Shown: piece by piece, positions 1 to 64,000 of the stretch
Numbering within the stretch: the stretch's first letter is position 1
How the letters are laid out: each line of letters begins with the position of its first letter
DNA from: Bythopirellula goksoeyrii
GTDB lineage: Bacteria > Planctomycetota > Planctomycetia > Pirellulales > Lacipirellulaceae
DNA length: 64,000 bases
Direction of reading: 5' to 3'
Assembly: GCF_008065115.1 (NCBI RefSeq)
Contig: NZ_CP042913.1
Location: forward strand, 1,586,338-1,650,337
The notes under the pieces: model-generated
The model's database searches: none
Told to the model about the DNA's origin: nothing
The model's input: only the letters and a program-made list of their open reading frames with translations
Position numbers and translations under genes: made by a program

Positions 1-1467
1 CATGGGGACGAGATTCCCCAGGTTTTTCTCCAACCAGGCATAATCGTGGATTAGGCGAGTGTCCTGGTCGAGCAGTTTTAACAGCTGAACGGACGTGCCA
101 ATCCGAGTGAAACCAAAAGCAAAGATTCCCATCACAACCAACCAAAAGCAGCAAGTCCAAACGTTGCGGCCGATGACAATCCCAAAGAGACGCAAGGCCC
201 AATCGGGAAGGTGTCCATGTTCGTGATCACCCGATTGACGCTTGATTAAGTCGTCGCTGATGGGGAAGCGGTGCAGGAATACTGGCAACAGGGTGAACAG
301 AACAACGACGGTTCCCAACACCGAAATGCCAGTGAAGAGGCCGAATTTTTTGATGGGGAGAATGTCGCTGGTAAACAGTGAGCCGAGACCTACAGCCGTG
401 GTGAACGCCGCCAGCGTGCAGGGCCACCAGCCATGGCGCACCGCCGATTCGGCTGCGCCTTTGAGCCCTTGCTCGCGGCGGGCATCGCGGTAGTAGTTGA
501 CAATATGGATCGCACCGGAGAGGCCCAACACGTAGACAACGGCAGGCATCGACATGAGAATCGCGTCGACGGTGCCAAGTCGTGGCCGATCAGACCCCGT
601 GACCATCACTTCCAGGATGCCGAAGTAAAAGACGACGGCCAAACTCATTCCAGCGCTGAGAACCCCAATAGCGAAAACAATGCTGGTGATCTTCACGCTG
701 CGAAAACACCAGTAGGAAAGTCCGAATCCGACCAATCCGGCAAGCAACGCAAGCCGGATAAGGGTTCTCTCCCCTTCGACGTCGATCGTGATGTTGTCCA
801 CAGGAGGACCGCCCATGTGGATGGAGTCCGCGGAGATGGCACACTCGGTGGTTGCGATCTCGGTGATTTTCTCAATCGCGGCACGCATTGTCTTGTTGTC
901 TTTAGTCGCTTCCTCGCTCAGGAAGACAATCAGACAGGTGGTGCGGCTCTCGTTGCCTAAGGAATTTCCCTCAGCATCGCGCTTGACCGGTCCCACAAGG
1001 GCACCCTCGAGTCGCTTTACGGCATCGCCATAGCCTAGACTTACTGGCGGTGTCGTAAGTTCTTCGAGAACGGCTGGACCGCTGATGACTCGTTTATACC
1101 AACGGGATCGTTTGGCCAGATCAGAGTCGGGGCCAGCTTGGGCAAGTGCTTCCTTGCCGGGGATCAGTTTTCGCTCGAGTTGGTCGAGCTTCTCTGTATT
1201 GCCCAGCGTGCAGTCATCCCAGCTTACAAGGGCAAACTGTTCACCGACGAAGTGGTCGCGAAACCAGCGCAGGTCAATTGATTCCGAATAGTTTGGCGGG
1301 AGCCAGTCTTCGGCCTTGTTGGTGTTGCTTTCGATGGCTCTGCGGGCACCGCGAGGCAACAAGGCAATGAGAAACGCGGCGGCTAGCGCCAACAAGAAAT
1401 AGTTGGGCTGCCCAAAGGTCTTGCGAGCCAGAAAGGAAGGCTTGTCAATCTGATCGGGAGAGGTCAC
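1..1467 (-). CDS. MMPL/RND-superfamily transporter, N-terminal part
   Basis: The frame is open from a GTG at 1467 through the left edge, giving 489 codons without a stop; an in-frame TAG lies a few codons upstream, so the GTG is the likely start. The protein has one N-terminal membrane segment (about residues 18-33), a large soluble loop (about 35-230), then a run of membrane segments from about residue 235. A conserved helix around SMPAVVYVLGLSGAIHIVNY is typical of MMPL/RND exporters, and a second soluble domain begins near the edge. Such proteins use the proton gradient to export lipids or hydrophobic compounds, or act in hopanoid/lipid transport. The C-terminal half and the substrate cannot be seen. 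Confidence 0.85.
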   Translation of the reverse strand, partial: MTSPDQIDKPSFLARKTFGQPNYFLLALAAAFLIALLPRGARRAIESNTNKAEDWLPPNYSESIDLRWFRDHFVGEQFALVSWDDCTLGNTEKLDQLERKLIPGKEALAQAGPDSDLAKRSRWYKRVISGPAVLEELTTPPVSLGYGDAVKRLEGALVGPVKRDAEGNSLGNESRTTCLIVFLSEEATKDNKTMRAAIEKITEIATTECAISADSIHMGGPPVDNITIDVEGERTLIRLALLAGLVGFGLSYWCFRSVKITSIVFAIGVLSAGMSLAVVFYFGILEVMVTGSDRPRLGTVDAILMSMPAVVYVLGLSGAIHIVNYYRDARREQGLKGAAESAVRHGWWPCTLAAFTTAVGLGSLFTSDILPIKKFGLFTGISVLGTVVVLFTLLPVFLHRFPISDDLIKRQSGDHEHGHLPDWALRLFGIVIGRNVWTCCFWLVVMGIFAFGFTRIGTSVQLLKLLDQDTRLIHDYAWLEKNLGNLVPM

Positions 1468-1798
1468 TGGGATTAAGTCTCGAATGGCTTTCTACAGACA
1501 GAAAAAGCGGGACTGCCAGCAACGCTTGCCCGAGGTTGCTTCTCAGACGCAAGAAGGTGCTGCCAAAAATGCCTTCACAGTAACCTAGGCTAACGAGAAA
1601 TGCTGGATAAGTCTACGTCGAACTGGCAGGGAAGAGCCGGTTAGGCAAGAGGGATGGCTCTGAATCGCAATTTTTCGGTTTTTGCTCAGTAGCTTGCTGC
1701 CGAACAGGGCGATGCCAGAGAGTTGGAAGCTAGCAATCTCTTCGCCTAGGTCAAAGGTTGCAAGGACGAATTGAAGCTTCCCTTTGGTCGCCTTGAGC
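1468..1798. other. Intergenic region, no gene seen
   Basis: About 330 bases between the transporter start and the end of the BBP7 gene, both on the minus strand. Short open frames here overlap the BBP7 gene end and look like shadows. No clear hairpin with a T-run and no strong promoter was recognised. Confidence 0.6.
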
Positions 1799-3094
1799 TT
1801 ACCAGTAGCTCTCGAAGCCGAATCCCCCGCCGAGGTAGAAGAGGTCGCCATTTTTTCCGATGTAGGGACTTCCACTGGGAACGAAATCGACTTGGTAGGG
1901 CGCCAATGCTACACCCGTGACTTGCATGACTTCGAGACTCGTTCGAATAGAAAAATTGGGCCGCAAGTGCCACCTGCCTATGAGCGATCCTTCGCCAATG
2001 AAAGAGAGGTTGTCCCCTTCGAGATCAGTGCTTCCCGAGGTCACGTTTCCTGAGACATCGAAGTTTGACTTCAAGTGTATCATGTTCAAATACATTCCGC
2101 CCTTTATTTTTCCGGTAATGCTCCAGCGAGCCGTCTCATACGCATGCGATACGCCCAGTTCCGTGCCGATGAAATGATTGCCCGTTTGAACCAGGTAATT
2201 GCCCGTTTCATTGTCGCCGTCCCCATTGCCATCAGGGATTCCGAAGGCATTGATATTCAATTCTTCATCGAGACTGAAGTAGCGTACACCAGCCAGGAAA
2301 GCATTCGTATTGGAAGGTTGGGCACGTCGCACCCAGTGTCCGCTGGGTTCGAGTTCCATGCGGTCCTTCTGCATTCTTTGCTTGACGTTGTAAGTTAACT
2401 CGAAGCTATTGAACCACGTGGTATAATCGAAACTCATGCGTTGGGCGCTGTCAAAACTAGGATTCCCGTTAGCTATATTATTGGGCATCACCAGATTGCC
2501 GCCCTCAAGTTGCGAATCCTGGCCGTAGTTGCCGCCACCAAAGATCGTAAACTCCATGGCGTGATCGCGATTCTCATGATCGCGAAACAGGAAACGGCCA
2601 ACACTCAATCGAGGAGCTCCTTCGGCACATGAAGAACCGTCGATCGCCAAAGTATTCTTGAGTCCGCCAACCACTATGGTGTCGAAATCTCTTGCCAGGA
2701 TGACTTCGTTCGCGTTAAACGTACGCGCGAAAATCACCGCATCTGCTTCTGCATACCAGAATCCTCGGCGCAACCAAGTACCCGTGCTTTCCAGCAAGGC
2801 AGGGCGGCAGTCGAAAGAGCGAAAGCTGTCTTCCGCGTAGTCCACTGGATTGGGGTCAAAATCCCCTGCGCTGAGCGGAGTCGAAAGAGGTTCCGCAATG
2901 GGCTCGGGAATCTGCTCCTCGGAAGGTAGCATCATCCTTTGCATTCCAGAAGAGGTCGCCTCTTCTGATGCATCGTAAGCGAATTGAGGAGGGAGAACTC
3001 CGAGAGTTTGAGATCCGAACAGATCCTCTGCTGTGACCGCTCTACAGGAGAACGCCAGCACACTTAATATTAGGAATCCGACTAACTTATTCAC
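1799..3094 (-). CDS. BBP7-family outer-membrane beta-barrel protein
   Basis: 431 residues. The start is GTG, preceded by a strong GGGGAGGT ribosome site. An N-terminal signal peptide (MNKLVGFLILSVLAFSCRA) is followed by a low-complexity Pro/Glu stretch. The rest has alternating beta-strand character, with the phrase FWYAEADAVIFAR typical of the planctomycete BBP7 family, and it ends in the aromatic residues GFGFESYW, as outer-membrane barrels often do. The family is predicted to sit in the outer membrane; its function is unknown. It stands alone, transcribed away from the transaldolase gene. Confidence 0.8.
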   Translation of the reverse strand: MNKLVGFLILSVLAFSCRAVTAEDLFGSQTLGVLPPQFAYDASEEATSSGMQRMMLPSEEQIPEPIAEPLSTPLSAGDFDPNPVDYAEDSFRSFDCRPALLESTGTWLRRGFWYAEADAVIFARTFNANEVILARDFDTIVVGGLKNTLAIDGSSCAEGAPRLSVGRFLFRDHENRDHAMEFTIFGGGNYGQDSQLEGGNLVMPNNIANGNPSFDSAQRMSFDYTTWFNSFELTYNVKQRMQKDRMELEPSGHWVRRAQPSNTNAFLAGVRYFSLDEELNINAFGIPDGNGDGDNETGNYLVQTGNHFIGTELGVSHAYETARWSITGKIKGGMYLNMIHLKSNFDVSGNVTSGSTDLEGDNLSFIGEGSLIGRWHLRPNFSIRTSLEVMQVTGVALAPYQVDFVPSGSPYIGKNGDLFYLGGGFGFESYW

Positions 3095-3476
3095 CGCAAA
3101 GACCTCCCCTTTGGAACGACAAGCAAAATTCTAGCGCATCATGTGCGGAAGCATTTTTGTACAGAGAATTCATCGTCCTCTAGTCAGGTAAGATGCAGGA
3201 ATAACCGACAGAATCGTAAAAATCATTAAAAGCCAGCCAAACGGCAGGGTTGTCGATAAGCGGGCTAGTTTCGCTAAATTGACTGGATTGCCAATATTCG
3301 GCACTTGTCGGAGGTAGACGTTGCGTTGAGAATCGCGGGTGGAGTGTCATCAGCAATGCGGTTCGGCGCTAGCTGCTGGCCGGGCTTGTAAGATCGGCAG
3401 CCGACTCCTTTCCACTCGCGAGGCCACCAAGAGCGCAAGCAATTCCACCCACTTGTCATCAAGGAGCGAAGCTATC
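3095..3476. other. Divergent intergenic region between BBP7 and transaldolase genes
   Basis: About 380 bases that must hold the promoters of two divergently transcribed genes. The transaldolase frame stays open upstream to 3339, but the AAGGAG ribosome site at about 3461 marks 3477 as the start, so the upstream part is read as leader. No operator palindrome stands out. Confidence 0.5.
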
Positions 3477-4529
3477 ATGTCTCAGCAATCTTTGACCTCA
3501 CTTATAAATACAGGGACGAAGCTATGGCTTGATTCGGTCGACCCCGATTTGATCGCGGAGAATGTGAAGTTGGGCGCGACCGGGGCGACTTCGAACCCCA
3601 TTATCATCAGCGATCTGATCAAGACCGGGCGTTATGATGAGCAACTCTCAGCGCTAGTAAGAGACGGATGCTCGCCTAGCGATGCTGCGTGGCAGTTGAA
3701 TGATTTGGTGGTTGCCAACGCGGAGCAAGTATTCGAGCCCACCTGGCAGAAAACCGGAGCAGACGATGGCTATGTGAGCTTCGAGGTCGATCCGCTGCTG
3801 GAAGATCCCACTGCGGGTATGCCTCTGGATGATCGTGTGGCAGGTTACGTTTCTGAGGGTACGAAGTGGTCGCAGGGGCATCAGAATCGGATGATCAAGG
3901 TGCCGGCCACACCTGCGGGGATTCGTGCGCTGCCGGAACTGGCGGCAAAGGGGATTCCGCTAAACGTCACACTGATTTTTACTATGCGACAATATGAAGC
4001 GGCACGCGATGCCATTTGGCAGGGAGCGCAGAATTGCTCATCGCTCGATACATTCAAAAGTGTGTACAGCATTTTCATTTCCCGCGTTGATGTGTACACC
4101 CAGAAGCACGTGCCTGAATTATCTGCCGACGCCCAGGGACAAGTGGGTATTCTGAATGCTAAGCAACTTTGGGTAGCGAATCAGGAGTTCTGGTCGAAGC
4201 ATGCGACTCCCCTAAAGCAAGAGATTGTGTTCGCCAGCACAGGGACGAAAAACGCCGAGGATGACCCGTGGAAGTATGTGATCGCGTTGGCAGGGAGCGA
4301 TATCCAAACCAATCCACCTGCTACCAATGAAGCGATCGCTGAGCATGATCTCACGTTCACCCGCACGGTTGACAAGATGCCCCCGACGGCGATCGTGAAG
4401 GAAATCGAGCAGAAAGTAGATATGGAAAAACTGGAAGAGACCCTGATGCAGGAAGGCATCAAAAAGTTTGCCGACCCCCAGAAGGCGTTGCTGGCGCTTG
4501 TTGCTGAGAAAGCGAAAGAACTTGTTTAA
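3477..4529 (+). CDS. Transaldolase family protein
   Basis: 350 residues starting at ATG 3477 behind AAGGAG. It carries the family hallmarks: TKLWLDSVDPDLI near the N-terminus, the substrate loop GATGATSNPIII, the Schiff-base lysine strand MIKVPATPAGI, and a late VFASTGTKNAEDDPWKY segment followed by TNPPAT. In the family this enzyme moves a dihydroxyacetone unit between sugar phosphates in the non-oxidative pentose phosphate pathway. The sequence is closer to the longer TalB/TalA-like group than to short fructose-6-phosphate aldolases, though some members have diverged substrates. It appears monocistronic, followed by a palindromic repeat. Confidence 0.85.
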   Translation: MSQQSLTSLINTGTKLWLDSVDPDLIAENVKLGATGATSNPIIISDLIKTGRYDEQLSALVRDGCSPSDAAWQLNDLVVANAEQVFEPTWQKTGADDGYVSFEVDPLLEDPTAGMPLDDRVAGYVSEGTKWSQGHQNRMIKVPATPAGIRALPELAAKGIPLNVTLIFTMRQYEAARDAIWQGAQNCSSLDTFKSVYSIFISRVDVYTQKHVPELSADAQGQVGILNAKQLWVANQEFWSKHATPLKQEIVFASTGTKNAEDDPWKYVIALAGSDIQTNPPATNEAIAEHDLTFTRTVDKMPPTAIVKEIEQKVDMEKLEETLMQEGIKKFADPQKALLALVAEKAKELV

Positions 4530-4550
4530 CAGCGTTAACTCCAAGATGTC

Positions 4551-4630
4551 TTAGCCACGGATTGGCACAGATGAAGCACGGATTAAGAGGGTCTTTATTC
4601 CGATCCCGTCCGTGTTCAATCCGTGGCTTA
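4551..4630. repeat. Palindromic intergenic repeat
   Basis: Two perfect 14-base arms, TTAGCCACGGATTG at 4551-4564 and its reverse complement at 4617-4630, enclose further degenerate ACGGAT copies. It lies just after the transaldolase gene and may act as a bidirectional hairpin. There is no long T-run, so I call it a repeat rather than a terminator. Confidence 0.75.
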
Positions 4631-4746
4631 ATAATGATATTGGTTGCGGTGCCATGCTGTGCTGCCTTATCATGCAGCATGCGTCTTCGAAACTGATTTC
4701 GAGCGAAGCTGATTCAGCATTCCATCTAACCCTCTGGTAGTTTGTT

Positions 4747-6879
4747 ATGGCTATTGATCCTTATTCTCCGTGTCCGTGTGGTAGTGGTAAGAAACTCAAG
4801 TTTTGCTGCCCGGATCTTGCTGCCGACATGGAAAAGATCCATCGCATGGTTGCGGGGGATCAACCTCATGCAGCGATGAAGCATTTAGACGCTCTTATGC
4901 AAAAGCAACCGGATCGGGCGTCGCTCTTGGATCTGCGTGCCAATCTCGAACTTTCCATGCATGAGTTCGACGCTGCCCGCAAGACGATTGACCACTACCT
5001 TGCCAAGCATCCCCAGAATCCGGCGGCACATGGTCAGAAGGCAATACTCATTGCCGCAACCGAAGAGGGGACGGCAGCCATTGGGCCGTTACAGGACGCG
5101 CTGGAATTGCTCGACGACGACATGCCCCTGCATGTGTTTGAAGCACTCGGATCTGTGGGACATGCGCTGTTGTTGGAAGGCGAGCTGATCGCCGGTCGGG
5201 GGCATTTGCTCCTCTACGCTGGAATCGCACCTCAAGACGACAACATGGCAATCAAGCTCTTGTTGCGAATGAATCTGCAAAGTGGGTTGCCCCTGTTGAT
5301 TCGCGAGCTTTCGAACCCGCTGGATTGCCCGGACGATGCACCCTGGCAAGGTGAATTCGATCATGCCTCACGCGCCATCGGTCGCGGGCAATGGCGGATC
5401 GCAGAGGAAATCTTGACTTCCCTGCGGGACAAGGCAGGAGCAGAACCGGCGATTGTTTACAATCTTGCCTTGGTGCGAGGCTGGTTGGGCAATATCGATC
5501 GTTTTGCTGAAGGCCTGCACGAATACGCGCGAATTGAGCCGAATGAAGAACGAGCGGTCGAGGCCGAAGCTTTGGCTCAACTGATCGATCCGAATCTGGA
5601 AGACCCCAAGTTGGAGACGGTACGGATCGCCTATGCGATTGCGGACGAGGATGCATTGTCAGAACGGTTTGCAGAAGAAGCGCGTCTGGAAGAGTATCCC
5701 CTCAATCCGGACGAATTCGACGAGGATACACCGAGGCCAAGGAATAGTTTTATCCTGCTCGATAAACCTACACCTCAAGCACGTCCCGATCTCCAGGGGG
5801 ATGAAATTCCGCGGGTGCTGGGCTTTCTTAGTTTGTTTGGCAAGCGGACAGATCGCGGTGCCCAGTTGGAGTTGACGACCGATCGTGATGAAGGTCTGGA
5901 GGTGACCAAATCGTTGCTGGTCGACGTGGCAGGAGATTTGCTCGGTGAACTACTAGAGGAGGAAGTGGTCGCCGAGAAGTCGCAAAGCGAAGAATCGCTG
6001 AGTTGGCGGTGGCGACTTCCACCAAGGACACCACTGGATCAGAGGAATCGACTGGTGGCTGAAGAACGCCGGAGAGCGATACTTGAGCGGTGGACGGCGG
6101 CACCTCGTGCCGCGTTGGAGGGCAAGAGCCCTCAGGAAGCGGTTGGGAATCCTGAACTGCGGCTTGCGTTGTTAGCCAGCGCGTTGATTATCGAACAGGC
6201 CGCCGATGACCCAGCAGAATTGCCGTTGTTCGCCGAATTACGCGAACAACTTGAGTTGCCTCCCTTGGCCAGCATTGACCCGACTCAGATTGTAGATCGT
6301 CGGTTTTCCATCGTGCGTGTGCCGCAACTCGAATTTTCCAAACTCACTCTCGATCAACTTGAAGGATTTTTCAATCGGGCGACGATGCTGGGGGCGAATT
6401 TGGCCATCCTATTGACCGGGGGCGAAATCGTCGCTCGTGCGGACGAAACGCCCAACATCGATCTGGCGAGGGTATTCCAGCAGTTGGTGCGAGTTGATCC
6501 TGATGTTGCGCGATCGCAGGAGTGGATTGCCAAGGCCCGCCAATGGGCTGAGAAGAATCATCGCTCGGTGGCCGAGTGGGCACTGCTGGATTTGGAACTG
6601 GCGATTGAACGCAACGACTCGGCGACTGCCCAGCATGTGCTTGAAGAACTGCGGACGGTTCATATCAATGAGCCCGGAGTGGCCGAGGAGACCTATCGGA
6701 TCTTGTATTCTGCTGGGCTAATCTCGCCACATGAAACCAGCAGACCAACTCCACTTGCCATGCCAGCGAGCCCAACGCGAGATGATGCTCAAGGAGGAAG
6801 CGGACTTTGGACTCCGGAAGGTGAGAGCGGAGCAGCTCCAGCAGTTGGCAGTGGTAAATCCGCGATTTGGACACCGTAG
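4747..6879 (+). CDS. SEC-C motif protein with TPR-like repeats
   Basis: 710 residues. The N-terminus has a textbook SEC-C zinc motif (CPCGSGKKLKFCC, residues about 9-21), the small metal-binding module first known from SecA. The next ~250 residues are helical with TPR-like phrasing (DQPHAAMKHLDALMQKQPDRASLLDLRANLEL). The middle and C-terminal parts match no family I recognise and are rich in Glu/Leu helices. SEC-C/TPR proteins of this size are common in planctomycetes and of unknown role; ribosome or chaperone contact is plausible but is inference. The TAG stop is supplied by the first arm of a palindromic repeat that begins at 6876. Confidence 0.75.
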   Translation: MAIDPYSPCPCGSGKKLKFCCPDLAADMEKIHRMVAGDQPHAAMKHLDALMQKQPDRASLLDLRANLELSMHEFDAARKTIDHYLAKHPQNPAAHGQKAILIAATEEGTAAIGPLQDALELLDDDMPLHVFEALGSVGHALLLEGELIAGRGHLLLYAGIAPQDDNMAIKLLLRMNLQSGLPLLIRELSNPLDCPDDAPWQGEFDHASRAIGRGQWRIAEEILTSLRDKAGAEPAIVYNLALVRGWLGNIDRFAEGLHEYARIEPNEERAVEAEALAQLIDPNLEDPKLETVRIAYAIADEDALSERFAEEARLEEYPLNPDEFDEDTPRPRNSFILLDKPTPQARPDLQGDEIPRVLGFLSLFGKRTDRGAQLELTTDRDEGLEVTKSLLVDVAGDLLGELLEEEVVAEKSQSEESLSWRWRLPPRTPLDQRNRLVAEERRRAILERWTAAPRAALEGKSPQEAVGNPELRLALLASALIIEQAADDPAELPLFAELREQLELPPLASIDPTQIVDRRFSIVRVPQLEFSKLTLDQLEGFFNRATMLGANLAILLTGGEIVARADETPNIDLARVFQQLVRVDPDVARSQEWIAKARQWAEKNHRSVAEWALLDLELAIERNDSATAQHVLEELRTVHINEPGVAEETYRILYSAGLISPHETSRPTPLAMPASPTRDDAQGGSGLWTPEGESGAAPAVGSGKSAIWTP

Positions 6880-6940
6880 GGTGGGCATTGCCCACCACGG
6901 ATCTCAGAACAACCAATCTGGTGGGCGGTGCCCACCCTAC
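6876..6940. repeat. REP-like palindrome, 20-base arms
   Basis: The left arm at 6876-6895 starts GTAGGGTGGGCATTGCCCAC; the right arm at 6921-6940 is GTGGGCGGTGCCCACCCTAC. The right arm is identical to 16079-16098, so this is a dispersed family. It overlaps the stop codon of the SEC-C gene and ends 6 bases before the ribD start. Confidence 0.85.
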
Positions 6941-6946
6941 GAAATC

Positions 6947-8050
6947 ATGAGCAAGTCCGGCGATCAAAAGTATATGGCACGTGCTCTCGAGTTGGCCGAG
7001 CAGGGGCGCGGTTTCGTGGAGCCCAACCCGATGGTGGGCTGTGTGATCGTCCGTGAAGGAGAGATTGTCGGTGAAGGGTGGCATCAAAAGTTCGGGGGAC
7101 CGCATGCAGAGATTGAAGCTCTAAGTGCCGCAGGTCAAGCCGCAACAGGTGCAGACGTGTTTGTGTCGTTGGAGCCTTGTTGCCATCAGGGAAAAACTCC
7201 CCCGTGCACCGAAGCATTGATTGGGGCAAAAGTTGCACGGGTCGTGATCGGGTGCCAGGACCCGAATCCTCAAGTGGCGGGCAATGGAATCGCCAGCCTC
7301 CGTGAAGCAGGGATTGAAGTCGAGCTGATTGCAGACGATGGATCGGCTCACAGGTTAGTTGCACCTTTCGCCAAGCTGATGACCACGGGGAGGCCATGGG
7401 TGATCGCCAAATGGGCGATGACCCTGGACGGCAAGCTGGCGACGCACACCGGCGACAGCCAGTGGATCTCAAGCGAAGCATCACGAGCGGTGGTGCATCA
7501 TGTGCGGGGTCAGGTCGATGGAATTGTGGTGGGAAAGGGAACCGTTGTGCAAGACGATCCCACGCTCACCGCGAGACCAAGCGGCGCGCGGATTGCCACC
7601 CGGATTGTCCTGGACTCGCTGGCGACGCTACCCATGGATAGCCGTCTTGTAAAGACTCTTGACCAGGCACCCCTGTTGCTTGTAGCCAGGGAGGACGCCC
7701 CGGCCGGGCGACTCAGTTCGCTGCAATCTATTGGCGTGGATGTGCTTTCCCTTGCGATGGGGGATCACGAAGATTTCATTGGCCAGTTGCTGGATGAGTT
7801 GGGACAACGGCAGATGACAAACCTCTTGGTCGAGGGAGGCGCTACTCTGCTCGGCACTCTCTTTGACTTGGGAGCCATCGACGAGGTACATGTCTTTGTG
7901 GCCCCGAAGCTAATTGGTGGCCAAGCGGCATTGACGCCCGTTGCCGGCCAGGGATTGGCAGAGATGGCCACGGCACTCGAATTGGATGAAATCGAGGTAA
8001 ACGTTCTCGGCGGCGATGTTCATATACATGGCTATGTCAGACCGCGTTGA
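6947..8050 (+). CDS. ribD: Bifunctional riboflavin biosynthesis deaminase/reductase RibD
   Basis: 367 residues from ATG 6947; the frame is open further upstream, but that part runs through a repeat. The N-terminal cytidine-deaminase-like domain carries the zinc site HAEIEAL and PCCHQGKTPPC. The C-terminal reductase domain shows WVIAKWAMTLDGKLATHTGDSQWIS, DDPTLTARP and LLVEGGATLLGTLF. RibD deaminates and then reduces the pyrimidine intermediate after GTP cyclohydrolase in riboflavin synthesis, in the cytoplasm. Both active sites look intact and the length is usual. No other rib gene is nearby. Confidence 0.95.
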   Translation: MSKSGDQKYMARALELAEQGRGFVEPNPMVGCVIVREGEIVGEGWHQKFGGPHAEIEALSAAGQAATGADVFVSLEPCCHQGKTPPCTEALIGAKVARVVIGCQDPNPQVAGNGIASLREAGIEVELIADDGSAHRLVAPFAKLMTTGRPWVIAKWAMTLDGKLATHTGDSQWISSEASRAVVHHVRGQVDGIVVGKGTVVQDDPTLTARPSGARIATRIVLDSLATLPMDSRLVKTLDQAPLLLVAREDAPAGRLSSLQSIGVDVLSLAMGDHEDFIGQLLDELGQRQMTNLLVEGGATLLGTLFDLGAIDEVHVFVAPKLIGGQAALTPVAGQGLAEMATALELDEIEVNVLGGDVHIHGYVRPR

Positions 8051-8061
8051 GCAATCCTTCC

Positions 8062-8120
8062 TATTCGCCCCACAGGGTCGCCACAATGCGCCGTCGCCTG
8101 GCCCGGTTGCGATGTTCGCA
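8062..8120 (-). pseudogene. Detached 3' end of a yjbQ gene (direct repeat copy 1)
   Basis: These 59 bases match the 3' end of the intact yjbQ gene at 10166-10224 at 54 of 59 positions without gaps, and in the same orientation. On the minus strand they still encode CEHRNRARRRRIVATLWGE followed by a stop. There is no upstream part of the gene; 12 bases further on, the anti-sigma gene ends. It is either a relic of a second yjbQ copy or a duplication made when the sigma/anti-sigma segment arrived. Confidence 0.85.
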
Positions 8121-8132
8121 CAACCGGACCCT

Positions 8133-9506
8133 TCACTCAATCGATTCAATGTCATCCAGCGAGAATAGTTCCTGCTGGGAGTTGTTTGGCAACGTGCGGC
8201 GTTGAGCCTCAAGGATAATCTCTTGCAATCGCTCGGGTGGAAATCGCAGTGGTTTTAATTCTTGAGATGTACGGGTTTTATCATCGGTAACCTTGATTCT
8301 CAGTGCGCATTCTCCAATCGTCTCTTTGTCTTCAGGAAGAATCAAAGACCATCTCCATTGGGTATCATTCACCTTGTTCGTCGAAAGAGTGTGCTCGCGG
8401 CAAATACGAGACTGATTGCCCTGGTAAAGCTCAAATGTAGGCTCGCGGGCAAAGAAATCTTTCTCTCCCTCTTTCGCATCGTACTGATACCAGCAGGCCA
8501 AAACAGCTCGCTCGTTTATGTTTAAGCTGTGCCATGATCCTAGCCAAGTTGTGTCGGAGCCCCCTTCACCGTACGGCGACAATTTGATGCCTTGCATGGT
8601 TAGGTCCGCTGCCTTTTTAGCATCCAGCTTGATTAATTTGTAATCCTGAGGGGCTTGAAAGGAGAAGAGCGAGCCAGGCGGTTCGACATCAACCTGAATG
8701 ACTTCGCTCCTATGGAGCTTTTCGACACCTGATTCATCCACAGTGCTGCTTTCCGATTTCATCGGGATGCCAGTCAATCGATTGAGCCAAACCAGATGTC
8801 GCCCTTCAAATGCAAATGGGACCTCCTCTTGGTGGTATTCATACACGTCACAAAAAACCCCCTGAAAATCTTCGGATCGAATCTTGCGATAATATTCAGG
8901 AGGTCCCTGGAGGAAATTACTAGCGATGCTGGACTGGATAAACGACTCCACCAAGAGTTCAGTATAAAAAGCGTCGCCGGCGACATTCGCGATTGTCGCT
9001 TCTCTGTTGTCGTCTGACACAACGATTGTCTCTTTGCCATTGCTGGCCATGTATGCGCTCGTTACGGTCGAGGGCTTTCCGCCACCTGGAATGCTGAATC
9101 CATAAGACCGATAACCGATACAATTCGGTCGCTTGGCGTATAACTCCGTTGGGAATTTTTCTAACTTCTCGTCGCCATGCTCGGAAGTGATTGTTTGGTA
9201 AATCCACCCTTTCAGGTGTAGGCTACGAATGGTCATGAGCCTCTCTGCCAAGTGCTCCATGCCATAGACAGTCTGGGGAGTTCCCCCGCCAAAAGACAGA
9301 AGTAAACCGATCGCTACCAGCAAAAGTGCTGCCACAGCTAGTCGTGAATATGTCAACCACTTAGGAAGAGGATTGGTATTGTCAGGGTGAGTGGCGATCG
9401 ATGCGCATGATAGTAAGTTGAGTAATTCCTTGCGGCACCTATCATGTCGAGCATCAAAGGTGTCGTAGTAGGAACGCAACATGTTATCGTTTGGCTGTAG
9501 AATCAT
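8133..9506 (-). CDS. Putative membrane-bound anti-sigma factor
   Basis: 457 residues; its ATG overlaps the TGA of the sigma gene as ATGA, so the two are translationally coupled. A short cytoplasmic N-terminus (about 55 residues with CRKELLNLLSCAS) is followed by one membrane helix (about residues 57-75, AVAALLLVAIGLLLSFGGG). A long extracytoplasmic part resembles the LolA/RseB-like proteins often found as planctomycete sigma partners. I see no classical zinc anti-sigma HxxxCxxC motif, so the assignment rests on context and topology. It would hold the sigma factor at the membrane until a signal is sensed outside. Confidence 0.6.
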   Translation of the reverse strand: MILQPNDNMLRSYYDTFDARHDRCRKELLNLLSCASIATHPDNTNPLPKWLTYSRLAVAALLLVAIGLLLSFGGGTPQTVYGMEHLAERLMTIRSLHLKGWIYQTITSEHGDEKLEKFPTELYAKRPNCIGYRSYGFSIPGGGKPSTVTSAYMASNGKETIVVSDDNREATIANVAGDAFYTELLVESFIQSSIASNFLQGPPEYYRKIRSEDFQGVFCDVYEYHQEEVPFAFEGRHLVWLNRLTGIPMKSESSTVDESGVEKLHRSEVIQVDVEPPGSLFSFQAPQDYKLIKLDAKKAADLTMQGIKLSPYGEGGSDTTWLGSWHSLNINERAVLACWYQYDAKEGEKDFFAREPTFELYQGNQSRICREHTLSTNKVNDTQWRWSLILPEDKETIGECALRIKVTDDKTRTSQELKPLRFPPERLQEIILEAQRRTLPNNSQQELFSLDDIESIE

Positions 9507-10042
9507 TGTCTTATCCCTTTTTTCGAGGTCATTTGCTTGGCCAAATTCTCACGCGCTCGCTCTAGCAGTTTGTAGAAACCTGAAGCGGATAGTTCGAGTA
9601 CTTTCTGTGCAACTGGGGCGGGCTGTTCAGTCAGGTAAAAAATGTGAATTGCGAGTCGTTCGCGTTCTGGAAGTCGAGAGATGGCACGATGGAGGTCTTC
9701 GAGTTTCGAAAGTTGGCAATCATCTGTATCTTTAGCGTGCAGGTCGAAAAAAGGTTCCATCTTTAGATTGTTTATGGCGTTATTTCTTCTATGCCAATCG
9801 ATGGTCATGCGACGCGCGATTTCGACGAGCCAAGAACCAAATTGGTCGGCATGTTGAAGCTGCTCCAATTTGTGAAAAGCTCGCAGAAAAACCTCTTGAG
9901 CCAAATCCTCGGCATCTGCTTGATTTCCCAACCGGTCATAGCAGATCGCCCGCACGAGACGTCCGTACCGATCATAAAGTATCCCAAAGGCTTGTAAGTC
10001 CCCCGCTCGGACTCTCTCTACCAGTTCTGAACAGTGTTCCAT
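9503..10042 (-). CDS. ECF-type RNA polymerase sigma factor
   Basis: 179 residues from ATG 10042; a TTG at 10084 would add 14 residues. Region 2 shows DLQAFGILYDRYGRLV and the core-binding DAEDLAQEVFLRAF; region 4 shows ISRLPERERLAIHIFYL and a helix-turn-helix ending FYKLLERARENLAKQM. It directs RNA polymerase to a small stress or envelope regulon; the partner is the downstream overlapping membrane protein. The pair lies between two copies of the yjbQ 3' end, which hints at insertion. Confidence 0.9.
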   Translation of the reverse strand: MEHCSELVERVRAGDLQAFGILYDRYGRLVRAICYDRLGNQADAEDLAQEVFLRAFHKLEQLQHADQFGSWLVEIARRMTIDWHRRNNAINNLKMEPFFDLHAKDTDDCQLSKLEDLHRAISRLPERERLAIHIFYLTEQPAPVAQKVLELSASGFYKLLERARENLAKQMTSKKGIRQ

Positions 10043-10164
10043 TTTCAAGATTCCATAGTTGGGGGGGTAATCCGCCTCAATCAACTAGACGAAAGAGTTG
10101 ATAGAGATTCCACTGAAATCTATGAAAAACGTGAATACTAGCTATTACAAAGCGCAGGCAGCCT

Positions 10165-10584
10165 TTATTCGCCCCACAAGGTTGCCACGATCCGCCGTCG
10201 CCCGGCCCGGTTGCGATGTTCGCAGAGGTAGATGCCTTGCCAAGTACCCAGGCAGAGCTGGCCCTCGGAGATGGGGATCAGCTGGGAGCAGCCCAATAGC
10301 GACGATTTCACGTGGGCCGGCATGTCGTCGGGGCCCTCGCAGGTGTGACGATAGGGGAACGATTCAGGAGCGATTGCCGACAGGCTGCTTTCCAGGTCGA
10401 ACGGGACGTCGGGGTCGGCATTTTCATTGATCGACAGGGCAGCCGATGTGTGTTGTAAGAAGAGATTGAGCATCCCCATGCGAATCTGGCTGATCTCGGG
10501 CAAAGCCTCCACCAATTCAGACGTAATGAGGTGGAAGCCTCGCTTGTGGGCTTGGAGTTGCACCTGTTTTTGGAACCACGGCAT
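10165..10584 (-). CDS. yjbQ: YjbQ/UPF0047 family protein
   Basis: 139 residues from ATG 10584. It contains the family signature NLFLQHTSAALSINENADPDV, later GPDDMPAHVKSSLLGCSQLIPI, and LGTWQGIYLCEHRN near the end. UPF0047 members are small cytoplasmic proteins; E. coli YjbQ has weak thiamine phosphate synthase activity. The conserved His and Asn/Asp positions are present, so it looks functional. Its last 59 bases are duplicated at 8062-8120. Confidence 0.9.
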   Translation of the reverse strand: MPWFQKQVQLQAHKRGFHLITSELVEALPEISQIRMGMLNLFLQHTSAALSINENADPDVPFDLESSLSAIAPESFPYRHTCEGPDDMPAHVKSSLLGCSQLIPISEGQLCLGTWQGIYLCEHRNRAGRRRIVATLWGE

Positions 10585-11086
10585 GGTAAGTACTTTTGGG
10601 GTAATAAATTCGAGGTATGAATTGTTGCAACTACCAATGCTAGCATCTGTTGCGGGCTTTTCCGCACTCAAGTGTCTAGATGTCCACTAGCCGGGTGGAC
10701 AATTTGACCGGCCAACTTTTTTTCGTCCAGAGGTAGATTTGGCCGCTGGAAGCTCGGGATTTGAGGGTTCAAAGCCTGCCACGGCTACCCATACGGCACA
10801 TTTTACCCTCTCGAATCTCGTCCATCTGCTTTTTGTCAATACCTATCAGAAAAAAACTTGACTTTGTGTTCTGTGTGGTAATAATCACTTACTCAAAGGT
10901 TTGACGAGCTAGGCAAATATTGGTTTTGGGAAGCGACCCCTTCCTGGGATGGTAGTGTCTGGCAATTTGTGGTGAGTTTTCCTTCCCTGTCGAGTTGGTC
11001 ACACCAGGTTCACCGTAATACTGCTTTTTTTGGAGTGAATCTGGCCCCGCCGGGACCAATAATGTTGTTGTAGGAGTGAATTAAAA
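10585..11086. other. Intergenic region between yjbQ and a small conserved gene
   Basis: About 500 bases without a convincing gene. It carries a plausible promoter at 10858-10885 for the small gene that starts at 11087, leaving a leader of about 190 bases. The leader has no recognisable riboswitch. Confidence 0.5.
10858..10885 (+). promoter_or_regulatory. Candidate sigma70-type promoter
   Basis: TTGACT at 10858-10863, a 16-base spacer, then AATAAT at 10880-10885; both hexamers are one mismatch from consensus. It faces the small gene at 11087. Confidence 0.4.
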
Positions 11087-11317
11087 ATGCCAGACCCAAA
11101 ATTGAAGAATGTTTTTGAAGCGATCTTGAAGTATGGTCACGACGAGGATTTTGCTCCTCGAGTCGATGACCAGTTCAAGAGCACCCAAGCCCCCGCCGGA
11201 TCCCGTGAAAAGCTGGAAGTTATGGCCGAGCGGATTCGCATGGGCCATCCCTTGTGGCACTCTGATGACCGGGCTGATTACAGCGGTCTAACGGGAGCCG
11301 TCCGGCCGCGTGATTAG
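11087..11317 (+). CDS. Small conserved hypothetical protein
   Basis: 76 residues, starting MPDPKLKNVFEAILKYGHDE and ending GLTGAVRPRD. It is charged and soluble, with no signal peptide and no membrane segment. Its own promoter candidate and a strong intrinsic terminator directly after it indicate a real single-gene unit. I do not recognise a domain. Homologues in other planctomycetes are likely but could not be searched. Confidence 0.65.
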   Translation: MPDPKLKNVFEAILKYGHDEDFAPRVDDQFKSTQAPAGSREKLEVMAERIRMGHPLWHSDDRADYSGLTGAVRPRD

Positions 11318-11352
11318 TGCTGGGTGACAAGAAGTTAGTAAGCAGAATTAGA

Positions 11353-11388
11353 ACGAGCCGTCCGGAGATTTCCGGGCGGCTCGTTTTG
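11353..11388 (+). terminator. Intrinsic terminator
   Basis: ACGAGCCGTCCGGA pairs with TCCGGGCGGCTCGT around a small loop and is followed by TTTTGT. It ends the transcript of the small gene 11087-11317. Confidence 0.8.
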
Positions 11389-11549
11389 TGGGTTCTGCTA
11401 CTATCGATTTCGAACGGAGGAAGTGAACCGCGTTCCTCTGTGTTCTATTTCTTGCATTCGCCGAGTGAAAAGAGTTGCGAATAGGTTCTGGCAGCCAGTA
11501 GGCATTGCGGGGGTCAATGCAAACGGGGGTAACCAGGCAAAGCGACCGC

Positions 11550-11768
11550 TCAGCCTGCCGCCTGGAGCTCTGCGAGTCCAGTTTCCACGCAAGCGGAAAC
11601 GCTCTGCGGAGCTTTTTCAAAGGGTTCCAGTTCGTCGCGGAGAACCAAAACCTCTTTGGGAGCTTCAATACCAATTCTGACTTTGTCGCCACCGATTCGC
11701 ACGACGGTGATGACAATGTCGTCTCCGAGTCGAATTCTCTCGGCTTCTTTGCGTGATAAAACTAGCAT
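11550..11768 (-). CDS. csrA: Carbon storage regulator CsrA
   Basis: 72 residues from ATG 11768, which sits behind AAGGAGGTG, one of the strongest ribosome sites in the window. It begins MLVLSRKEAERIRLGDDI and keeps the RNA-contact residues L4 and R44 (VLVLRDELE). CsrA is a homodimeric RNA-binding protein that blocks translation by binding GGA motifs near start codons. It is slightly longer than the usual 61-70 residues. Candidate GGA-rich small RNAs occur at the right end of this window (63335-63780). Confidence 0.95.
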   Translation of the reverse strand: MLVLSRKEAERIRLGDDIVITVVRIGGDKVRIGIEAPKEVLVLRDELEPFEKAPQSVSACVETGLAELQAAG

Positions 11769-11895
11769 CTTGCACCTCCTTGTTAGGCCCGTGTTGGGCG
11801 ATGTGTACTTATGTATAGTAATCGTAGTTAGGTAGTCTAGCAATTCCAGTTGGCCGCTATTGCACAAAAAATTGTTAGTGCATTCGTATCTCGTG

Positions 11896-12198
11896 CTAGC
11901 AAACCGTCTCTTCGAGAGGAAGCTTGGGGGCCTCCTTTAAGCGTGTCCGTTGGACTCGCTCGCCTCCTGACCCGTAGAACAGAATCGAGTTCGAATCTGT
12001 TTCCCAGATCGCAGAGAGCCTCACGGCTCGGGGCCCGTGCAGGCAGAAATAAACTCCGCAAGGTTTGCCAGCCCGCGAGAGCATTCTCACGGTCAAATGG
12101 CAGCAATCACTTTTCAATAACTCCATTTTGCTAAGGGTTTCAACGACGTAACAACGAATTTCCTCAAAGTTATGAATGCGTTCGTGGCGCTCCAGCAT
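11896..12198 (-). CDS. Conserved small protein upstream of csrA
   Basis: 100 residues from ATG 12198, with GGAGG 12 bases upstream. The sequence (MLERHERIHNFEEIRCYVVE, then GKPCGVYFCLHGPRAVRLSA and WETDSNSILFYGSGGERVQ) has the feel of a compact conserved domain. I recall similar planctomycete hypotheticals, but no function. Same strand as csrA, 127 bases upstream of it, possibly co-transcribed. Soluble, no signal peptide. Candidate adaptor; function unknown. Confidence 0.6.
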   Translation of the reverse strand: MLERHERIHNFEEIRCYVVETLSKMELLKSDCCHLTVRMLSRAGKPCGVYFCLHGPRAVRLSAIWETDSNSILFYGSGGERVQRTRLKEAPKLPLEETVC

Positions 12199-12435
12199 TG
12201 AGATCGTTTGCCTCCACTGAAGTAATAGGGCGAATGATAAATGAAAAAATCCTGTCAAGTAGCTTGGCTAAATTAGGTGAACTGGCGATGAGATTATTTA
12301 TCGGCAAGATGTATCGAATACTGAAGATGAGATGAGTGCGAAGAATAGACGGAATTTTTGTCAAAACGCTCAAGTTGCAAAGCTCGCCACAGGATGGGGG
12401 AAACCTACCTAGCAATACTCTCAGATTCTCGGTGA

Positions 12436-13449
12436 TTACTGCATATTCCAGTCACCAATCAGAGTGATTTGGCGGAGAAGTTCTTCCAGCCTGGCCTGGG
12501 TAGTATTGGCCAGAGATACAGTATGTTCGATACAGATCCAGCGAATCCAATTGGTTGCAGATAAGATCAAACCACCAACATGAAACGCGGCGATGGAGCG
12601 CAGCTCGTCGTTCGTTAGTGGACGAAGCCTGGCGTAGGCACTGAAGCACTTTTGACGGTCCGCTCTCTCGCACTGGAGACCCCCAACCAGTCGGGCAATA
12701 TCTCCGGCGACCGAGTCGATCGCGACTGCTCCAAAGTCGACGATCCCCGTGACCTGAGTGCCAATAACCAGCACATTGCCAGGATGCACATCACGGAGAC
12801 ACCACTGCAAGGGGAGGGGAATACTGGCGCAATGTTCAACGGTAGCAGTCGCTCCAGGCAGGATACGCTCGATTCGAGAGAGTAACTCGAGAAGTGTCTC
12901 GCGTGTGGGCGAACGAGGTTCATCATGAACTGCCTGAAACAGTTCGGCCAATCGGCCCTGAAGCAACTCTGCGAGGAGATCCCGGCGTCGGAGAAGCCCT
13001 GGTGCGGGTTCACGTTTGACGCCGAGATTCGCGGGTCCAAAGCTCGCAGCCGCCAGGTGAAACCTAGCAAGTGTTTCGCAGGCCGCAATGCGTTGTTGCT
13101 CGTTTGAAGAGTGACTCCCGAGTGGTTGGCCAGCAAGCCAGGCAGTGAGTTCCCAGAGGTGGCCCCCATTTGAAAGAAAGGTATTTCCTGTGAGGGTTCT
13201 GTAGGGCTTGGGGACGCTGGTTATCCCTAGATGCCTGACATGTTCTATTAGTTGATGGATGGTCCGCAATTGGTCCGGAGAAGGATGATTTACTGGCCAG
13301 CATCGTAGGCAGTATTCATGCCCTTCATGCGATACTCGCCAGATTCTTGCTCCGCTGAGGCCCCCTGGAACGGCTTTCAGTTCAAGCGGCTCAATTCCCC
13401 AGTGGCTGAGGAGTGGAGCTATTTCTGCAACTTCGATTTTCGGCGTCAA
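12436..13449 (-). CDS. Aminoglycoside-phosphotransferase-like (APH) kinase
   Basis: 337 residues from a TTG at 13449 with AAGAAGG upstream; the frame stays open to 13665, but that would overlap the P-II promoter region. Motifs: the nucleotide lobe LKAVPGGLSGARIWRV, the catalytic loop WCLRDVHPGNVLVIG (usual HxDxxxxN with the first His replaced by Arg), and the metal site GIVDFGAVAIDSVAGDIARLVGG. The family phosphorylates small hydroxyl substrates such as choline, homoserine, thiamine or aminoglycosides; resistance is not implied. It is divergent from the P-II gene. Confidence 0.8.
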   Translation of the reverse strand: MTPKIEVAEIAPLLSHWGIEPLELKAVPGGLSGARIWRVSHEGHEYCLRCWPVNHPSPDQLRTIHQLIEHVRHLGITSVPKPYRTLTGNTFLSNGGHLWELTAWLAGQPLGSHSSNEQQRIAACETLARFHLAAASFGPANLGVKREPAPGLLRRRDLLAELLQGRLAELFQAVHDEPRSPTRETLLELLSRIERILPGATATVEHCASIPLPLQWCLRDVHPGNVLVIGTQVTGIVDFGAVAIDSVAGDIARLVGGLQCERADRQKCFSAYARLRPLTNDELRSIAAFHVGGLILSATNWIRWICIEHTVSLANTTQARLEELLRQITLIGDWNMQ

Positions 13450-13668
13450 AGGAATTGCCTTCTTGGTGTAATAGGTGAGTTGCTTCTGGTGCCTCTTTCT
13501 TGAGTGGAACGGCGCTATCTGCCGGTTCTTTCTCAAACGACTCGTCGATCGGTACAAAATGCAACTCACCAGTGGTCTGGCGCCAATTCGCTCGTTTCTC
13601 GCCACTTTGCCCCCCGCCTCATGCGGGTTAAACTGGGAATTGACGATTTTAACCTGACAGCACATGCC

Positions 13669-14016
13669 ATGAAACTAATTATTGCAGTTATTCAGCCGAT
13701 CAAACTGGAATCGGTCCAGCAAGCGCTCAGGCGGCTCGGTGTGACACGGCTAACCATCTGCGATGCAATGGGCTTTGCTCGTCAGCGCGGCCAAACCGAG
13801 ACCTATCGCGGCAGCGAATACGCCACCAATCTGCTACGAAAAATATCATTGGAAATTGCCGTCAACGATGATTTTGTCGAGCGCACGGTCGAATGTTTGG
13901 CGCAGCAATGCCGTACGAGCGCGGAAGGAAACATCGGCGACGGGAAAATTTTTGTGCTGCCGATGGAAGAATCGATTCAGGTGAGCGATGGAACACGCGG
14001 ACCAGGGGCGATTTAA
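13669..14016 (+). CDS. P-II family nitrogen regulatory protein
   Basis: 115 residues from ATG 13669 (MKLIIAVIQPIKLESVQQAL). The T-loop TETYRGSEY keeps Tyr51, the uridylylation site of GlnB/GlnK, and the ATP-binding end EGNIGDGKIFVLPMEESI is intact. P-II trimers sense 2-oxoglutarate and ATP/ADP and control glutamine synthetase, NtrB or AmtB. No amtB or glnA is adjacent, so GlnB versus GlnK cannot be decided. A receiver-like protein follows after 52 bases. Confidence 0.93.
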   Translation: MKLIIAVIQPIKLESVQQALRRLGVTRLTICDAMGFARQRGQTETYRGSEYATNLLRKISLEIAVNDDFVERTVECLAQQCRTSAEGNIGDGKIFVLPMEESIQVSDGTRGPGAI

Positions 14017-14068
14017 GAGAAGCTGTTAGCTGTTAGTCTTTAGTCGTTAGTCAGGGTACCTTCACTCC

Positions 14069-14416
14069 ATGTCCATTGTTTTGCTTTCACGTGATCTGAT
14101 GCTTTCCTCGAAGCTTGAGGGAGCGGCACGGAGGGTTGATCAAACGCTCAAGGTAATCGGCACAGACGAGGCAGTGCTGGAAAGTGTGGCCGATTGTCGT
14201 GTGATGGTGGTCGATCTGGAAATTCCTGGCTTGGACATAGATGAATTGGTTCAGAATCTGAAAGCTCGATCCCCAGAGGGGATCCAGGTTATTGCTTATG
14301 CTCCCCATGTCCGTACGGAAAAGCTCGCAGCAGCCAAGGAAGCCGGTTGTGATCTTGTCGTCTCGCGAGGCCAAATAATGAGCGATGCGGAATCGATCCT
14401 GCGGAGTTTCTTGTAG
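14069..14416 (+). CDS. Receiver-like small protein
   Basis: 115 residues. The order of beta strands and the phrases VMVVDLEIPGLDIDELVQNL and IQVIAYAPHVRTEKLAAAKE resemble a CheY-like fold with Asp near residue 50. The paired acidic residues at the N-terminus are replaced (LLSRDL) and the lysine strand reads LVVSRGQ. It may therefore be a pseudo-receiver. It lies 52 bases after the P-II gene on the same strand and could be co-transcribed, which suggests a link to nitrogen signalling, but this is inference. Confidence 0.6.
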   Translation: MSIVLLSRDLMLSSKLEGAARRVDQTLKVIGTDEAVLESVADCRVMVVDLEIPGLDIDELVQNLKARSPEGIQVIAYAPHVRTEKLAAAKEAGCDLVVSRGQIMSDAESILRSFL

Positions 14417-14460
14417 GCCATAACAAGCAGTGCGCAGTTCCGGCATGACGCTTGTTCCGT

Positions 14461-15735
14461 CTACGGTGTTTTTGACGCCACCTCAGGGGACTTGTTACTT
14501 TTGGGAGTACGTGGCGAGCGGAGATCTTCTCCTGGCTCTCCCTCGATTTCATCCATTTCGGTTGAATCAACATGGTGCCGCAGGAGGAGGTAAATCCCTG
14601 TACTGGCGGTCCACAGCAGCGCCATGGGATAGGAATCAGAGAAAGAGGCGAGCATGTTCTTCCAGAAGTGGATTGCTCTGGCACCCGTGATGGCGGACCC
14701 CGTTGAAAGCGCGGGGTTGTCTTCTGAGAGTGATGTGTTCACGAGGGCAGCGGTCCGTTCGGAACCTGCTCCCCAACTAACTGCCCAATCGGTGAGTGCG
14801 CTTCCAGCGGTAGCAAATCCTGCAACAACTAGATGACCGAATATTCCGAGCAGTGAGGCGACGATCACGTAGAAGCCCAACCGAAGCGGTTTTTGGTAAA
14901 CGTAGGCAGTTGCCCGACTGGCGGCGTCAAAGGCATCGCTCCGTTCGACTCCAATGGCTGCCCATGCGAGCGGCCAGCCAAACCAGAGGGCGATCAGCAC
15001 GACGGCCAAGAGGATGCCCCAGACCAAATAGAGTCCCCAGAGAACGCCAGCGATGAGTGCAAAGAAGTCAAGACGCACCAATAGTCCCATCAAGGCAAGC
15101 GGGAAGGCGAACATTGCCGCGAAGAGCAAACCAACCAGCGGTGATCCAGCCGTGGCCGTCCATTTGGTGGCCGCTGACTTGAGGGCTGCGAGTGGATCAA
15201 GAATTTCTTCACGAGACAGATAGCGGGCAGAAATACGAGAGATAGCCCCTCCGGCAAGCGCCCAGACACCGATGGCCCAGACACCGCAGAGGAAAAGTTG
15301 AAATGCCTGCCAGAACGAGGTATCCAGCCGTAAGATGCGTACAAACGGGATTGCGAGCCAACTCCAGCCTTCAACGAGTGGTCCCATTTCGTGCTGACCT
15401 AGATGTCGCCATAACCAGCGAGTGATACCCGTTCCGCGAAACTCTGCGTCCGTCGTCGTACGAAAAAAAGTTTCGCCATCACTCGACAAAGCAAGCACAA
15501 GCGTTGGTGATGAATTATCAGGTGGCCGCTCTACTGACGCGATTCTTGGCAAATCCGCAGGATCGCTGAAAGTGCCTTCGATAAAAAACCAACCACCTTG
15601 GGTGACCAGCACCCCCAGCCAGGCGATGACCAACACTCGAATAAAGAGGCTTGCCCGCAGAGCTTTCACCAAAATCAGCCACGGGAAAAGCTCGCGCCAG
15701 CGGATTTCGTAAATTGATCCGGGGGATTGCGACAT
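14461..15735 (-). CDS. Multipass membrane protein of unknown function
   Basis: 424 residues from ATG 15735; a TTG at 15783 is an alternative. About six or seven hydrophobic helices: near residues 28-50, 140-175, 205-230, 235-275, 305-330 and close to 385-400. The C-terminus is a charged tail with EIEGEPGEDLRSPRTPKSNK. No catalytic motif was recognised. It is convergent with the receiver-like gene. The topology resembles uncharacterised planctomycete membrane proteins. Confidence 0.6.
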   Translation of the reverse strand: MSQSPGSIYEIRWRELFPWLILVKALRASLFIRVLVIAWLGVLVTQGGWFFIEGTFSDPADLPRIASVERPPDNSSPTLVLALSSDGETFFRTTTDAEFRGTGITRWLWRHLGQHEMGPLVEGWSWLAIPFVRILRLDTSFWQAFQLFLCGVWAIGVWALAGGAISRISARYLSREEILDPLAALKSAATKWTATAGSPLVGLLFAAMFAFPLALMGLLVRLDFFALIAGVLWGLYLVWGILLAVVLIALWFGWPLAWAAIGVERSDAFDAASRATAYVYQKPLRLGFYVIVASLLGIFGHLVVAGFATAGSALTDWAVSWGAGSERTAALVNTSLSEDNPALSTGSAITGARAIHFWKNMLASFSDSYPMALLWTASTGIYLLLRHHVDSTEMDEIEGEPGEDLRSPRTPKSNKSPEVASKTP

Positions 15736-15847
15736 CGTGGAGGTCAACTTGCTGAGGGCTTGCAGAGCTTCGCTTAGGGGCAATTGCCACAGGCATTATA
15801 GAACGGCGGTGAAGTTTCTCCTAGTCAGCAGGTAATTGCCGCATCGT

Positions 15848-16027
15848 CTAGTTCAGCAGAGTATCGTCGTCCGGGACTTCATCGTCTTCGGGATCGGGGA
15901 CGTGAGGCAAGGAGTAGCCCTCTTCGAGCCAGCGGCCCATGTCGATTTGGCGACAGCGATTGCTGCAGAAGGGCATGGCCGTAGTTTCAGACGGCTCGAA
16001 TTGCGAGTTGCAGATAGGGCATTGCAT
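15848..16027 (-). CDS. yacG: DNA gyrase inhibitor YacG
   Basis: 59 residues from ATG 16027. The zinc site is MQCPICNSQF ... PFCSNRCRQIDMGRWL, four cysteines in the family order, followed by the acidic tail DPEDDEVPDDD. YacG binds GyrB and blocks gyrase DNA binding. It is the last gene of the minus-strand chaperone block, separated from the fmdB-like gene by a palindromic repeat. Confidence 0.9.
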   Translation of the reverse strand: MQCPICNSQFEPSETTAMPFCSNRCRQIDMGRWLEEGYSLPHVPDPEDDEVPDDDTLLN

Positions 16028-16034
16028 GGTGCAT

Positions 16035-16098
16035 GTAGGGAGGGCATCGCCCACGAAATTGATCGTAGTCCTTGATTGGTGGGCGGTGCCCACCCTAC
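16035..16098. repeat. REP-like palindrome, same family as 6876-6940
   Basis: Left arm 16035-16054, right arm 16079-16098 (GTGGGCGGTGCCCACCCTAC). The right arm is identical to 6921-6940. It overlaps and supplies the TAG stop of the fmdB-like gene on the minus strand. Confidence 0.85.
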
Positions 16099-16421
16099 GA
16101 ATCCTTCTTTGTTTTCTTCTTGGGAGTTTCTGTCTTGGATTCGCTGGTCTTTGGTTCAGACTTGGTTTTTTTGTCGCCGGTCGCTGATGCGGCGTCGCCG
16201 GGCGGTTTGTCTTTTTCGGCGCCGGATTTATACGACTCGCTACGGTAATCGGTTTGATAGAAGCCTGAGCCTTTGAATACTACGGCGGCGCCCGTCCCGA
16301 AGAGGCGGCGGAGTTTGGGTTTCTTGCACTCGGGGCACTTACGTTTCACTGATTCGTTGATGGACTGAAACAGTTCAAACTCGTGGCCACAGCCGTCGCA
16401 GAGATAGTCGTAGGTTGGCAT
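16095..16421 (-). CDS. FmdB-family zinc-ribbon protein
   Basis: 108 residues. It begins MPTYDYLCDGCGHEFELFQS and has CPECKKPKLRRLFG, giving the CxxC...CxxC zinc ribbon of the FmdB/CxxC_CXXC_SSSS family. The rest is a lysine/threonine/serine-rich low-complexity tail (residues about 70-108). The family's role is uncertain; it was linked to regulation of formamidase. It follows grpE in the chaperone block. Confidence 0.85.
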   Translation of the reverse strand: MPTYDYLCDGCGHEFELFQSINESVKRKCPECKKPKLRRLFGTGAAVVFKGSGFYQTDYRSESYKSGAEKDKPPGDAASATGDKKTKSEPKTSESKTETPKKKTKKDS

Positions 16422-16454
16422 AGTAAGTTGTCGCGTAAAAAATATGTGTCGTAA

Positions 16455-16520
16455 TAGCCTTCGCCGGAAGGCGTTGTTTGATTGGAAAACTGTGCAACCA
16501 TCGCCTTCCGGCGAAGGCTA
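16455..16520. repeat. 19-base perfect inverted repeat between grpE and fmdB-like gene
   Basis: TAGCCTTCGCCGGAAGGCG at 16455-16473 and its exact reverse complement at 16502-16520, with 28 bases between them. Each arm is itself partly palindromic. It could attenuate transcription from grpE into the fmdB-like gene, or be a dispersed repeat. Confidence 0.85.
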
Positions 16521-16524
16521 GGAT

Positions 16525-17076
16525 TCAGCTTGCGGGCCCCGTCGAGATAATGACTTGTGCGGGGCGAACGACTCGGTCGTGCAGCAGGTAGCCGACTTGG
16601 GCAACGTGGGCAACGTGCTGGGCGGGGATTTCTTCGTTGGGTTGTTGCAGGATTGCGGCGTGAATTTGCGGATCGAAGGGTTCAGCCATGGCTTCAATTG
16701 GTTTGCAATGATGCTGCGCAAGCAGGGTCAGCAGTTGTTGATGGACCAATTTGAATCCGTCGAGCAGAGATTTAGCTTCCCCTGATTTCTCAGCGGCCTC
16801 GATGGCACGTTCGATGTTGTCGACCACAGGCAGCAGATCGCGGAGGATGGGCATGGCCGCGTAACGCTGTTGTTCGTTGAGTTCACGTGTCGTGCGGGCC
16901 CGCAGGTTTTCCATGTCAGCCTGCAAACGGAGGACTCGGTCCTTCTCGGCAGCCAACTCAGCGGCTTCGCTGCTCTCGGCTTCTTCGAAATTCATGTCAG
17001 CGATCGCTTCGTCTTGCAACTCTTCGACGTCCGAGTTCGCCTTTTGACTATCTTCAGGGGATGGTTTTACCGCCAT
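16525..17076 (-). CDS. grpE: Nucleotide exchange factor GrpE
   Basis: 183 residues. An acidic N-terminus is followed by the long helix RVLRLQADMENLRARTTREL and the beta domain with IEAMAEPFDPQIHAAILQQP and VGYLLHDRVVRPAQVIIS, all diagnostic of GrpE. It releases ADP from DnaK. dnaK itself is not in this window. It lies 33 bases after dnaJ on the same strand, so the two are very likely co-transcribed. Confidence 0.95.
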   Translation of the reverse strand: MAVKPSPEDSQKANSDVEELQDEAIADMNFEEAESSEAAELAAEKDRVLRLQADMENLRARTTRELNEQQRYAAMPILRDLLPVVDNIERAIEAAEKSGEAKSLLDGFKLVHQQLLTLLAQHHCKPIEAMAEPFDPQIHAAILQQPNEEIPAQHVAHVAQVGYLLHDRVVRPAQVIISTGPAS

Positions 17077-17109
17077 CGGTCCAATTTCTCCTCTTGGAAG
17101 ACTCGTTGT

Positions 17110-18237
17110 TTATGAGTCCACTGTTTCGTGTTTGAAATACTCTTTAACTTTGTCGAAGAAACCTTTGCGCTCAGGAGCAACGTTCTTGTGCTCGATTTCG
17201 GCCAGTTCTCTCAAGAGCCGTTCTTCGTCGTCGGTGAGTTTCTTGGGAACCTCGATGTTCACCTGCACCAACAGGTCGCCGAGTCCAGCAATACGAGGAT
17301 CGGGGAGGCCTTCCCCTTCCATGCGGAATACGTCGCCCGATTGAGTCCCCCGCGGCACATCCACCGTGCCGGGGCCACTCAGAGTTGGGACTTCTAATGT
17401 ACACCCTAGAGCCGCCTGCGAATACGTGATGGGAATTCGGCAGATCAGGTGTCGGCCTTCCCGTTCAAACAACGGATGCTGGAGAACTGAGACAAAACAG
17501 TAGCAATCGCCGGAAGGCCCTCCATTGGGGCTTGGCTCGCCCTGCCCTGTGATGCGTACCTGCATCCCCTCGTCGACTCCCGCGGGGATCTGAACCTCAG
17601 CCTCGACGGACTTGAGTCGTTGTCCTGTCCCACGGCATGACTTGCAGGGAGAAGTGATCGACGAGCCTTCACCCTGGCATGCCGGACACGTTGTCTGGAC
17701 ACGGATGATGCCAGCCTGCTGGATGACTTGTCCCTGACCTCCACAGTAGGAACACTTTTCTCGTTTGCTTCCCTTAGTGGCTCCCGATCCTTCGCACGTA
17801 TCGCAAGGTTCGTGTCGCTGAAACTCAACCTTTTTGCGGACACCCTGAGCAGCTTCCTGCAAGGTAAGGGTCACCGTGCATCGCACGTCTCGCCCTTTGC
17901 GAACTCGACTGCGGCGGCTTCGACCGCCACCAAAGAGGTCGCCGAAGATGTCGCCAAAGGCGGAGAAGATATCTTCTACATCCGAGAAGTGCCCTGCTCC
18001 GCCTTGGCCGTTCATTCCAGCGTGGCCGAAACGATCATAGCGGGCGCGCTTGTCCGGGTCGTGGAGGACCTCAAATGCTTCGGAGGCCTCTTTGAAGCGA
18101 TCGATGGCCTCTTGGTCACCCGGGTTCTTGTCCGGGTGGTAAGTAACGGCGAGCTTGCGGTAGGCCGTGGCGATCTCCCCAGTAGAGGCCGTTCGCTCGA
18201 CTTGCAGCACTTCGTAATAGCATCGCTTCTCGGTCAT
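17110..18237 (-). CDS. dnaJ: Chaperone DnaJ (Hsp40)
   Basis: 375 residues from ATG 18237 (MTEKRCYYEVLQVERTAS). J-domain with the HPD triad in TYHPDKNPGD, a Gly/Phe-rich linker, four zinc-finger repeats (CDTCEGSG, CSYCGGQG, CPACQGEG, CKSCRGTG) and the C-terminal client-binding domains. It stimulates DnaK ATPase and delivers unfolded clients. It sits between groEL1 and grpE in the chaperone block. Confidence 0.95.
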   Translation of the reverse strand: MTEKRCYYEVLQVERTASTGEIATAYRKLAVTYHPDKNPGDQEAIDRFKEASEAFEVLHDPDKRARYDRFGHAGMNGQGGAGHFSDVEDIFSAFGDIFGDLFGGGRSRRSRVRKGRDVRCTVTLTLQEAAQGVRKKVEFQRHEPCDTCEGSGATKGSKREKCSYCGGQGQVIQQAGIIRVQTTCPACQGEGSSITSPCKSCRGTGQRLKSVEAEVQIPAGVDEGMQVRITGQGEPSPNGGPSGDCYCFVSVLQHPLFEREGRHLICRIPITYSQAALGCTLEVPTLSGPGTVDVPRGTQSGDVFRMEGEGLPDPRIAGLGDLLVQVNIEVPKKLTDDEERLLRELAEIEHKNVAPERKGFFDKVKEYFKHETVDS

Positions 18238-18325
18238 GAATCCGCTCTCGACTATTCCAACATGCAACCGGGCCACTGGCAAATTGCCGAGCGGCCCGGT
18301 GGCGAAACTTCAATGTGGCGAACGA

Positions 18326-19945
18326 CTAGCGGATGCTGCCGACCACTCCACGCTTGTCGTCTTCCTTGGGATCGTAGTTGGTGACCAGAGCTTCTGTCGT
18401 GAGCAACAGCCCGCTGATGCTGGCCGCGTTGGACAGAGCCGTTTTCACGACCTTGGTTGGGTCGATGATGCCAGCCTTGATCATGTCGACGTACTCACCC
18501 TTGTTCGCGTCGTAGCCGGTGTTTTGCGGCTTGCGAAGCAGTTCGTCGGCGATCACGCTGCCGTCCAACCCACAGTTGTCGGCGATCTGCTTGATGGGGG
18601 CATCGAGTACGCTGAGCACGATCTCGACGCCTATTTTCTCATCACCTTTTGCACTGCTCTTAGCCGCAGCGACTGCATCTTTCGCACGGAGCAGAGCAAC
18701 GCCACCGCCAGGGAGAATTCCTTCTTCCACGGCAGCACGGGTCGCGTGCAGGGCATCTTCCACGCGAGCCTTTTTCTGCTTCATGTCGGCTTCACTGCTC
18801 GCACCAACCGAGATGATAGCCACTCCACCGGTGAGCTTGGCAAGCCGCTCTTGCAGCTTTTCGCGATCGTAATCGCTTGTGGAAGCCTCAATCGACTTGC
18901 GAATCTGATCGATACGCTTGGAAACATCAGCCTTGCTGCCAGCACCTTGAACGAGGGTCGTGTTCTCTTTCGAGACGGTAATTTTCTTGGCACGACCAAG
19001 TTGTTCCAGCGTAATGTTCTCAAGCTTCATGCCGAGGTCTTCGCTGATGAGCGTGCCACCTGTGAGGGTAGCGATATCGCTCAGCATCGCCTTGCGGCGA
19101 TCACCAAATCCAGGGGCCTTGACGGCACAAATATTGAGAACGCCGCGGAGCTTGTTCACGACCAAAGCGGCCAAGGCTTCGCCTTCGACGTCTTCAGCAA
19201 TGATCAACAGCGGCTTGGCCTTCTGGCTGACCTGTTCGAGGATCGGCAGCAAGTCGCGGAGGTTACTGATTTTCTTTTCATGGATCAGGATGACAGCATC
19301 TTCGAGCACGCATTCCATGTCGGCGGTTTGGTTGATGAAATAGGGCGAGAGGAAGCCCTTGTCGAATTGCATGCCCTCGACCAACTCAAGCGTAGTTTCC
19401 ATCGAGCGGCCTTCTTCGACCGTGATCACGCCATCTTTACCAACCTTTTCCATGGCGTCGGCCAAGAGGTCGCCAATCACACGGTCACTGTTAGCACTGA
19501 TGGAGCCCACCTGAGCGATTTGCTCCTTGCTAGTCACGCTCTTGGAGATGGAATCGAGATATTCGACGGCGGCGTCGACAGCCTTACGGATGCCGCGTTG
19601 GACGGCCATCGGATTGCTGCCGGCAACCACGTTGCGAGTTCCCTCTTTGAGGATCGCCCGGGCCAACACGGTAGCGGTAGTCGTGCCATCGCCAGCGATC
19701 GAGGAGGTCTTGTCGGCGACCTCATGCACGAGCTTGGCACCCATGTTCTCGAACGGATCTTCGAGTTCGATTTCCTTGCTGACGGTCACGCCGTCTTTGG
19801 TGACGGTCGGACCACCGAAGGACTTGTTGATGATCACATTGCGGCCGGTGGGCCCCATCGTCACGGCGACGGCGTCGGCCAGTTTATCAACGCCGCGAAG
19901 CAGTTTGCTCCGGGCCTGATCTTCGAACATTAATTGCTTAGCCAC
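18326..19945 (-). CDS. groL: Chaperonin GroEL, paralogue 1 (no GGM tail)
   Basis: 539 residues starting with GTG at 19945 behind GAGGAAG. The N-terminus [20 protein letters not shown], the ATP site [16 protein letters not shown] and [15 protein letters not shown], and [15 protein letters not shown] are all intact. The C-terminus ends [15 protein letters not shown] and lacks the GGM repeats usual in GroEL. Together with groES and groEL2 it forms an operon-like block; the two GroELs may have different clients or form different rings. Confidence 0.95.
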
Positions 19946-19985
19946 GATTATTCTTCCTCTTGATTGAGTTGGTCAGTTGTTCGTT

Positions 19986-20054
19986 GTCCGTGGTCAGTTG
20001 TCCGCTGTTAGTTGCCCGTCGCAATATTGATGCAACTGACTACTGACCACGGAC
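19986..20054. repeat. Inverted repeat in groES-groEL1 gap
   Basis: GTCCGTGGTCAGT at 19986-19998 and its exact reverse complement at 20042-20054. It belongs to the degenerate GTGGTCAGT-type repeats also seen near 60815. It could set the relative expression of groES and groEL1. Confidence 0.7.
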
Positions 20055-20064
20055 CACTGACAAA

Positions 20065-20361
20065 CTAAACTACCTTTGCCAGGATATCGCTCTCGCGCAG
20101 GATCTTGAGTTCCAGGCCGTCGACTTCGACGTCGGACCCACCATACTTACCGTAGATGACCTCGTCGCCGATGGTGACGGAGAGCTCGCCACGCTTGCCG
20201 CTGTCGAGTAGTTTGCCACCGCCTACGGCGACGACTTTACCACGTTGTGGCTTTTCCTGGGCGGCGTCCGGCAGCACGATGCCCCCGGCGGTTACTTCTT
20301 CGGCTTCGCTGGGCTCAACAACAACGCGGTCATCGAGCGGACGCAATTTGATTTTGGCCAT
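20065..20361 (-). CDS. groS: Co-chaperonin GroES
   Basis: 98 residues. It begins [22 protein letters not shown]; the mobile loop is [21 protein letters not shown] and the end is [14 protein letters not shown], all as in GroES. The heptameric lid of the GroEL cage. It lies between the two groEL genes, about 125 bases from each start or stop. Confidence 0.96.
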
Positions 20362-20487
20362 ATTTAGGTTCCTTATTAAGTAGCTGTAAGCAGTTAGTTT
20401 TTAGTCTTTGGTCGTAAGTTTGTAGTCGTAAGTCATTAGTATTCTGTCTGGCTAATACCTAACTACCAACGACTAACACCTCTTTCT

Positions 20488-22191
20488 CTACATCATTCCG
20501 GGCATGCCACCCATGCCACCCATTCCGCCCATGCCAGGCATGCCGCCACCCATTCCGCCCATGCCACCCATACCGTGGTCATGGTGATCGCCACCGGCTG
20601 GCTCATCTTCCTGAGGGGCGTTTACGATTAGCGAATCAGTGGTCAGCAGCAGCGATGCGACACTCGCAGCATTCTGCAGCGAGGTGCGAACTACCTTGGC
20701 AGGATCGATGATGCCCGCTTCGACCAGGTCGCAGTAGGTATCCTTGTCGGCGTTGTAGCCCTCGTTCTTACCCTTGGAATGACGGACATTGTTGACGACC
20801 ACGGCACCATCGACGCCGGAGTTCTCGGCGATGTACCGCAAGGGGTAATCGAGTACACGGCGAATGATCTCGACGCCGAGTCCTTCGTCTCCCTCAAGCT
20901 TCAGCTTGTCGAGAGCCTTTTCACTACGCAACAGGGCGACACCGCCGCCGGCAACGATTCCTTCAGCAAGAGCTGCCTGGGTGGCGGCACGGGCATCTTC
21001 CAAGAGAGCTTTGCGCTCTTTCATTTCTGTTTCCGTGGCGGCACCGCAGTTGATTTGGGCCACACCACCGGCTAGCTTCGCCAGTCGCTCCTGCAACTTC
21101 TCACGGTCGTAGTCACTGTCGGTGGTTTCAATCTCGCGGCGGATTTGATCCGCACGCGCGACAATGTCGTCCTTCTTGCCGCCACCGCCGACCATGGTCG
21201 TGTTGTCGCTCTTGATGATGATCTTGCGACACTTGCCCAGGTCGGAAAGCTGGATGGCATCGAGTTTGATGCCAAGGTCCTTGAAAATGGCAGTCGCACC
21301 GGTGAGCGTAGCGATATCGCCCAGCATCGCTTTGCGACGATCGCCATAGCCGGGGGCTTTCACGGCACAGACATTAACAATGCCGCGCATCTTGTTCACG
21401 ACCAACGTAGCCAGGGCTTCGCCTTCAACATCTTCAGCGAGAATCAAAAGTGGCTTGCTCGCCTTGGAAACGGCTTCCAGAAGAGGAACCAAAGCCTTGG
21501 CGTTAGAGATTTTTTCCTCATAGACCAACACGAGACAGTTTTCGAATTCGACGGACTGATCATCTTCGTTGTTGACAAAGTGGGGCGACAAGAAACCGCG
21601 ATCGAACTGCATTCCCTCGACGACCTCGACGCTGGTCTCGTTGCTTTTGCCTTCTTCGACCGTAATCACGCCATCCTTGCCGACCTTGGCAAAAGCCTCG
21701 GCGAGCACTGCACCAATCGACGGGTCATTATTGCCTGCGATCGTGGCGACCTGCTGGAGGCTTTTCTTGTTGGAGACGTCAACAGGTTCTGCGAGTTTGC
21801 CAATCGCAGTGGATACTGCCTCGACAGCCTTGGCGATGCCACGGCTCAGGGCCATCGCATCCGCACCCGCGGCCAGCATTTTGATGCCCTCGCGGAAGAT
21901 TCCCTCGGCCAGCACAGTAGCAGTGGTCGTGCCATCGCCAGCGACATCGTTAGTCTTGCTGGCGGCTTCCTTCACAAGCTGGGCACCGAGATTCTCAAAG
22001 GCATCGTCCAGTTCGATGTCCTCGGCGACGGTCACGCCGTCCTTAGTCACCTTGGGCGAGCCCCACCCTTTGTCGAGCACGGCATTGCGGCCCCGGGGGC
22101 CGAGGGTGCTACGAACTGCCCGGGCGAGTTTCTCAACGCCGGCTTGCAGGGGCTTGCGGGCTTCTTCCTCAAATAGCATTAGCTTGGCCAC
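20488..22191 (-). CDS. groL: Chaperonin GroEL, paralogue 2 (long GGM/His tail)
   Basis: 567 residues from GTG 22191 behind AGGAG. Core motifs are as in GroEL ([46 protein letters not shown]). The C-terminal tail is a long run of GGM and PGM units with a DHHDH cluster, more extreme than the E. coli tail. The first gene of the chaperone block and the one directly behind the sigma54-type promoter. The His/Met richness might bind metal, which is inference. Confidence 0.95.
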
Positions 22192-22347
22192 GGTTTACTC
22201 CTCTTATAGATTTCGTTGGTCAGGGCTTGGATTAAGCCGGTTTGTTTGAATTGTCAGTTTTTGTGTTATTGTGTGCGGATGGCAGAGTCTTGCTGCCAAT
22301 GAACGACCAATTTTGGCAGACAGACCACCACGTGCCAACTACTTTAC

Positions 22348-22362
22348 GCAAGAGGCGTGCCA
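22348..22362 (-). promoter_or_regulatory. Sigma54 (-24/-12) promoter upstream of groEL2
   Basis: On the minus strand TGGCACGCCTCTTGC, preceded by T. It matches TTGGCACG-N4-TTGC with the GG and GC exactly 10 bases apart. It predicts a start near 22336 and a leader of about 145 bases before groEL2. A sigma54 activator gene lies at 41720-43753. No CIRCE palindrome was seen here. Confidence 0.65.
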
Positions 22363-22579
22363 AGTGGTGGTGGGAGGGGGGGATAGCGGGAAAAACGGCT
22401 GGTTTTCTAGCACCAATGCCCAAGTGGGAGTTGCCAAGCGAATCCGGCGGAATGCCATTTTGGCAGACTGGGGGGTCGTCAGTTTGGTCTGTACATAGGC
22501 AACCTCCCAACCCGGTTCACTACCCAATGAGGACGTTAGCGCGAATGCAGTTGGTTGGCTGACATCGAACGGTGATTTA

Positions 22580-22801
22580 ATGGCGCTCACTATTAGACCA
22601 CATGGAGCCCAAGAGTTCGTCGCAATTGTCGATTGCAAGGCGCGTTCAATGGCAGCATATGGATTGAGCCAGGACAAGAACGAGTGGGTCCTCAAGAGTG
22701 TAAGCAATATTGAGGCCGACTTGAAAATGGATAGTTGGAATGGAACACCTCCCAAGCCGAGCGAAATTCGGAAAATGCTAATACTTCGAGGTGAGCAATA
22801 G
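22580..22801 (+). CDS. Possible small hypothetical protein or gene fragment
   Basis: 73 residues from ATG 22580. Amino-acid usage looks protein-like (FVAIVDCKARSMAAYGLSQD, then NEWVLKSVSNIEADLKM), but there is no clear ribosome site and no recognised domain. It is in a gene-poor, repeat-rich stretch. It may be a remnant of a longer gene or a chance frame. Confidence 0.3.
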   Translation: MALTIRPHGAQEFVAIVDCKARSMAAYGLSQDKNEWVLKSVSNIEADLKMDSWNGTPPKPSEIRKMLILRGEQ

Positions 22802-22903
22802 GAAAATGTTAGAATAGACCCAAAGAAATCGGGAGTCGTGTTCAAGAATGGCTCCCAGCCAATTCGATCTCCCTTTTGCATTTCTCTGGGGGGCATTTAT
22901 CAT

Positions 22904-23105
22904 CCTTCCCCAGCGCAGCCGGTATTAGGCCCTTGATTCATCACGGGTACTCAAATCAATAAACCCAATCCTCGGCGACACGCATCCCCCCCGCCCGATG
23001 GCCGTCTGCGGCGACCATCGGGCCGGGCAAATCGTGACGTCGAGTTGGGGTCGCAACCAAACCCGACATAAATGTCGGGCTTAATACCGGCTGCGCCGGG
23101 AAACC
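22904..23105. repeat. Cluster of palindromic repeats before the TA module
   Basis: 22904-22951 starts CCTTCCCCAGCGCAGCCGGT and is repeated at 23941-23984 after the TA module; an inverted partial copy lies at about 23080-23103. Between them are short palindromes such as GCCCGATGG...CCATCGGGC and CCCGACATAAATGTCGGG. No coding frame was seen between 22802 and 23200. Confidence 0.7.
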
Positions 23106-23200
23106 CCGATAAATCGGCATGCAAGAAATGGATGGAGTTATGCTGAGACGACTCAATAATCCTGGGTGTCACCTGTTTCGAAGCATGGTATAATTGGTGC

Positions 23201-23467
23201 ATGGCTGCTAAACTCTCCCCAGAACTCCGCCAAGAGATCGCAGACAACCCAGGTCAGGCAGTGCCGCTTGTCGACGAATTGTCGAATCGGACATACTTCG
23301 TCGTTGGTGAAGAATTTCTCTTTCTAGCAGTCGAGCAGGACAAGGCGTCGCGGGCTCGTCTACTGGCGTTGCTGCAAGAGGGGGAAGAGAGCGCCGAAGT
23401 TTCGCGTGAGGAAGGTTTCGCAAGGATGCGGGCCAAAGTGCAGGAGCTAAAAGACAAGTCGGCATGA
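23201..23467 (+). CDS. Putative antitoxin of a ParE/RelE-type module
   Basis: 88 residues, MAAKLSPELRQEIADNPGQA through RMRAKVQELKDKSA. Small and acidic, it overlaps the start of the toxin gene as ATGATG, the layout of type II TA operons. The sequence is not a classic ParD or RelB; it resembles the short antitoxins found beside ParE-like toxins in environmental bacteria. It should bind the toxin and repress the operon. Confidence 0.7.
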   Translation: MAAKLSPELRQEIADNPGQAVPLVDELSNRTYFVVGEEFLFLAVEQDKASRARLLALLQEGEESAEVSREEGFARMRAKVQELKDKSA

Positions 23468-23764
23468 TGCGATTGATCTTCACCGAGGGGGCCTTGGCAG
23501 ATTTTGAGAGCATTCTCAACTATATCGCCAAAGACAACCAATCCGCAGCCGTTCGATTTGGCGAGGGATTGATCGAGACTTGTGAACTACTGGAAAAGAT
23601 TCCGGAGCTAGGGGTCAAAAAAAAACGATCTCAAGCTAGGCTTACGACTCTTCACTTATCGCGGTTATGGTCTCTATTACCGTATTGATGACCAACGCCA
23701 AGCGTTGAAACTTCTACGTGTGTTGCATCCCGCTCTTGACGTGCGTCGGCAATCGTTTGAGTAG
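23464..23764 (+). pseudogene. ParE/RelE-family toxin, frameshifted at an A9 run
   Basis: The frame from 23464 (MRLIFTEGALADFESILNYI) stops at 23688 after 74 residues, with a C-terminus that is out of register. If one A is removed from the nine-A run at 23617-23625, the frame continues as LRLFTYRGYGLYYRIDDQRQ and ends RRQSFE at 23764. That gives a complete toxin of about 99 residues with the typical RGY..YYRID and LLRVLHPALD ending. So the gene is either a fresh pseudogene, a read error, or uses slippage on the A-run. Confidence 0.85.
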
Positions 23765-24089
23765 TTGGATCAGGAAGCAGCATCTTCGGCATTAAGAATC
23801 TCGGCTATCCGCTGTTCGGCCAAATGGATGCTGCCCGACTGCTGGCAGTGGACTAGTGGCAGTTGCATTCATTGGCCACCATCAGACGGCTTTACTTTCG
23901 CCGGAACCTTCCAGGACTACTACTCCGCTTAGTACATGACCCTTCCCCGGCGCAGCCGGTACTAGGCCCGTGATTTATCAGGGTATTCGGACTTAATCCA
24001 GAGCATCGCTCGTTAACATATCCTGCGAAGTGTGCCGGACTCGTATGGTTACCAACGGTATAATTTTAGCGCCAGACGGAGTGCCGTGA
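23765..24089. other. Intergenic region after the TA module
   Basis: About 325 bases. It contains repeat copy 2 (23941-23984) and no convincing gene. Confidence 0.5.
23941..23984 (+). repeat. Direct repeat copy 2 flanking the TA module
   Basis: It starts CCTTCCCCGGCGCAGCCGGT and matches 22904-22951 with a handful of substitutions and a one-base gap. The two copies flank the TA module at about 1 kb distance. Confidence 0.75.
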
Positions 24090-24584
24090 ATGATTCGTTC
24101 CGAAGAACCAGAAGATCTACAGGCAATCCATACTGTTCACGTAGCCAGCTTTCCCACCAACGCCGAGGCACAGTTGGTCGATTTGCTGAGAGAGGCTGAT
24201 CGACTCTCAGTATCGCTGGTGGCGGAGGCAGATAGCTTGGTCGTCGGGCATATCGCGTTCAGTCCAGTGACGGTTGAATCTGGCGAGGTCGGCGCTGGGC
24301 TCGCTCCCATTGCCGTCATCGAGTCGTATCGAAAGCAGGGGGTCGCTGCCGAATTGGTGCGGGCAGGATTGCAGGCGTGCCGCGAGAATGGCTTCGGCTG
24401 GGTTGTCGTGCTGGGAGAGCCGGGTTACTACGCTCGGTGTGGATTTCAGCCAGCCACGGAGTTTGGTCTTTCGGATGAGTACGGAGGAGGTGTCGCTTTC
24501 CAGGTGGTTGAACTGGTTGAGGGCAGCCTGCCGGTTGGCGATGGGCTAGTAAAATACGCCCCAGAATTTGCGTCGCTAGGCTGA
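24090..24584 (+). CDS. GNAT-family N-acetyltransferase
   Basis: 164 residues. The N-terminus MIRSEEPEDLQAIHTVHVAS is GNAT strand one and helix one; GLAPIAVIESYRKQGVAAEL is the acetyl-CoA pyrophosphate loop (Q/RxxGxA type); GYYARCGFQPA is the usual late strand. It resembles the YhbS-like group of predicted acetyltransferases. The substrate is unknown. It appears monocistronic. Confidence 0.85.
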   Translation: MIRSEEPEDLQAIHTVHVASFPTNAEAQLVDLLREADRLSVSLVAEADSLVVGHIAFSPVTVESGEVGAGLAPIAVIESYRKQGVAAELVRAGLQACRENGFGWVVVLGEPGYYARCGFQPATEFGLSDEYGGGVAFQVVELVEGSLPVGDGLVKYAPEFASLG

Positions 24585-25591
24585 ATTCCAGGTTCTGGCA
24601 CATTGTTTGCGACTGTTAGAAGTCTTCACAGTAATTCACGATAAGGATGACGCTAATCAATCAACTCTTCAGCTCGCACCTTCTTGCGACCTAAACAAGT
24701 TTGGCGTTCCTTCGAGTTACAGATACTTCCCTTTTCGTAGCACTCTTACTGCTCGTTGGAAAACCCTTGGTAGAAGCGGTTTAGTTCGCGTTGGCAGCGA
24801 GACAATCTGCTTGTCCCCAGGCCGCTGCCAGTCACTTGAGTTGCTGTCTACGGTGCAGGGCCAACCCCGCTTAGAATGAACCGAGCATCAAGTAATATGC
24901 GCTCTGTGAGCAGCCGACCGTTTCACCATTTTGGTGAATCGTCAGGTGCATATTGGTGAGACGTTGTTCTAACTTCTTTTCTGACTGTGACTTGTGAAAA
25001 GGATTGGATGCGTCGAAGAGCAATTGCGGATCTCTCCGGTCACACGTAAATGCTTCTTTAACAATGAGTTATGACGATAGGGCCTCTCATCACACATCTG
25101 GTGAAACTGACAGTCGACACTTGCAGAGCTATATCGTTCGAGTAAAAGTTTTCTTGCGCCGTTGCACACCGGAATATTGCAGTTCTCTCCCGCAATCTGG
25201 AGATTTCTATCAGCCTTATAAGATCCCAAGGTTGCGTAGCCTGATCATTCCCCACGCAAGACAGATGGCTTGGCATAGTGATTGCACTTCAGTTTGGCTC
25301 TCGTGGTACTTTTTTGTCCGTTTGCCGCGTTGTGGCACGGCTTGAAGATACTATCTCAAACGCTAGAAAAGAGGGCCGACTTGTGAACGCAGACCGTTTT
25401 TATTCTTCAGACGACCACGATGACTCTTCGCAGGTCCATTTCTCAGCTGGTGCCCCTCGCCACCGCAGCGGAGTCGCTCCTGACCGCATGAAATCCAAGC
25501 GACGCAGCTTCCGCAAACGTCCTCTGCCCAACCCTGTCCGAGGAATGGCGCATCGCAGCAATCGTAAGATGTGCTGGTAGAGCCAGGCGAA
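24585..25591. other. 1-kb region without a convincing gene
   Basis: Open frames here are short, biased and overlap on both strands, with no recognisable domain. The only notable signal is a sigma54-like site at 24596-24610 pointing into the region. A small RNA or a decayed gene cannot be excluded. Confidence 0.5.
24596..24610 (+). promoter_or_regulatory. Second sigma54-like site, no obvious target gene
   Basis: TGGCACATTGTTTGC: the GG and GC are 10 bases apart with TGGCAC and TTGC exact. It lies 12 bases after the GNAT stop and faces about 1 kb without a gene. Possibly chance. Confidence 0.3.
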
Positions 25592-27961
25592 CTACTTGAC
25601 GATTTCAATCTTGCCGACCTTGGGTGCCAGTGAACTGCCACCGACGAAGATCTCGAACTCGCCAGGTTCTATGAGGCGCTCTTCGTCATTGTTGTAAAAA
25701 GCCAAGTCACTAACAGGAAGGGCGAACTCAACGATACTGGTTTCGCCTGGTGCTAAGCGGACGCGGCGAAATCCCTTGAGTTCAAGGACAGGACGCGTGA
25801 GGCTTCCAACGAGGTCCCGTATGTAGAGTTGCACAATTTCATCGGCTGCGACCTCCCCCGAATTCGTAACCGGTGCGCGGACCGCTAGTGTCTCGCCGTC
25901 ACGAAGTTTTGCTGCAGATAGCTCGACTTCGCCGTAGCTAAACGCTGTGTAAGAGAGACCGAATCCGAACGGAAACTGAGGATAGGGTCCGACATCTATA
26001 TAGTTTGAGTTGTAGCCCAATTCTACATTGATCGAGTCATCAACAGTCTTGTCTTTCTCATACTCATAGGGACGCGGTGGCCGACCGCTGTTAACGTGAT
26101 TGTAGTAGAGCGGGACTTGTCCTACAGATTTAGGGAAAGTCACGGGAGTCTTCCCTGAGGGAGATTCAACGCCCCAGAGCAAATCGGCCAACGCGGGGCC
26201 GGCCATAGTGCCAGCATGTAGTGAGTAGAGTAAGGCATTGACTTGTTCGACTTGCTTACCAATAGTCAGCGGTCGCCCGGCCTGCACTATAAGTACGAGA
26301 GGCTTGCCCACTTCGGAAATCGCACTGATCAATTCGTTCTGCGCTCCCGGCAAGTCAAGAATCGCTCGACTCCGCGCTTCGCCGGAGATGTTTGCCCGTT
26401 CACCAACGATAAGGATGACCAAATCTGCCCGTTCAGCAACGGTCACGGCTTCTGCAAATCTCTCAGTACTTCGATCAAAATCATCCTCAAGCCCTGGTAC
26501 AAACAGGACCTCAGTTCCATGCAATTTGGCGGTCGCACGAATGGCAGCCAGCGGAGTTTGGCTGTCGGCTTCCTTTCCGTCGGGGATCCAAGTTCCGAGT
26601 TGGTCTCGCTTGGAATCTGCCAAGGGGCCGATGACGGCTAACTCTTTGATTTGGCTTTTCTTTATCGGCAAAGTGCCATCTTCATTCTTGAGTAGTATTA
26701 TGGATTGTCTTGCGACCTTCTGGGCCAATTCTAGATTGTTCTTGGTTAGGAGTAGTCTTTCAGAGTTGGGCTCAGAGTAAGGCTGATCAAACAAACCGAG
26801 GCGAAATTTGATACGGAGTATTGGTTTGACCAAATCGTCAAGCGTCGATTCGGATAATTGTCCATTCGAGACTAACTCAGCCAGGTGGTTCCTATAGCAG
26901 GGACTGTTCATCTCCATGTTGACTCCCGCCCGCGCAGCAGCCAATGCTGCCGTCTGTTCGTCCTTGGAGACCCCATGTTCGATTGTCTCGAAGATGGAAT
27001 CCCAATCGCTCACCACAAAGCCGCGGAAATCCCACTCCCCGCGGAGCACGTCGTTCAGCCAGTATTTGTTGACAGACATTGGAATTCCGTTTACATCGTG
27101 AAAACCACACATCAAGGTCGCCACGCCGGCGTCGACCGCTGCCTTGAATGGTGGAAGATACACGTTGCGCATTGCCGAGGGAGAAATCATCGTCGTGTTG
27201 TAATCGCGGCCTCCTTCTGCAGCACCATATCCGGCAAAGTGTTTTACACAGGCTGCGAGGGAATCGCTATTTGACAAGTCGTCACCTTGGTAGCCTTCAA
27301 CTGAAGCAATGGAGAGAGCGCTCGCGAGATATGGGTCCTCGCCAAAACTCTCAGCGATCCTCCCCCAGCGGGGATCGCGAGATATATCGACCATCGGGGC
27401 AAACGTCCACTGGATGCCCTTCGAGCGTGCTTCTCTGGCAGCCGTACGGCATGCTGCAGTTACCAATTCGGGATTCCATGTGGCAGCCTGGCCGAGAGGG
27501 ATGGGAAAAATTGTACGAAATCCATGAATCACATCCCTCCCAAAAATGAGCGGAATTCCGAGTCGACTCTCCTGGACCGCGACCCGTTGCAACTCATTGA
27601 CAATGGCCCGGTCGACTTCATTGAGGATTGAACCAATCTGCCCTTTGCTGATTAACTGGTAAAGTGCGCTATCGGCTACGAGGTTCTTTGTGTTTCCAGT
27701 TGCTTGCCCACTGATACCGTTAGACTGATTAAGTTGCCCCACCTTCTCTTCCAGAGTCATTTGGGAAAGCAATGAACTAACTCGTTCGTCAGGGCTTGCA
27801 GATTTATCGAGCCAGGGCCGCTGCTCCAGGGTAGTTTCTTCTGCGAGTGAAAAGTTGATGGCGAGAAAGCCCATGAGAAGAGCGAAGCCCAGTAGGGATG
27901 AATTGGCACATGGCAATACAAGTGATTCAACATAAGTTCGTGCTACTTTGTGGACAGGCAT
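25592..27961 (-). CDS. Glycoside hydrolase family 3 beta-glucosidase (BglX type)
   Basis: 789 residues. An N-terminal signal sequence or anchor (about residues 20-40, LLGFALLMGFLAINFSLAEE) is followed by the GH3 (beta/alpha)8 domain with GRDVIHGFRTIFPIPLG and KHFAGYGAAEGGRDYN. The catalytic nucleophile is the Asp of GFVVSDWDSI. The second alpha/beta domain (LPIKKSQIKELAVIGPLADS) and a C-terminal fibronectin-III-like domain follow. It removes glucose or xylose from beta-linked oligosaccharides in the periplasm or outside. Length and domain order match E. coli BglX. No other glycan genes are adjacent. Confidence 0.92.
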   Translation of the reverse strand: MPVHKVARTYVESLVLPCANSSLLGFALLMGFLAINFSLAEETTLEQRPWLDKSASPDERVSSLLSQMTLEEKVGQLNQSNGISGQATGNTKNLVADSALYQLISKGQIGSILNEVDRAIVNELQRVAVQESRLGIPLIFGRDVIHGFRTIFPIPLGQAATWNPELVTAACRTAAREARSKGIQWTFAPMVDISRDPRWGRIAESFGEDPYLASALSIASVEGYQGDDLSNSDSLAACVKHFAGYGAAEGGRDYNTTMISPSAMRNVYLPPFKAAVDAGVATLMCGFHDVNGIPMSVNKYWLNDVLRGEWDFRGFVVSDWDSIFETIEHGVSKDEQTAALAAARAGVNMEMNSPCYRNHLAELVSNGQLSESTLDDLVKPILRIKFRLGLFDQPYSEPNSERLLLTKNNLELAQKVARQSIILLKNEDGTLPIKKSQIKELAVIGPLADSKRDQLGTWIPDGKEADSQTPLAAIRATAKLHGTEVLFVPGLEDDFDRSTERFAEAVTVAERADLVILIVGERANISGEARSRAILDLPGAQNELISAISEVGKPLVLIVQAGRPLTIGKQVEQVNALLYSLHAGTMAGPALADLLWGVESPSGKTPVTFPKSVGQVPLYYNHVNSGRPPRPYEYEKDKTVDDSINVELGYNSNYIDVGPYPQFPFGFGLSYTAFSYGEVELSAAKLRDGETLAVRAPVTNSGEVAADEIVQLYIRDLVGSLTRPVLELKGFRRVRLAPGETSIVEFALPVSDLAFYNNDEERLIEPGEFEIFVGGSSLAPKVGKIEIVK

Positions 27962-28293
27962 ATTTTTCTCGCACTATTCAAAAATGGACATTCGAGGTTT
28001 CTGGGGTTGCCAAGCTAATTCGATTCTCTTGGATCAAGTGATTCTTGTCGCATTTTAGCCAAATCGAATCGAGTGCATGATTATGACGCAAATCTCTCGC
28101 CAACACGAGCCTGCGATGAACGGGGCATGGTCCAAGAACTTGTTCCCAGTTGTGGACCGTTTGTGAGAATGTCGACCTATTCGCGTTTTTCGGCTCGACT
28201 TCAATTCTAGTGATTATTTGTTCTGCCGCTGAGGTACCAAGCGGAACGACGAGAACTTATGACTTGCAAGTACGGAGAATCTCTTCTTGCAAT

Positions 28294-28335
28294 AAAAAAA
28301 ACGACCCCTTGTTCGTGAGAACAAGGGGCCGTTTG
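28294..28335 (-). terminator. Intrinsic terminator for the Cys-rich protein gene
   Basis: On the minus strand a 13-base stem around GGCCCCTTGTTC...GAACAAGGGGTCG is followed by a run of T. It lies about 50 bases after the stop of the Cys-repeat gene. The rest of the gap 27962-28384 shows no gene. Confidence 0.85.
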
Positions 28336-28384
28336 AGAGGTTTCAAACTCAGGTCGTGTGACCCGAGGTTGTAGCTAACTTAGC

Positions 28385-29065
28385 TCAGCCAGCACATCCA
28401 CAGGATGGCTCGCAGCAGCTGTCGTTGCAACCGCAGGAGGGCTCGCAGCCACAACCGCCACCGCAGCTGTCGGCACAGCCACAGCTTGGCTCGCAGCAGC
28501 TGTCAGCACATCCGCAGGATGGCTCGCAGCAATGCTTACGGGCTTTCTTGCAAGCGTGACGGGCTTTCATGCGGGCACAGAGGCCAACACGCTTTGGCTT
28601 GCAGCAGCAGGTGTTGCAGCAGCTGTCGCAGCAATCGTCAGCACATCCGCAGGATGGCTCGCAGCATGCGTCGGCACAGCCACAGCTGGGCTCGCAACCA
28701 CAACCACCATTGCAGCAGTCGTCAGCACATCCGCAGGATGGCTCGCAGCATGCATCAGCACAGCCACAGCTTGGCTCGCAGCAATGCTTACGGGCTTTCT
28801 TGCAAGCGTGACGGGCTTTGAGACGTGCACAAAGACCTGGCTTCTTGCAGCAGCAGCTTGAGGCACAGCAGCAATCATCAGCACAACCACAGCTTGGCTC
28901 GCAGCATGCGTCAGCACATCCACAGGATGGCTCACAACAGTCGTCAGCACAACCACAGCTAGGCTCAGCACAACCACCGAACATGCCGAAGAACGCATTT
29001 GCGTTTCCAGCACAGCTCAGAACGATTGCAACGCCTAGCGTCGACAAAAGGACTTGATTCTTCAT
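28385..29065 (-). CDS. Secreted Cys-rich repeat protein (CCEPSCGCAD repeats)
   Basis: 226 residues from ATG 29065 behind AGGAG. A signal peptide (MKNQVLLSTLGVAIVLSCAG, cut near NANA-FFG) is followed by many copies of a unit like CCEPSCGCADDCC. The repeat blocks are separated by basic linkers such as KKPGLCARLKARHACKKARK, which occur twice in near-identical form. Cysteine makes up a large part of the mature protein, mostly as CC pairs and CGC. A structural, disulfide-bonded envelope protein or a metal-binding protein is likely; this is inference. Long open frames on the opposite strand are by-products of the repeats. It has its own terminator. Confidence 0.8.
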   Translation of the reverse strand: MKNQVLLSTLGVAIVLSCAGNANAFFGMFGGCAEPSCGCADDCCEPSCGCADACCEPSCGCADDCCCASSCCCKKPGLCARLKARHACKKARKHCCEPSCGCADACCEPSCGCADDCCNGGCGCEPSCGCADACCEPSCGCADDCCDSCCNTCCCKPKRVGLCARMKARHACKKARKHCCEPSCGCADSCCEPSCGCADSCGGGCGCEPSCGCNDSCCEPSCGCAG

Positions 29066-29854
29066 TTGGGAGGCTCCTAAAATTGAGAGGGAAACACAGT
29101 CGCCACATGGCAATCACAAAGGCCTTCGACCGCACTTACTTTCGTATTGTTATTGTGCCAGTTCGATAGGGGTCGCTTCTGATTGCCAGAGGCTAACGCT
29201 CCATTGGATATGATGGGATATCGACGAGCCCCACAGAAACCCTTGAAGAGTTTCAAGAAATTGCTAGCTCGAATGGGGTTCGCAGTTCAGGGTGTTTCGT
29301 TCGTACCGATTGCGACGGTAAACGACTGAAAACAGCGGGATATGAAGGCCGCTGCAACCGGCGAGAGCGTTACAACAGGAACTCGTGGTTCGGGACCACG
29401 CCTTCTGAGTGAGCGGATCGGCGCTCACTACCGGTGGGTTGAGAATGAAAACTGATGGCACAACTAGAGTGGGAATCGGCGCCTAGCGCATTGTCGCTCA
29501 TATTGACTATTACATCGCCCTAACTGCAGTTCTCCTTTTCGTCCAGAGCAGTCGACCGTTTATTCTAATTAAAGGTAAGCATAAGAACCTCTATTCAATT
29601 TGCAGATGAAGTCGAACGACATCATCAGCGGATGAAGATTTGTGCTCTCTTGGAATTCTAATACTGACGGTTTCTCCGCATATGACCCGTGCTGGGAAAA
29701 TCTCTCTCTTTTCCGCTTTGCCTATCTCTACGGATGAGTGCCTGCATGCCGAAAAGTGGTCTAGGCTTCCAAGGTATTACCTTGTATCAGTCTCGTTTTG
29801 GGGACGCATCCCAGGGACGTCCCAATGCATCGCTAAGACTAGGAGATCTATCCC
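29066..29854. other. Intergenic region, no gene seen
   Basis: About 790 bases between the Cys-rich gene and the Hpt gene, transcribed divergently. Short frames lack ribosome sites and domains. It should hold the two promoters; none is clear enough to name. Confidence 0.5.
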
Positions 29855-30184
29855 GTGCAAGTATCACAAACGCTGCAGCCTATATACTCCGTTTTTGGAG
29901 ACAACCCGAACCTCGCAGAGCTTGTAGAGATTTTTGTCAGCGAACTTCCCCAACGAGTTGAAACACTCCAGTCCCATGCAGAAGTGGAAGACTGGGAATC
30001 GCTCTCTCGCGTCGCCCATCAGCTCAACGGGAATGCGAGTAGCTATGGATTTCCTCAGCTCAGCACTTTGGCGGCTCGCATCGAATACGCTTGTCGCGGC
30101 GAGAATTCCTCGGATGAGATCCTGCGATCGCTAGACAACTTTGTCGAGCAGTGCGAACTCGTTCGAGCTGGGGCTGCCGCGTAG
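29855..30184 (+). CDS. Hpt (histidine phosphotransfer) domain protein
   Basis: 109 residues from GTG 29855 with AGGAG nine bases upstream. The Hpt motif is VAHQLNGNASSYGFPQLSTL, where the usual AHxLKGxAxxxG becomes AHQLNGNASSYG with the phospho-accepting His kept. A four-helix bundle is expected. It passes phosphoryl groups between receivers in a phosphorelay. No kinase or receiver gene is adjacent, so the partner is unknown. Confidence 0.85.
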   Translation: MQVSQTLQPIYSVFGDNPNLAELVEIFVSELPQRVETLQSHAEVEDWESLSRVAHQLNGNASSYGFPQLSTLAARIEYACRGENSSDEILRSLDNFVEQCELVRAGAAA

Positions 30185-30321
30185 GATAATTGGGCGGATC
30201 GGCTCTTGCCGCCGGTTCTTCAGTTGCCACGCAATTCCGCTGCCTAGTCAACATGCCTGTGGTTAGCGACATTCCCTCACGATCACCAATCATGGGCTGG
30301 AGCGCCCGTGTTACAGTGAGG

Positions 30322-31707
30322 TTATCCTTTCGCCGCCAGTCGGAGCGCGACTAGGTAGGGTACCGGTTCGCTGCCGAGGGCGTTCAAAACCGTGCCACCA
30401 GCGGTGAAGACGTGGGTCACCCAGTCGGGTTTGCCATAGAGTTCCAGTGCCTTGCCTCCTTCTCCGCCTCCGACGTAGACATCAATGCCCGCTTCGGTCA
30501 TCCGCTGCAACTGGGGGATAAAGTTTTTGGTGCCTGACTCGAATCGGGGATCTTCGAACATCCCGAAAACTCCATTGTGGAAAGCTACTCCTCCATCAGG
30601 ATGAGTAGCGATAAACTCGCCGACCTGCGTCTCAAATAGTTTGCTCGACTTGGGACCGATGTCGAATTGCTGCTGTCCGGGCTGGAGTTCATCCACAACG
30701 GACCCATCCTCGATAACCGAATCCACTGGCACCTCGAACTTGATCCCCTTGGCTCGACCTTCGGTCACCATACGCTTGGCCTGGACAACTCTTTCGGCGG
30801 GTATGAAATAAGGTTTATCTGAATGCGCTGGGTCTTCAGCTACACCTAAGCAACAGGGCTTACCATCGATTTCGCCAATCGCCTTCTTGAGTGCCATCGC
30901 CAGTGATCCAGCTGCAAACACACACTCGATACTGCCACGGCCGATCATCGCATCAAGGTCGTCCAGTTTGTCGATCTTGAGGCCGCTGAAAACCACGAGT
31001 TGCGTGGCCAGACACTTGCGCATTGGCCCGTCAAACTCCGACGCTTCATAGAGTCCCATCGCGACATGGTCCATCGCGGCGGGGATAATCGTGCTCGATG
31101 TATCGAGACTTCCCGCGGAAAGCGCTTCGTGGACATAGACTCTAGCGATCTTCTCCGCAAATTCGTTCGTGAAATGAGTGAGTCTGTCTGCTAGTGCAGG
31201 AACGTCGTCAGGAGTGGCGTTCCATAGTACACGCTCGATTTCGTAGCGACGCGTATTCTCCAATACGAGAACCGACCCTGGCTTGGCAGCGGCAATCTGA
31301 TCCCGAGCCGCGTCAGTGATTGAATCCGTTTCTTCGTTGATCCAGTCGCTAACGAGAGTCACTTCCTGGCCCAGCAGTTCGCCCAGCCGAGAAGCTACCT
31401 TGCTGAGTGACCCTTCAGGCTTGCGTCCGATATGGCCAAATACGATTTGCTTCCAACCTCGCTCGATGCCAAACTTCAATGTTTCCACCATCGAGCGCAG
31501 CCGGATATCGCCCTCACCAACCTTGTCGCCCGGTTTGGCATCGACATCGCCGCGGATAGCTACGGCGGTTCCCGAAGGGATATCGGACAAAGTGTCTAGA
31601 CGGGGAACGTCAGCAAGATAGTCGACGAGCTCCAAAGTGGGGGCGGCTGCCCGACCAGCAAGTAGGGTATTGCACCACTGGGTCATTGACTCGCGAGAGA
31701 CAGACAT
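30322..31707 (-). CDS. pgk: Phosphoglycerate kinase, divergent type
   Basis: 461 residues from ATG 31707, longer than the usual 390-415. Recognisable PGK landmarks in order: AIRGDVDAKPGDKVGEGDIR (usual RVDFNVP), GHIGRKPEGSLSKVASRLGE, LVLENTRRYEIE, GPKSSKLFE, HNGVFGMFEDPRF and YVGGGEGGKALELYG. Several normally fixed residues differ: the Asn of RxDxN is Ala, and HAS of the triose loop is missing. The C-terminal ATP lobe is better kept than the N-terminal substrate lobe. It may be a second, specialised PGK rather than the main glycolytic one. Divergent from the LarA-like gene. Confidence 0.75.
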   Translation of the reverse strand: MSVSRESMTQWCNTLLAGRAAAPTLELVDYLADVPRLDTLSDIPSGTAVAIRGDVDAKPGDKVGEGDIRLRSMVETLKFGIERGWKQIVFGHIGRKPEGSLSKVASRLGELLGQEVTLVSDWINEETDSITDAARDQIAAAKPGSVLVLENTRRYEIERVLWNATPDDVPALADRLTHFTNEFAEKIARVYVHEALSAGSLDTSSTIIPAAMDHVAMGLYEASEFDGPMRKCLATQLVVFSGLKIDKLDDLDAMIGRGSIECVFAAGSLAMALKKAIGEIDGKPCCLGVAEDPAHSDKPYFIPAERVVQAKRMVTEGRAKGIKFEVPVDSVIEDGSVVDELQPGQQQFDIGPKSSKLFETQVGEFIATHPDGGVAFHNGVFGMFEDPRFESGTKNFIPQLQRMTEAGIDVYVGGGEGGKALELYGKPDWVTHVFTAGGTVLNALGSEPVPYLVALRLAAKG

Positions 31708-31863
31708 GGGGTTCTTTCTTGTTTGACTGGAAATAAAAAGGGGAAAGGGTATGATGCGCCCAGAGCAATTGCTATCCCAAACGCGGTCTAAGGACATCCT
31801 CAAAAATAGAAAACTTAGGTGGTTTTAACAAGGCACTGCGCCTTGTTTCTCCCCAACATCCCT

Positions 31864-33063
31864 ATGCCAACACTACTCGACACAATCAACTTGACCGAGA
31901 CTTCTCCTTCGACAGTCACCACACTGGGTGCCCGTTCGGTGGTGCCAATCGATAATCGTCAATTGCCAGATCATGTGCAGCGGGCATTCGACGATCCGCT
32001 GGACTATCCCCCTCTCGCAAGCGCCACTGTACCCGGGGATCGCGTTGCTATTGCCCTCCAAGCGGGTGTCCCGCAACTGAATCAGATTCTCTCTGGAACA
32101 CTGTCAGCTCTGGCACACGCAGGCGTTGAGGAAGAGTACGTTACGGTCGTTGTTCCTCCGGGGCAAGAACAGCTTCAATCCGAATTGCAAGACGAATTGG
32201 GATCTAGAGTTTCGATTGTCGTTCACTCTTCCGACGACATAGAACAACTTGCCATGCTTGGCGTGACTGAAGCAGGGGAACCTTTGCGGCTCAATCGAAT
32301 TCTGTGCGATGCGGATCTGGTGATTTCCATTAGACCTGCTCAAGGCAAGTCCTCGCACCCGATGCCAATGGAACCGATTTTCCCAACTTTTGCGGATCAG
32401 GAATCTATCAACCGATTTCAGACGCCTCGCCATTGCGAGACGCCGAGTCAGCGGGCGAGGCTGGCTCAGGAATCAGACAGGTGCAATGCATTGCTTGGGT
32501 TGAGTTTGTCCATGGACGTGGTACCTGGCCCTGAGGGTTCGGTCGCCGCTTGTATGTGCGGTACTCCCCGTGCCGTGGCAAAGCGATCAGCACAACAGTA
32601 TCGAGATATTTGGGGATATACTCCGTCGGAAAGTGCTGATCTGGTTGTCGCATCACTTGGTAGTGACCCATCGCAACAGACCTGGCACGCGTTGAGTCGA
32701 GCGTTGTCGGTGGCCGAAGAGCTGGTCTCTGCAAACGGCGCGATCGCGATCTGTTCTGCAATTGCCACGCCTCCGGGTCCAGCGCTAAAGCGTCTCAAGG
32801 ACACTGCTGACCTTTCCGATTTAGAGAACAAACTAAAGAACGCTCACCATGCAGACAGTATTCTGGCACGTCAGCTATGCCGAATCTTACAGCAGCACAC
32901 GGTCTATTTGGCCAGTTCTCTTAAGCCTACCACGGTTGAATGCCTAGGAATGGCACCCATTACAAACGAGGAAGAACTTGGGCGGTTGATTGCATCGCAG
33001 AATAATTGCCTCCTCTTGGACCATGCCCATTTTCTGCAACCGAAGGTTTCAGAAGATGCCTGA
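31864..33063 (+). CDS. LarA/DUF2088-like protein
   Basis: 399 residues from ATG 31864. The N-terminal half follows the lactate racemase LarA layout: DYPPLASATVPGDRVAIALQ then LSALAHAGVEEEYVTVVVPPGQEQ. The TRPxP segment and the His residues that hold the nickel-pincer cofactor in LarA are not obvious, so racemase activity is doubtful. It overlaps the YgfZ-like gene by 8 bases and is surely co-transcribed with it. Confidence 0.6.
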   Translation: MPTLLDTINLTETSPSTVTTLGARSVVPIDNRQLPDHVQRAFDDPLDYPPLASATVPGDRVAIALQAGVPQLNQILSGTLSALAHAGVEEEYVTVVVPPGQEQLQSELQDELGSRVSIVVHSSDDIEQLAMLGVTEAGEPLRLNRILCDADLVISIRPAQGKSSHPMPMEPIFPTFADQESINRFQTPRHCETPSQRARLAQESDRCNALLGLSLSMDVVPGPEGSVAACMCGTPRAVAKRSAQQYRDIWGYTPSESADLVVASLGSDPSQQTWHALSRALSVAEELVSANGAIAICSAIATPPGPALKRLKDTADLSDLENKLKNAHHADSILARQLCRILQQHTVYLASSLKPTTVECLGMAPITNEEELGRLIASQNNCLLLDHAHFLQPKVSEDA

Positions 33064-34036
33064 TCAGTCGACACCTTGGGAGGAAGTCTATCGCGATCTT
33101 TCGCAACAATGTGGAGTTGTTGCGCTCACGGATTGGTCGCAGATAGACATTACTGGTAGTGACCGCGCGACATTCTTGCACAACATGTGTACCAACGAGA
33201 TTCGTAAGTTGTCCGCTGGTCAATGCTGCGAAGCATTTTGCACGGATGTGAAAGGTAAGATCCAAGCCCAGGTGTTCGTATTCATCGAACAGGACCGAAT
33301 ATCACTTCTCACCGTTCCAGGACAGGCCGAACGGATCATAGCTCAACTGGGGCGTTATGTTATTCGCGAAGACGTTGAACTAGCCGATAGTACTGCCAAG
33401 TACGCTTGGTGGATCGTCGTGGGCCCCCAGGCTCACGCAACTCTCAAGCAAAACACTGAGAACGAAAACGACATCCCAACACAAAACTACAATCACGCCA
33501 CTTGTACACTGGCTGGACAGCAAGGTCTGGTGGCACGACTCCCGATACTTTGGCCGGGGGCATTATTGGTCCGAACTGCTGCTACAGATTCGCCCTTAAA
33601 TGGCCTCGATGTGCCAACAATCGATACCGATTCGCCCGTATGGTCCTCTCTTCGAGTCGAATCCCAGTTGCCGCTCTTTGGCATCGACTTCGATGATTCG
33701 AATCTACCGCAAGAAGTGAATCGCGATGCTCAGTCGATTAGCTTTACCAAGGGTTGTTATCTCGGACAGGAGACGGTTGCGCGCATCGATGCTTTGGGGC
33801 ATGTGAACAAGAAAGTGGTGCTAGTTTCTATCCAGGGAACCTCTGTACCTAAAGTTGGAGCGAAATTGCTAAGCGGCGATTCCGAAGTTGGGACGATTAC
33901 GACTCCTTGCTGGTCTCCTCAAGCGTCTCGCCCTGCAGCTTTGGCAATGGTAAAACGTGGAGCCAATGAAATCGGTAGCGAGATGGAAAGTCCGGCAGGC
34001 AGCGCAGTTATTGTGGAGTCGTTGCAGAATCAGTAA
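33056..34036 (+). CDS. ygfZ: YgfZ/GcvT-family folate-binding protein
   Basis: 326 residues from ATG 33056, inside the end of the previous gene. It has the YgfZ signature KGCYLGQETVARIDALGHVN with the essential Cys, and the N-terminal aminomethyltransferase fold (SDRATFLHNMCTNEIRKLSA). YgfZ proteins help assemble or repair iron-sulfur clusters in a folate-dependent way. The coupling to a LarA-like protein is unusual. Confidence 0.88.
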   Translation: MPDQSTPWEEVYRDLSQQCGVVALTDWSQIDITGSDRATFLHNMCTNEIRKLSAGQCCEAFCTDVKGKIQAQVFVFIEQDRISLLTVPGQAERIIAQLGRYVIREDVELADSTAKYAWWIVVGPQAHATLKQNTENENDIPTQNYNHATCTLAGQQGLVARLPILWPGALLVRTAATDSPLNGLDVPTIDTDSPVWSSLRVESQLPLFGIDFDDSNLPQEVNRDAQSISFTKGCYLGQETVARIDALGHVNKKVVLVSIQGTSVPKVGAKLLSGDSEVGTITTPCWSPQASRPAALAMVKRGANEIGSEMESPAGSAVIVESLQNQ

Positions 34037-34050
34037 AACTTAAAGCGTGT

Positions 34051-34539
34051 TCAACTCACATTCGGCAATTCGGCTATGGTAAATCCTGAGTGTGACTCTA
34101 GCCAACTGCTCAGGCGCTCAAGCCCATCCCCGTCCGCCGGCACCTGTCCCATGAGTGTAAATTGTTGCCGAGCCATGGCGTTCTTCAGATTGCACAATAA
34201 TGCCAGCATGCGCTTGCCAAGTTGCTCCTGCTTCTCGGTAGTAAGCTCCTCGCTGGCCATGGTGACTCTTGATTCGGTTCGTTGGGGACTCCAGGACACC
34301 AGCCGACCCTGACTTGCCTTGAGGATGTGCCCAGCGGCGAAGGCCCGCCGTAGGTGTCCGGCACTATTGAAGTGAAACACCGGGTCGGAATCGAAATAGA
34401 GGCTCAGCGCCTCGCCATTGCGAAAACCTGCAAAGACTTCGACGGTGCGTTCTTCAATTTCAACTTGAAGCATAACACGAGGAACTAGGGCAGTTGCGTC
34501 TCGGAGCAGGTCTTCGCGGTCTTCTGTGTGGCGAGCCAT
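34051..34539 (-). CDS. Conserved hypothetical protein
   Basis: 162 residues from ATG 34539. Soluble alpha/beta protein (LVPRVMLQVEIEERTVEVFA, ALSLYFDSDPVFHFNSAGHL, RRAFAAGHILKASQGRLVSW), with a helical C-terminus. No known domain was recognised. It converges with the ygfZ-like gene, stops 14 bases apart. Confidence 0.6.
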   Translation of the reverse strand: MARHTEDREDLLRDATALVPRVMLQVEIEERTVEVFAGFRNGEALSLYFDSDPVFHFNSAGHLRRAFAAGHILKASQGRLVSWSPQRTESRVTMASEELTTEKQEQLGKRMLALLCNLKNAMARQQFTLMGQVPADGDGLERLSSWLESHSGFTIAELPNVS

Positions 34540-34560
34540 AATTAGGAAATGAACAATGTG

Positions 34561-34617
34561 CAATACCCAATGACCAATACATTGGTGCTACTTACCTGTA
34601 TTGGTCATTGGGTATTG
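34561..34617. repeat. Perfect 21-base inverted repeat
   Basis: The arm 34561-34581 (starting CAATACCCAATGACCAATAC) and its exact reverse complement at 34597-34617, with a 15-base loop. Placed between the M50-like gene end and the hypothetical gene start on the minus strand, it may terminate the former. The CAATGCCCAAT wording recurs near 45990 and 60835. Confidence 0.85.
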
Positions 34618-34671
34618 GAAATTGGGCATTCAAGTTTGAGTGCGACATGACTCGGAAAACCGTCTGAACCT

Positions 34672-35805
34672 CTACAGCGGAGTATCGCCGGCCGTTCCAC
34701 GGCGTCGCTGATAGCGGCGACTTGCTCGCTTAAGAAAGGCGCGTTCTTCTTCCGAGAGGTTCTCGAAACTGGTTCCATGTAACCGAGCCAGAATTGCATC
34801 GACACGAGCATCCTCATTGGCTTCACGTTCCCGCCGTTTGCGATCCAATGCTTCCTGTTGTTTGTCCTGGATATGCTCAACGAGAACTGCTGCGTGATCT
34901 TCTTCGACCCAATCCCCCGCTATCCAAATCTCATCGTCCGAATCTAGTTCGTCGATTGCCAGTCCGACATCGTAGTTCTTCGACGGCATATTTCCACGGG
35001 CCGCGTACAGCAGGAAAACGGAAGCCAAAGCAAGCGGAAACCAAGCGGGAACCAGGGCGTCTGGATTGGCCTGGCCAACCAGCACGGCACTTGAGATAGC
35101 CAAGAGGATGGCCGCTCCCAAAGCGACATGCGAAGTTGCATAAGCTGCGGTGTTGCGACCTACGACAGGCCACAACACGCCTCGCAGGATCTCGGCACCC
35201 GCACAAGGATCAACCGGGAGGAGATCGACCAGGAATAGACAGCAATTGATCCACACGATCATTTGCCCTACCAGCTTCATCGAGAAAAGCCTCGTGCCAG
35301 GTCCAGGATAAGCGAGTTCGGGATTGAGGGGACTGAAGAGTAGTTCCAAAACGCTACGATCCCCCGCGAAGGCCAATCCACAGCCAGCAACCACAATGAG
35401 CAAAAGTGCAACCAAGGGGCCAACCAACCCAGTAAGCAGATGGGCTGGAGGATCAGCGGGGAGGTGGATCCTCGATAATCCGCCAATGGGGCCTAAAACT
35501 AACGATGTCGCATGACCTCCGACACGTCTGGCCGCTAGCAATCGAACGAGTTCATGAAGGGCGACGCTCACAAGCAGAACTAGTAGCGCCAGACAAACCA
35601 ACCGCGTGTTCGCTCCCCCGAAGGTATGGGGAATGAGATATCCTTCGGTCGTAATGACGCTCTCAGCTTCGGCATGAATTCTGTTGAAATCTTTGGTCAG
35701 CAGCAGAGCACTCAAGGCCAAGATAGGGAAGAGGATGTGTACACGCACATCGATCCCACGCCAACGTCCCACGCACAGACTCAGCCGTTCATTCGAAGGG
35801 TTCAT
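34672..35805 (-). CDS. M50-like membrane protein with degenerate zinc site
   Basis: 377 residues. Hydrophobic segments and gene layout follow the site-2 protease/rhomboid-like M50B family: N-terminal GRWRGIDVRVHILFPILALS, then VALHELVRLLAARRVGG where M50 enzymes have HExxH. Here residue 88 is Arg instead of the second zinc His. The late NPxDGG ligand motif reads LLPVDPCAGAE. So the protease is probably inactive. The C-terminal ~110 residues are a charged, helical cytoplasmic tail (EEDHAAVLVEHIQDKQQEAL). It may bind substrates or partners without cutting. Confidence 0.7.
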   Translation of the reverse strand: MNPSNERLSLCVGRWRGIDVRVHILFPILALSALLLTKDFNRIHAEAESVITTEGYLIPHTFGGANTRLVCLALLVLLVSVALHELVRLLAARRVGGHATSLVLGPIGGLSRIHLPADPPAHLLTGLVGPLVALLLIVVAGCGLAFAGDRSVLELLFSPLNPELAYPGPGTRLFSMKLVGQMIVWINCCLFLVDLLPVDPCAGAEILRGVLWPVVGRNTAAYATSHVALGAAILLAISSAVLVGQANPDALVPAWFPLALASVFLLYAARGNMPSKNYDVGLAIDELDSDDEIWIAGDWVEEDHAAVLVEHIQDKQQEALDRKRREREANEDARVDAILARLHGTSFENLSEEERAFLKRASRRYQRRRGTAGDTPL

Positions 35806-36016
35806 GTTGGTACTCGCCGTGGCTCAATAATCTGGCCCATTGATGAGGTCGACGGAGGAAGCGGTAATGCCATGCTGGCTGATGGGCAGCCTGAATAGAC
35901 AACACACCTTCCAATTAAGTATCCTACCAACGGTTGCAATTGTCGGCAAACCAGAGTTTTCTGGAGCGGGAAAAAGTCCTTGAAATGGTACTGCGAATCC
36001 CTGGAAAAAACCACAA

Positions 36017-36541
36017 ATGTCCGAGAAATCCAAGCTCTTGCTCAAGACAAGCCGTTTCCGTGTGGTGGAGCACACTTTGCAAGCTGGGGATGGACAAAGT
36101 GTCGTTCATCGCCAGGTGATTGAGCATCCCGGGTCGGTAGCCATTATTCCCCTCTTGGAAGGAAATCGGGTCTGCCTGATCCGGAACTATCGCATCGCGG
36201 TGAAGAAAACCTTGATCGAACTTCCAGCCGGCACGATCGAACCCCCCGATTCCCCTTCAGAGACGGCTATTCGAGAACTAAAAGAGGAAACCGGTTTCGA
36301 GGCCCAAAGCTGGCAAGAACTACCGAGTTTCTATCTCTCACCGGGCATTCTCCGTGAACGCATGCACTTGTTCGTCGCTGAAAATTTGACGGTCGGTTCC
36401 ACCGCACGCGAAGCTGGAGAGGACATTGAGAACTTGATCGTCCCCTGGGAGGACGCGGTGGCCATGGCAATGCGGGGCGAAATCGAGGACGCGAAGACGC
36501 TTGTTGGTATCCTATCGTGGGATCGAGTGCGAGGAAGTTAA
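36017..36541 (+). CDS. Nudix hydrolase, ADP-ribose pyrophosphatase type
   Basis: 174 residues. The Nudix box is complete: GTIEPPDSPSETAIRELKEE followed by TGF, i.e. Gx5Ex7REUxEExGU. The N-terminal strand HPGSVAIIPLLEGNRVCLIR and the later FYLSPGILRERMHLFVAE resemble ADP-ribose pyrophosphatases (NudF type). It cleaves ADP-ribose or similar nucleoside diphosphates in the cytoplasm. Convergent with a small membrane protein gene. Confidence 0.88.
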   Translation: MSEKSKLLLKTSRFRVVEHTLQAGDGQSVVHRQVIEHPGSVAIIPLLEGNRVCLIRNYRIAVKKTLIELPAGTIEPPDSPSETAIRELKEETGFEAQSWQELPSFYLSPGILRERMHLFVAENLTVGSTAREAGEDIENLIVPWEDAVAMAMRGEIEDAKTLVGILSWDRVRGS

Positions 36542-36546
36542 GTCCT

Positions 36547-36912
36547 CTACTGCAATCCACGCACCAGCAGGGTCAAAATGGGGGCGATCGCCAGACAGGC
36601 TCCGAAGACGACCAGCCCTGTCGGTGGGAGAGTGCTCCGCAGTTTGTAGACCGCTGGCAAGAGCAGCAGCGACAACACGCCGATAAAGGCCCCAGCAAAA
36701 AGCATTAATTCACGCAAGGCCAAGAGTCCTTTTGCTTCAGGCGAATCGGCCAACCAAAAGTGAATTGCCACGATCGCCAAATCGCAGAAGAACAGCGTGG
36801 TGATCGTTACGGTCCAAGCCACCGTGATTGCCTCGCTCCCCCGCGATTCGGCGGGAGTCCGGTATTGAAGCTTCTTTTGCTTCTTGGATGGCTTGTTCTT
36901 CTTGGCAGTCAT
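36547..36912 (-). CDS. Small membrane protein, three helices
   Basis: 121 residues from ATG 36912. A Lys-rich N-terminus (MTAKKNKPSKKQKKLQYRTP) is followed by three hydrophobic segments: about residues 30-53, 65-88 and 97-117. No domain recognised. It stops 5 bases from the Nudix stop, tail to tail. Confidence 0.6.
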   Translation of the reverse strand: MTAKKNKPSKKQKKLQYRTPAESRGSEAITVAWTVTITTLFFCDLAIVAIHFWLADSPEAKGLLALRELMLFAGAFIGVLSLLLLPAVYKLRSTLPPTGLVVFGACLAIAPILTLLVRGLQ

Positions 36913-37080
36913 AAGACTCGTTGCGAGAATTGCACGGTGATGCAAAAAAACAGCAAAGTGAGAGCTTAGACCATTTAACTTTGTGCCCCATCGTCTGGCT
37001 AGGACCTGGAATTCAAAATTTCAGATTATTTGATTTGCCTGTCGAGTAGATTCGAGCTATTTTTTCTTCAGCGGAGGCTT

Positions 37081-37884
37081 ATGACGACCTCTCGCGCACC
37101 TTTTCCCATGCGGCTTCCACCCATCCTGCCGCATTGGCTGGTTCAACAGCCCCATATTCAGGCCATTGCCGAACAAATCAACGACATCAAATCGCAGCTC
37201 ATGAGCTGCGCGAACGATCGGAACCATATCATGTCAACATCAACTCTTGATTCCATGCAATCTTTGCACGAAGCTTTGGAGCCTCTAGGCGTAGTACGGA
37301 CCGAGAACGACGACTTGGGGACCTGGATACACGACTCGTTTGCAGCCCTAGAGAAACTGCACGAGGAACTCACGCAGTGGCAGAGCGAATTGGCACGAAA
37401 GGAAACGCAACTCGACCTGCGTTCGGATGCACTGGAAAAGTGCCCTCAGGGTAGCAGTGAGGATCAGCAGCACCAACTGACGGAGCTCCAGGAAGAGCTA
37501 GCCGCGGCCAAAGAAGACGCGAAAGTCCTGGAAGAAGAAAAGGCTCAGCAACTGATTCAATACGAGAAACTGGTGAGCAAATACGAGCAAATCAAGTCGG
37601 AGCTGCACGCGGCTCAGGAACAAGTCAGCCAGCTCGTGTCCACAATCGAGAGCCAACGCCACAGTGCCGAAAAGGCACGTGAAATCTGGCAAAAAGAATT
37701 TGAGCGACTGCACGTAGCACTCGATAAGCACCATGCAAAACTCCTGGTCCATCTAGAGAAATCAACAACTCTGGAAGAGGGGACGGAAACGGGCGAACCT
37801 GATCCGACGAAAACGGTTCCTTCAGTTGCAGAGAGCCCGGCTCCTCGGCAACGGAACCAATCGCGGCGCAGAGCTAAGAAATAG
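37081..37884 (+). CDS. Coiled-coil protein
   Basis: 267 residues from ATG 37081 behind GGAGG. From about residue 85 to 230 the sequence is a long heptad-rich coiled coil (LTELQEELAAAKEDAKVLEE). The C-terminus is a basic tail RQRNQSRRRAKK that could bind nucleic acid or membrane. No signal peptide. Function unknown; the layout resembles structural or scaffold proteins. Confidence 0.6.
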   Translation: MTTSRAPFPMRLPPILPHWLVQQPHIQAIAEQINDIKSQLMSCANDRNHIMSTSTLDSMQSLHEALEPLGVVRTENDDLGTWIHDSFAALEKLHEELTQWQSELARKETQLDLRSDALEKCPQGSSEDQQHQLTELQEELAAAKEDAKVLEEEKAQQLIQYEKLVSKYEQIKSELHAAQEQVSQLVSTIESQRHSAEKAREIWQKEFERLHVALDKHHAKLLVHLEKSTTLEEGTETGEPDPTKTVPSVAESPAPRQRNQSRRRAKK

Positions 37885-37965
37885 CAGCGCATCTGCACTA
37901 AGTGCGAATAGTCCAAACGGTCTCGAATCGGTTTGATCATTCGAACCCTAGGAGTGAGGGAAGAG

Positions 37966-38032
37966 ACTCTCGCAGAGCCACACAGAGGAAACGACAACCT
38001 CTTTCTCTGTGACTCCGCGTCTCTGCGAGAGT
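37966..38032. repeat. Nested inverted repeat
   Basis: ACTCTCGCAGAG at 37966-37977 pairs with CTCTGCGAGAGT at 38021-38032, with an inner CACAGAGG/CCTCTTTCTCTGTG pair. A dispersed hairpin element before the small gene at 38068. Confidence 0.75.
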
Positions 38033-38067
38033 TTGTCTTGAACGTTTTCACAAAGAGCTAACCGTCC

Positions 38068-38433
38068 ATGAAATACCATCCCCACGCTGCACATAATAGC
38101 CAGCCTTCAGATGTTGGAGGTGGTACGTCACCCACTTTAGAATGCCCATCCCATCGGCTCCATCCTGATTCTGAGCAGGTGCGGCACCTACTTGAGCAAC
38201 TCGACGATGTTGTCTTCCAAGCGATCCGCGGAGATGCTGCGTCGCTAGCGAAGGCCCACCAGTTGTGGCCCCAGGTGGTCGAGATGATCGGCTGGGAACT
38301 TGTGGAAGAATCGCGCGAACAGTATTTGCGCTACGCTACCGATCTCATGAGAGAATGTGAAGCGGATCGCGTGCGCAATCCCGAGCATGCCATTGCGGCG
38401 ATTGAAGTGATCGAATTGCTGACGGGGCAATAG
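38068..38433 (+). CDS. Small conserved hypothetical protein
   Basis: 121 residues. A disordered N-terminus (about 35 residues) is followed by a helical domain (LEQLDDVVFQAIRGDAASLA, VEESREQYLRYATDLMRECE). Charged and soluble. No domain recognised. It converges with carA. Confidence 0.55.
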   Translation: MKYHPHAAHNSQPSDVGGGTSPTLECPSHRLHPDSEQVRHLLEQLDDVVFQAIRGDAASLAKAHQLWPQVVEMIGWELVEESREQYLRYATDLMRECEADRVRNPEHAIAAIEVIELLTGQ

Positions 38434-38491
38434 AAGTTGAGGATTGAGTGTGGAGAGTTGAGGACAAGAATCGGGCTCGGGACCCTCAACA

Positions 38492-39634
38492 CTAAACACT
38501 CAACTCTAGACCCTTCCCCATCGAGTCCAAAAACTGCTGAAACAGATAGTGGCTGTCGTGGGGACCAGCGGATGCTTCGGGGTGGTATTGCACGCTGAAT
38601 GCGGCTAGATCCCGATGCCGGACACCCTCGATCGAGCCATCGTTCAGGCTGCGGTGGGTGACTTCCAGAACTTCCGGCAGTGAATCTTCGTCAACGGCAA
38701 AGCCGTGGTTCTGTGAAGTAATTTCAACAGTTCCGTCCTTGAGGTTTTGCACTGGCTGGTTCGCGCCCCGATGGCCGAATTTCATCTTGAAGGTCTTTGC
38801 CCCGCAGGCCAGGGAGAGCAACTGGTGCCCCAGGCAGATGCCGAAAATTGGCTGCTTTCCTAGTAACTCACGGATTGTGCCAATTGCATATTCCAGCGGC
38901 TCCGGATCGCCGGGGCCATTGGAGAGGAACACCCCGTCGGGATTTTGAGCTATCACATCCGCAGCCGTCGAAGTCCCTGGCATAACCGTCACCCGGCAAC
39001 CCTGGTCAACCAGATGCCGAGGAATATTCCACTTCATGCCATAGTCCAGAGCAACAACGTGGGGTGATTCCGCATTCCCCATTCCGCATTCCGCATTCAA
39101 ATGCGTCCAGTTGCTGACGGTGGAATCCCATGTGGCGGACTCGCTTGGCATGACCTCTTGGACCAAATCGCGGCCGACCAGGCCGGGGCTCGCCTTGGCC
39201 TTGGCCACCAAACTGGCGTCGTCCAGATCCGTAGTGGAGAGCACGCCCCGCATGGCTCCCTGGGAGCGAATACGACGGACGAGGGCTCGCGTGTCGATCG
39301 ATTCGATGGCTACGACCCCCCACTTTTTGAGAAACTCTGAAAGTGAGGCCTCTGAGCGAAAATTGCTTTGGATGCGGCTATGCTCCCGCACGACGAAGCC
39401 TGCCAAGTGGGGACGGCTGCTTTCGAAGTCGGCTTCGTTTACGCCGTAGTTGCCGATTTGGGGGTAGGTCATCGTGACAATCTGCCCCCGATAGCTCGGA
39501 TCAGTGAGAATCTCCTGATAGCCGGTCATCGAGGTATTGAAACAGACCTCGCCATCGACTTCGCCCTCGGCGCCGATCGAACTGCCGGCGTAGACGGTTC
39601 CATCTTCGAGTGCCAATTTTGCCGGTTGTGCCAT
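38492..39634 (-). CDS. carA: Carbamoyl-phosphate synthase small subunit CarA
   Basis: 380 residues. The N-terminal domain (ALEDGTVYAGSSIGAEGEVD, then NTSMTGYQEILTDPSYRGQI) and the class I glutaminase domain with nucleophile Cys in FGICLGHQLLSLACG and the late HPEASAG are complete. It supplies ammonia from glutamine to CarB for arginine and pyrimidine synthesis. The linker between the domains contains NAECGMGNAES, encoded by a heptamer tandem repeat at 39067-39098. carB is not adjacent. Confidence 0.95.
   Translation of the reverse strand: MAQPAKLALEDGTVYAGSSIGAEGEVDGEVCFNTSMTGYQEILTDPSYRGQIVTMTYPQIGNYGVNEADFESSRPHLAGFVVREHSRIQSNFRSEASLSEFLKKWGVVAIESIDTRALVRRIRSQGAMRGVLSTTDLDDASLVAKAKASPGLVGRDLVQEVMPSESATWDSTVSNWTHLNAECGMGNAESPHVVALDYGMKWNIPRHLVDQGCRVTVMPGTSTAADVIAQNPDGVFLSNGPGDPEPLEYAIGTIRELLGKQPIFGICLGHQLLSLACGAKTFKMKFGHRGANQPVQNLKDGTVEITSQNHGFAVDEDSLPEVLEVTHRSLNDGSIEGVRHRDLAAFSVQYHPEASAGPHDSHYLFQQFLDSMGKGLELSV
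39067..39098. repeat. Heptamer tandem repeat (ATTCCGC)n inside carA
   Basis: Four full 7-base units, three ATTCCGC and one ATTCCCC, plus a partial ATTC. They lie in the linker of CarA and keep the frame. Any change of one unit would shift the frame of carA. Confidence 0.9.
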
Positions 39635-39721
39635 TTGAATCGTTGCTACTTTACCTGCCGGGGAGTGGGAAGGGATTTGGCGGTCAAGCCAGGTCAGCTC
39701 TTACGACGATAGCCCAAATTA

Positions 39722-39817
39722 GGCTGTGGGTCTCCGGGTGTTGAACACGCAAGTGAGACAACCGGTCAGCCTAAACTTCGAGGGTTCTTGCCCCGGCGAG
39801 CAGGGACCCTCTTTTTA
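39722..39817 (+). ncRNA. Possible structured RNA with terminator-like end
   Basis: On the plus strand AGGCTG...CAGCCT, with inner CCGG/CCGG and GTTG/CAAC, form a long hairpin at about 39721-39772. This is followed by GAGGGT...ACCCTC (39780-39785 with 39806-39811) and a T5 run. No plus-strand gene precedes it, so it may end a small RNA. Read on the other strand, it is the carA leader and might regulate carA. No known riboswitch was recognised. Confidence 0.35.
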
Positions 39818-39954
39818 TGCGCTGAGGAGATTTTAGCGAATCTCGGCCCGAAACTGTAGGGGCTAGAAAATTAACGCGAAACCGCAAGCGCCCTAGCCGG
39901 ACTAACACCTTGGTCCGGGAAAAAAACAGTATTCAGAGGCTAAGCCTCTAACAG

Positions 39955-41298
39955 CTATTGCCAAGTCCAGTTGCCACTGGGTGCGGCCAACTTCGCACGG
40001 ACATCACCCACGGCAGCGACTTCTTCGATCTCGTCAGCGACTGTCCAGGGGATGAGTTGCACGCCACCGGAAGCACTCACGACGAAATCGTTGCGGCGGC
40101 GTACGAAGTTCGCTTGGGAATTGACCTGACGAGGGGCATAGTACTCGCTCAGAGCCAGGGCGTGAGTTAGCTCGGGCAAAGTGAGGCCTGCCTTGTCGAG
40201 CAAGCCCTGCTTGTCGATCAGGGCGGCCACGACGGCCAAGTCCATCGCGTTGCGCAAGGATCCGAACGAGGAATCGTGGTCGGCCAGTTCGTTGAAACGC
40301 TCGGTGAATTTATTGGCCCAAGCAGTAGCAGCGGCACCCGCTTTGGAGCTGCTTTGGCGAATGCCTGCGGCATTGAAATGATCTTCTTCGGTGAGGCATT
40401 GCACGCCCTGGCCGCGAAGTTCCCAGGCCAGGCCGGCAGCATCCTTGGCCAAGGGTTCGTACTTGGGAGCGAGCCACCAACGAGGCGTGGCACTGGTGCT
40501 GCCGCGACTCGAGGCGAGCATTTCCATGAAGCTTGGCATGTCTCCGACGGGGGACGCATCAAAACCCATGGCGAGCCGTTTCATGCGGAAGTCGGCGGCG
40601 ACCATGGTGCGAGCGAAATGGCTGGATTGTGGTACACCGGTGACAGTGACGACTTGTGGGCCCAGGGCCTCTTCCATCGTGGTCATCGTTTGCTCGGGAT
40701 CGCCCATCGACTGGATGCGGCGCATCACACCGCGGAGTCGCTGCATCCCGGCGGGGGTGGGATCAATCGAGCAGGAGATCGCTTCGAGTTGTTCGACATC
40801 GCGGGTGCGCAATGCGACGACCAAGTCTTCTAGCAGCAACACGGGGCGGCCGGTCGTGGCACCCACCACATTGCCCAATCTATCGACACGCCATCCTTCG
40901 GCCGGGCCCGCGATGACGACATCGTTTTGTTCGGGATAGACAAACACATACTTCACCCGTTGTAGTCCTGCTAGGTAGCGGACCGACTCGGGAAGCTCCG
41001 AGCCTTCGGCCAAGTGCTTGGCGACTTCGGCTTCAAGTTGCTTGAGCGACACGGCGCGCACGTCGGTGAAGGCCTGCAAATCCTCGGGCACTTCAGCGAG
41101 CGCTGACTCACGCATCTTGGCCAAGGCGGCTTCGTCTTCAACCGTGGGCGCCTGGACGACACCCTCGGCATCGACGGCGATACCACCGATCGCTTGTTGC
41201 ACAAACTGTGCAGATAGTTCCGCCGTGGCCAGCGACCAGGCAAGACCTAATGCCAGAACAAAAACGGGACAACGATAGCGGGTTGAAAATCGGTTCAT
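39955..41298 (-). CDS. DUF1598 protein, secreted
   Basis: 447 residues. A signal peptide (CPVFVLALGLAWSLATAELS) is followed by a domain with YLAGLQRVKYVFVYPEQNDV, VIAGPAEGWRVDRLGNVVGA and RPVLLLEDLVVALR, then SIDPTPAGMQRLRG. This is the planctomycete-specific DUF1598 arrangement. Function unknown; exported. It lies upstream of carA on the same strand with a 320-base gap, so a shared transcript is uncertain. Confidence 0.85.
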   Translation of the reverse strand: MNRFSTRYRCPVFVLALGLAWSLATAELSAQFVQQAIGGIAVDAEGVVQAPTVEDEAALAKMRESALAEVPEDLQAFTDVRAVSLKQLEAEVAKHLAEGSELPESVRYLAGLQRVKYVFVYPEQNDVVIAGPAEGWRVDRLGNVVGATTGRPVLLLEDLVVALRTRDVEQLEAISCSIDPTPAGMQRLRGVMRRIQSMGDPEQTMTTMEEALGPQVVTVTGVPQSSHFARTMVAADFRMKRLAMGFDASPVGDMPSFMEMLASSRGSTSATPRWWLAPKYEPLAKDAAGLAWELRGQGVQCLTEEDHFNAAGIRQSSSKAGAAATAWANKFTERFNELADHDSSFGSLRNAMDLAVVAALIDKQGLLDKAGLTLPELTHALALSEYYAPRQVNSQANFVRRRNDFVVSASGGVQLIPWTVADEIEEVAAVGDVRAKLAAPSGNWTWQ

Positions 41299-41719
41299 CT
41301 CTTGTGCTTCTCCTCAGGACCAAATCAGAAGTGATTCGGCGGAACGCTAACGACACAATCTCGCCCGGTGTGGGCAAGAGAAGGGTTGTTGGGTATTGGT
41401 TGCCTCTCCCTTTAGACTAGTCGGTAAAGAGACGATATTCAACATTTTTCGCCCCATTTCTCTTCTCAGCCAGGGCAAAGCAGCCGTTTTGTATCTTCTA
41501 AACGCCTTCACTGGGCGGAGATCAAGTGCCGCAGCCAGATTTCCGCCGGTTTTGGCAGCATTGGCAAGAGGACATTTACGCTTCCGATCATGCGGCCTGT
41601 AACGTCTCCACGATTGCCAGTCGGACAATTGGACACAAGAGAAGGCTACGCCAAGTGCAGCAATTGGTTACAATAGGACTATCTTGCGAGAGTGAAACTG
41701 CTGACCCCTGCCAAACTGC
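41299..41719. other. Divergent intergenic region
   Basis: About 420 bases between the DUF1598 start and the activator start. It should hold both promoters; no clear element was recognised and the short frames are not convincing. Confidence 0.5.
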
Positions 41720-43753
41720 ATGAATGCTTATCTGATAATCCGCGAGGGCTCGAAATGGGCGGATGTCATACGCCTGGTTCCTGGCGAATCGGCAACCATT
41801 GGACGGGCCCCGACCAACACGGTCTCGATTAAAGACGAGCGATGTAGTCGTAACCATGCTGAGGTCTTTTTCACACAGGGCAAGTGGATGCTCCGCGATC
41901 TGGAAAGCCGCAATGGCACCCTGGTTAGCGGCGTGAAAGTCTCGCAGGATCACGAACTCCAGCCGGGCGACATTATCCAGATTGGCAACTCTCAGTTGGC
42001 TTTTGTGCATGAGCTGACCGAAGCGTTTCCCGAGTCGGGGAGCTTTCTGAAATCGTCTAAACCTATGGGCGAGCCTGATGCGATCACCGGCGATTTGGGT
42101 GAAGACACCGAGAGTGTGTTCGAATCTTTCGAACCAACGATGATTACGCATCGCAAAGATCAGAGTCGCTTTCTCGATGAGAGCGACCTGGACGAAAGCG
42201 ATGAAGCGTTTCCCAAGGTCGGCCGCGCTGCTGCCAAACTCTGCCGCCTCGCTTTCGATTTGGCCAAGTCGACCGACATCGTCTCACTGGCCAATGCGAC
42301 ACTGGCCGGCTTGTTCGAAGGAACCGGCGTGGATGCCGGCGCGATTCTGCTTCGCTCGCAAGATAACACCGGCAAACGACAAGCGGAGGAGTTGGACGTG
42401 ATCGCATCACGGAGCGACAGCGAACATTCGTATCACCGAGTTTCGTCGTTTCTGACTGCGACCGTGTTGCGTGATGGGCAGGCGGTCATGGCACGCAACG
42501 TGATGGACGACAGCGATCTGGGCAACCGCGACAGCAAAGGGGAAATCCTGGCTACCAGTGTCATTTGCGCTCCCATCCGCATGGCGGGGAGCATCTTTGG
42601 TCTGATTCATCTCTACACCACCGGTGCTGACCGCACGACCGATCCCGAGGATCTAGAGTTTACGCTGGCCGTGGCGGACACCGTCGGCGTGGCCCTGGAG
42701 AACATGAACAAGCGGCAAGAGCTGGCCGAGAACCTCAACCAGATGCGAAGCGAAAACGTGCAGCTTCGCGAGCAGCTGGGTGTGCAAAGCGAGATCGTCG
42801 GCTCCAGTGAAGTAATGATGGAGGTGACCCAGCAGATTGCTAGGGCTGCCCCAAGTCGCGCGACAGTCTTGATTCGCGGGGAGAGTGGCGTCGGCAAGGA
42901 ACTGGTCGCCCGGGCCGTGCATTTCTCCAGCCCGCGGGCGAAGAAACCGTTTGTGTGTCTCAACTGTGCCGCACTGAGCGAGTCGCTACTGGAGAGCGAA
43001 CTCTTCGGCCACGAAAAGGGTTCCTTCACGGGTGCTACCGAGCGGAAGATCGGCAAGTTCGAGCAGGCCGACAAAGGGACCCTGATGCTTGACGAGATCG
43101 GCGAGATGGGCCAGTCACTGCAGGCGAAATTCTTGCGCGTGCTCGAGGGGCATCCCTATGAGCGCGTGGGTGGAACGCAACAGATCAAAGTCGATGTGCG
43201 GGTAATAGCCGCGACGAACCGCGACTTGGAAAAGGATGTCGCAGAAGGCAAATTCCGCCGCGATTTGTATTTCCGCCTGCACGTGTTGGAAATCATCGTT
43301 CCTGGTCTACGCAAACGGCCCGGTGACATTCCCGATCTGGCAGAGTTTTTCCTGCGCCGCTTTAGCGAAGAGACGGGTCGCAAGCTCAAAGGATTTACCC
43401 CCCGCGCGATGGAAGAACTCTTGAGGTATCGCTGGCCAGGCAATGTGCGTGAGCTCAAGAACGTCATCGAACGGGCCGTCGTGCTGGCGCGCGGCGAGTA
43501 TGTGGACCACACGGACTTGGTGCTCTCTGCATTGAAAACCGCTGGCGACACGGAGATAGGAGTCGAGCTGGCCAACCCGAAGGACTATGAGCCGATGTCC
43601 CTGGCCGATATCGAGCGAATTCACATCCTGCAAACGCTCAATTCCACCGGTTGGAATAAGAGTCGATCAGCCGGTATTCTGGGAGTCGAGCGTTCAACAT
43701 TGGACAGGAAGATTCGCCGCTACGGCCTAGTTGAGGAAAAACCTCGGGCATAG
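41720..43753 (+). CDS. FHA-GAF-AAA+ sigma54-dependent transcriptional activator
   Basis: 677 residues. The FHA domain (about 20-80: [34 protein letters not shown]) should bind phospho-threonine. A GAF-like sensor domain covers about 165-330. The AAA+ domain has Walker A GESGVGKE (near 387) and GSFTGA at about 434-439, where sigma54 activators usually have GAFTGA. It also has Walker [13 protein letters not shown] and arginine-finger region [10 protein letters not shown] Fis-type helix-turn-helix ends the protein ([18 protein letters not shown]). So it likely turns sigma54 promoters on in response to a Ser/Thr kinase signal and a small ligand. Possible targets include the groEL2 promoter in this window; this is inference. 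Confidence 0.92.
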
Positions 43754-43842
43754 TAAAACCCTTAGCCGGAGGCACACCTGCCTCCGGGATAGCGCAACAC
43801 TGAAATTCTCGGACCTCGTGGCGGTCCGGCTAGGAGCCTCCA

Positions 43843-44802
43843 CTGGACAAATCATTCGACGCTATCGTCTGTGGCTCCTGTGTGGTGGATGTGTTGGTGC
43901 GTCCGGTGCCATTGGACGTGCCCATCGGCGGGGGACAATTGGTCCGCACCGAACCTCTGCTGATTACCACCGGAGGAATTGTCTCCAATTCGGGGACGAC
44001 TCTGGCGAGACTTGGCATGCGCACCGCCGCATTCACCTACGTCGGCAAAGACGAGTGGGCTGAAGTCATTCACTCTCGGTATGCCGCGGAGGGAATTGAT
44101 ACTTCGCAACTCATGACGCATGAGACCGAGCCAACGAGCACCACCGCTGTGCTGATCGATCCCCAAGGGGAACGCAGTTTTTTGCATGCCGTTGGGGCAC
44201 CCAAGCAACTCAACAAGCAGGCCTTCCTCTCGAAGCTCGAATTCTTCGCTAAGAGTCGGGCGATGCTGCTGGGATACTACTCGCTGTTGCCGAACTTGCA
44301 GGATGATCTGGCGGAAGTGCTAAAGGCAATTCAAGCAGCAGGATGCCTGACAGCGCTCGATGCCGCCGGAGACGGCGGCACCATGGAGCCACTCGCCGAG
44401 TGTTTGCAGTATCTCGATGTGTATGTGCCGAGCCACAAGGAAGCGAAGCATCAAACCGGCGAGAGCGATCCGGAAAAAATTCTCACCACCTATCGCACCG
44501 CAGGTGCAAAAGGACTCCTAGGGGTCAAGCTCGGCGAGCAAGGTGCCCTGCTAAGCCCAACCGACGGTGAGTACGTCGAAGTTCCATCCATACCCCCCCC
44601 GGGACCCGTGATCGACACTACGGGTGCAGGGGATAGTTTTCTCGGCGGATTACTCACAGGCCTACTGCGAGGCATGAGCCCAACAGAAGCCGGCCGACTT
44701 GCCGCCGCATGCGGGGCTTGTTGCGTGACGGGGCTTGGAGCAACAAGCGCGATTCGCGATTTCGAAGCAACAGCTAAATTGGCAGACGCAAGGCAAATCT
44801 AA
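43843..44802 (+). CDS. PfkB-family carbohydrate kinase
   Basis: 319 residues if the start is the CTG at 43843, which has AGGAG seven bases upstream and an in-frame stop just before it. The next usable codon, GTG 43882, would cut off the first strand (FDAIVCGSCVVDVL). Motifs: GGIVSNSGTTLARLG at the substrate site, and the ATP/anion-hole motif DTTGAGDSFLGGLLTGLLRG with the catalytic Asp. The family phosphorylates sugars or nucleosides such as ribose, fructose or adenosine. Substrate not determinable. It follows the activator by about 90 bases. Confidence 0.85.
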   Translation: MDKSFDAIVCGSCVVDVLVRPVPLDVPIGGGQLVRTEPLLITTGGIVSNSGTTLARLGMRTAAFTYVGKDEWAEVIHSRYAAEGIDTSQLMTHETEPTSTTAVLIDPQGERSFLHAVGAPKQLNKQAFLSKLEFFAKSRAMLLGYYSLLPNLQDDLAEVLKAIQAAGCLTALDAAGDGGTMEPLAECLQYLDVYVPSHKEAKHQTGESDPEKILTTYRTAGAKGLLGVKLGEQGALLSPTDGEYVEVPSIPPPGPVIDTTGAGDSFLGGLLTGLLRGMSPTEAGRLAAACGACCVTGLGATSAIRDFEATAKLADARQI

Positions 44803-45009
44803 CTTCTTCTAGCCGCGAATCAACGATTCGCAGGGTTGCGCACCTCGGAGAGGGATATCTAGAGACATACCAGGGGACAAGAAGCTGGGGGGAATTGAGC
44901 GAATACCTTATCCTCTTTGTTGGAGTTCAGCCTTTAGCCTGGACATGGTGTTGTAAAGAATTCTCGAAAAGCAACCTAAGCGACGGCTCATCATCAACTT
45001 CGAGATTTT

Positions 45010-45080
45010 GTAGGACGGCCACTCCTGGCCGTCGCTCACCGCGATAGATAAAGGCAGACGGGCAGGAGTGCCCATCCTAC
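45010..45080. repeat. REP-like palindrome, third copy with variant arms
   Basis: The 24-base arms at 45010-45033 (starting GTAGGACGGCCACTCC) and 45057-45080 (ending AGTGCCCATCCTAC) pair with some mismatches. They share the GTAGG...CCTAC ends and GGGC..GCCC core with the elements at 6876 and 16035. Confidence 0.75.
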
Positions 45081-45606
45081 GATGTCATGAACTCGAAATG
45101 CCGAAGTTTTTTTGAGTCGTCCCTAAAGTTTGAACTCCAACACCCGCTCAAAAGCCAAGTAGTCCTCAGGGTTTTCAAATATCGACAGAAGTGCAACGGC
45201 TCGATTCAGCACGTGAAACTCATTTCAGTAGAACATCGACGAGGACGGCGTGGCATGGGGCGATTCTATCACCTTATGCGTCGCCTGATGAGAGCCGCGT
45301 CCCCTCTTCGTTACTAAAAGTTCAATTAACCGGGACAGGTCTAATATTGTCGTTTTGGGATGACTTTACTTGACAATCCTCGACAACGGATAAACCAATT
45401 CGCGGGGAATCGCTCCGCCCTGTTCGTTCTTCAATCTAGACTAACCCGGGGCGATCTTTATTCAAGCAGATCTTCCCAGATTCTCTGAAGTCATCCCACC
45501 AGTGGCACCCTCCGCCTGACAACTAGCCCCTCATTTTGCTCCCAACTCTGTCCAGTCGCTAACGTTCGCGGTTGGCCAATAGTCGCTGCGCGGCTGTTCT
45601 TTGAGT

Positions 45607-46044
45607 GGCACAAAAACAGTTGTGTAATTTCTCCTCGGCATCCTGATAATGGTACGTGCGATAAGTAATAAGAACGCACTATCGCCCGCAAGGGCCTTGC
45701 GGGTTTGCTCGCGCCAGGTCCGCGCGCTGCTTGAATTTGGCGACTTTGACGAGCAAGTAGCGACCAGTGTGGTGAGGTTGTGTTTACATAACCCCGTCAC
45801 GGAAAAGCCAACGCAATTCGCATAAGTCATGATAGGCCAACGAGTTGAAGCCCACCGGACCGACGCAACGAGAGGGGGTTTTGTTTTGTAGAAAAAGTTT
45901 TCGACAAAATGTGCGGGGACAAAACCCCTGCTTCGGTGCGCAGGATCGAAAAAGAATCATGAGCTTTACACCGTCGCGAAACCAGGAATGCCCAATGCCC
46001 AACTAACCACTAACCCCACCAAACCAAGCTCTTTGACAATTTGT
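45607..46044 (-). repeat. Large dispersed repeat, copy A
   Basis: Read on the minus strand it starts near 46044 with AAATTGTCAAAGAGCTTGGT and runs to the end near 45607. It is clearly similar over its length to 60770-61217 on the plus strand, with many substitutions and small indels. The last part has an open frame with the words LLLIARTIIRMPRRNYTTVF, where copy B reads LLHIARSIINMPERNSTTIF; several differences are third-position. No terminal inverted repeat or transposase was seen. Confidence 0.75.
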
Positions 46045-46389
46045 AATTGTGCGCGACGCTTCCCGACGTCTGGGAAAGTGAACTCGCTTCATTTTGCGCG
46101 CCCAAGACTCGGCAAGGTACTGTTTGCAAGTGCTTTGCTGAGCTACGGGCGAGCGAATCGCCTCGAATTTTGCACGCCCGATTGGGGCCCCCTGGAATTT
46201 GGTGCAATAGAGGCACCTTCCGGGACAGGATTCACCGAGTTTTGCCCTGTCGATGGTTCAAAGCGGACTTCAGCTTTGCACTAAACTGCCCACCTTGCCG
46301 GGCAAATCAAACTGTGTCTCTGTTGCTCTAGCCATTGCGATCCGTGAAGTTCTGGAGACACTGAAGCTAGTGTGCGTGGTCCACGATGG

Positions 46390-47304
46390 TTAAAAATCAT
46401 CTGCCTTGACATACGAGTCAATCACTGCCTGCTCACCCTTGGCTCCATCCTTCGAGTTGCCGTGTTCCATGCCGACGACTCCTGTAAATCCTTTGTCATG
46501 GATATGACGGAAGACGTTGCGGTAGTTGATCTCGCCGGTGCCGGGTTCTTTGCGACCCGGGTTGTCACCGACTTGGAAATAGGCGATCTCGTCCCACGCC
46601 TTGTCAATGTTGGGGATGAGATTCCCTTCGGAAATCTGCTGATGATAGATGTCGAAGAGAATCTTGCAGGAGGGGCTGTTGACTGCTTTGCAGATCAAAT
46701 ATGCCTGGGGTGTGGTCACTAGGAATTGTCCAGCGTGGTTGGCCCACCAGTTGAGGGGTTCCAGCACCATCACCAGTTTGTGTGGTTCGAGAATGGCGGA
46801 AGCTTGTCTCAGGCTCTCGATCACGTTGGCCGTTTGGTAGTCCATCTGCAGCTTATTGTCGACATGTCCCGGAACCACGGTCATCCATTTGGCATTGACT
46901 CGTTTGGCGATATCCACCGAGTCGCGAATACTCTTGAGGAAATTGTCACGGCTTTCCTGTTTACCACTTGCGAGGTCGGGCTTGCCCCAGGAGACATTGT
47001 TGGCGACGAACACTCCCATTGTCATGCCCAGGTCAGCCATGGTCTGGCCGATCTTTTCTTGCATCTCGACTGGCCGACCTGGCATGCCGTTGTCTTCCCA
47101 GGCGGTGAAGCCCTGGTCCGCGGCAAACTTGAGTTGGTCAATCGGGTCGTCTCCTCCCAACGCCTTGAACATGCCAAAGTGGGGGGCGTACTTGAGTTGG
47201 AATTGGTGCTTGGCTGAGAAGGTTTGAGCAAACGTAGTCGCGGTGCCCGTAGCAAGGCTCGCACCAAAGACGCCCGTAGTTGCCAGGAATTCACGACGAA
47301 GCAT
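46390..47304 (-). CDS. Exported hydroxypyruvate isomerase-like TIM-barrel protein
   Basis: 304 residues from ATG 47304 with GGAG upstream. A twin-arginine-like signal (MLRREFLATTGVFGASLATG) leads to an AP-endonuclease-2/xylose-isomerase-like barrel: FKALGGDDPIDQLKFAADQG, LEPLNWWANHAG, FDIYHQQISEGNL and MEHGNS give the metal-binding Glu/Asp/His set of hydroxypyruvate isomerase-like proteins. It probably isomerises a sugar or keto acid in the periplasm. Transcribed toward the same side as the ALDH gene. Confidence 0.85.
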   Translation of the reverse strand: MLRREFLATTGVFGASLATGTATTFAQTFSAKHQFQLKYAPHFGMFKALGGDDPIDQLKFAADQGFTAWEDNGMPGRPVEMQEKIGQTMADLGMTMGVFVANNVSWGKPDLASGKQESRDNFLKSIRDSVDIAKRVNAKWMTVVPGHVDNKLQMDYQTANVIESLRQASAILEPHKLVMVLEPLNWWANHAGQFLVTTPQAYLICKAVNSPSCKILFDIYHQQISEGNLIPNIDKAWDEIAYFQVGDNPGRKEPGTGEINYRNVFRHIHDKGFTGVVGMEHGNSKDGAKGEQAVIDSYVKADDF

Positions 47305-47442
47305 GAAGGATATCTCCAGAAAGAGTCGTTTAAGAGTTGAGACGGTATTGTAGCGGAAGGAATTGAAATGAGAACACTGGCGAATCGCTGATTCCCTGCC
47401 GGCAGGTTTGTCGGCGGCTAGGGCTCGATGGGATGATTCCAA

Positions 47443-48981
47443 CTAGATATCGAAGCGAATGCCTTGCGCGAGCGGGAGATCCTCAGAATAGTTGATCGTG
47501 TTGGTGGCCCGTCGCATGTAGAGTTTCCAACTGTCACTGCCGGACTCGCGGCCACCGCCAGTTTCCTTTTCTCCGCCGAATGCACCGCCGATTTCTGCGC
47601 CACTGGTGCCGATGTTTACGTTGGCGATCCCACAATCAGACCCAACGGGAGAGCAGAAGAGTTCCGCTTCGCGAACGTCATTCGTAATAATGGCAGAGGA
47701 CAATCCTTGGGGAACCGAGTTGTGAATGCTGACGGCATCTTCGAGACTCTGGTATCGCATGAAATACAAGATGGGAGCGAATGTTTCTTGCTGGACAATC
47801 GCCGCCTCGGAGTCGATCTCGACAATCGCAGGCCGAACGTAAAACCCGCCTTGTGGGACACCCTCCGTTTCGCGGCCTCCGCCATGCACGACACCCCCCT
47901 GCCCTCTTGCCTCGGCAAGCGCCGTTTCCATCGCTTCGAATGCGCGCTCGTCGATCAAGGGACCAATCAGCGTGCCCTCGACCGTGGGGTCTCCGATAGG
48001 AAGTTTCTTGTACACGCCGAGCAACTGGTCGCGAAGTGTGTCGGCTAAGGACTCGTGCACGATAGCACGACGCATGGAAGTGCAGCGCTGGCCACAGGTT
48101 CCCACCGCGGAAAATGTGATCGAGCGGATCGCCAGGTCAAGGTCGGCCGAGGGGGCGACGATCATTCCGTTGTTGCCTCCTAGTTCCAACAATGAGCGTC
48201 CCAATCGCGATGCTACAGTTTGGGCGACCGCGCGGCCCATCGGGACGGATCCCGTGGCGGAGATGAGAGGGAGCCGTGGTGAGGATGCAAGCGCATGGCC
48301 TACGTCGGCTCCGCCGATTAAGAGGGAGGAAATTGCGGCGGGGATGTCGGGATTTTCGGCGAGGACTTGAGTAGCGATCGTATGGCAGGCGATAGCAGCC
48401 AGTGGTGTTTTCTCCGAAGGTTTCCAAACGACTGGATCGCCACAGGCCCATGCGATTGCCGCATTCCAAGCCCAAACGGCCACGGGGAAATTGAAAGCGG
48501 AAATCACGCCGACGGGACCCAGCGGATGCCATTGCTCGGTAAGTCGGTGGCCGGGTCGTTCGCTCGCGATCGTCTTGCCGTAGAGTTGCCGACTAAGTCC
48601 GACGGCGAAATCACAGACATCAATCATTTCTTGCACTTCACCGAGTGCTTCTTGGGTGATTTTGCCCGCTTCCCAACTCACCAGCGTGGCCAAGGGCTCC
48701 TTAAACTCGCGAAGCTTCTGCCCAAATTGCCGCACGAATTCGCCGCGCACGGGGGCGGGAACGCTACGCCACTCGAGAAAAGCTGCGCTAGCTGCATCGA
48801 CAACGGCCTCTACCTGAGGCGGGTTAGCCATCTTGAATTTGGCGAGCAGTTGTCCATCGATCGGAGATTCGACGGAGAGGGAATCTCCTCGGCCCGGTTG
48901 CCACTGGTTGCCAATCGCAGTGGCTTTATGATCCTTAGGTAGTGCTAGAGCATCGCAAGCTTTTTGGAGATTGGCATGCAT
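47443..48981 (-). CDS. Aldehyde dehydrogenase, ALDH7 (aminoadipate semialdehyde) type
   Basis: 512 residues. The catalytic Glu is in SLLELGGNNGMIV and the catalytic Cys in GTCGQRCTSMRR; the substrate-side features and the length fit ALDH7A1/antiquitin (AmaB type). The NAD site starts GPVGVISAFNFPVAVWAWNA. ALDH7 enzymes oxidise alpha-aminoadipate semialdehyde to aminoadipate in lysine breakdown. The next gene upstream encodes a saccharopine-dehydrogenase-like protein, which supports this. Confidence 0.9.
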   Translation of the reverse strand: MHANLQKACDALALPKDHKATAIGNQWQPGRGDSLSVESPIDGQLLAKFKMANPPQVEAVVDAASAAFLEWRSVPAPVRGEFVRQFGQKLREFKEPLATLVSWEAGKITQEALGEVQEMIDVCDFAVGLSRQLYGKTIASERPGHRLTEQWHPLGPVGVISAFNFPVAVWAWNAAIAWACGDPVVWKPSEKTPLAAIACHTIATQVLAENPDIPAAISSLLIGGADVGHALASSPRLPLISATGSVPMGRAVAQTVASRLGRSLLELGGNNGMIVAPSADLDLAIRSITFSAVGTCGQRCTSMRRAIVHESLADTLRDQLLGVYKKLPIGDPTVEGTLIGPLIDERAFEAMETALAEARGQGGVVHGGGRETEGVPQGGFYVRPAIVEIDSEAAIVQQETFAPILYFMRYQSLEDAVSIHNSVPQGLSSAIITNDVREAELFCSPVGSDCGIANVNIGTSGAEIGGAFGGEKETGGGRESGSDSWKLYMRRATNTINYSEDLPLAQGIRFDI

Positions 48982-49038
48982 TGGTTCGTTCCTGAATGGG
49001 GACCTGCGACACGTAGAGTCGCGGCTTTAAGATCTGGG

Positions 49039-50163
49039 TTATTCGTCATTGGCCGTCGTGCTGAAGCGAGTTGCGGTACGGCAGTCAAAGTGGCGTCCGA
49101 AGCGGTTGGCGAGAAAGCGATCGAAATCGACTTGCTCCTGCTTCACGAAACCACTCACTTGGAGTTCTCCCGTAACATGCATGTCTAGCACGGCACAGAC
49201 ACCAGCCGATGTAGTGATCTGAATCGCGCTCCAATTCTCATCAGCAATCTTCTCGTGATAGATCTTACGAGCATCGGTGATCTGCACGAGTTGACCGTTG
49301 CGCATGCCTGTCACGGTGCAGAAGATCACGATAACATCCTGGAAGGTAATCGGTACGGCGTTTTCCATGATGTCCTTAAGAAGCTCGCGCCGCTCGTTCA
49401 AGCGAAGCTCGTTCACTAACAGCAGCATAAGCTCTCGATGTCCCGTGTAGCGAATCGTCTTGTAGTTGAGTTCCCGTACTTTGCCATCAAGAGTTTCACA
49501 TAGGGTGCCCAAGCCACCACTGGTGTTAAAAGCTTCATAGCGAACACCGTCCATGGAGAAATGCTCCAATCCCTCCAAAGGCAAGATATCGGTACGCCGA
49601 TTGTCGTGAATCGCTTCACACGAATTGCAATACTCGTTGATCAAGCCATCGGTCGACCACGTAAGGTTGTATTTCAGCGCCCCGGTGGGAAACTGTGGCA
49701 AGGCCCCCACACGCATCTGCACCGAATCGAGTTGATCGAACGATTTCGTAAGATGATTAGCCACAATCGAGATGAACCCTGGGGCCAGTCCGCTTTGCGG
49801 CATGAAGATTTGCCCCTTGGTAGCCTGAGCTGAGATCTTTCGTACCGCCTGGGTCGTGGCGACGTCTTCGGTCAAATCAAAGTAATTCGTCCCCGTCTCC
49901 AGGGCCATCTGCGCCACGAGTGGATTGAATGTGAAGCAGAGTGCAGAAATCACAGAGTCGCAGTCTTGCATCGCTGCTGAGAGTTGCTTGCTATCCGAGG
50001 CGTCGATCTCGACGGTGGTCACCTGAATCCGGTCAGCAATTCGTTTCAACGCCAACGTATCGGCATCGCCAACTTTGACTTCATAGTCCCCCGAGTCGAC
50101 GAGGAACCGAGCGATCATACGACCTATTTTTCCGGCACCAAGTAGCAATACACGATGTTTCAT
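49039..50163 (-). CDS. Saccharopine dehydrogenase family protein
   Basis: 374 residues from ATG 50163 (MKHRVLLLGAGKIGRMIARF). It has the Rossmann GAGKIG motif, CDSVISALCFTFNPLVAQMA, and the C-terminal domain with PQSGLAPGFISIVANHL and FPTGALKYNLTWSTDGLINE. Together with the downstream ALDH7 gene (57 bases away) this forms a likely lysine/aminoadipate catabolic unit. Whether it acts on saccharopine or on another amino acid adduct cannot be told from sequence. Confidence 0.88.
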   Translation of the reverse strand: MKHRVLLLGAGKIGRMIARFLVDSGDYEVKVGDADTLALKRIADRIQVTTVEIDASDSKQLSAAMQDCDSVISALCFTFNPLVAQMALETGTNYFDLTEDVATTQAVRKISAQATKGQIFMPQSGLAPGFISIVANHLTKSFDQLDSVQMRVGALPQFPTGALKYNLTWSTDGLINEYCNSCEAIHDNRRTDILPLEGLEHFSMDGVRYEAFNTSGGLGTLCETLDGKVRELNYKTIRYTGHRELMLLLVNELRLNERRELLKDIMENAVPITFQDVIVIFCTVTGMRNGQLVQITDARKIYHEKIADENWSAIQITTSAGVCAVLDMHVTGELQVSGFVKQEQVDFDRFLANRFGRHFDCRTATRFSTTANDE

Positions 50164-50274
50164 AGTCTTCCAGTCCTGGGCTATAATGCTAAGATGCAAA
50201 TTGCGGTACGTTGCCACTGAAGATATCAGAAAAGTAGGATTGGTGAACTCCTAAGTAGCTAAAGTGAGAAAACT

Positions 50275-51633
50275 ATGCGCAGTAACACGATTGACGCTTT
50301 GACCGCTTTCACCTGGGAACGACAACCGACAGCTGCTCGGTTGGTGGCTCAGCTTCTAGAGAAATTTGTCGCTGCCAATCCGTCAATCGCTCTTCTGGAA
50401 GAAAGACTGCGCCATGAAACGGGCAATCGTTTGGAGGATTGGATCGATTCCTTTGTTGTCCCTGCAAATTGGTTTGGCTCGTTACGGGAGAGACTTGCCG
50501 AAACGGGGTTCGCCGATTCGGGGGAAAATATTTGGACGCACAATGAGGGTATTTTTCCTGTGGTGAAGCTCACAGACGGTGAGATGGCGAACCTGCTGGT
50601 CAAAGTGGAAAGCGTCGACGACTTCGCCGCTCATTATCCAGTCCCTAAGGGCAACCCTCTGGGAGAGCCTGGAAGTGCGTACCGCACACTTGAGGTCGCC
50701 CAAGTGAATGACACTAGTTTGATCGTCGCGGAGAGGCACGGCTGGCGTGATTTCAATCTGACTACCGAATCCCAGGAGGATATCGCCACGGCGAGAGAGC
50801 ATCTTGCCACTTTTTGTGAGAGAGTCCGCGATTTTGCTGACGCTGAGGCTGGATATGCCTACACCAGGGCACTGATCGAAACGGCTGTGGCGGACCTCGG
50901 TGCTAATCGTGCGTGCGACCTGTTCTTCGCTGCCGAGCGAGAGTATTGGCAGAGCCGCAATCACGCAGCGCGAGTTCAATACGAAAGGCAACAGAAGCTG
51001 GGAATGGGTTGGGCCAATCATGACCACCACACTTATCGTTCGAGCCGTGCATGTTTTCACCACTTGGTGGAAATGCTCGAACGACTTGGATTTCATTGCC
51101 GCGAACGGTTCTATGCTGGTGTCGAAGCAGGCTGGGGGGCCCAGGTGCTGGAGCAACCGGGTGCCGGGATTGTAGTATTCGCGGATGTAGATATGTCCGC
51201 AGAGGAAGTTGCTGGCGATTTCGCCCACTTGGGTCTCGCGCCGCGAGCTGAACTGGGTACCGTCGGATTATGGTGCCAGCTCCACGGAGAAGCGTTCCTT
51301 TCGGCTGGCATGCATCATCTCGAATGTCAGTTCGATTTCGATCGCGCTAGAAAGCAGCTTGCCGAAGTGGGAGTCGAAAGCATGGCCCCATTTACCGATT
51401 TCCCTCATCTACGACAGGCCTTTACGACAGGAGAACGATGGCAGGTCAATCCTGCAAGAATCGATGCCGCTCTTGCCGCTGGACAGATCACTGAGAACGA
51501 TGCCAAGCAATTTCGTAGCGAAGGGGCTATTGGCTCCCACCTCGAGATCCTTGAGCGTAACGATGGCTACAAGGGTTTTAACCAAACCGGTGTTAGCGAT
51601 ATCATCGCCCGCACTGATCCGCGGAAGTGGTGA
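50275..51633 (+). CDS. DUF1338/VOC-like protein, possible 2-oxoadipate dioxygenase
   Basis: 452 residues, divergent from the saccharopine dehydrogenase gene. The segment WANHDHHTYRSSRACFHHLV followed by LGFHCRERFYAGVEAGWGAQ and IVVFADVDMSAEEV matches the vicinal-oxygen-chelate layout of the DUF1338 (HglS/YdcJ) family, with His ligands; late HLECQFDFD and EGAIGSHLEILERND may supply the other ligands. HglS converts 2-oxoadipate to 2-hydroxyglutarate. The neighbourhood of lysine catabolic genes fits that step. The N-terminal ~230 residues are unlike the better-known members. Confidence 0.55.
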   Translation: MRSNTIDALTAFTWERQPTAARLVAQLLEKFVAANPSIALLEERLRHETGNRLEDWIDSFVVPANWFGSLRERLAETGFADSGENIWTHNEGIFPVVKLTDGEMANLLVKVESVDDFAAHYPVPKGNPLGEPGSAYRTLEVAQVNDTSLIVAERHGWRDFNLTTESQEDIATAREHLATFCERVRDFADAEAGYAYTRALIETAVADLGANRACDLFFAAEREYWQSRNHAARVQYERQQKLGMGWANHDHHTYRSSRACFHHLVEMLERLGFHCRERFYAGVEAGWGAQVLEQPGAGIVVFADVDMSAEEVAGDFAHLGLAPRAELGTVGLWCQLHGEAFLSAGMHHLECQFDFDRARKQLAEVGVESMAPFTDFPHLRQAFTTGERWQVNPARIDAALAAGQITENDAKQFRSEGAIGSHLEILERNDGYKGFNQTGVSDIIARTDPRKW

Positions 51634-51745
51634 AGATACCGAGAATCTTGTTTGGAATTGATTGTACTTGCTCACGCCGATCTGCTATTCTCTCGTTACG
51701 AAGACTCTATGGCTTTACGTCTTATTCACTCAAGGAGCTCTAATC

Positions 51746-51853
51746 ATGGGCGATCGTGGTAGCAAAGACAAAGGTAAGAAGGAAGCACAAAAAAAGGCAC
51801 AGCATACTCCCAAGGAGAAACGCAAGCTGAAGCGAGACAAGAAAAGTCAGTAG
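51746..51853 (+). CDS. Very small basic protein
   Basis: 35 residues from ATG 51746 with AAGGAG upstream, MGDRGSKDKGKKEAQKKAQH then KEKRKLKRDKKSQ. Almost only Lys, Arg, Asp, Glu, Gln and Gly; likely unstructured and nucleic-acid binding. Similar short Lys-rich proteins occur in many bacteria. The upstream part of the open frame is judged leader. Confidence 0.65.
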   Translation: MGDRGSKDKGKKEAQKKAQHTPKEKRKLKRDKKSQ

Positions 51854-51903
51854 TTTGCGAAGGGTAGCCGCGATCCGCAGCGCCAGCGCAGCAGAGCGTG
51901 AAT

Positions 51904-53031
51904 TCACAGCGTCGATAACCGCTCTAACGACAAGAAGTCAATCGGCAAATCGGTGCCTCCGTCGAGTGATAGGTCGGCTAGTGCCTGACCCAATACTGGG
52001 GAGAACTTGAATCCATGGCCCGACATGCCAGCGGCAAAGACGACATTGTTGGCCTGGGGGTGGCGATCGACAATGAAGTGATCGTCAGGGGACATGGTGT
52101 AGAAACACGTTTGGTGTTCGAGTAGTTGGTTAGTAACGTCAGGAAGATAAAGCGACCGGAACCCATCAATGTTCTTTTCGTCCTCGGCATCAATGGATTT
52201 ATTGACTTGAAGTGGATTCTCGACTCGCTGCCCGCCGGAGTGCTTAGCCAGCTTGATTCCTTGAGAACCGATCAGAGGAAACCCATAGAACACACCGCTC
52301 GGCAATTCATATAGGAAACACGGATATCCTGCTTGAGCTGAAAAGTGACTCGCGCCGGCGAACCAAAAAACGCTCTTGCGGCGGACCTGGAGTTGCAAAT
52401 AGAGATCGCCCAAGAGCGTGCTGGCCCAAGGGCCTGCGGCAATTACTAGCCGTTCGGCAGTAATCATGCCAGTCGCGGTGTGAATGCGAATGGAATTGCC
52501 ACCTTCCCAACGCAAGACTTCGCAAGGAGCCTGTACTTCGGCACCGGCATCCTTCGCCGCGGCTAGTTGACTTCGCACGCATTCTTCGACCAGGAGATAT
52601 CCAGCATGGGCTTCGAGTACGCCGGCCATCGAATCAGGAAATGACAAGGCCGGCCAGCGACTTCGCATGATCTGTGGAGAGAGCTCTTCGACTGCAAGAT
52701 TGTGCTGCTGGGCAGCACGTCGTACACCGGGGACTACAACGCCCGATTCGGGACCAACTTGCAGGACACCGATTTCGTGATAGAGTTTTTCGCCAGTCAA
52801 TTTCTCCAGATCTCTCCAGAGACGATAGCTTTCGGCTAGCAGCGGGACATACTGTGGGTGTTCAAAGTAGGCTTGGCGAATGATCCGGGTATGTCCGTGC
52901 GAACTTCCATGGGAATGTGGTGGGATGAAGCGATCGATACCCAGGACTCGCTTCCCTCGACGTGCCAGGTGAAGCAATGTCGCGCTGCCGATCCCTCCTA
53001 ATCCAAGAACTACCACTTCGAAATCGGCCAT
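51904..53031 (-). CDS. FAD-dependent amine oxidase, sarcosine/pipecolate oxidase type
   Basis: 375 residues from ATG 53031. The FAD motif is VVLGLGGIGSATLLHLARRG; the region HSHGSSHGHTRIIRQAYFEH matches monomeric sarcosine oxidase/SolA. The covalent-flavin Cys sits in CFYTMSPDDHFIVDRHP, and SGHGFKFSPVLGQAL closes the flavin site. Candidates are sarcosine, N-methyltryptophan or L-pipecolate. Next to lysine catabolic genes, pipecolate is attractive but unproven. Confidence 0.85.
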   Translation of the reverse strand: MADFEVVVLGLGGIGSATLLHLARRGKRVLGIDRFIPPHSHGSSHGHTRIIRQAYFEHPQYVPLLAESYRLWRDLEKLTGEKLYHEIGVLQVGPESGVVVPGVRRAAQQHNLAVEELSPQIMRSRWPALSFPDSMAGVLEAHAGYLLVEECVRSQLAAAKDAGAEVQAPCEVLRWEGGNSIRIHTATGMITAERLVIAAGPWASTLLGDLYLQLQVRRKSVFWFAGASHFSAQAGYPCFLYELPSGVFYGFPLIGSQGIKLAKHSGGQRVENPLQVNKSIDAEDEKNIDGFRSLYLPDVTNQLLEHQTCFYTMSPDDHFIVDRHPQANNVVFAAGMSGHGFKFSPVLGQALADLSLDGGTDLPIDFLSLERLSTL

Positions 53032-53194
53032 TTGCAAACCCTGCAATCGTCAAAATAGGAATTGGAATCGCATGCTGAACGGGAGAAGAAAATCCACCTC
53101 ATAACTCAGGAAATACGTCAGTGGATTCTGTATTATGAAGTAGAGTATTATAAGCCGACAAATACTTCCTTAGAAAGCGTTGAAGGAACAACCC

Positions 53195-53791
53195 ATGGCC
53201 CTTGAGACCGCCTCCAATCCCTCCGAAGCTGAAGTTTCTAGCGTCACTTGTGAAAAGTGCTCGCGTGAACTGCCACTCTTGTCATCGAACCAAGTGGAAA
53301 AGTCTTCCCTCTGGGTCTGTGTGAGTTGTGGAGCAAGTCATCTGGGTTGCGCGGATGGTGATCTGCTCTCAGAACAGAGTTCACTTGTGCGAATTCATGA
53401 GGAACAATTCGAGACTGGAGATTCTGCCGGAATTCCGGCACACATTCGAGTTCATTTGGCATCGATTGCCAATCGAGCAGTCCCACAAGACGCCATGAAC
53501 CGACGGCGTTCTGCTCGGGTGGTGAATCCCTTGATGGTTTCAGCTATTGAGTTGGACAACAACTTTGTCGTGATGCGCGACGCGCTCCGAATCATCATGA
53601 CCGATGTCTCTCGCGAAGGGATTGGACTGGCACTGACTGAGGGCACCGAAGCCCCTTACTTAGCACTACAGTTTCCGCCTCGCGAGGGCCAAGCAATCCA
53701 GGTAGTTGCTCGCGTGGTTCGGCAACAAGCGCTGATTCCACCCTATGTTGCCGTAGGATGTGAGTTCATGTTTCGCTTTGGAAACGAATAG
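53195..53791 (+). CDS. PilZ-like domain protein with N-terminal zinc ribbon
   Basis: 198 residues from ATG 53195 (AAGGA upstream). The N-terminus has CEKCSRELPL and CVSCGASHLGC, a possible zinc ribbon. The C-terminal ~110 residues start NRRRSARVVNPLMV and include DVSREGIGLAL, matching the RxxxR and D/NxSxxG motifs of PilZ. It may bind cyclic di-GMP. No partner gene adjacent. Confidence 0.65.
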   Translation: MALETASNPSEAEVSSVTCEKCSRELPLLSSNQVEKSSLWVCVSCGASHLGCADGDLLSEQSSLVRIHEEQFETGDSAGIPAHIRVHLASIANRAVPQDAMNRRRSARVVNPLMVSAIELDNNFVVMRDALRIIMTDVSREGIGLALTEGTEAPYLALQFPPREGQAIQVVARVVRQQALIPPYVAVGCEFMFRFGNE

Positions 53792-53818
53792 CTTCAGTCT
53801 CACGCAACGTAACTCCAT

Positions 53819-54958
53819 TCAATCGCGATCACTCAGCGGTGGAACCGATCTTGGAGCGGGACCGACGTACTCTGCCAAGGGACGTACCAGGCGATTGTCG
53901 GAGAGTTGCTCTGCAACGTGAGCCACCCAACCAGCCATACGGGCCATTGCAAAGATAGGTGTGAAGAGATCAATATCAAATCCCATCAGGTAATAGACAG
54001 GTCCCGCAGGGAAATCTAGATTGGGATAGATTTTCTTGGCAGAGATCATCTCGGCTTGTAGGATTTCAGAGATGTCTACCCATTTCTGACCGCCGTATTG
54101 CTTGGCAACCTGTTCTCGAAAGCGACTCATTGTCTCGACCCGAGAATCGCCATAGCGATAGACTCGATGGCCGAAACCCATGATCTTTTCCTTGGCTGCA
54201 AGTTTCTCTTGAAGCCATGTCTTTGCACGTTCGGGAGAACCGATTTCCTGTAGCATGAGCATCACTGCTTCATTGGCTCCGCCATGCAGATTTCCCTTCA
54301 ACGCGGCAATCGCTCCTGTTATCGCACCGCACAGATCGGACTGTGTGGAGATGATTACTCTCGCGCTAAAGGTCGAGGCGTTGAAACTATGCTCGGCATA
54401 CAAGATCAGGGATCCGTCGAATGCCTTGACGGTTTCGGCAGCAGGGACTTCTCCAAATACCATGTGAAAGAAGTTATCAGCAAGTGACAAATCGGGGCGA
54501 GGGGAGATCACCTTTTCGCCACGCCGCAGCCTTTGGGTGGCAGCGATCGCCGTCGGGACCTTTGCCAACAGCAAAAGGCCCTTCTCAAGGGCCGACTCGG
54601 CCGTTTCGACACCAGCGAAATCCGGTTCCATGCCGAGATAGCTGACCACCGTGCGGATTGCGTCCATGGGGTGGGCGGTCGCTGGAAACCGCTGCAGTAC
54701 TTCGAGCAATTGAGGGCTCAATTCTCGGGCAGCTCGCTCGCGCTCGGAGAATGAAGAAAGCTGTTCCTTGTTGGGCAGCTCACCGTGAAAGAGCACATAG
54801 GCTACTTCCTCGTAGGAGCAATTCGCCGCCAATTCGGCGACGGGGTAACCTCGATAGTACAGCGATTTCTCCGCCGGGTTTACGTGGGAAATCGTAGTCT
54901 TGTCGAAGACGACTCCCTCGAGACCCTTCTTGGCGACGTATTGATCCGAGTCACTCAT
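53819..54958 (-). CDS. prpC: 2-methylcitrate synthase / citrate synthase
   Basis: 379 residues. Citrate-synthase landmarks: GLEGVVFDKTTISHVN, AEHSFNASTFSARVI, GNLHGGANEAVM with catalytic His, GFGHRVYRYGDSR and the late Asp in NLDFPAGPVYYLMGF. Its position after prpD and prpB, with 15 bases to prpB, makes methylcitrate synthase (propionyl-CoA plus oxaloacetate) the likely role. It is last in the operon. Confidence 0.9.
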   Translation of the reverse strand: MSDSDQYVAKKGLEGVVFDKTTISHVNPAEKSLYYRGYPVAELAANCSYEEVAYVLFHGELPNKEQLSSFSERERAARELSPQLLEVLQRFPATAHPMDAIRTVVSYLGMEPDFAGVETAESALEKGLLLLAKVPTAIAATQRLRRGEKVISPRPDLSLADNFFHMVFGEVPAAETVKAFDGSLILYAEHSFNASTFSARVIISTQSDLCGAITGAIAALKGNLHGGANEAVMLMLQEIGSPERAKTWLQEKLAAKEKIMGFGHRVYRYGDSRVETMSRFREQVAKQYGGQKWVDISEILQAEMISAKKIYPNLDFPAGPVYYLMGFDIDLFTPIFAMARMAGWVAHVAEQLSDNRLVRPLAEYVGPAPRSVPPLSDRD

Positions 54959-54973
54959 TGCGAAATTCCACCA

Positions 54974-55867
54974 TCATAGCTTGAAATTGAATAGTTTCCG
55001 GTCGATCTCAGCATAACTCTCGTAATTCAAGAGTTGATAAAGTTCCTGGCGTGTTTGCATGCTGTTGACAGAACCTTGCTGTGTGCCAGCGGAGGCCAGA
55101 TCTTGCAAGCCGGTTTCAATCGCGTGCATTGCCAGTCGTAAAGTGGTGACCGGGTAGATCACTACATTGTACCCCAAGCTGCTGAGTTGGTCAGTGGAGA
55201 GCAATTGCGACTTGCCGAATTCAGTCATGTTTGCCAGCAATGGCACATCGATAGCCGCGCGAAACTTGGCAAATTCACTCTCGTCGGCCAGTGCTTCAGG
55301 GAAGATCATTTCAGCACCAGCATCGACGTATCGCTGCGCACGTTCGATGGCAGCATCCAGGTTTTCAACACCACGGGCATCGGTTCGCGCAATCATGAGA
55401 AAATTCGAGTCGGATTTCGCATCGGCTGCCGCCTTGATTTTGCGAACCATCTCGTCGGTGCTCACCAGTTGTTTCCCATCGAGATGGCCACATCGCTTGG
55501 GGAAAAGTTGATCTTCGATGTGGCACCCACAAAGACCTGCCCGTTCGATCGTTGTGACAGCCCTCGCTACATTGGCTGGCTCACCAAAGCCGGTATCAAG
55601 ATCAACGATCGTGGGCAAGTTGATCATACGCGTGATTGCTTCCGATCGACTGGCTACCTCGGAGAGGGTTGTAAGTCCGATATCCGGCAATCCCAGATCT
55701 GCCGAAAGGGCCGCTCCAGAAATGTAAACCCCTTCGAACCTATGTTGTTCAATCATCATTGCCACCAGGGGCGAAAAGGCACCAGGAAAACGCAACAATT
55801 TGCCACTAGCGAGTTCTTGCCGGAACCTAGAACGCCGCTCGGGCGGAGGGAGTTTTGAGGTAAGCAT
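54974..55867 (-). CDS. prpB: Methylisocitrate lyase
   Basis: 297 residues from ATG 55867, whose A is the last base of the prpD stop (TGATG). The signature KRCGHLDGKQLVS carries the catalytic Cys; DLDTGFGEPANVARAVTTIE and IARTDARGVENLDAAIERAQ are typical of the PEP mutase/isocitrate lyase superfamily, PrpB branch. It cleaves 2-methylisocitrate to pyruvate and succinate. Confidence 0.93.
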   Translation of the reverse strand: MLTSKLPPPERRSRFRQELASGKLLRFPGAFSPLVAMMIEQHRFEGVYISGAALSADLGLPDIGLTTLSEVASRSEAITRMINLPTIVDLDTGFGEPANVARAVTTIERAGLCGCHIEDQLFPKRCGHLDGKQLVSTDEMVRKIKAAADAKSDSNFLMIARTDARGVENLDAAIERAQRYVDAGAEMIFPEALADESEFAKFRAAIDVPLLANMTEFGKSQLLSTDQLSSLGYNVVIYPVTTLRLAMHAIETGLQDLASAGTQQGSVNSMQTRQELYQLLNYESYAEIDRKLFNFKL

Positions 55868-57375
55868 CAAAAAATTCCTGCCTGGTTTCTTTCGCTGGAC
55901 TCAACGATCTCAACAGGCAATTGCACGTTGAGAGTCGCAACTTCCTGAGGGGTCAGATCTGAGAGCCGACTGGTGAGTTCAAAAAAACGAACTTGCTCAT
56001 CAGCGGCAACCATTCCCTCTGTTAGTGTGCTGAACTTGTGAAGATAGTCGTTGTGGGCAAAGGGTTTCTCTCCAAAGGAATGAGCATTGGCGACGGCCAA
56101 CTCGTCAGTAATGGTTTCGCCATTCTTGAGTTCAATCTCGACGCGACCGCCGAAAGCCTTTGCTGATGGATCGGTAGCATGGTAGCGCACAGTCCACTCG
56201 GGATCTTCGACAGTCGAGATCTTGCGCCAGAGAGCGACTGTCTCGGGGCGATTGGCTCGCTCGGGAGTGTAACTTTCGACGTGGTGCCAGCGACCATCCT
56301 CCAGTGCGACGGCAAATATGTACATGATGCTATGGTCAAGAGTTTCACGCGAAGCGTGGGGATCGAACTTCTGCGGATCACCCGAACCGGTGCCGATGAC
56401 GAAGTGCGTGTGGTGACTGGTGTGGATCACAATGCGTTCGATATCGGCGGTAGACTTTATTTTGCTGCGCATCCGAAACGCCAGATCGATCAACGCTTGA
56501 GACTGATACTCCGCAGAATGCTCCTTGGTATAAGACTGCAGAATCGCTCGGCGAGGTTCGCCCGGTTCAGGCAATGGGACTTGATACTCACTCTGAGGAC
56601 CATCGAGCATGTAAGCCAGAACGCTGTCCTCCCCCTCATAAATGGGAGAGGGACTCCGCTCGCCGCGCATCGCCCGGTCGACCGCTTCGATCGCCAGCTT
56701 GACTGCATGGGCCGGGGCATAGGCCTTCCAGCTTGAGATTTCGCCCTTACGTGATTGGCGCGTGGTGAACGAGACATGTACCGCTTGCTGGATCGCCTGG
56801 TAGACAGTCTCGGTCGGCAGACGCAGCATTGCGCCAATTCCTGCTGCCTGGGCAGGACACAGATGGGCGATGTGGTCTTTCTTGTGTTTGTGAAGGCAGA
56901 TGCCGGTCACGAGTGCTATCTGGATTTCGTAGGCGGCCACGATTCCCCGTACGAGGTCGGCGCCGCTGCGACCACATTGTTGTGCGACCGCCAGCAGCGG
57001 GGGAATATTGTCTGCTGGATGGGAGTAATCTGCCGCGAGGAATGTGTCGTGCATGTCGAGTTCTCGCACGGCTGTGCCATTGGCCCAAGCTGCCCACTCG
57101 GCACAGAATTTCTGGTCATTCGCTATTCCGAAAAGCGTTGCCCCGTCGCGACGAGGATGGGCAAGTGCCTGCTGCCGGGCTGTCTGGACAGGTAAGCGAT
57201 TGATCGCGCCGATGGCCACCGCGGCGTTGTCAATCAATCGATTGGCAACCATTTCAGCCACATCCGCGTCGACGGGAACTTCCTCGGTTGCCAACTCGGC
57301 GAATTTCCAAGCCAATTGCTCTTCCCTAGGTGGGGTGTCAGCAGACGGGAAAACGCGGACGGTGTGAAGGTTCAT
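55867..57375 (-). CDS. prpD: 2-methylcitrate dehydratase (MmgE/PrpD family)
   Basis: 502 residues. PrpD features: [60 protein letters not shown] and the late [20 protein letters not shown]. First gene of the prpDBC unit, overlapping prpB by one base. It dehydrates 2-methylcitrate in propionate breakdown. The hydratase step would need an aconitase elsewhere. Confidence 0.93.
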
Positions 57376-57629
57376 GGTTTCTCAAGCGGCGTGAATTAAC
57401 TGGTTGCTATGCGGTAGCTGAATCGATTTTGCCATCCTAACGAATGGACGCAAGAGAGTGCTAGCACACGGACGGAAGATAAAGCTCGTGTTGTGATTTT
57501 TGCGGCAATTCGCTACGTTGCCAGCGTATCTAGCATCTATTCGATACCCCGCAATTGAATCCAGCTAGGACTGCTTGGAAGCCTGCGCCTCGCGTTTGGC
57601 CAGAGATTGCTCAGTTCAAGGAAGAAATC

Positions 57630-60600
57630 ATGAGAATCACTCAATTGAAACTCGCCGGCAGGGGAGCCTGGCCCGACTTGCATGTCAATCCGACCCATCC
57701 CCAACTCAATGTATTTTTTGGCAAGCCAGGTGCCGGCAAGAGTACCGTTGCCCAACTCGCCACTCATCTTCTCTATGGCAAAGCGAATAGCTATTGGCGA
57801 CAACAGTTCGGCCAAACCTTGCCTCTGACTGAGGGCGAACTCGCCATCGAGAGTCCGGGCGGAAGCTTTGTACTCCGCAGACATTTGAATGCTGAAGGTA
57901 GGAGTCGCCTCACCGTCTCGGCAGTCGATGGTGAATCTGTGGATGGTGATACCGTACAAAAACTCCTAGGCAATCTTTCTCCTCAGGTGATCGCTCCGCT
58001 CGTAGCCGTGGATTTTGCGCAAGCGCCCTCGGTCGAATGGCTGTTGAGCAGAGACTTTTGTGATGAGTTAACCAAGTCCGAAGAGTCGATTCGCAAGCCA
58101 CTAGTCGCACACACTTGCTGCAATGGAATTTCTGAAGCGGAATCATCTCCGGTCGATCGACGTCAAGTTGAGCAACTTATCCGCCAGCGAGATGCGATTG
58201 CGGAATCAATCGAGAGACATCTTTCCGCACGTCGCCAGGAAGGTGGCGTCTTGTCGGAAGAACTGGTCCAACTTGAATCTTTGATAGACACTCGCCGGGG
58301 ACAACTCGATTCACTCCAAGCTGAATTGGGGCGGATCCATGGCGAGATTGCCGACAGCGAGGCCCGTTTGCGAATAGTCTCGCTGACCAATGTGGCGGAG
58401 CAGCCCAAACACTCGGATAAATACACGAAACTTCGGGAACAACTCGAGCACTTGGAAACCGAAGTTTCTCAATGCCGAAAGGCATTGGGAGATTTGCAAT
58501 TGCGTGAGGCGACGATTCGCGCCGAGCTTGCACAACTACGTGCGGACGGCACGGCGGAGCGAGTGAGTTGCCTGGCAGACAGCCGCGCTTCGGTGGGAAT
58601 CTTAGAGCGATTGATCGACGACCTCGACGCGGAAGTGGCACTGTTGGCTCGTGCAAATGAGCCGACAAGGTGTGTGGGACATGACTCACACGGGAAGCTT
58701 TCGCCCGTTGCAGCCATGCTACGGCAGCAAGTCTACACGCTCTGTGGCTTGATTACCGAGCAAGAACGGCAATCGCAGCGACAGCGACTGACGGCAGAGT
58801 CCCGCCAACTTGCGCGTTCCCAGTTTGATTTGAGTGAACGACTGGAGCATCTCCTAGAACAACGTGAATCGTTGGTTCACGAGTTGCGGCATGCCGATGA
58901 ATATACCCTTCTGCGTCCCCAGCCACCTATCACTGGGCATTGCGAGTGTGATCACCATCACGCGTTTCTTGGCGAAGCGGACTCGTTGCTGGTGGGGTAT
59001 GACCCGCGAAGTGTTCAGGAAACCGACTTGCGCAGTCGCTATGAGTCTTTGTTACGCAAGCAGGATGAATTGTCAGAACAGCAAACGAGTACTCAGCGAG
59101 AACTTTCCGAACTCGACTCCCGTTGGCAGCAACTTCAACGAGTGCGAGCTGGATTGGTTGGCAACTCAGCAATCGAGGAACAACAGTTCGAGCTTGAGCG
59201 ACTTGAGATCGCCATTCGCAAGGCCCTCAAACCGACCGAGAAAACCAGAGTGTCGGGACAAAGTGTCTGGCGTGCTTCGGATGTGTTAGCCCAACTGAGC
59301 GATGGGCAGTTTGTGAAAATCCGACTCGATCGAGGAGGACGGTCTCCGATAGTTATCGACCATTTGGGGAAGAGCTATTCACTTCGTGAACTCTCCACGG
59401 CAACCCACGATCAACTTTATCTTTCGCTCACCCTGGCCTTGATGGGAGCCTTTGCACGTCGGGGAATTCATTTGCCACTCGTTCTTGATGAGCCCTTTCT
59501 CCGACAGGATTCAGCTGGCAGCGCTGCTATGGCTGGTGTGCTGGAGGAGTTTGCGCGAACCAACCAACAGATGTTGGTGTTCACCGAAGACCTCGACGCC
59601 TTAAGAAGATTCGAAAGTCTGAATGCTCAAGTATTCGATTTGGCACAACTCCGCAGGGAAAAGTATGTCCCTGATGTTGCCACGACCGAGACAACCTTTA
59701 CACGCGTAGTCCGCGAAACTGAGGATGGCAGTCTCACACCCGTATTGCGAATCCGCAACAGTGCAGACGAATTGGATACTCACTATTACCTCACCGAGGC
59801 AAGCACCTTGGGCGAGTTCCCGGTGTTTGGCAGCGAAACCACCGCCATCTTTGAGAAAATAGCGATCCACACGGTTGGTGAGTTACTGCAAGCCGATCCA
59901 GATGTTATTGCCCGTCGCCTCGACCGTCGCGGCATCTCTGCCGAGACCGTGAGGCTTTGGCAGGCACACATGGATCTCATGTGTTGCACTCCAGGACTGT
60001 CACTCAACGATGCGCAAGTACTCGCGGCTTGTGGCGTTTCCAGCCATGAACAACTTCGAGCAGCAAGTGCAGATGAGTTGGCAGAGATCATCGCAGAGTT
60101 TCTTCAATCAAATCGAGGCAGCAGGTTCGCGGCATCCTCGGCTCGATTTCGTGCCGCCAGGATAAGAAAATGGACAAGTGGTATGAAGCAAGCAACAACT
60201 CCACGATTTGAGTCCAATGGCAGTTCTGGAACAAGCTTGCGCGTGCCTGAAACCAAACAGCAGAACAACCGAGTGCCCAGGTTTTTTCTGAGTCTCGAAA
60301 GCAATGTCGAGGATGCGCCCGCCATTGGCCCTAAGACGGCAGAGCACCTCGAACAGGTAGGCATACGTATCGTGGCCGACTTGCTCAATGCCAATGCAGA
60401 GGCAACGGCTGCGGAACTGGATATGGGGCACATTACTGCGAGAAAGATCGCGGATTGGCAACATCAGGCGCGGCTCGTCTGTCAGATACCAGAGCTACGC
60501 GGCTATGCCGCCCAGTTGTTGGTCGCCTGCGGATTTACCAGCCCCGAGCAAATCGCTGCCACCCGTACCGAGGATCTGGTACGGCAAATCAGCAAGCTGT

Positions 60601-60713
60601 GCGACACGAAGCAAGGCCAGCGAATTCTGCGGACGACGGATGCTCCCTCGCGAGGGAAGATCAAACGCTGGGCTGCTAACGCCGCTCAGGGGCGACCTTT
60701 GGAAGCGGCGTAA
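57630..60713 (+). CDS. SMC/Rad50-like ATPase fused to tandem DUF4332-like domains
   Basis: 1027 residues from ATG 57630 with AAGGAAG just upstream; the frame is open 25 codons further. Walker A is FFGKPGAGKST (residues about 29-39). Two long coiled-coil arms flank a central GHCECDHHH (residues 436-444), which could be a metal hook like the CxxC of Rad50. The signature-type motif ELSTATHDQLYLSLTLALM lies near 590-607 and Walker B LPLVLDEPFL near 615-625, Asp620-Glu621. From about 715 two copies of a helical DUF4332-like domain follow (HYYLTEASTLGEFPVFGSET ...; DAPAIGPKTAEHLEQVGIRI ...), rich in helix-hairpin-helix wording. Such domains probably bind DNA. The order ATPase-hook-ATPase-(HhH)2 suggests DNA repair or chromosome work. 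It is unlike RecN, SbcC or RecF in its C-terminal part. Stands alone on the plus strand. Confidence 0.8.
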   Translation: MRITQLKLAGRGAWPDLHVNPTHPQLNVFFGKPGAGKSTVAQLATHLLYGKANSYWRQQFGQTLPLTEGELAIESPGGSFVLRRHLNAEGRSRLTVSAVDGESVDGDTVQKLLGNLSPQVIAPLVAVDFAQAPSVEWLLSRDFCDELTKSEESIRKPLVAHTCCNGISEAESSPVDRRQVEQLIRQRDAIAESIERHLSARRQEGGVLSEELVQLESLIDTRRGQLDSLQAELGRIHGEIADSEARLRIVSLTNVAEQPKHSDKYTKLREQLEHLETEVSQCRKALGDLQLREATIRAELAQLRADGTAERVSCLADSRASVGILERLIDDLDAEVALLARANEPTRCVGHDSHGKLSPVAAMLRQQVYTLCGLITEQERQSQRQRLTAESRQLARSQFDLSERLEHLLEQRESLVHELRHADEYTLLRPQPPITGHCECDHHHAFLGEADSLLVGYDPRSVQETDLRSRYESLLRKQDELSEQQTSTQRELSELDSRWQQLQRVRAGLVGNSAIEEQQFELERLEIAIRKALKPTEKTRVSGQSVWRASDVLAQLSDGQFVKIRLDRGGRSPIVIDHLGKSYSLRELSTATHDQLYLSLTLALMGAFARRGIHLPLVLDEPFLRQDSAGSAAMAGVLEEFARTNQQMLVFTEDLDALRRFESLNAQVFDLAQLRREKYVPDVATTETTFTRVVRETEDGSLTPVLRIRNSADELDTHYYLTEASTLGEFPVFGSETTAIFEKIAIHTVGELLQADPDVIARRLDRRGISAETVRLWQAHMDLMCCTPGLSLNDAQVLAACGVSSHEQLRAASADELAEIIAEFLQSNRGSRFAASSARFRAARIRKWTSGMKQATTPRFESNGSSGTSLRVPETKQQNNRVPRFFLSLESNVEDAPAIGPKTAEHLEQVGIRIVADLLNANAEATAAELDMGHITARKIADWQHQARLVCQIPELRGYAAQLLVACGFTSPEQIAATRTEDLVRQISKLCDTKQGQRILRTTDAPSRGKIKRWAANAAQGRPLEAA

Positions 60714-61557
60714 GGCCAAGAAGGTTGGTTGCTTGCCCCTTCCAGATGCCCGAAAGCGTCGCGCAGTAATTCAAATTGTCAAAGAACTTAGTTTGGTGGG
60801 GTTAGTGGTCAGCGGTCAGTGGTCAGTTGGGCATTGGGCATTCCTGTTTCGCGGCTGTGAAAACTGGATGATTCTATCTCACTCCTGCGCACCGTCGGGG
60901 TGGTGTTGTCGCGCTCCGTTTCTTGAAAATCAAAATCCCAAAAAACAAATAACTCGTTTCGCTCGTCAGGAATTGCCGCAAATCTTTGCAGAGTAAAGAC
61001 ATGCGAAAACGCCTCCTTCTCACTTTTATGGAGTTTTTGAGAAAAAACTCCACTAAAAGAGCCGCTGCTTGCTCGCCCAAACCGCCAAAATCCTTCAGCG
61101 CGCAGCTCTAGCGCGAGCAATCCCGCAATACTTTGCGACCGCTGGTGCGCTGCTATTACATATCGCACGTTCTATTATCAACATGCCAGAGAGAAATTCC
61201 ACAACGATTTTTGGGCCATCTATGGAAGCATCCTTACCATCCGGACCAAGTGAATGCGATTGCTGTGAGGTTTTATGATGAAGATACTGACGGCAACCTA
61301 GCCGGGGGAAGAGAATGGGTCAGAGCCCTCCCGACCGCTTTGAATTGGCTAATGTTAATAGTCGGCCTTATCAATTAAGCGAATTTCGGCCATTTTTCTC
61401 CTACGAGGAAGGTTTGGCACAGGTTTGACTCCGCGACTATCGCCCAGTAAAATGGTGCTTCTGCACTTAGTTCGAGGGGCGATTTGTGAGTTCTCAAGGA
61501 ACTTAGCATCCGATCGCGAGGTTCCTTTTCTCTAACTTGGCTTTCTATGGCGGTCGC
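60714..61557. other. Intergenic region with dispersed repeat copy B
   Basis: About 840 bases without a gene of recognisable family. Copy B of the dispersed repeat fills 60770-61217; the last 340 bases hold the promoter of the J-domain gene. Two short frames in copy B are repeat-derived. Confidence 0.6.
60770..61217 (+). repeat. Large dispersed repeat, copy B
   Basis: It starts CAAATTGTCAAAGAACTTAG and ends ACAACGATTTTTGGGCC. It matches copy A (45607-46044, opposite strand) throughout, with an extra GTCAGTGGTCAG-type block near 60810. The central part is the most diverged. Confidence 0.75.
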
Positions 61558-62991
61558 ATGAAAGCAAACGATCCCGCGCACGAACACTACCGTACGCTTG
61601 GGTTGCACTGCGATGCAAGTGCCGCTGAAGTTCGGGATGCGTATTACCGGATGGTATTTTCGCACCATCCGGATCGTAATCAGGGTGACTCCTACGCCGC
61701 CGCCCGCTTCAAGAAAATTCAATTTGCGTATGAGTGGCTGTGCGAACGTCGCGTCGCGGCGAAACCACGGGAGATCGATCAATTTCCATTCATTGCTCCA
61801 ACAAAGCCCCGCGTTGGATTCTCTTGGCATTGGCTCACGGCTGTCATTGCTGCGGCAGCACTGGCTGCGCTACTATTGGCCTTCGGGCGCGAGAAGATTC
61901 TCGTTGCCAGCGCACCGGCCCTGGAGTCCGTTGCAAACAGTCAGACAAGTGGCGATAGCCGTGCAGCGGCACCGCTTCTTGAGGCATCGCGGTCCGTTTT
62001 CGCTGATGATGACGACTTGAATGAAGCACCCTTCTTTTTTGTATTTGATCCCTACACAGATTTCATGAGTCGTAGCGCCGACCTTGCGACGGCGCTGACG
62101 GATACAATTCAAAACACGTTGGAAAGTGCGTCGGCCGAGGAACCGTCTGAACTTGGCCCGCTCGCGGCTGCTCAAAAACGAGCGATTCCTGTCGAGAAGG
62201 GCCCGAGCAACTCACCCGATTCCGAGGAGCACTCGGCAGCTTTGGCAGATTTGGAATCGGCTACTGACCGGGAAGAGAAGCATGTGGCTCACAAATATCA
62301 CACCCAAACGCCGGCATTTCGCGCGATTGGTGACCACCAATGGGTATCCGATATTCAACCGATTCCGAAAACTCAAAACTACGCATCAATTCCCGACTTT
62401 AAACCCATAAACGAAACTTCTCATCGCACGGCTTTGCCTGACTGGGGCCAGACAAAGTTTCCTCGTAAGCGGCCACTTGATTTGCAAAGCCACCACGCGA
62501 CACGAATCGGAACTGGGCTCCCTGACTTTGGCCTCAAGGGCTTTGACACAAAGCCAACGGGCTTCCAGAGTCCGTTGTCCGTTAACCTGCCGACCAAGAG
62601 CTTGGCACTTCCGAATCCCGCCATCTCACTTGATGTGTCGCGAATGCATCAGCCAGCGCAGCTTGATCATCCGGTCACTAGCAAGTCCTGGGGGAAGTCG
62701 TTGCCTTCGAAACTTCAGCTTAAGGTCGAGCCGCAGCAGCGAAAAACACTGTCCGAGATGAACGGGCTCTGGACAAAGAATACTAATTTACCATCTCGTT
62801 CGGACGGCGTTCTATCTGCCCCCAGTTTCTCTCGGAAAAACGTTTCCTCTCCAGAGAAGATATTACTACCAGCCACCTACGGTAGCAACAATTGGGTACC
62901 ACAACCAACCGGCCAGCCGATGGAGAAGTTCCGTTTGCCGCCAGCGAAGCCTCGCACCATTGACTATCACACCGAGTGGTCGCTTCGCTAA
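61558..62991 (+). CDS. Membrane-anchored J-domain protein
   Basis: 477 residues from ATG 61558 (a TTG at 61537 is an alternative). The J-domain (about residues 8-65: HEHYRTLGLHCDASAAEVRD) has the HPD triad in SHHPDRNQGD. One membrane helix follows at about 88-110. The remaining ~360 residues are low in order, rich in Pro, Ser, Lys and Gln, with loosely repeated PDF/PDWG wording (SIPDFKPI, ALPDWGQTKF, GLPDFGLKGF). So the J-domain lies in the cytoplasm and would recruit DnaK to the membrane, while the tail is outside. Function unknown. Confidence 0.75.
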   Translation: MKANDPAHEHYRTLGLHCDASAAEVRDAYYRMVFSHHPDRNQGDSYAAARFKKIQFAYEWLCERRVAAKPREIDQFPFIAPTKPRVGFSWHWLTAVIAAAALAALLLAFGREKILVASAPALESVANSQTSGDSRAAAPLLEASRSVFADDDDLNEAPFFFVFDPYTDFMSRSADLATALTDTIQNTLESASAEEPSELGPLAAAQKRAIPVEKGPSNSPDSEEHSAALADLESATDREEKHVAHKYHTQTPAFRAIGDHQWVSDIQPIPKTQNYASIPDFKPINETSHRTALPDWGQTKFPRKRPLDLQSHHATRIGTGLPDFGLKGFDTKPTGFQSPLSVNLPTKSLALPNPAISLDVSRMHQPAQLDHPVTSKSWGKSLPSKLQLKVEPQQRKTLSEMNGLWTKNTNLPSRSDGVLSAPSFSRKNVSSPEKILLPATYGSNNWVPQPTGQPMEKFRLPPAKPRTIDYHTEWSLR

Positions 62992-63233
62992 TGCGACGTT
63001 CTGTGGCTTCAATTTCGGCACCTTGTTTAAGGAAGCCCAGGAGAAGCGGCTAATAGAACAAGCAGCCTCAATTGAAGCGGTTTGCGGCGAAATAGCCTCC
63101 TGGGCCAGAAAGCTGCTTCCAAAGGCCGCAGAATCGCTAGCAAAAAAATCTTAGTGTCTTTCCAAGAGATCTATTTGAGGTTTGCGTATCATTTGTGTAC
63201 ACTCCAAACGCGTGAGATGTCGATCTTTGAAAC

Positions 63234-63334
63234 GGCAGGAACGAGGATTGAACTCGCGCCAGGGTACTCGCTAGCTAGGCATGCCCTGGACTGCCGATTA
63301 TAAGTCGGCTGCCTTGCCGCTCGGCCATCCTGCC
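63234..63334 (-). tRNA. Class II tRNA with UAU anticodon (identity unclear, Ser-like body)
   Basis: Reading the minus strand from 63334: acceptor GGCAGGA pairs fully with TCCTGCC (63240-63234). D-arm GCC-GAGCGGCAA-GGC. Anticodon stem GCCGA/TCGGC with loop CTTATAA, so anticodon TAT. T-arm GCGAG-TTCAATC-CTCGT with one GT pair. The variable region is 35 bases with a 6-base-pair stem CCAGGG/CCCTGG and a 19-base loop. The discriminator is G and CCA is not encoded. A long variable arm plus G73 is a serine pattern, while UAU would read Ile AUA codons. All stems are intact. Confidence 0.85.
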
Positions 63335-63600
63335 AAAAATGCTCTCAGGGCACGGCCTGAGAGCTGTCCTTACCATCCGTGCATGGGTGCTCACACAAGC
63401 AACCTTAATTTCTGGTTTTTCCGATGCCCATAGCAGCGAGTTTGTCCCTCGCCAGGGTAAAGTAGAACCAGGGCAGTCCTTGCCTTAGCATGGTGCTGCA
63501 TCCTATCTAAGGAAACCCTCAAAGGGCGATCACTGACCCCCAGGCCTCCTTGGGGTCAGTGATCTACGTTTCCTCCGGTATTTCTCTCATGCGTTCTCCT
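63335..63600 (-). ncRNA. Candidate GGA-rich small RNA, possible CsrA-binding type
   Basis: The minus strand from about 63600 to 63335 ends in an intrinsic terminator: GCTCTCAGG...CCTGAGAGC (63341-63364) followed by ATTTTT. Upstream lies a perfect 13-base hairpin GATCACTGACCCC...GGGGTCAGTGATC (63564-63528) whose loop is AAGGAGGCCTG. A CCTTAG...CTAAGG hairpin has AGGA in its loop. There are ten GGA triplets in about 266 bases. A short frame MREIPEET with AAAGGAG starts near 63589 and stops just before the big hairpin. No known family could be named. Confidence 0.45.
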
Positions 63601-63642
63601 TTCGTCTAAGGGTTAATGCTGCCCATTGGCAGCGAATCAAAC

Positions 63643-63780
63643 AAAAAAACGGCATACGATCATGGCGACCGTATGCCGTTGTAAGACGTGCGAAGCCGCA
63701 TCCATGCTTTTCTAAACCCAGTCCCCTCCTGGCCTGAGCTCCAAGCGGCGTATAAATATGACCGCTTGGCTGTGTATTGC
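63643..63780 (-). ncRNA. Candidate small RNA with own promoter and terminator
   Basis: A predicted start near 63780 follows a near-consensus promoter. Hairpins GCCAAGCGG...CCGCTTGG, CCAG-GAGGGGA-CTGG and TGCGGCTTCGCA precede a terminator AACGGCATACG...CGTATGCCGTT (63680-63648) with a run of seven T. It has no reading frame of note. Length about 138 bases. GGA occurs in the loop of the second hairpin. Confidence 0.5.
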
Positions 63781-63786
63781 ACTCTA

Positions 63787-63814
63787 ATTATCTGCGCCGC
63801 TAGCAATAAGTCAA
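63787..63814 (-). promoter_or_regulatory. Sigma70-type promoter for the small RNA
   Basis: On the minus strand TTGACT (63814-63809), a 16-base spacer, then GATAAT (63792-63787). Each hexamer is one mismatch from consensus. Confidence 0.55.
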
Positions 63815-63894
63815 ATATTTTTTCTGGTATTTTGCTCTTAGAGCAAATTTACCCCTTGCGTGCTAAATGAGTGTACCCTGACGATTTAGCCCCA

Positions 63895-64000
63895 TGAAGA
63901 CACTGACGACCATCATCAGACTTTGTGGATACGCCTTACTCGCAGCAGGAGTGCTGCTGATCGCGGTTGGATTCATCGGAATTGCCGCTCGCGATGGGAT
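63895..64000 (+). CDS. Membrane or exported protein, N-terminal fragment
   Basis: The frame starts at ATG 63895 and is open to the window edge: MKTLTTIIRLCGYALLAAGV then LLIAVGFIGIAARDG. The first ~30 residues form one hydrophobic segment, either a signal peptide or a membrane anchor. The rest is outside the window, so nothing can be said of its function. Confidence 0.6.

Follow-up and report, generated by a model that had tools for sequence, protein, structure and literature searches.

The window, a stretch of 64,000 nucleotides of the Bythopirellula goksoeyrii genome, carries at 57630..60713 on the forward strand, the strand of every feature described here, a coding sequence for an SMC/Rad50-like coiled-coil ATPase of 1027 aa that includes two DUF4332 domains. 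An earlier note on this DNA had given the reading frame, its coordinates and its strand, and translation of 57630-60713 bears them out. The start at ATG 57630 matches the aligned start of the B. polymerisocia orthologue (71% identical); an alternative in-frame start, TTG, lies at 57555. Lobe I of an ABC head occupies residues 1-140 (57630..58049), matching AAA_27 over residues 1-117 (23.6 bits, cut-off 22), and contains the Walker A motif GKPGAGKS at residues 31-38 (57720..57743; sequence and family alignment). Lobe II, residues 545-680 (59262..59669), is Rad50-like by profile (3qku_A, E 4e-9), and the family alignment places within it the ABC signature position, LSTAT, at residues 588-592 (59391..59405) and the Walker B motif, LVLDE, at residues 617-621 (59478..59492). 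The head is thus split by an antiparallel coil whose helices span residues 177-533, as the earlier note had proposed from a Walker A near residue 31 and a Walker B near 620. A single-sequence search found no related solved structure at E 1, and AAA_27 was matched at E 0.01 in 11 of the 34 Lacipirellulaceae members. The A of LSTAT is a G in YhaN and in 19 of 20 relatives from the family-level group f22, where the canonical LSRG signature is present in 19/20, and the H-loop stretch of the window protein has no histidine. As Walker A and Walker B are kept, this altered signature and the absent histidine make slow ATP hydrolysis probable.

Helices are predicted at residues 177-254, 262-302, 319-342, 353-422, 464-510 and 513-533; since the full-length model has a mean pLDDT of just 50.3, only its secondary structure was used. 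The first three would form the outgoing arm, residues 177-342 (58158..58655), and the rest a returning arm with a distal part, residues 353-422 (58686..58895), and a proximal part, residues 464-533 (59019..59228). The coil is predicted to turn at residues 343-352, with arms of about equal length either side of residue 348, and it is here that the helix layout and family alignment place a Cys/His site, C348-V-G-H-D-S-H354 (58671..58691), which the earlier note had overlooked. That note had instead seen a hook at the centre of the coil in GHCECDHHH. The segment is indeed present, at residues 436-444, and the family alignment defines within it the motif H437-C-E-C-D-H-H443 (HCxCxxH; 58938..58958). 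However, it lies 90 residues past the likely apex, in a predicted loop (423-463) that breaks the returning arm half-way along, and helix layout together with conservation led us to reject the hook in the position first given. The geometry of both sites is provisional because the full-length model is poor.

Conservation of the two sites differs between clades. The Lacipirellulaceae alignment comprises 34 rows, the contig-end fragments L029 and L046 being excluded. In the clade of the window protein C438, C440 and H443 are kept in 19/19 and H437 in 18/19, C350 is missing in all 19 and C348 in five; HCxCxxH is missing from the other 15 sequences, a distribution that goes beyond chance. In this sister clade the apex reads CxCxxxH in 14/15 and CxCxxxQ in the remaining member, L022. 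Further afield, CxCxxH is missing in 13/20 f22 members and in 14/17 members of the f15 set (16 fused members of 20 loci plus L081, with L089, L101, L102 and L103 left out as shorter DUF4332 proteins), and paired CxC sites 85-90 residues apart recur in L099 (f15) and in L136, L124 and L139 (f22). The two Cys/His sites look ancestral, since CxC motifs occupy one or the other position, or both, in relatives from three family-level groups. The metal motifs are nevertheless inconstant across the family, which counts against the tether reading given below.

Behind the head lie the two C-terminal HhH-like DUF4332 (PF14229) domains that had been expected, both above the Pfam cut-off of 23.2 bits: domain 1 at about residues 735-834 (59832..60131; 56.6 bits) and domain 2, of HhH type, at residues 898-1020 (60321..60689; 67.3 bits). 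HHH_5 is also matched above its cut-off (37.1 bits against 27), and domain 2, whose own model has a pLDDT of 90.6, keeps the HhH hairpin. This model aligns with the HhH modules of Pol theta, DinB, Pol iota and RAD51D/RadA at Z 6-9, where values below 8 may reflect merely a common arrangement; the structural matches include a protein-binding domain of HhH type, NusA AR2 with SuhB. A Foldseek search with DUF4332 gave no match at E 0.001 (best 0.33). By this likeness to modules of DNA-handling proteins, a DNA-related role is plausible. Two members, L032 and L027, have no DUF4332 tail and carry Arg/Lys-rich tails in its place, L016 has a single DUF4332 that appears to be two fused repeats, and both domains of L022 align even though it gives no DUF4332 match at E 0.01. 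Two copies, here fused to an SMC-like ATPase, set the window protein apart from other DUF4332 proteins, such as the stand-alone protein of 198 aa encoded in the same genome or the fusion to a Zn-dependent phospholipase-C-like domain in f11, f12 and f15 relatives (seen in L043). Within a literature search of limited scope we found no description of the window protein and, for DUF4332, a mention in a figure legend on a rhodopsin operon.

The protein ends in LEAA (residues 1024-1027; 60699..60710), an ssrA-like terminus on which the earlier note was silent. An Ala-Ala end is found in 31/34 family members, including both that lost the DUF4332 tail, against 3/265 neighbouring proteins. It resembles the tmRNA tag of the same genome (ALAA) and the end of E. 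coli RecN (LLAA), a protein that ClpXP degrades by way of its C terminus (PMC10714372). In the window protein the residue before Ala-Ala is E rather than L or A. The Ala-Ala end may be a property of the DUF4332 domain and not a degron, since 6/9 DUF4332 proteins of other kinds share it.

The head-coil-DUF4332 fusion recurs in relatives, spanning three or more family-level groups within the class. Among the genomes surveyed from the same taxonomic family the gene is present in 35/42 and is dispensable, since the other seven do not have it, two of them being more than 90% complete. The wider tallies of 159/397 and 90/97 are not family counts, as they include YhaN-like paralogues and DUF4332-only proteins. 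The gene has come down by vertical descent among shared neighbours, in contrast to a mobile defence island, and it is a lone gene, as had been suspected, with no constant operon partner in the mapped loci. A GGDEF gene stands immediately upstream on the same strand in 8/12 loci of members lacking Walker A, and an O6-methylguanine methyltransferase gene, often convergent, occurs in the mapped stretch in 8/18 and 4/12 loci; both neighbours were used for synteny only. Among 32 upstream regions, LexA-type boxes of three known kinds and a half-site pattern were not found, disfavouring SOS regulation as a candidate; 4-base dyads reached five sequences, a number reached by shuffles in 1/30.

A second feature new to this analysis is that part of the family has lost its ATP site. 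Walker A is gone in 12 of the 34 Lacipirellulaceae members, which form one clade on a tree that included 6 of the 17 f15 rows (in the f15 set Walker A was assessable in 15/17, L097 and L098 being truncated N-terminally). All 12 have full-length open frames, all 12 retain the apex CxCxxxH, and they partly share their gene neighbourhood with the rest of the family; three show an E-to-Q change in Walker B. The parts best preserved in this clade, by mean pairwise identity, are the distal arms (0.57 and 0.55), the apex (0.59) and the second DUF4332 domain (0.60), against 0.29 in lobe I. Omega is 0.12-0.28 for the coil in 5/6 pairs (the remaining pair is saturated) and 0.07-0.14 for the second DUF4332 domain where not saturated, while lobe I reaches 0.17-0.51 compared to 0.06-0.23 in the Walker A-bearing clade; mid-arm values were set aside, as those of the sister clade rest on 4 to 14 codons. 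The branch is therefore under purifying selection, and the loss of the ATP site from an otherwise conserved protein points to some members acting as DNA tethers without ATP.

Among known proteins, the closest comparison within the genome is a YhaN-like protein (L083:8833-12288), which is 29% identical to the window protein over residues 479-666 and whose signature and Walker B region aligns with it (LSRGTREQLFLSIRLA / LSTATHDQLYLSLTLA); the AAA_27 N-terminal lobe, too, is shared with YhaN-type ATPases. However, the coil of the YhaN-like protein contains a hydrophobic hairpin, its gene adjoins an SbcD-like one and it has no DUF4332, whereas the window protein combines Cys/His motifs at the apex and in mid-arm with two DUF4332 tails and has no nuclease neighbour. 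With Rad50/SbcC it shares an ABC head divided by an antiparallel coil, the lobe II profile and an apex Cys motif, although the latter reads C-x5-H in the window protein and CxCxxxH in the sister clade in place of CXXC, and the tails, the missing Mre11/SbcD neighbour and the loss of Walker A in 12/34 distinguish the family. The curated models rule out an ordinary RecN, SbcC or SMC orthologue, in keeping with the earlier note: none of the curated equivalogs attains its cut-off on the window protein, the Rad50 equivalog reaches at best 11.4 bits (cut-off 1000), the SMC equivalog TIGR02168 gives 7.1 bits (cut-off 567), no SMC hinge appears in Pfam matches to E 1, and the RecN equivalog TIGR00634 has no listed match to the window protein, its sole match in the genome being the SMC gene at 32.2 bits. 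RecN resembles the family as a single-gene SMC-like protein with an Ala-Ala end, but is 553 aa long and has no DUF4332. Replacement of RecN by the window gene is not indicated, because RecN was found in none of the 97 Pirellulales genomes searched, irrespective of whether the gene is present.

We favour, tentatively and at a probability of about 0.42, a stand-alone DNA tether built on a coiled-coil ABC ATPase of the Rad50/SMC/YhaN kind, a reading that goes from the architecture, the conservation and loss of motifs, the selection and the C-terminal bias observed here to functional steps that are all inferred. Two protomers would join at the apex Cys/His site (C348...H354), possibly through a bound metal, the mid-arm HCxCxxH site would hold or bend the arms, and the two tails beside the head would bind DNA. 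By engaging ATP and hydrolysing it at a slow rate, the head of the window protein would make that end open and close; the sister clade would have given up this control and form a constitutive bridge. The Ala-Ala end would mark the protein for ClpXP-type proteolysis and so limit its amount, as with E. coli RecN. Such a tether may have a role in DNA repair or in organising the nucleoid.

Other readings have to be weighed against this. DUF4332 might be a protein-binding module on a structural coiled-coil scaffold, serving cell division, the envelope or the nucleoid, with a degenerate head. That HhH-type domains can bind proteins, that the protein varies least in its coil arms and that DUF4332 is also joined to a phospholipase-C-like domain, not obviously of a DNA protein, all speak for it; yet the second DUF4332 domain keeps its HhH hairpin with HHH_5 above cut-off, the Arg/Lys-rich stretches that replace lost tails fit nucleic acid binding and the f22 relatives retain canonical ATPase motifs, and we consider a scaffold fairly unlikely. 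A repair ATPase of Rad50/SbcC/YhaN type, with extra DNA-binding tails and an Mre11/SbcD-like nuclease encoded elsewhere, would agree with the kinship of the head to Rad50 and YhaN, with the intact Walker motifs of the window protein and with LSRG in the f22 relatives. The SbcD-like gene of the genome might supply the nuclease, but with 33.7 bits, short of the cut-off, it is the sole genome match to TIGR00619 and has its own YhaN beside it. Neither a YhaO/SbcD- nor an Mre11/SbcD-like gene was found in the window neighbourhood or constantly in the mapped loci, and a functional Walker A is impossible in 12/34 orthologues, which makes a repair ATPase of this type unlikely.

An SMC-like sensor of a Lamassu-kind anti-phage system was suggested by the best PADLOC match, LmuB (1.8e-15, 55.2 bits). 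As described in PMC10586767, LmuB is SMC-like with a short coil, a hook in many cases and generally an E-to-Q change in Walker B, as in three of the Walker-less members, and it offers a precedent for ATPase-impaired members. However, the match appears unspecific, as the same model scores the ordinary SMC of the genome higher (1.5e-27, 95.1 bits), and this counts against Lamassu identity. LmuB is about 650 aa long without DUF4332, the three window neighbours gave no PADLOC hit, the mapped loci hold no recurring effector-like partner, and inheritance is vertical in 35/42 genomes; a defence role is thus quite improbable. Finally, the relaxed lobe I of the Walker-less clade might indicate a decaying gene conserved by inertia, but the intact frames and apex in 12/12 members and the low omega of coil and tail contradict this, and decay is hardly credible.

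Returning to the DNA tether, a bolder version, which we regard as possible if doubtful, is that of a lineage that became ATP-independent by losing ATP binding in place, with a coil linked at two Cys/His sites (apex and mid-arm), HhH tails and proteolysis in place of ATP control, in which the two CxC sites, 85-90 residues apart on the distal arm, might staple antiparallel protomers crosswise into a dimer that differs from the single hook of Rad50. SMC and Rad50 proteins are usually regarded as dependent on ATP-driven head engagement. In this one orthologous family, partly syntenic and under selection, canonical motifs (f22 relatives) give way in a natural gradation to an altered signature (the clade of the window protein) and then to the absence of Walker A (12/34), which allows a coiled-coil tether to be studied without its motor. 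The Pirellulales, in which the 97 genomes searched yielded no RecN, are the setting for a logic possibly common with RecN, namely removal of an SMC-like repair factor at the protein level. The family also presents a candidate alternative metal hook (CxC/His) and a candidate function for DUF4332.

The 1027-amino-acid SMC-like protein encoded at window:57630-60713, in a host genome comprising a single contig of 6.47 Mb, was assigned by Pfam to AAA_27 at its N-terminus (23.6 bits against a cut-off of 22) and to DUF4332 and HHH_5 at its C-terminus, each of the two DUF4332 copies being separately above the cut-off; NCBIfam gave sub-cut-off matches only. Searched as a single sequence against solved structures, it had no match at E 1. 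A profile of 34 relatives matched lobe II of Rad50, with a best E of 4e-9, and had a weak match (E about 0.02) to the HhH of Y-family polymerases. The gene was present in 35 of 42 relatives in the window's family, taken as Lacipirellulaceae (Pirellulales, Planctomycetia), at E 2.8e-29 or better, and two of the seven genomes without it (G001 and G013) were more than 90% complete. One relative, L033, comes from Bythopirellula polymerisocia Pla144. A divergent MmgE/PrpD gene lies upstream in the window and a J-domain gene downstream, and no constant partner gene was found across the mapped loci. Citrate-synthase-like and isocitrate-lyase-like genes (called by eye) and the MmgE/PrpD gene (called by Pfam) stand in series at 53819-57375 (minus strand), resembling a methylcitrate cluster.

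We also looked for related genes in the window's own genome, which yielded one ordinary SMC gene, and a YhaN-like ATPase gene with an adjoining SbcD-like gene (L083:8833-13647). This ATPase, which has a hydrophobic hairpin within its coil, is a paralogue of the window protein and occurs in most Pirellulales genomes searched. Neither RecN nor an SbcD above the cut-off was found in the window's genome; indeed, RecN was found in none of 97 Pirellulales genomes searched, the same search being positive in 9 of 14 control genomes.

Integrity of the ATPase head varied across relatives. Members from a family-level group in another order of the class all had Walker A (20/20), and 19 had the LS[RS]G signature. 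Among 15 judgeable members from a second family-level group in the window's own order, 12 had a Walker A-like P-loop and three (L091, L086, L096) had none, and Walker B was changed in many. In three proteins of this group (L087, L090 and L095; 1481-1540 aa), the head is diverged and lacks the usual Walker B acidic pair; it still contains a P-loop-like motif, and two DUF4332 domains are present. Within the family, Walker A was confined to the 19-member window clade and L022, L027 and L032; the H-loop stretch of these proteins is without the histidine present in the YhaN-like paralogue, and the signature glycine position in the window clade is A in 12/19 and G in 3/19. The other 12 members lack the Walker A lysine at the aligned position and have no GK[ST] (L024 has a displaced CKT), and their Walker B glutamate position holds E in five, D in four and Q in three.

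In a quick tree of 40 rows made without these motif columns, these 12 grouped together in a single clade with an SH-aLRT of 99, and two changes were enough to explain the distribution of Walker A. Omega in this clade was 0.12-0.28 for the coil (5/6 pairs unsaturated) and 0.07-0.14 for the second DUF4332 domain (5/6 pairs); for lobe I it was 0.17-0.51 (5/6 pairs), compared to 0.06-0.23 (four pairs) in the Walker A clade. Loci of the Walker A and Walker-less clades have in common an uncharacterised 249-aa gene (8/18 and 5/12, respectively), a methyltransferase gene (8/18 and 4/12) and a response regulator gene (6/18 and 4/12). Given the single clade, the purifying omega and the common neighbours, the Walker-less members appear to be orthologues whose ATP binding was lost in situ, rather than distant paralogues. 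A GGDEF (diguanylate cyclase) gene lies immediately upstream on the same strand at eight of the 12 Walker-less loci (L069, L070, L071 and L073-L077).

A full-length model of the window protein, built from two sequences, was poor (mean pLDDT 50.3, pTM 0.25); its low-confidence helices place the coil at residues 177-342 and 353-533, with a turn at 343-352. At this apex, the window clade has C348 in 14 and H354 in 17 of its 19 members; C372 is present in all 19, and a mid-arm HCxCxxH motif (residues 437-443) is nearly invariant (H437 in 18/19; C438, C440 and H443 each in 19/19). The other 15 family members lack HCxCxxH and have CxC at the turn (15/15) and H354 (14/15). CxCxxH recurs in 3/17 fused proteins from the second group of the order (L099, L100, L088), with an apex CxC 90 residues upstream in L099, and in 7/20 from the group in the other order, three of which (L136, L124, L139) have a second CxC 85-90 residues earlier. 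With CxC sites in all three groups, apex and mid-arm sites are most simply read as ancestral and frequently lost. Neither site is present in the majority of sampled members of the two groups outside the family, which argues against an indispensable metal site.

The second DUF4332 domain was modelled with confidence from four sequences (pLDDT 90.6, pTM 0.85). Foldseek found no match to this model at E 0.001. With VIA-align, the second half of the model superposed on Pol theta helicase at its HhH-type region (Z 8.9, 68 residues, 3.0 A). The first half aligned with N-terminal modules of DinB, Pol iota, RAD51D and RadA (Z 6-7), with NusA AR2 also among the first-half matches. On this modelling, the tails are likely to bind DNA. 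DUF4332 was detected in 31/34 family members; in L032 and L027, which belong to the same genus, the domain has been lost, and runs such as RRRRRRRK and PRKKRTIRRAVRR stand in its place. Elsewhere, DUF4332 is fused to a domain resembling Zn-dependent phospholipase C in other Pirellulales families (L043:7177-8769, L040, L041, L042, L044 and L045; scored for L043 only, 30.9 bits against a cut-off of 26.8). The window's genome also encodes a stand-alone 198-aa DUF4332 protein ending Ala-Ala (L111:5249-5845, minus strand), and similar small genes are present in several relatives.

An Ala-Ala end is found in 31/34 family members (the remainder end PA or VA), in 14/17 from the second group of the order (one is cut by a contig end and two have one extra residue) and in 20/20 from the group in the other order, and among neighbouring proteins in 3/265 conserved ORFs and 5/227 others. 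The tmRNA tag of the window's genome is ANGNYALAA. E. coli RecN likewise ends Ala-Ala (LLAA), and ClpXP degrades it via the C terminus (PMC10714372). Since 6/9 other DUF4332 proteins examined also end Ala-Ala, this ending may be linked to the domain itself; L032 and L027, a single lineage without DUF4332 that nonetheless ends DAA, are the sole evidence that it is independent.

Conservation in the Walker-less proteins is highest in the distal coil, at the apex Cys/His site and in the second tail, and lowest in the ATP-binding lobe. As the parts kept are those needed to hold two DNA segments apart, our preferred reading is a DNA tether for which control by ATP would be optional. Lamassu LmuB is a precedent, being SMC-like and probably impaired in hydrolysis (PMC10586767). 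An SMC hinge is reported to substitute for the Rad50 hook (PMC6969161), so a different apex dimerisation module would not be out of kind. Family resemblance suggests that such a tether may serve in DNA repair or in the nucleoid.
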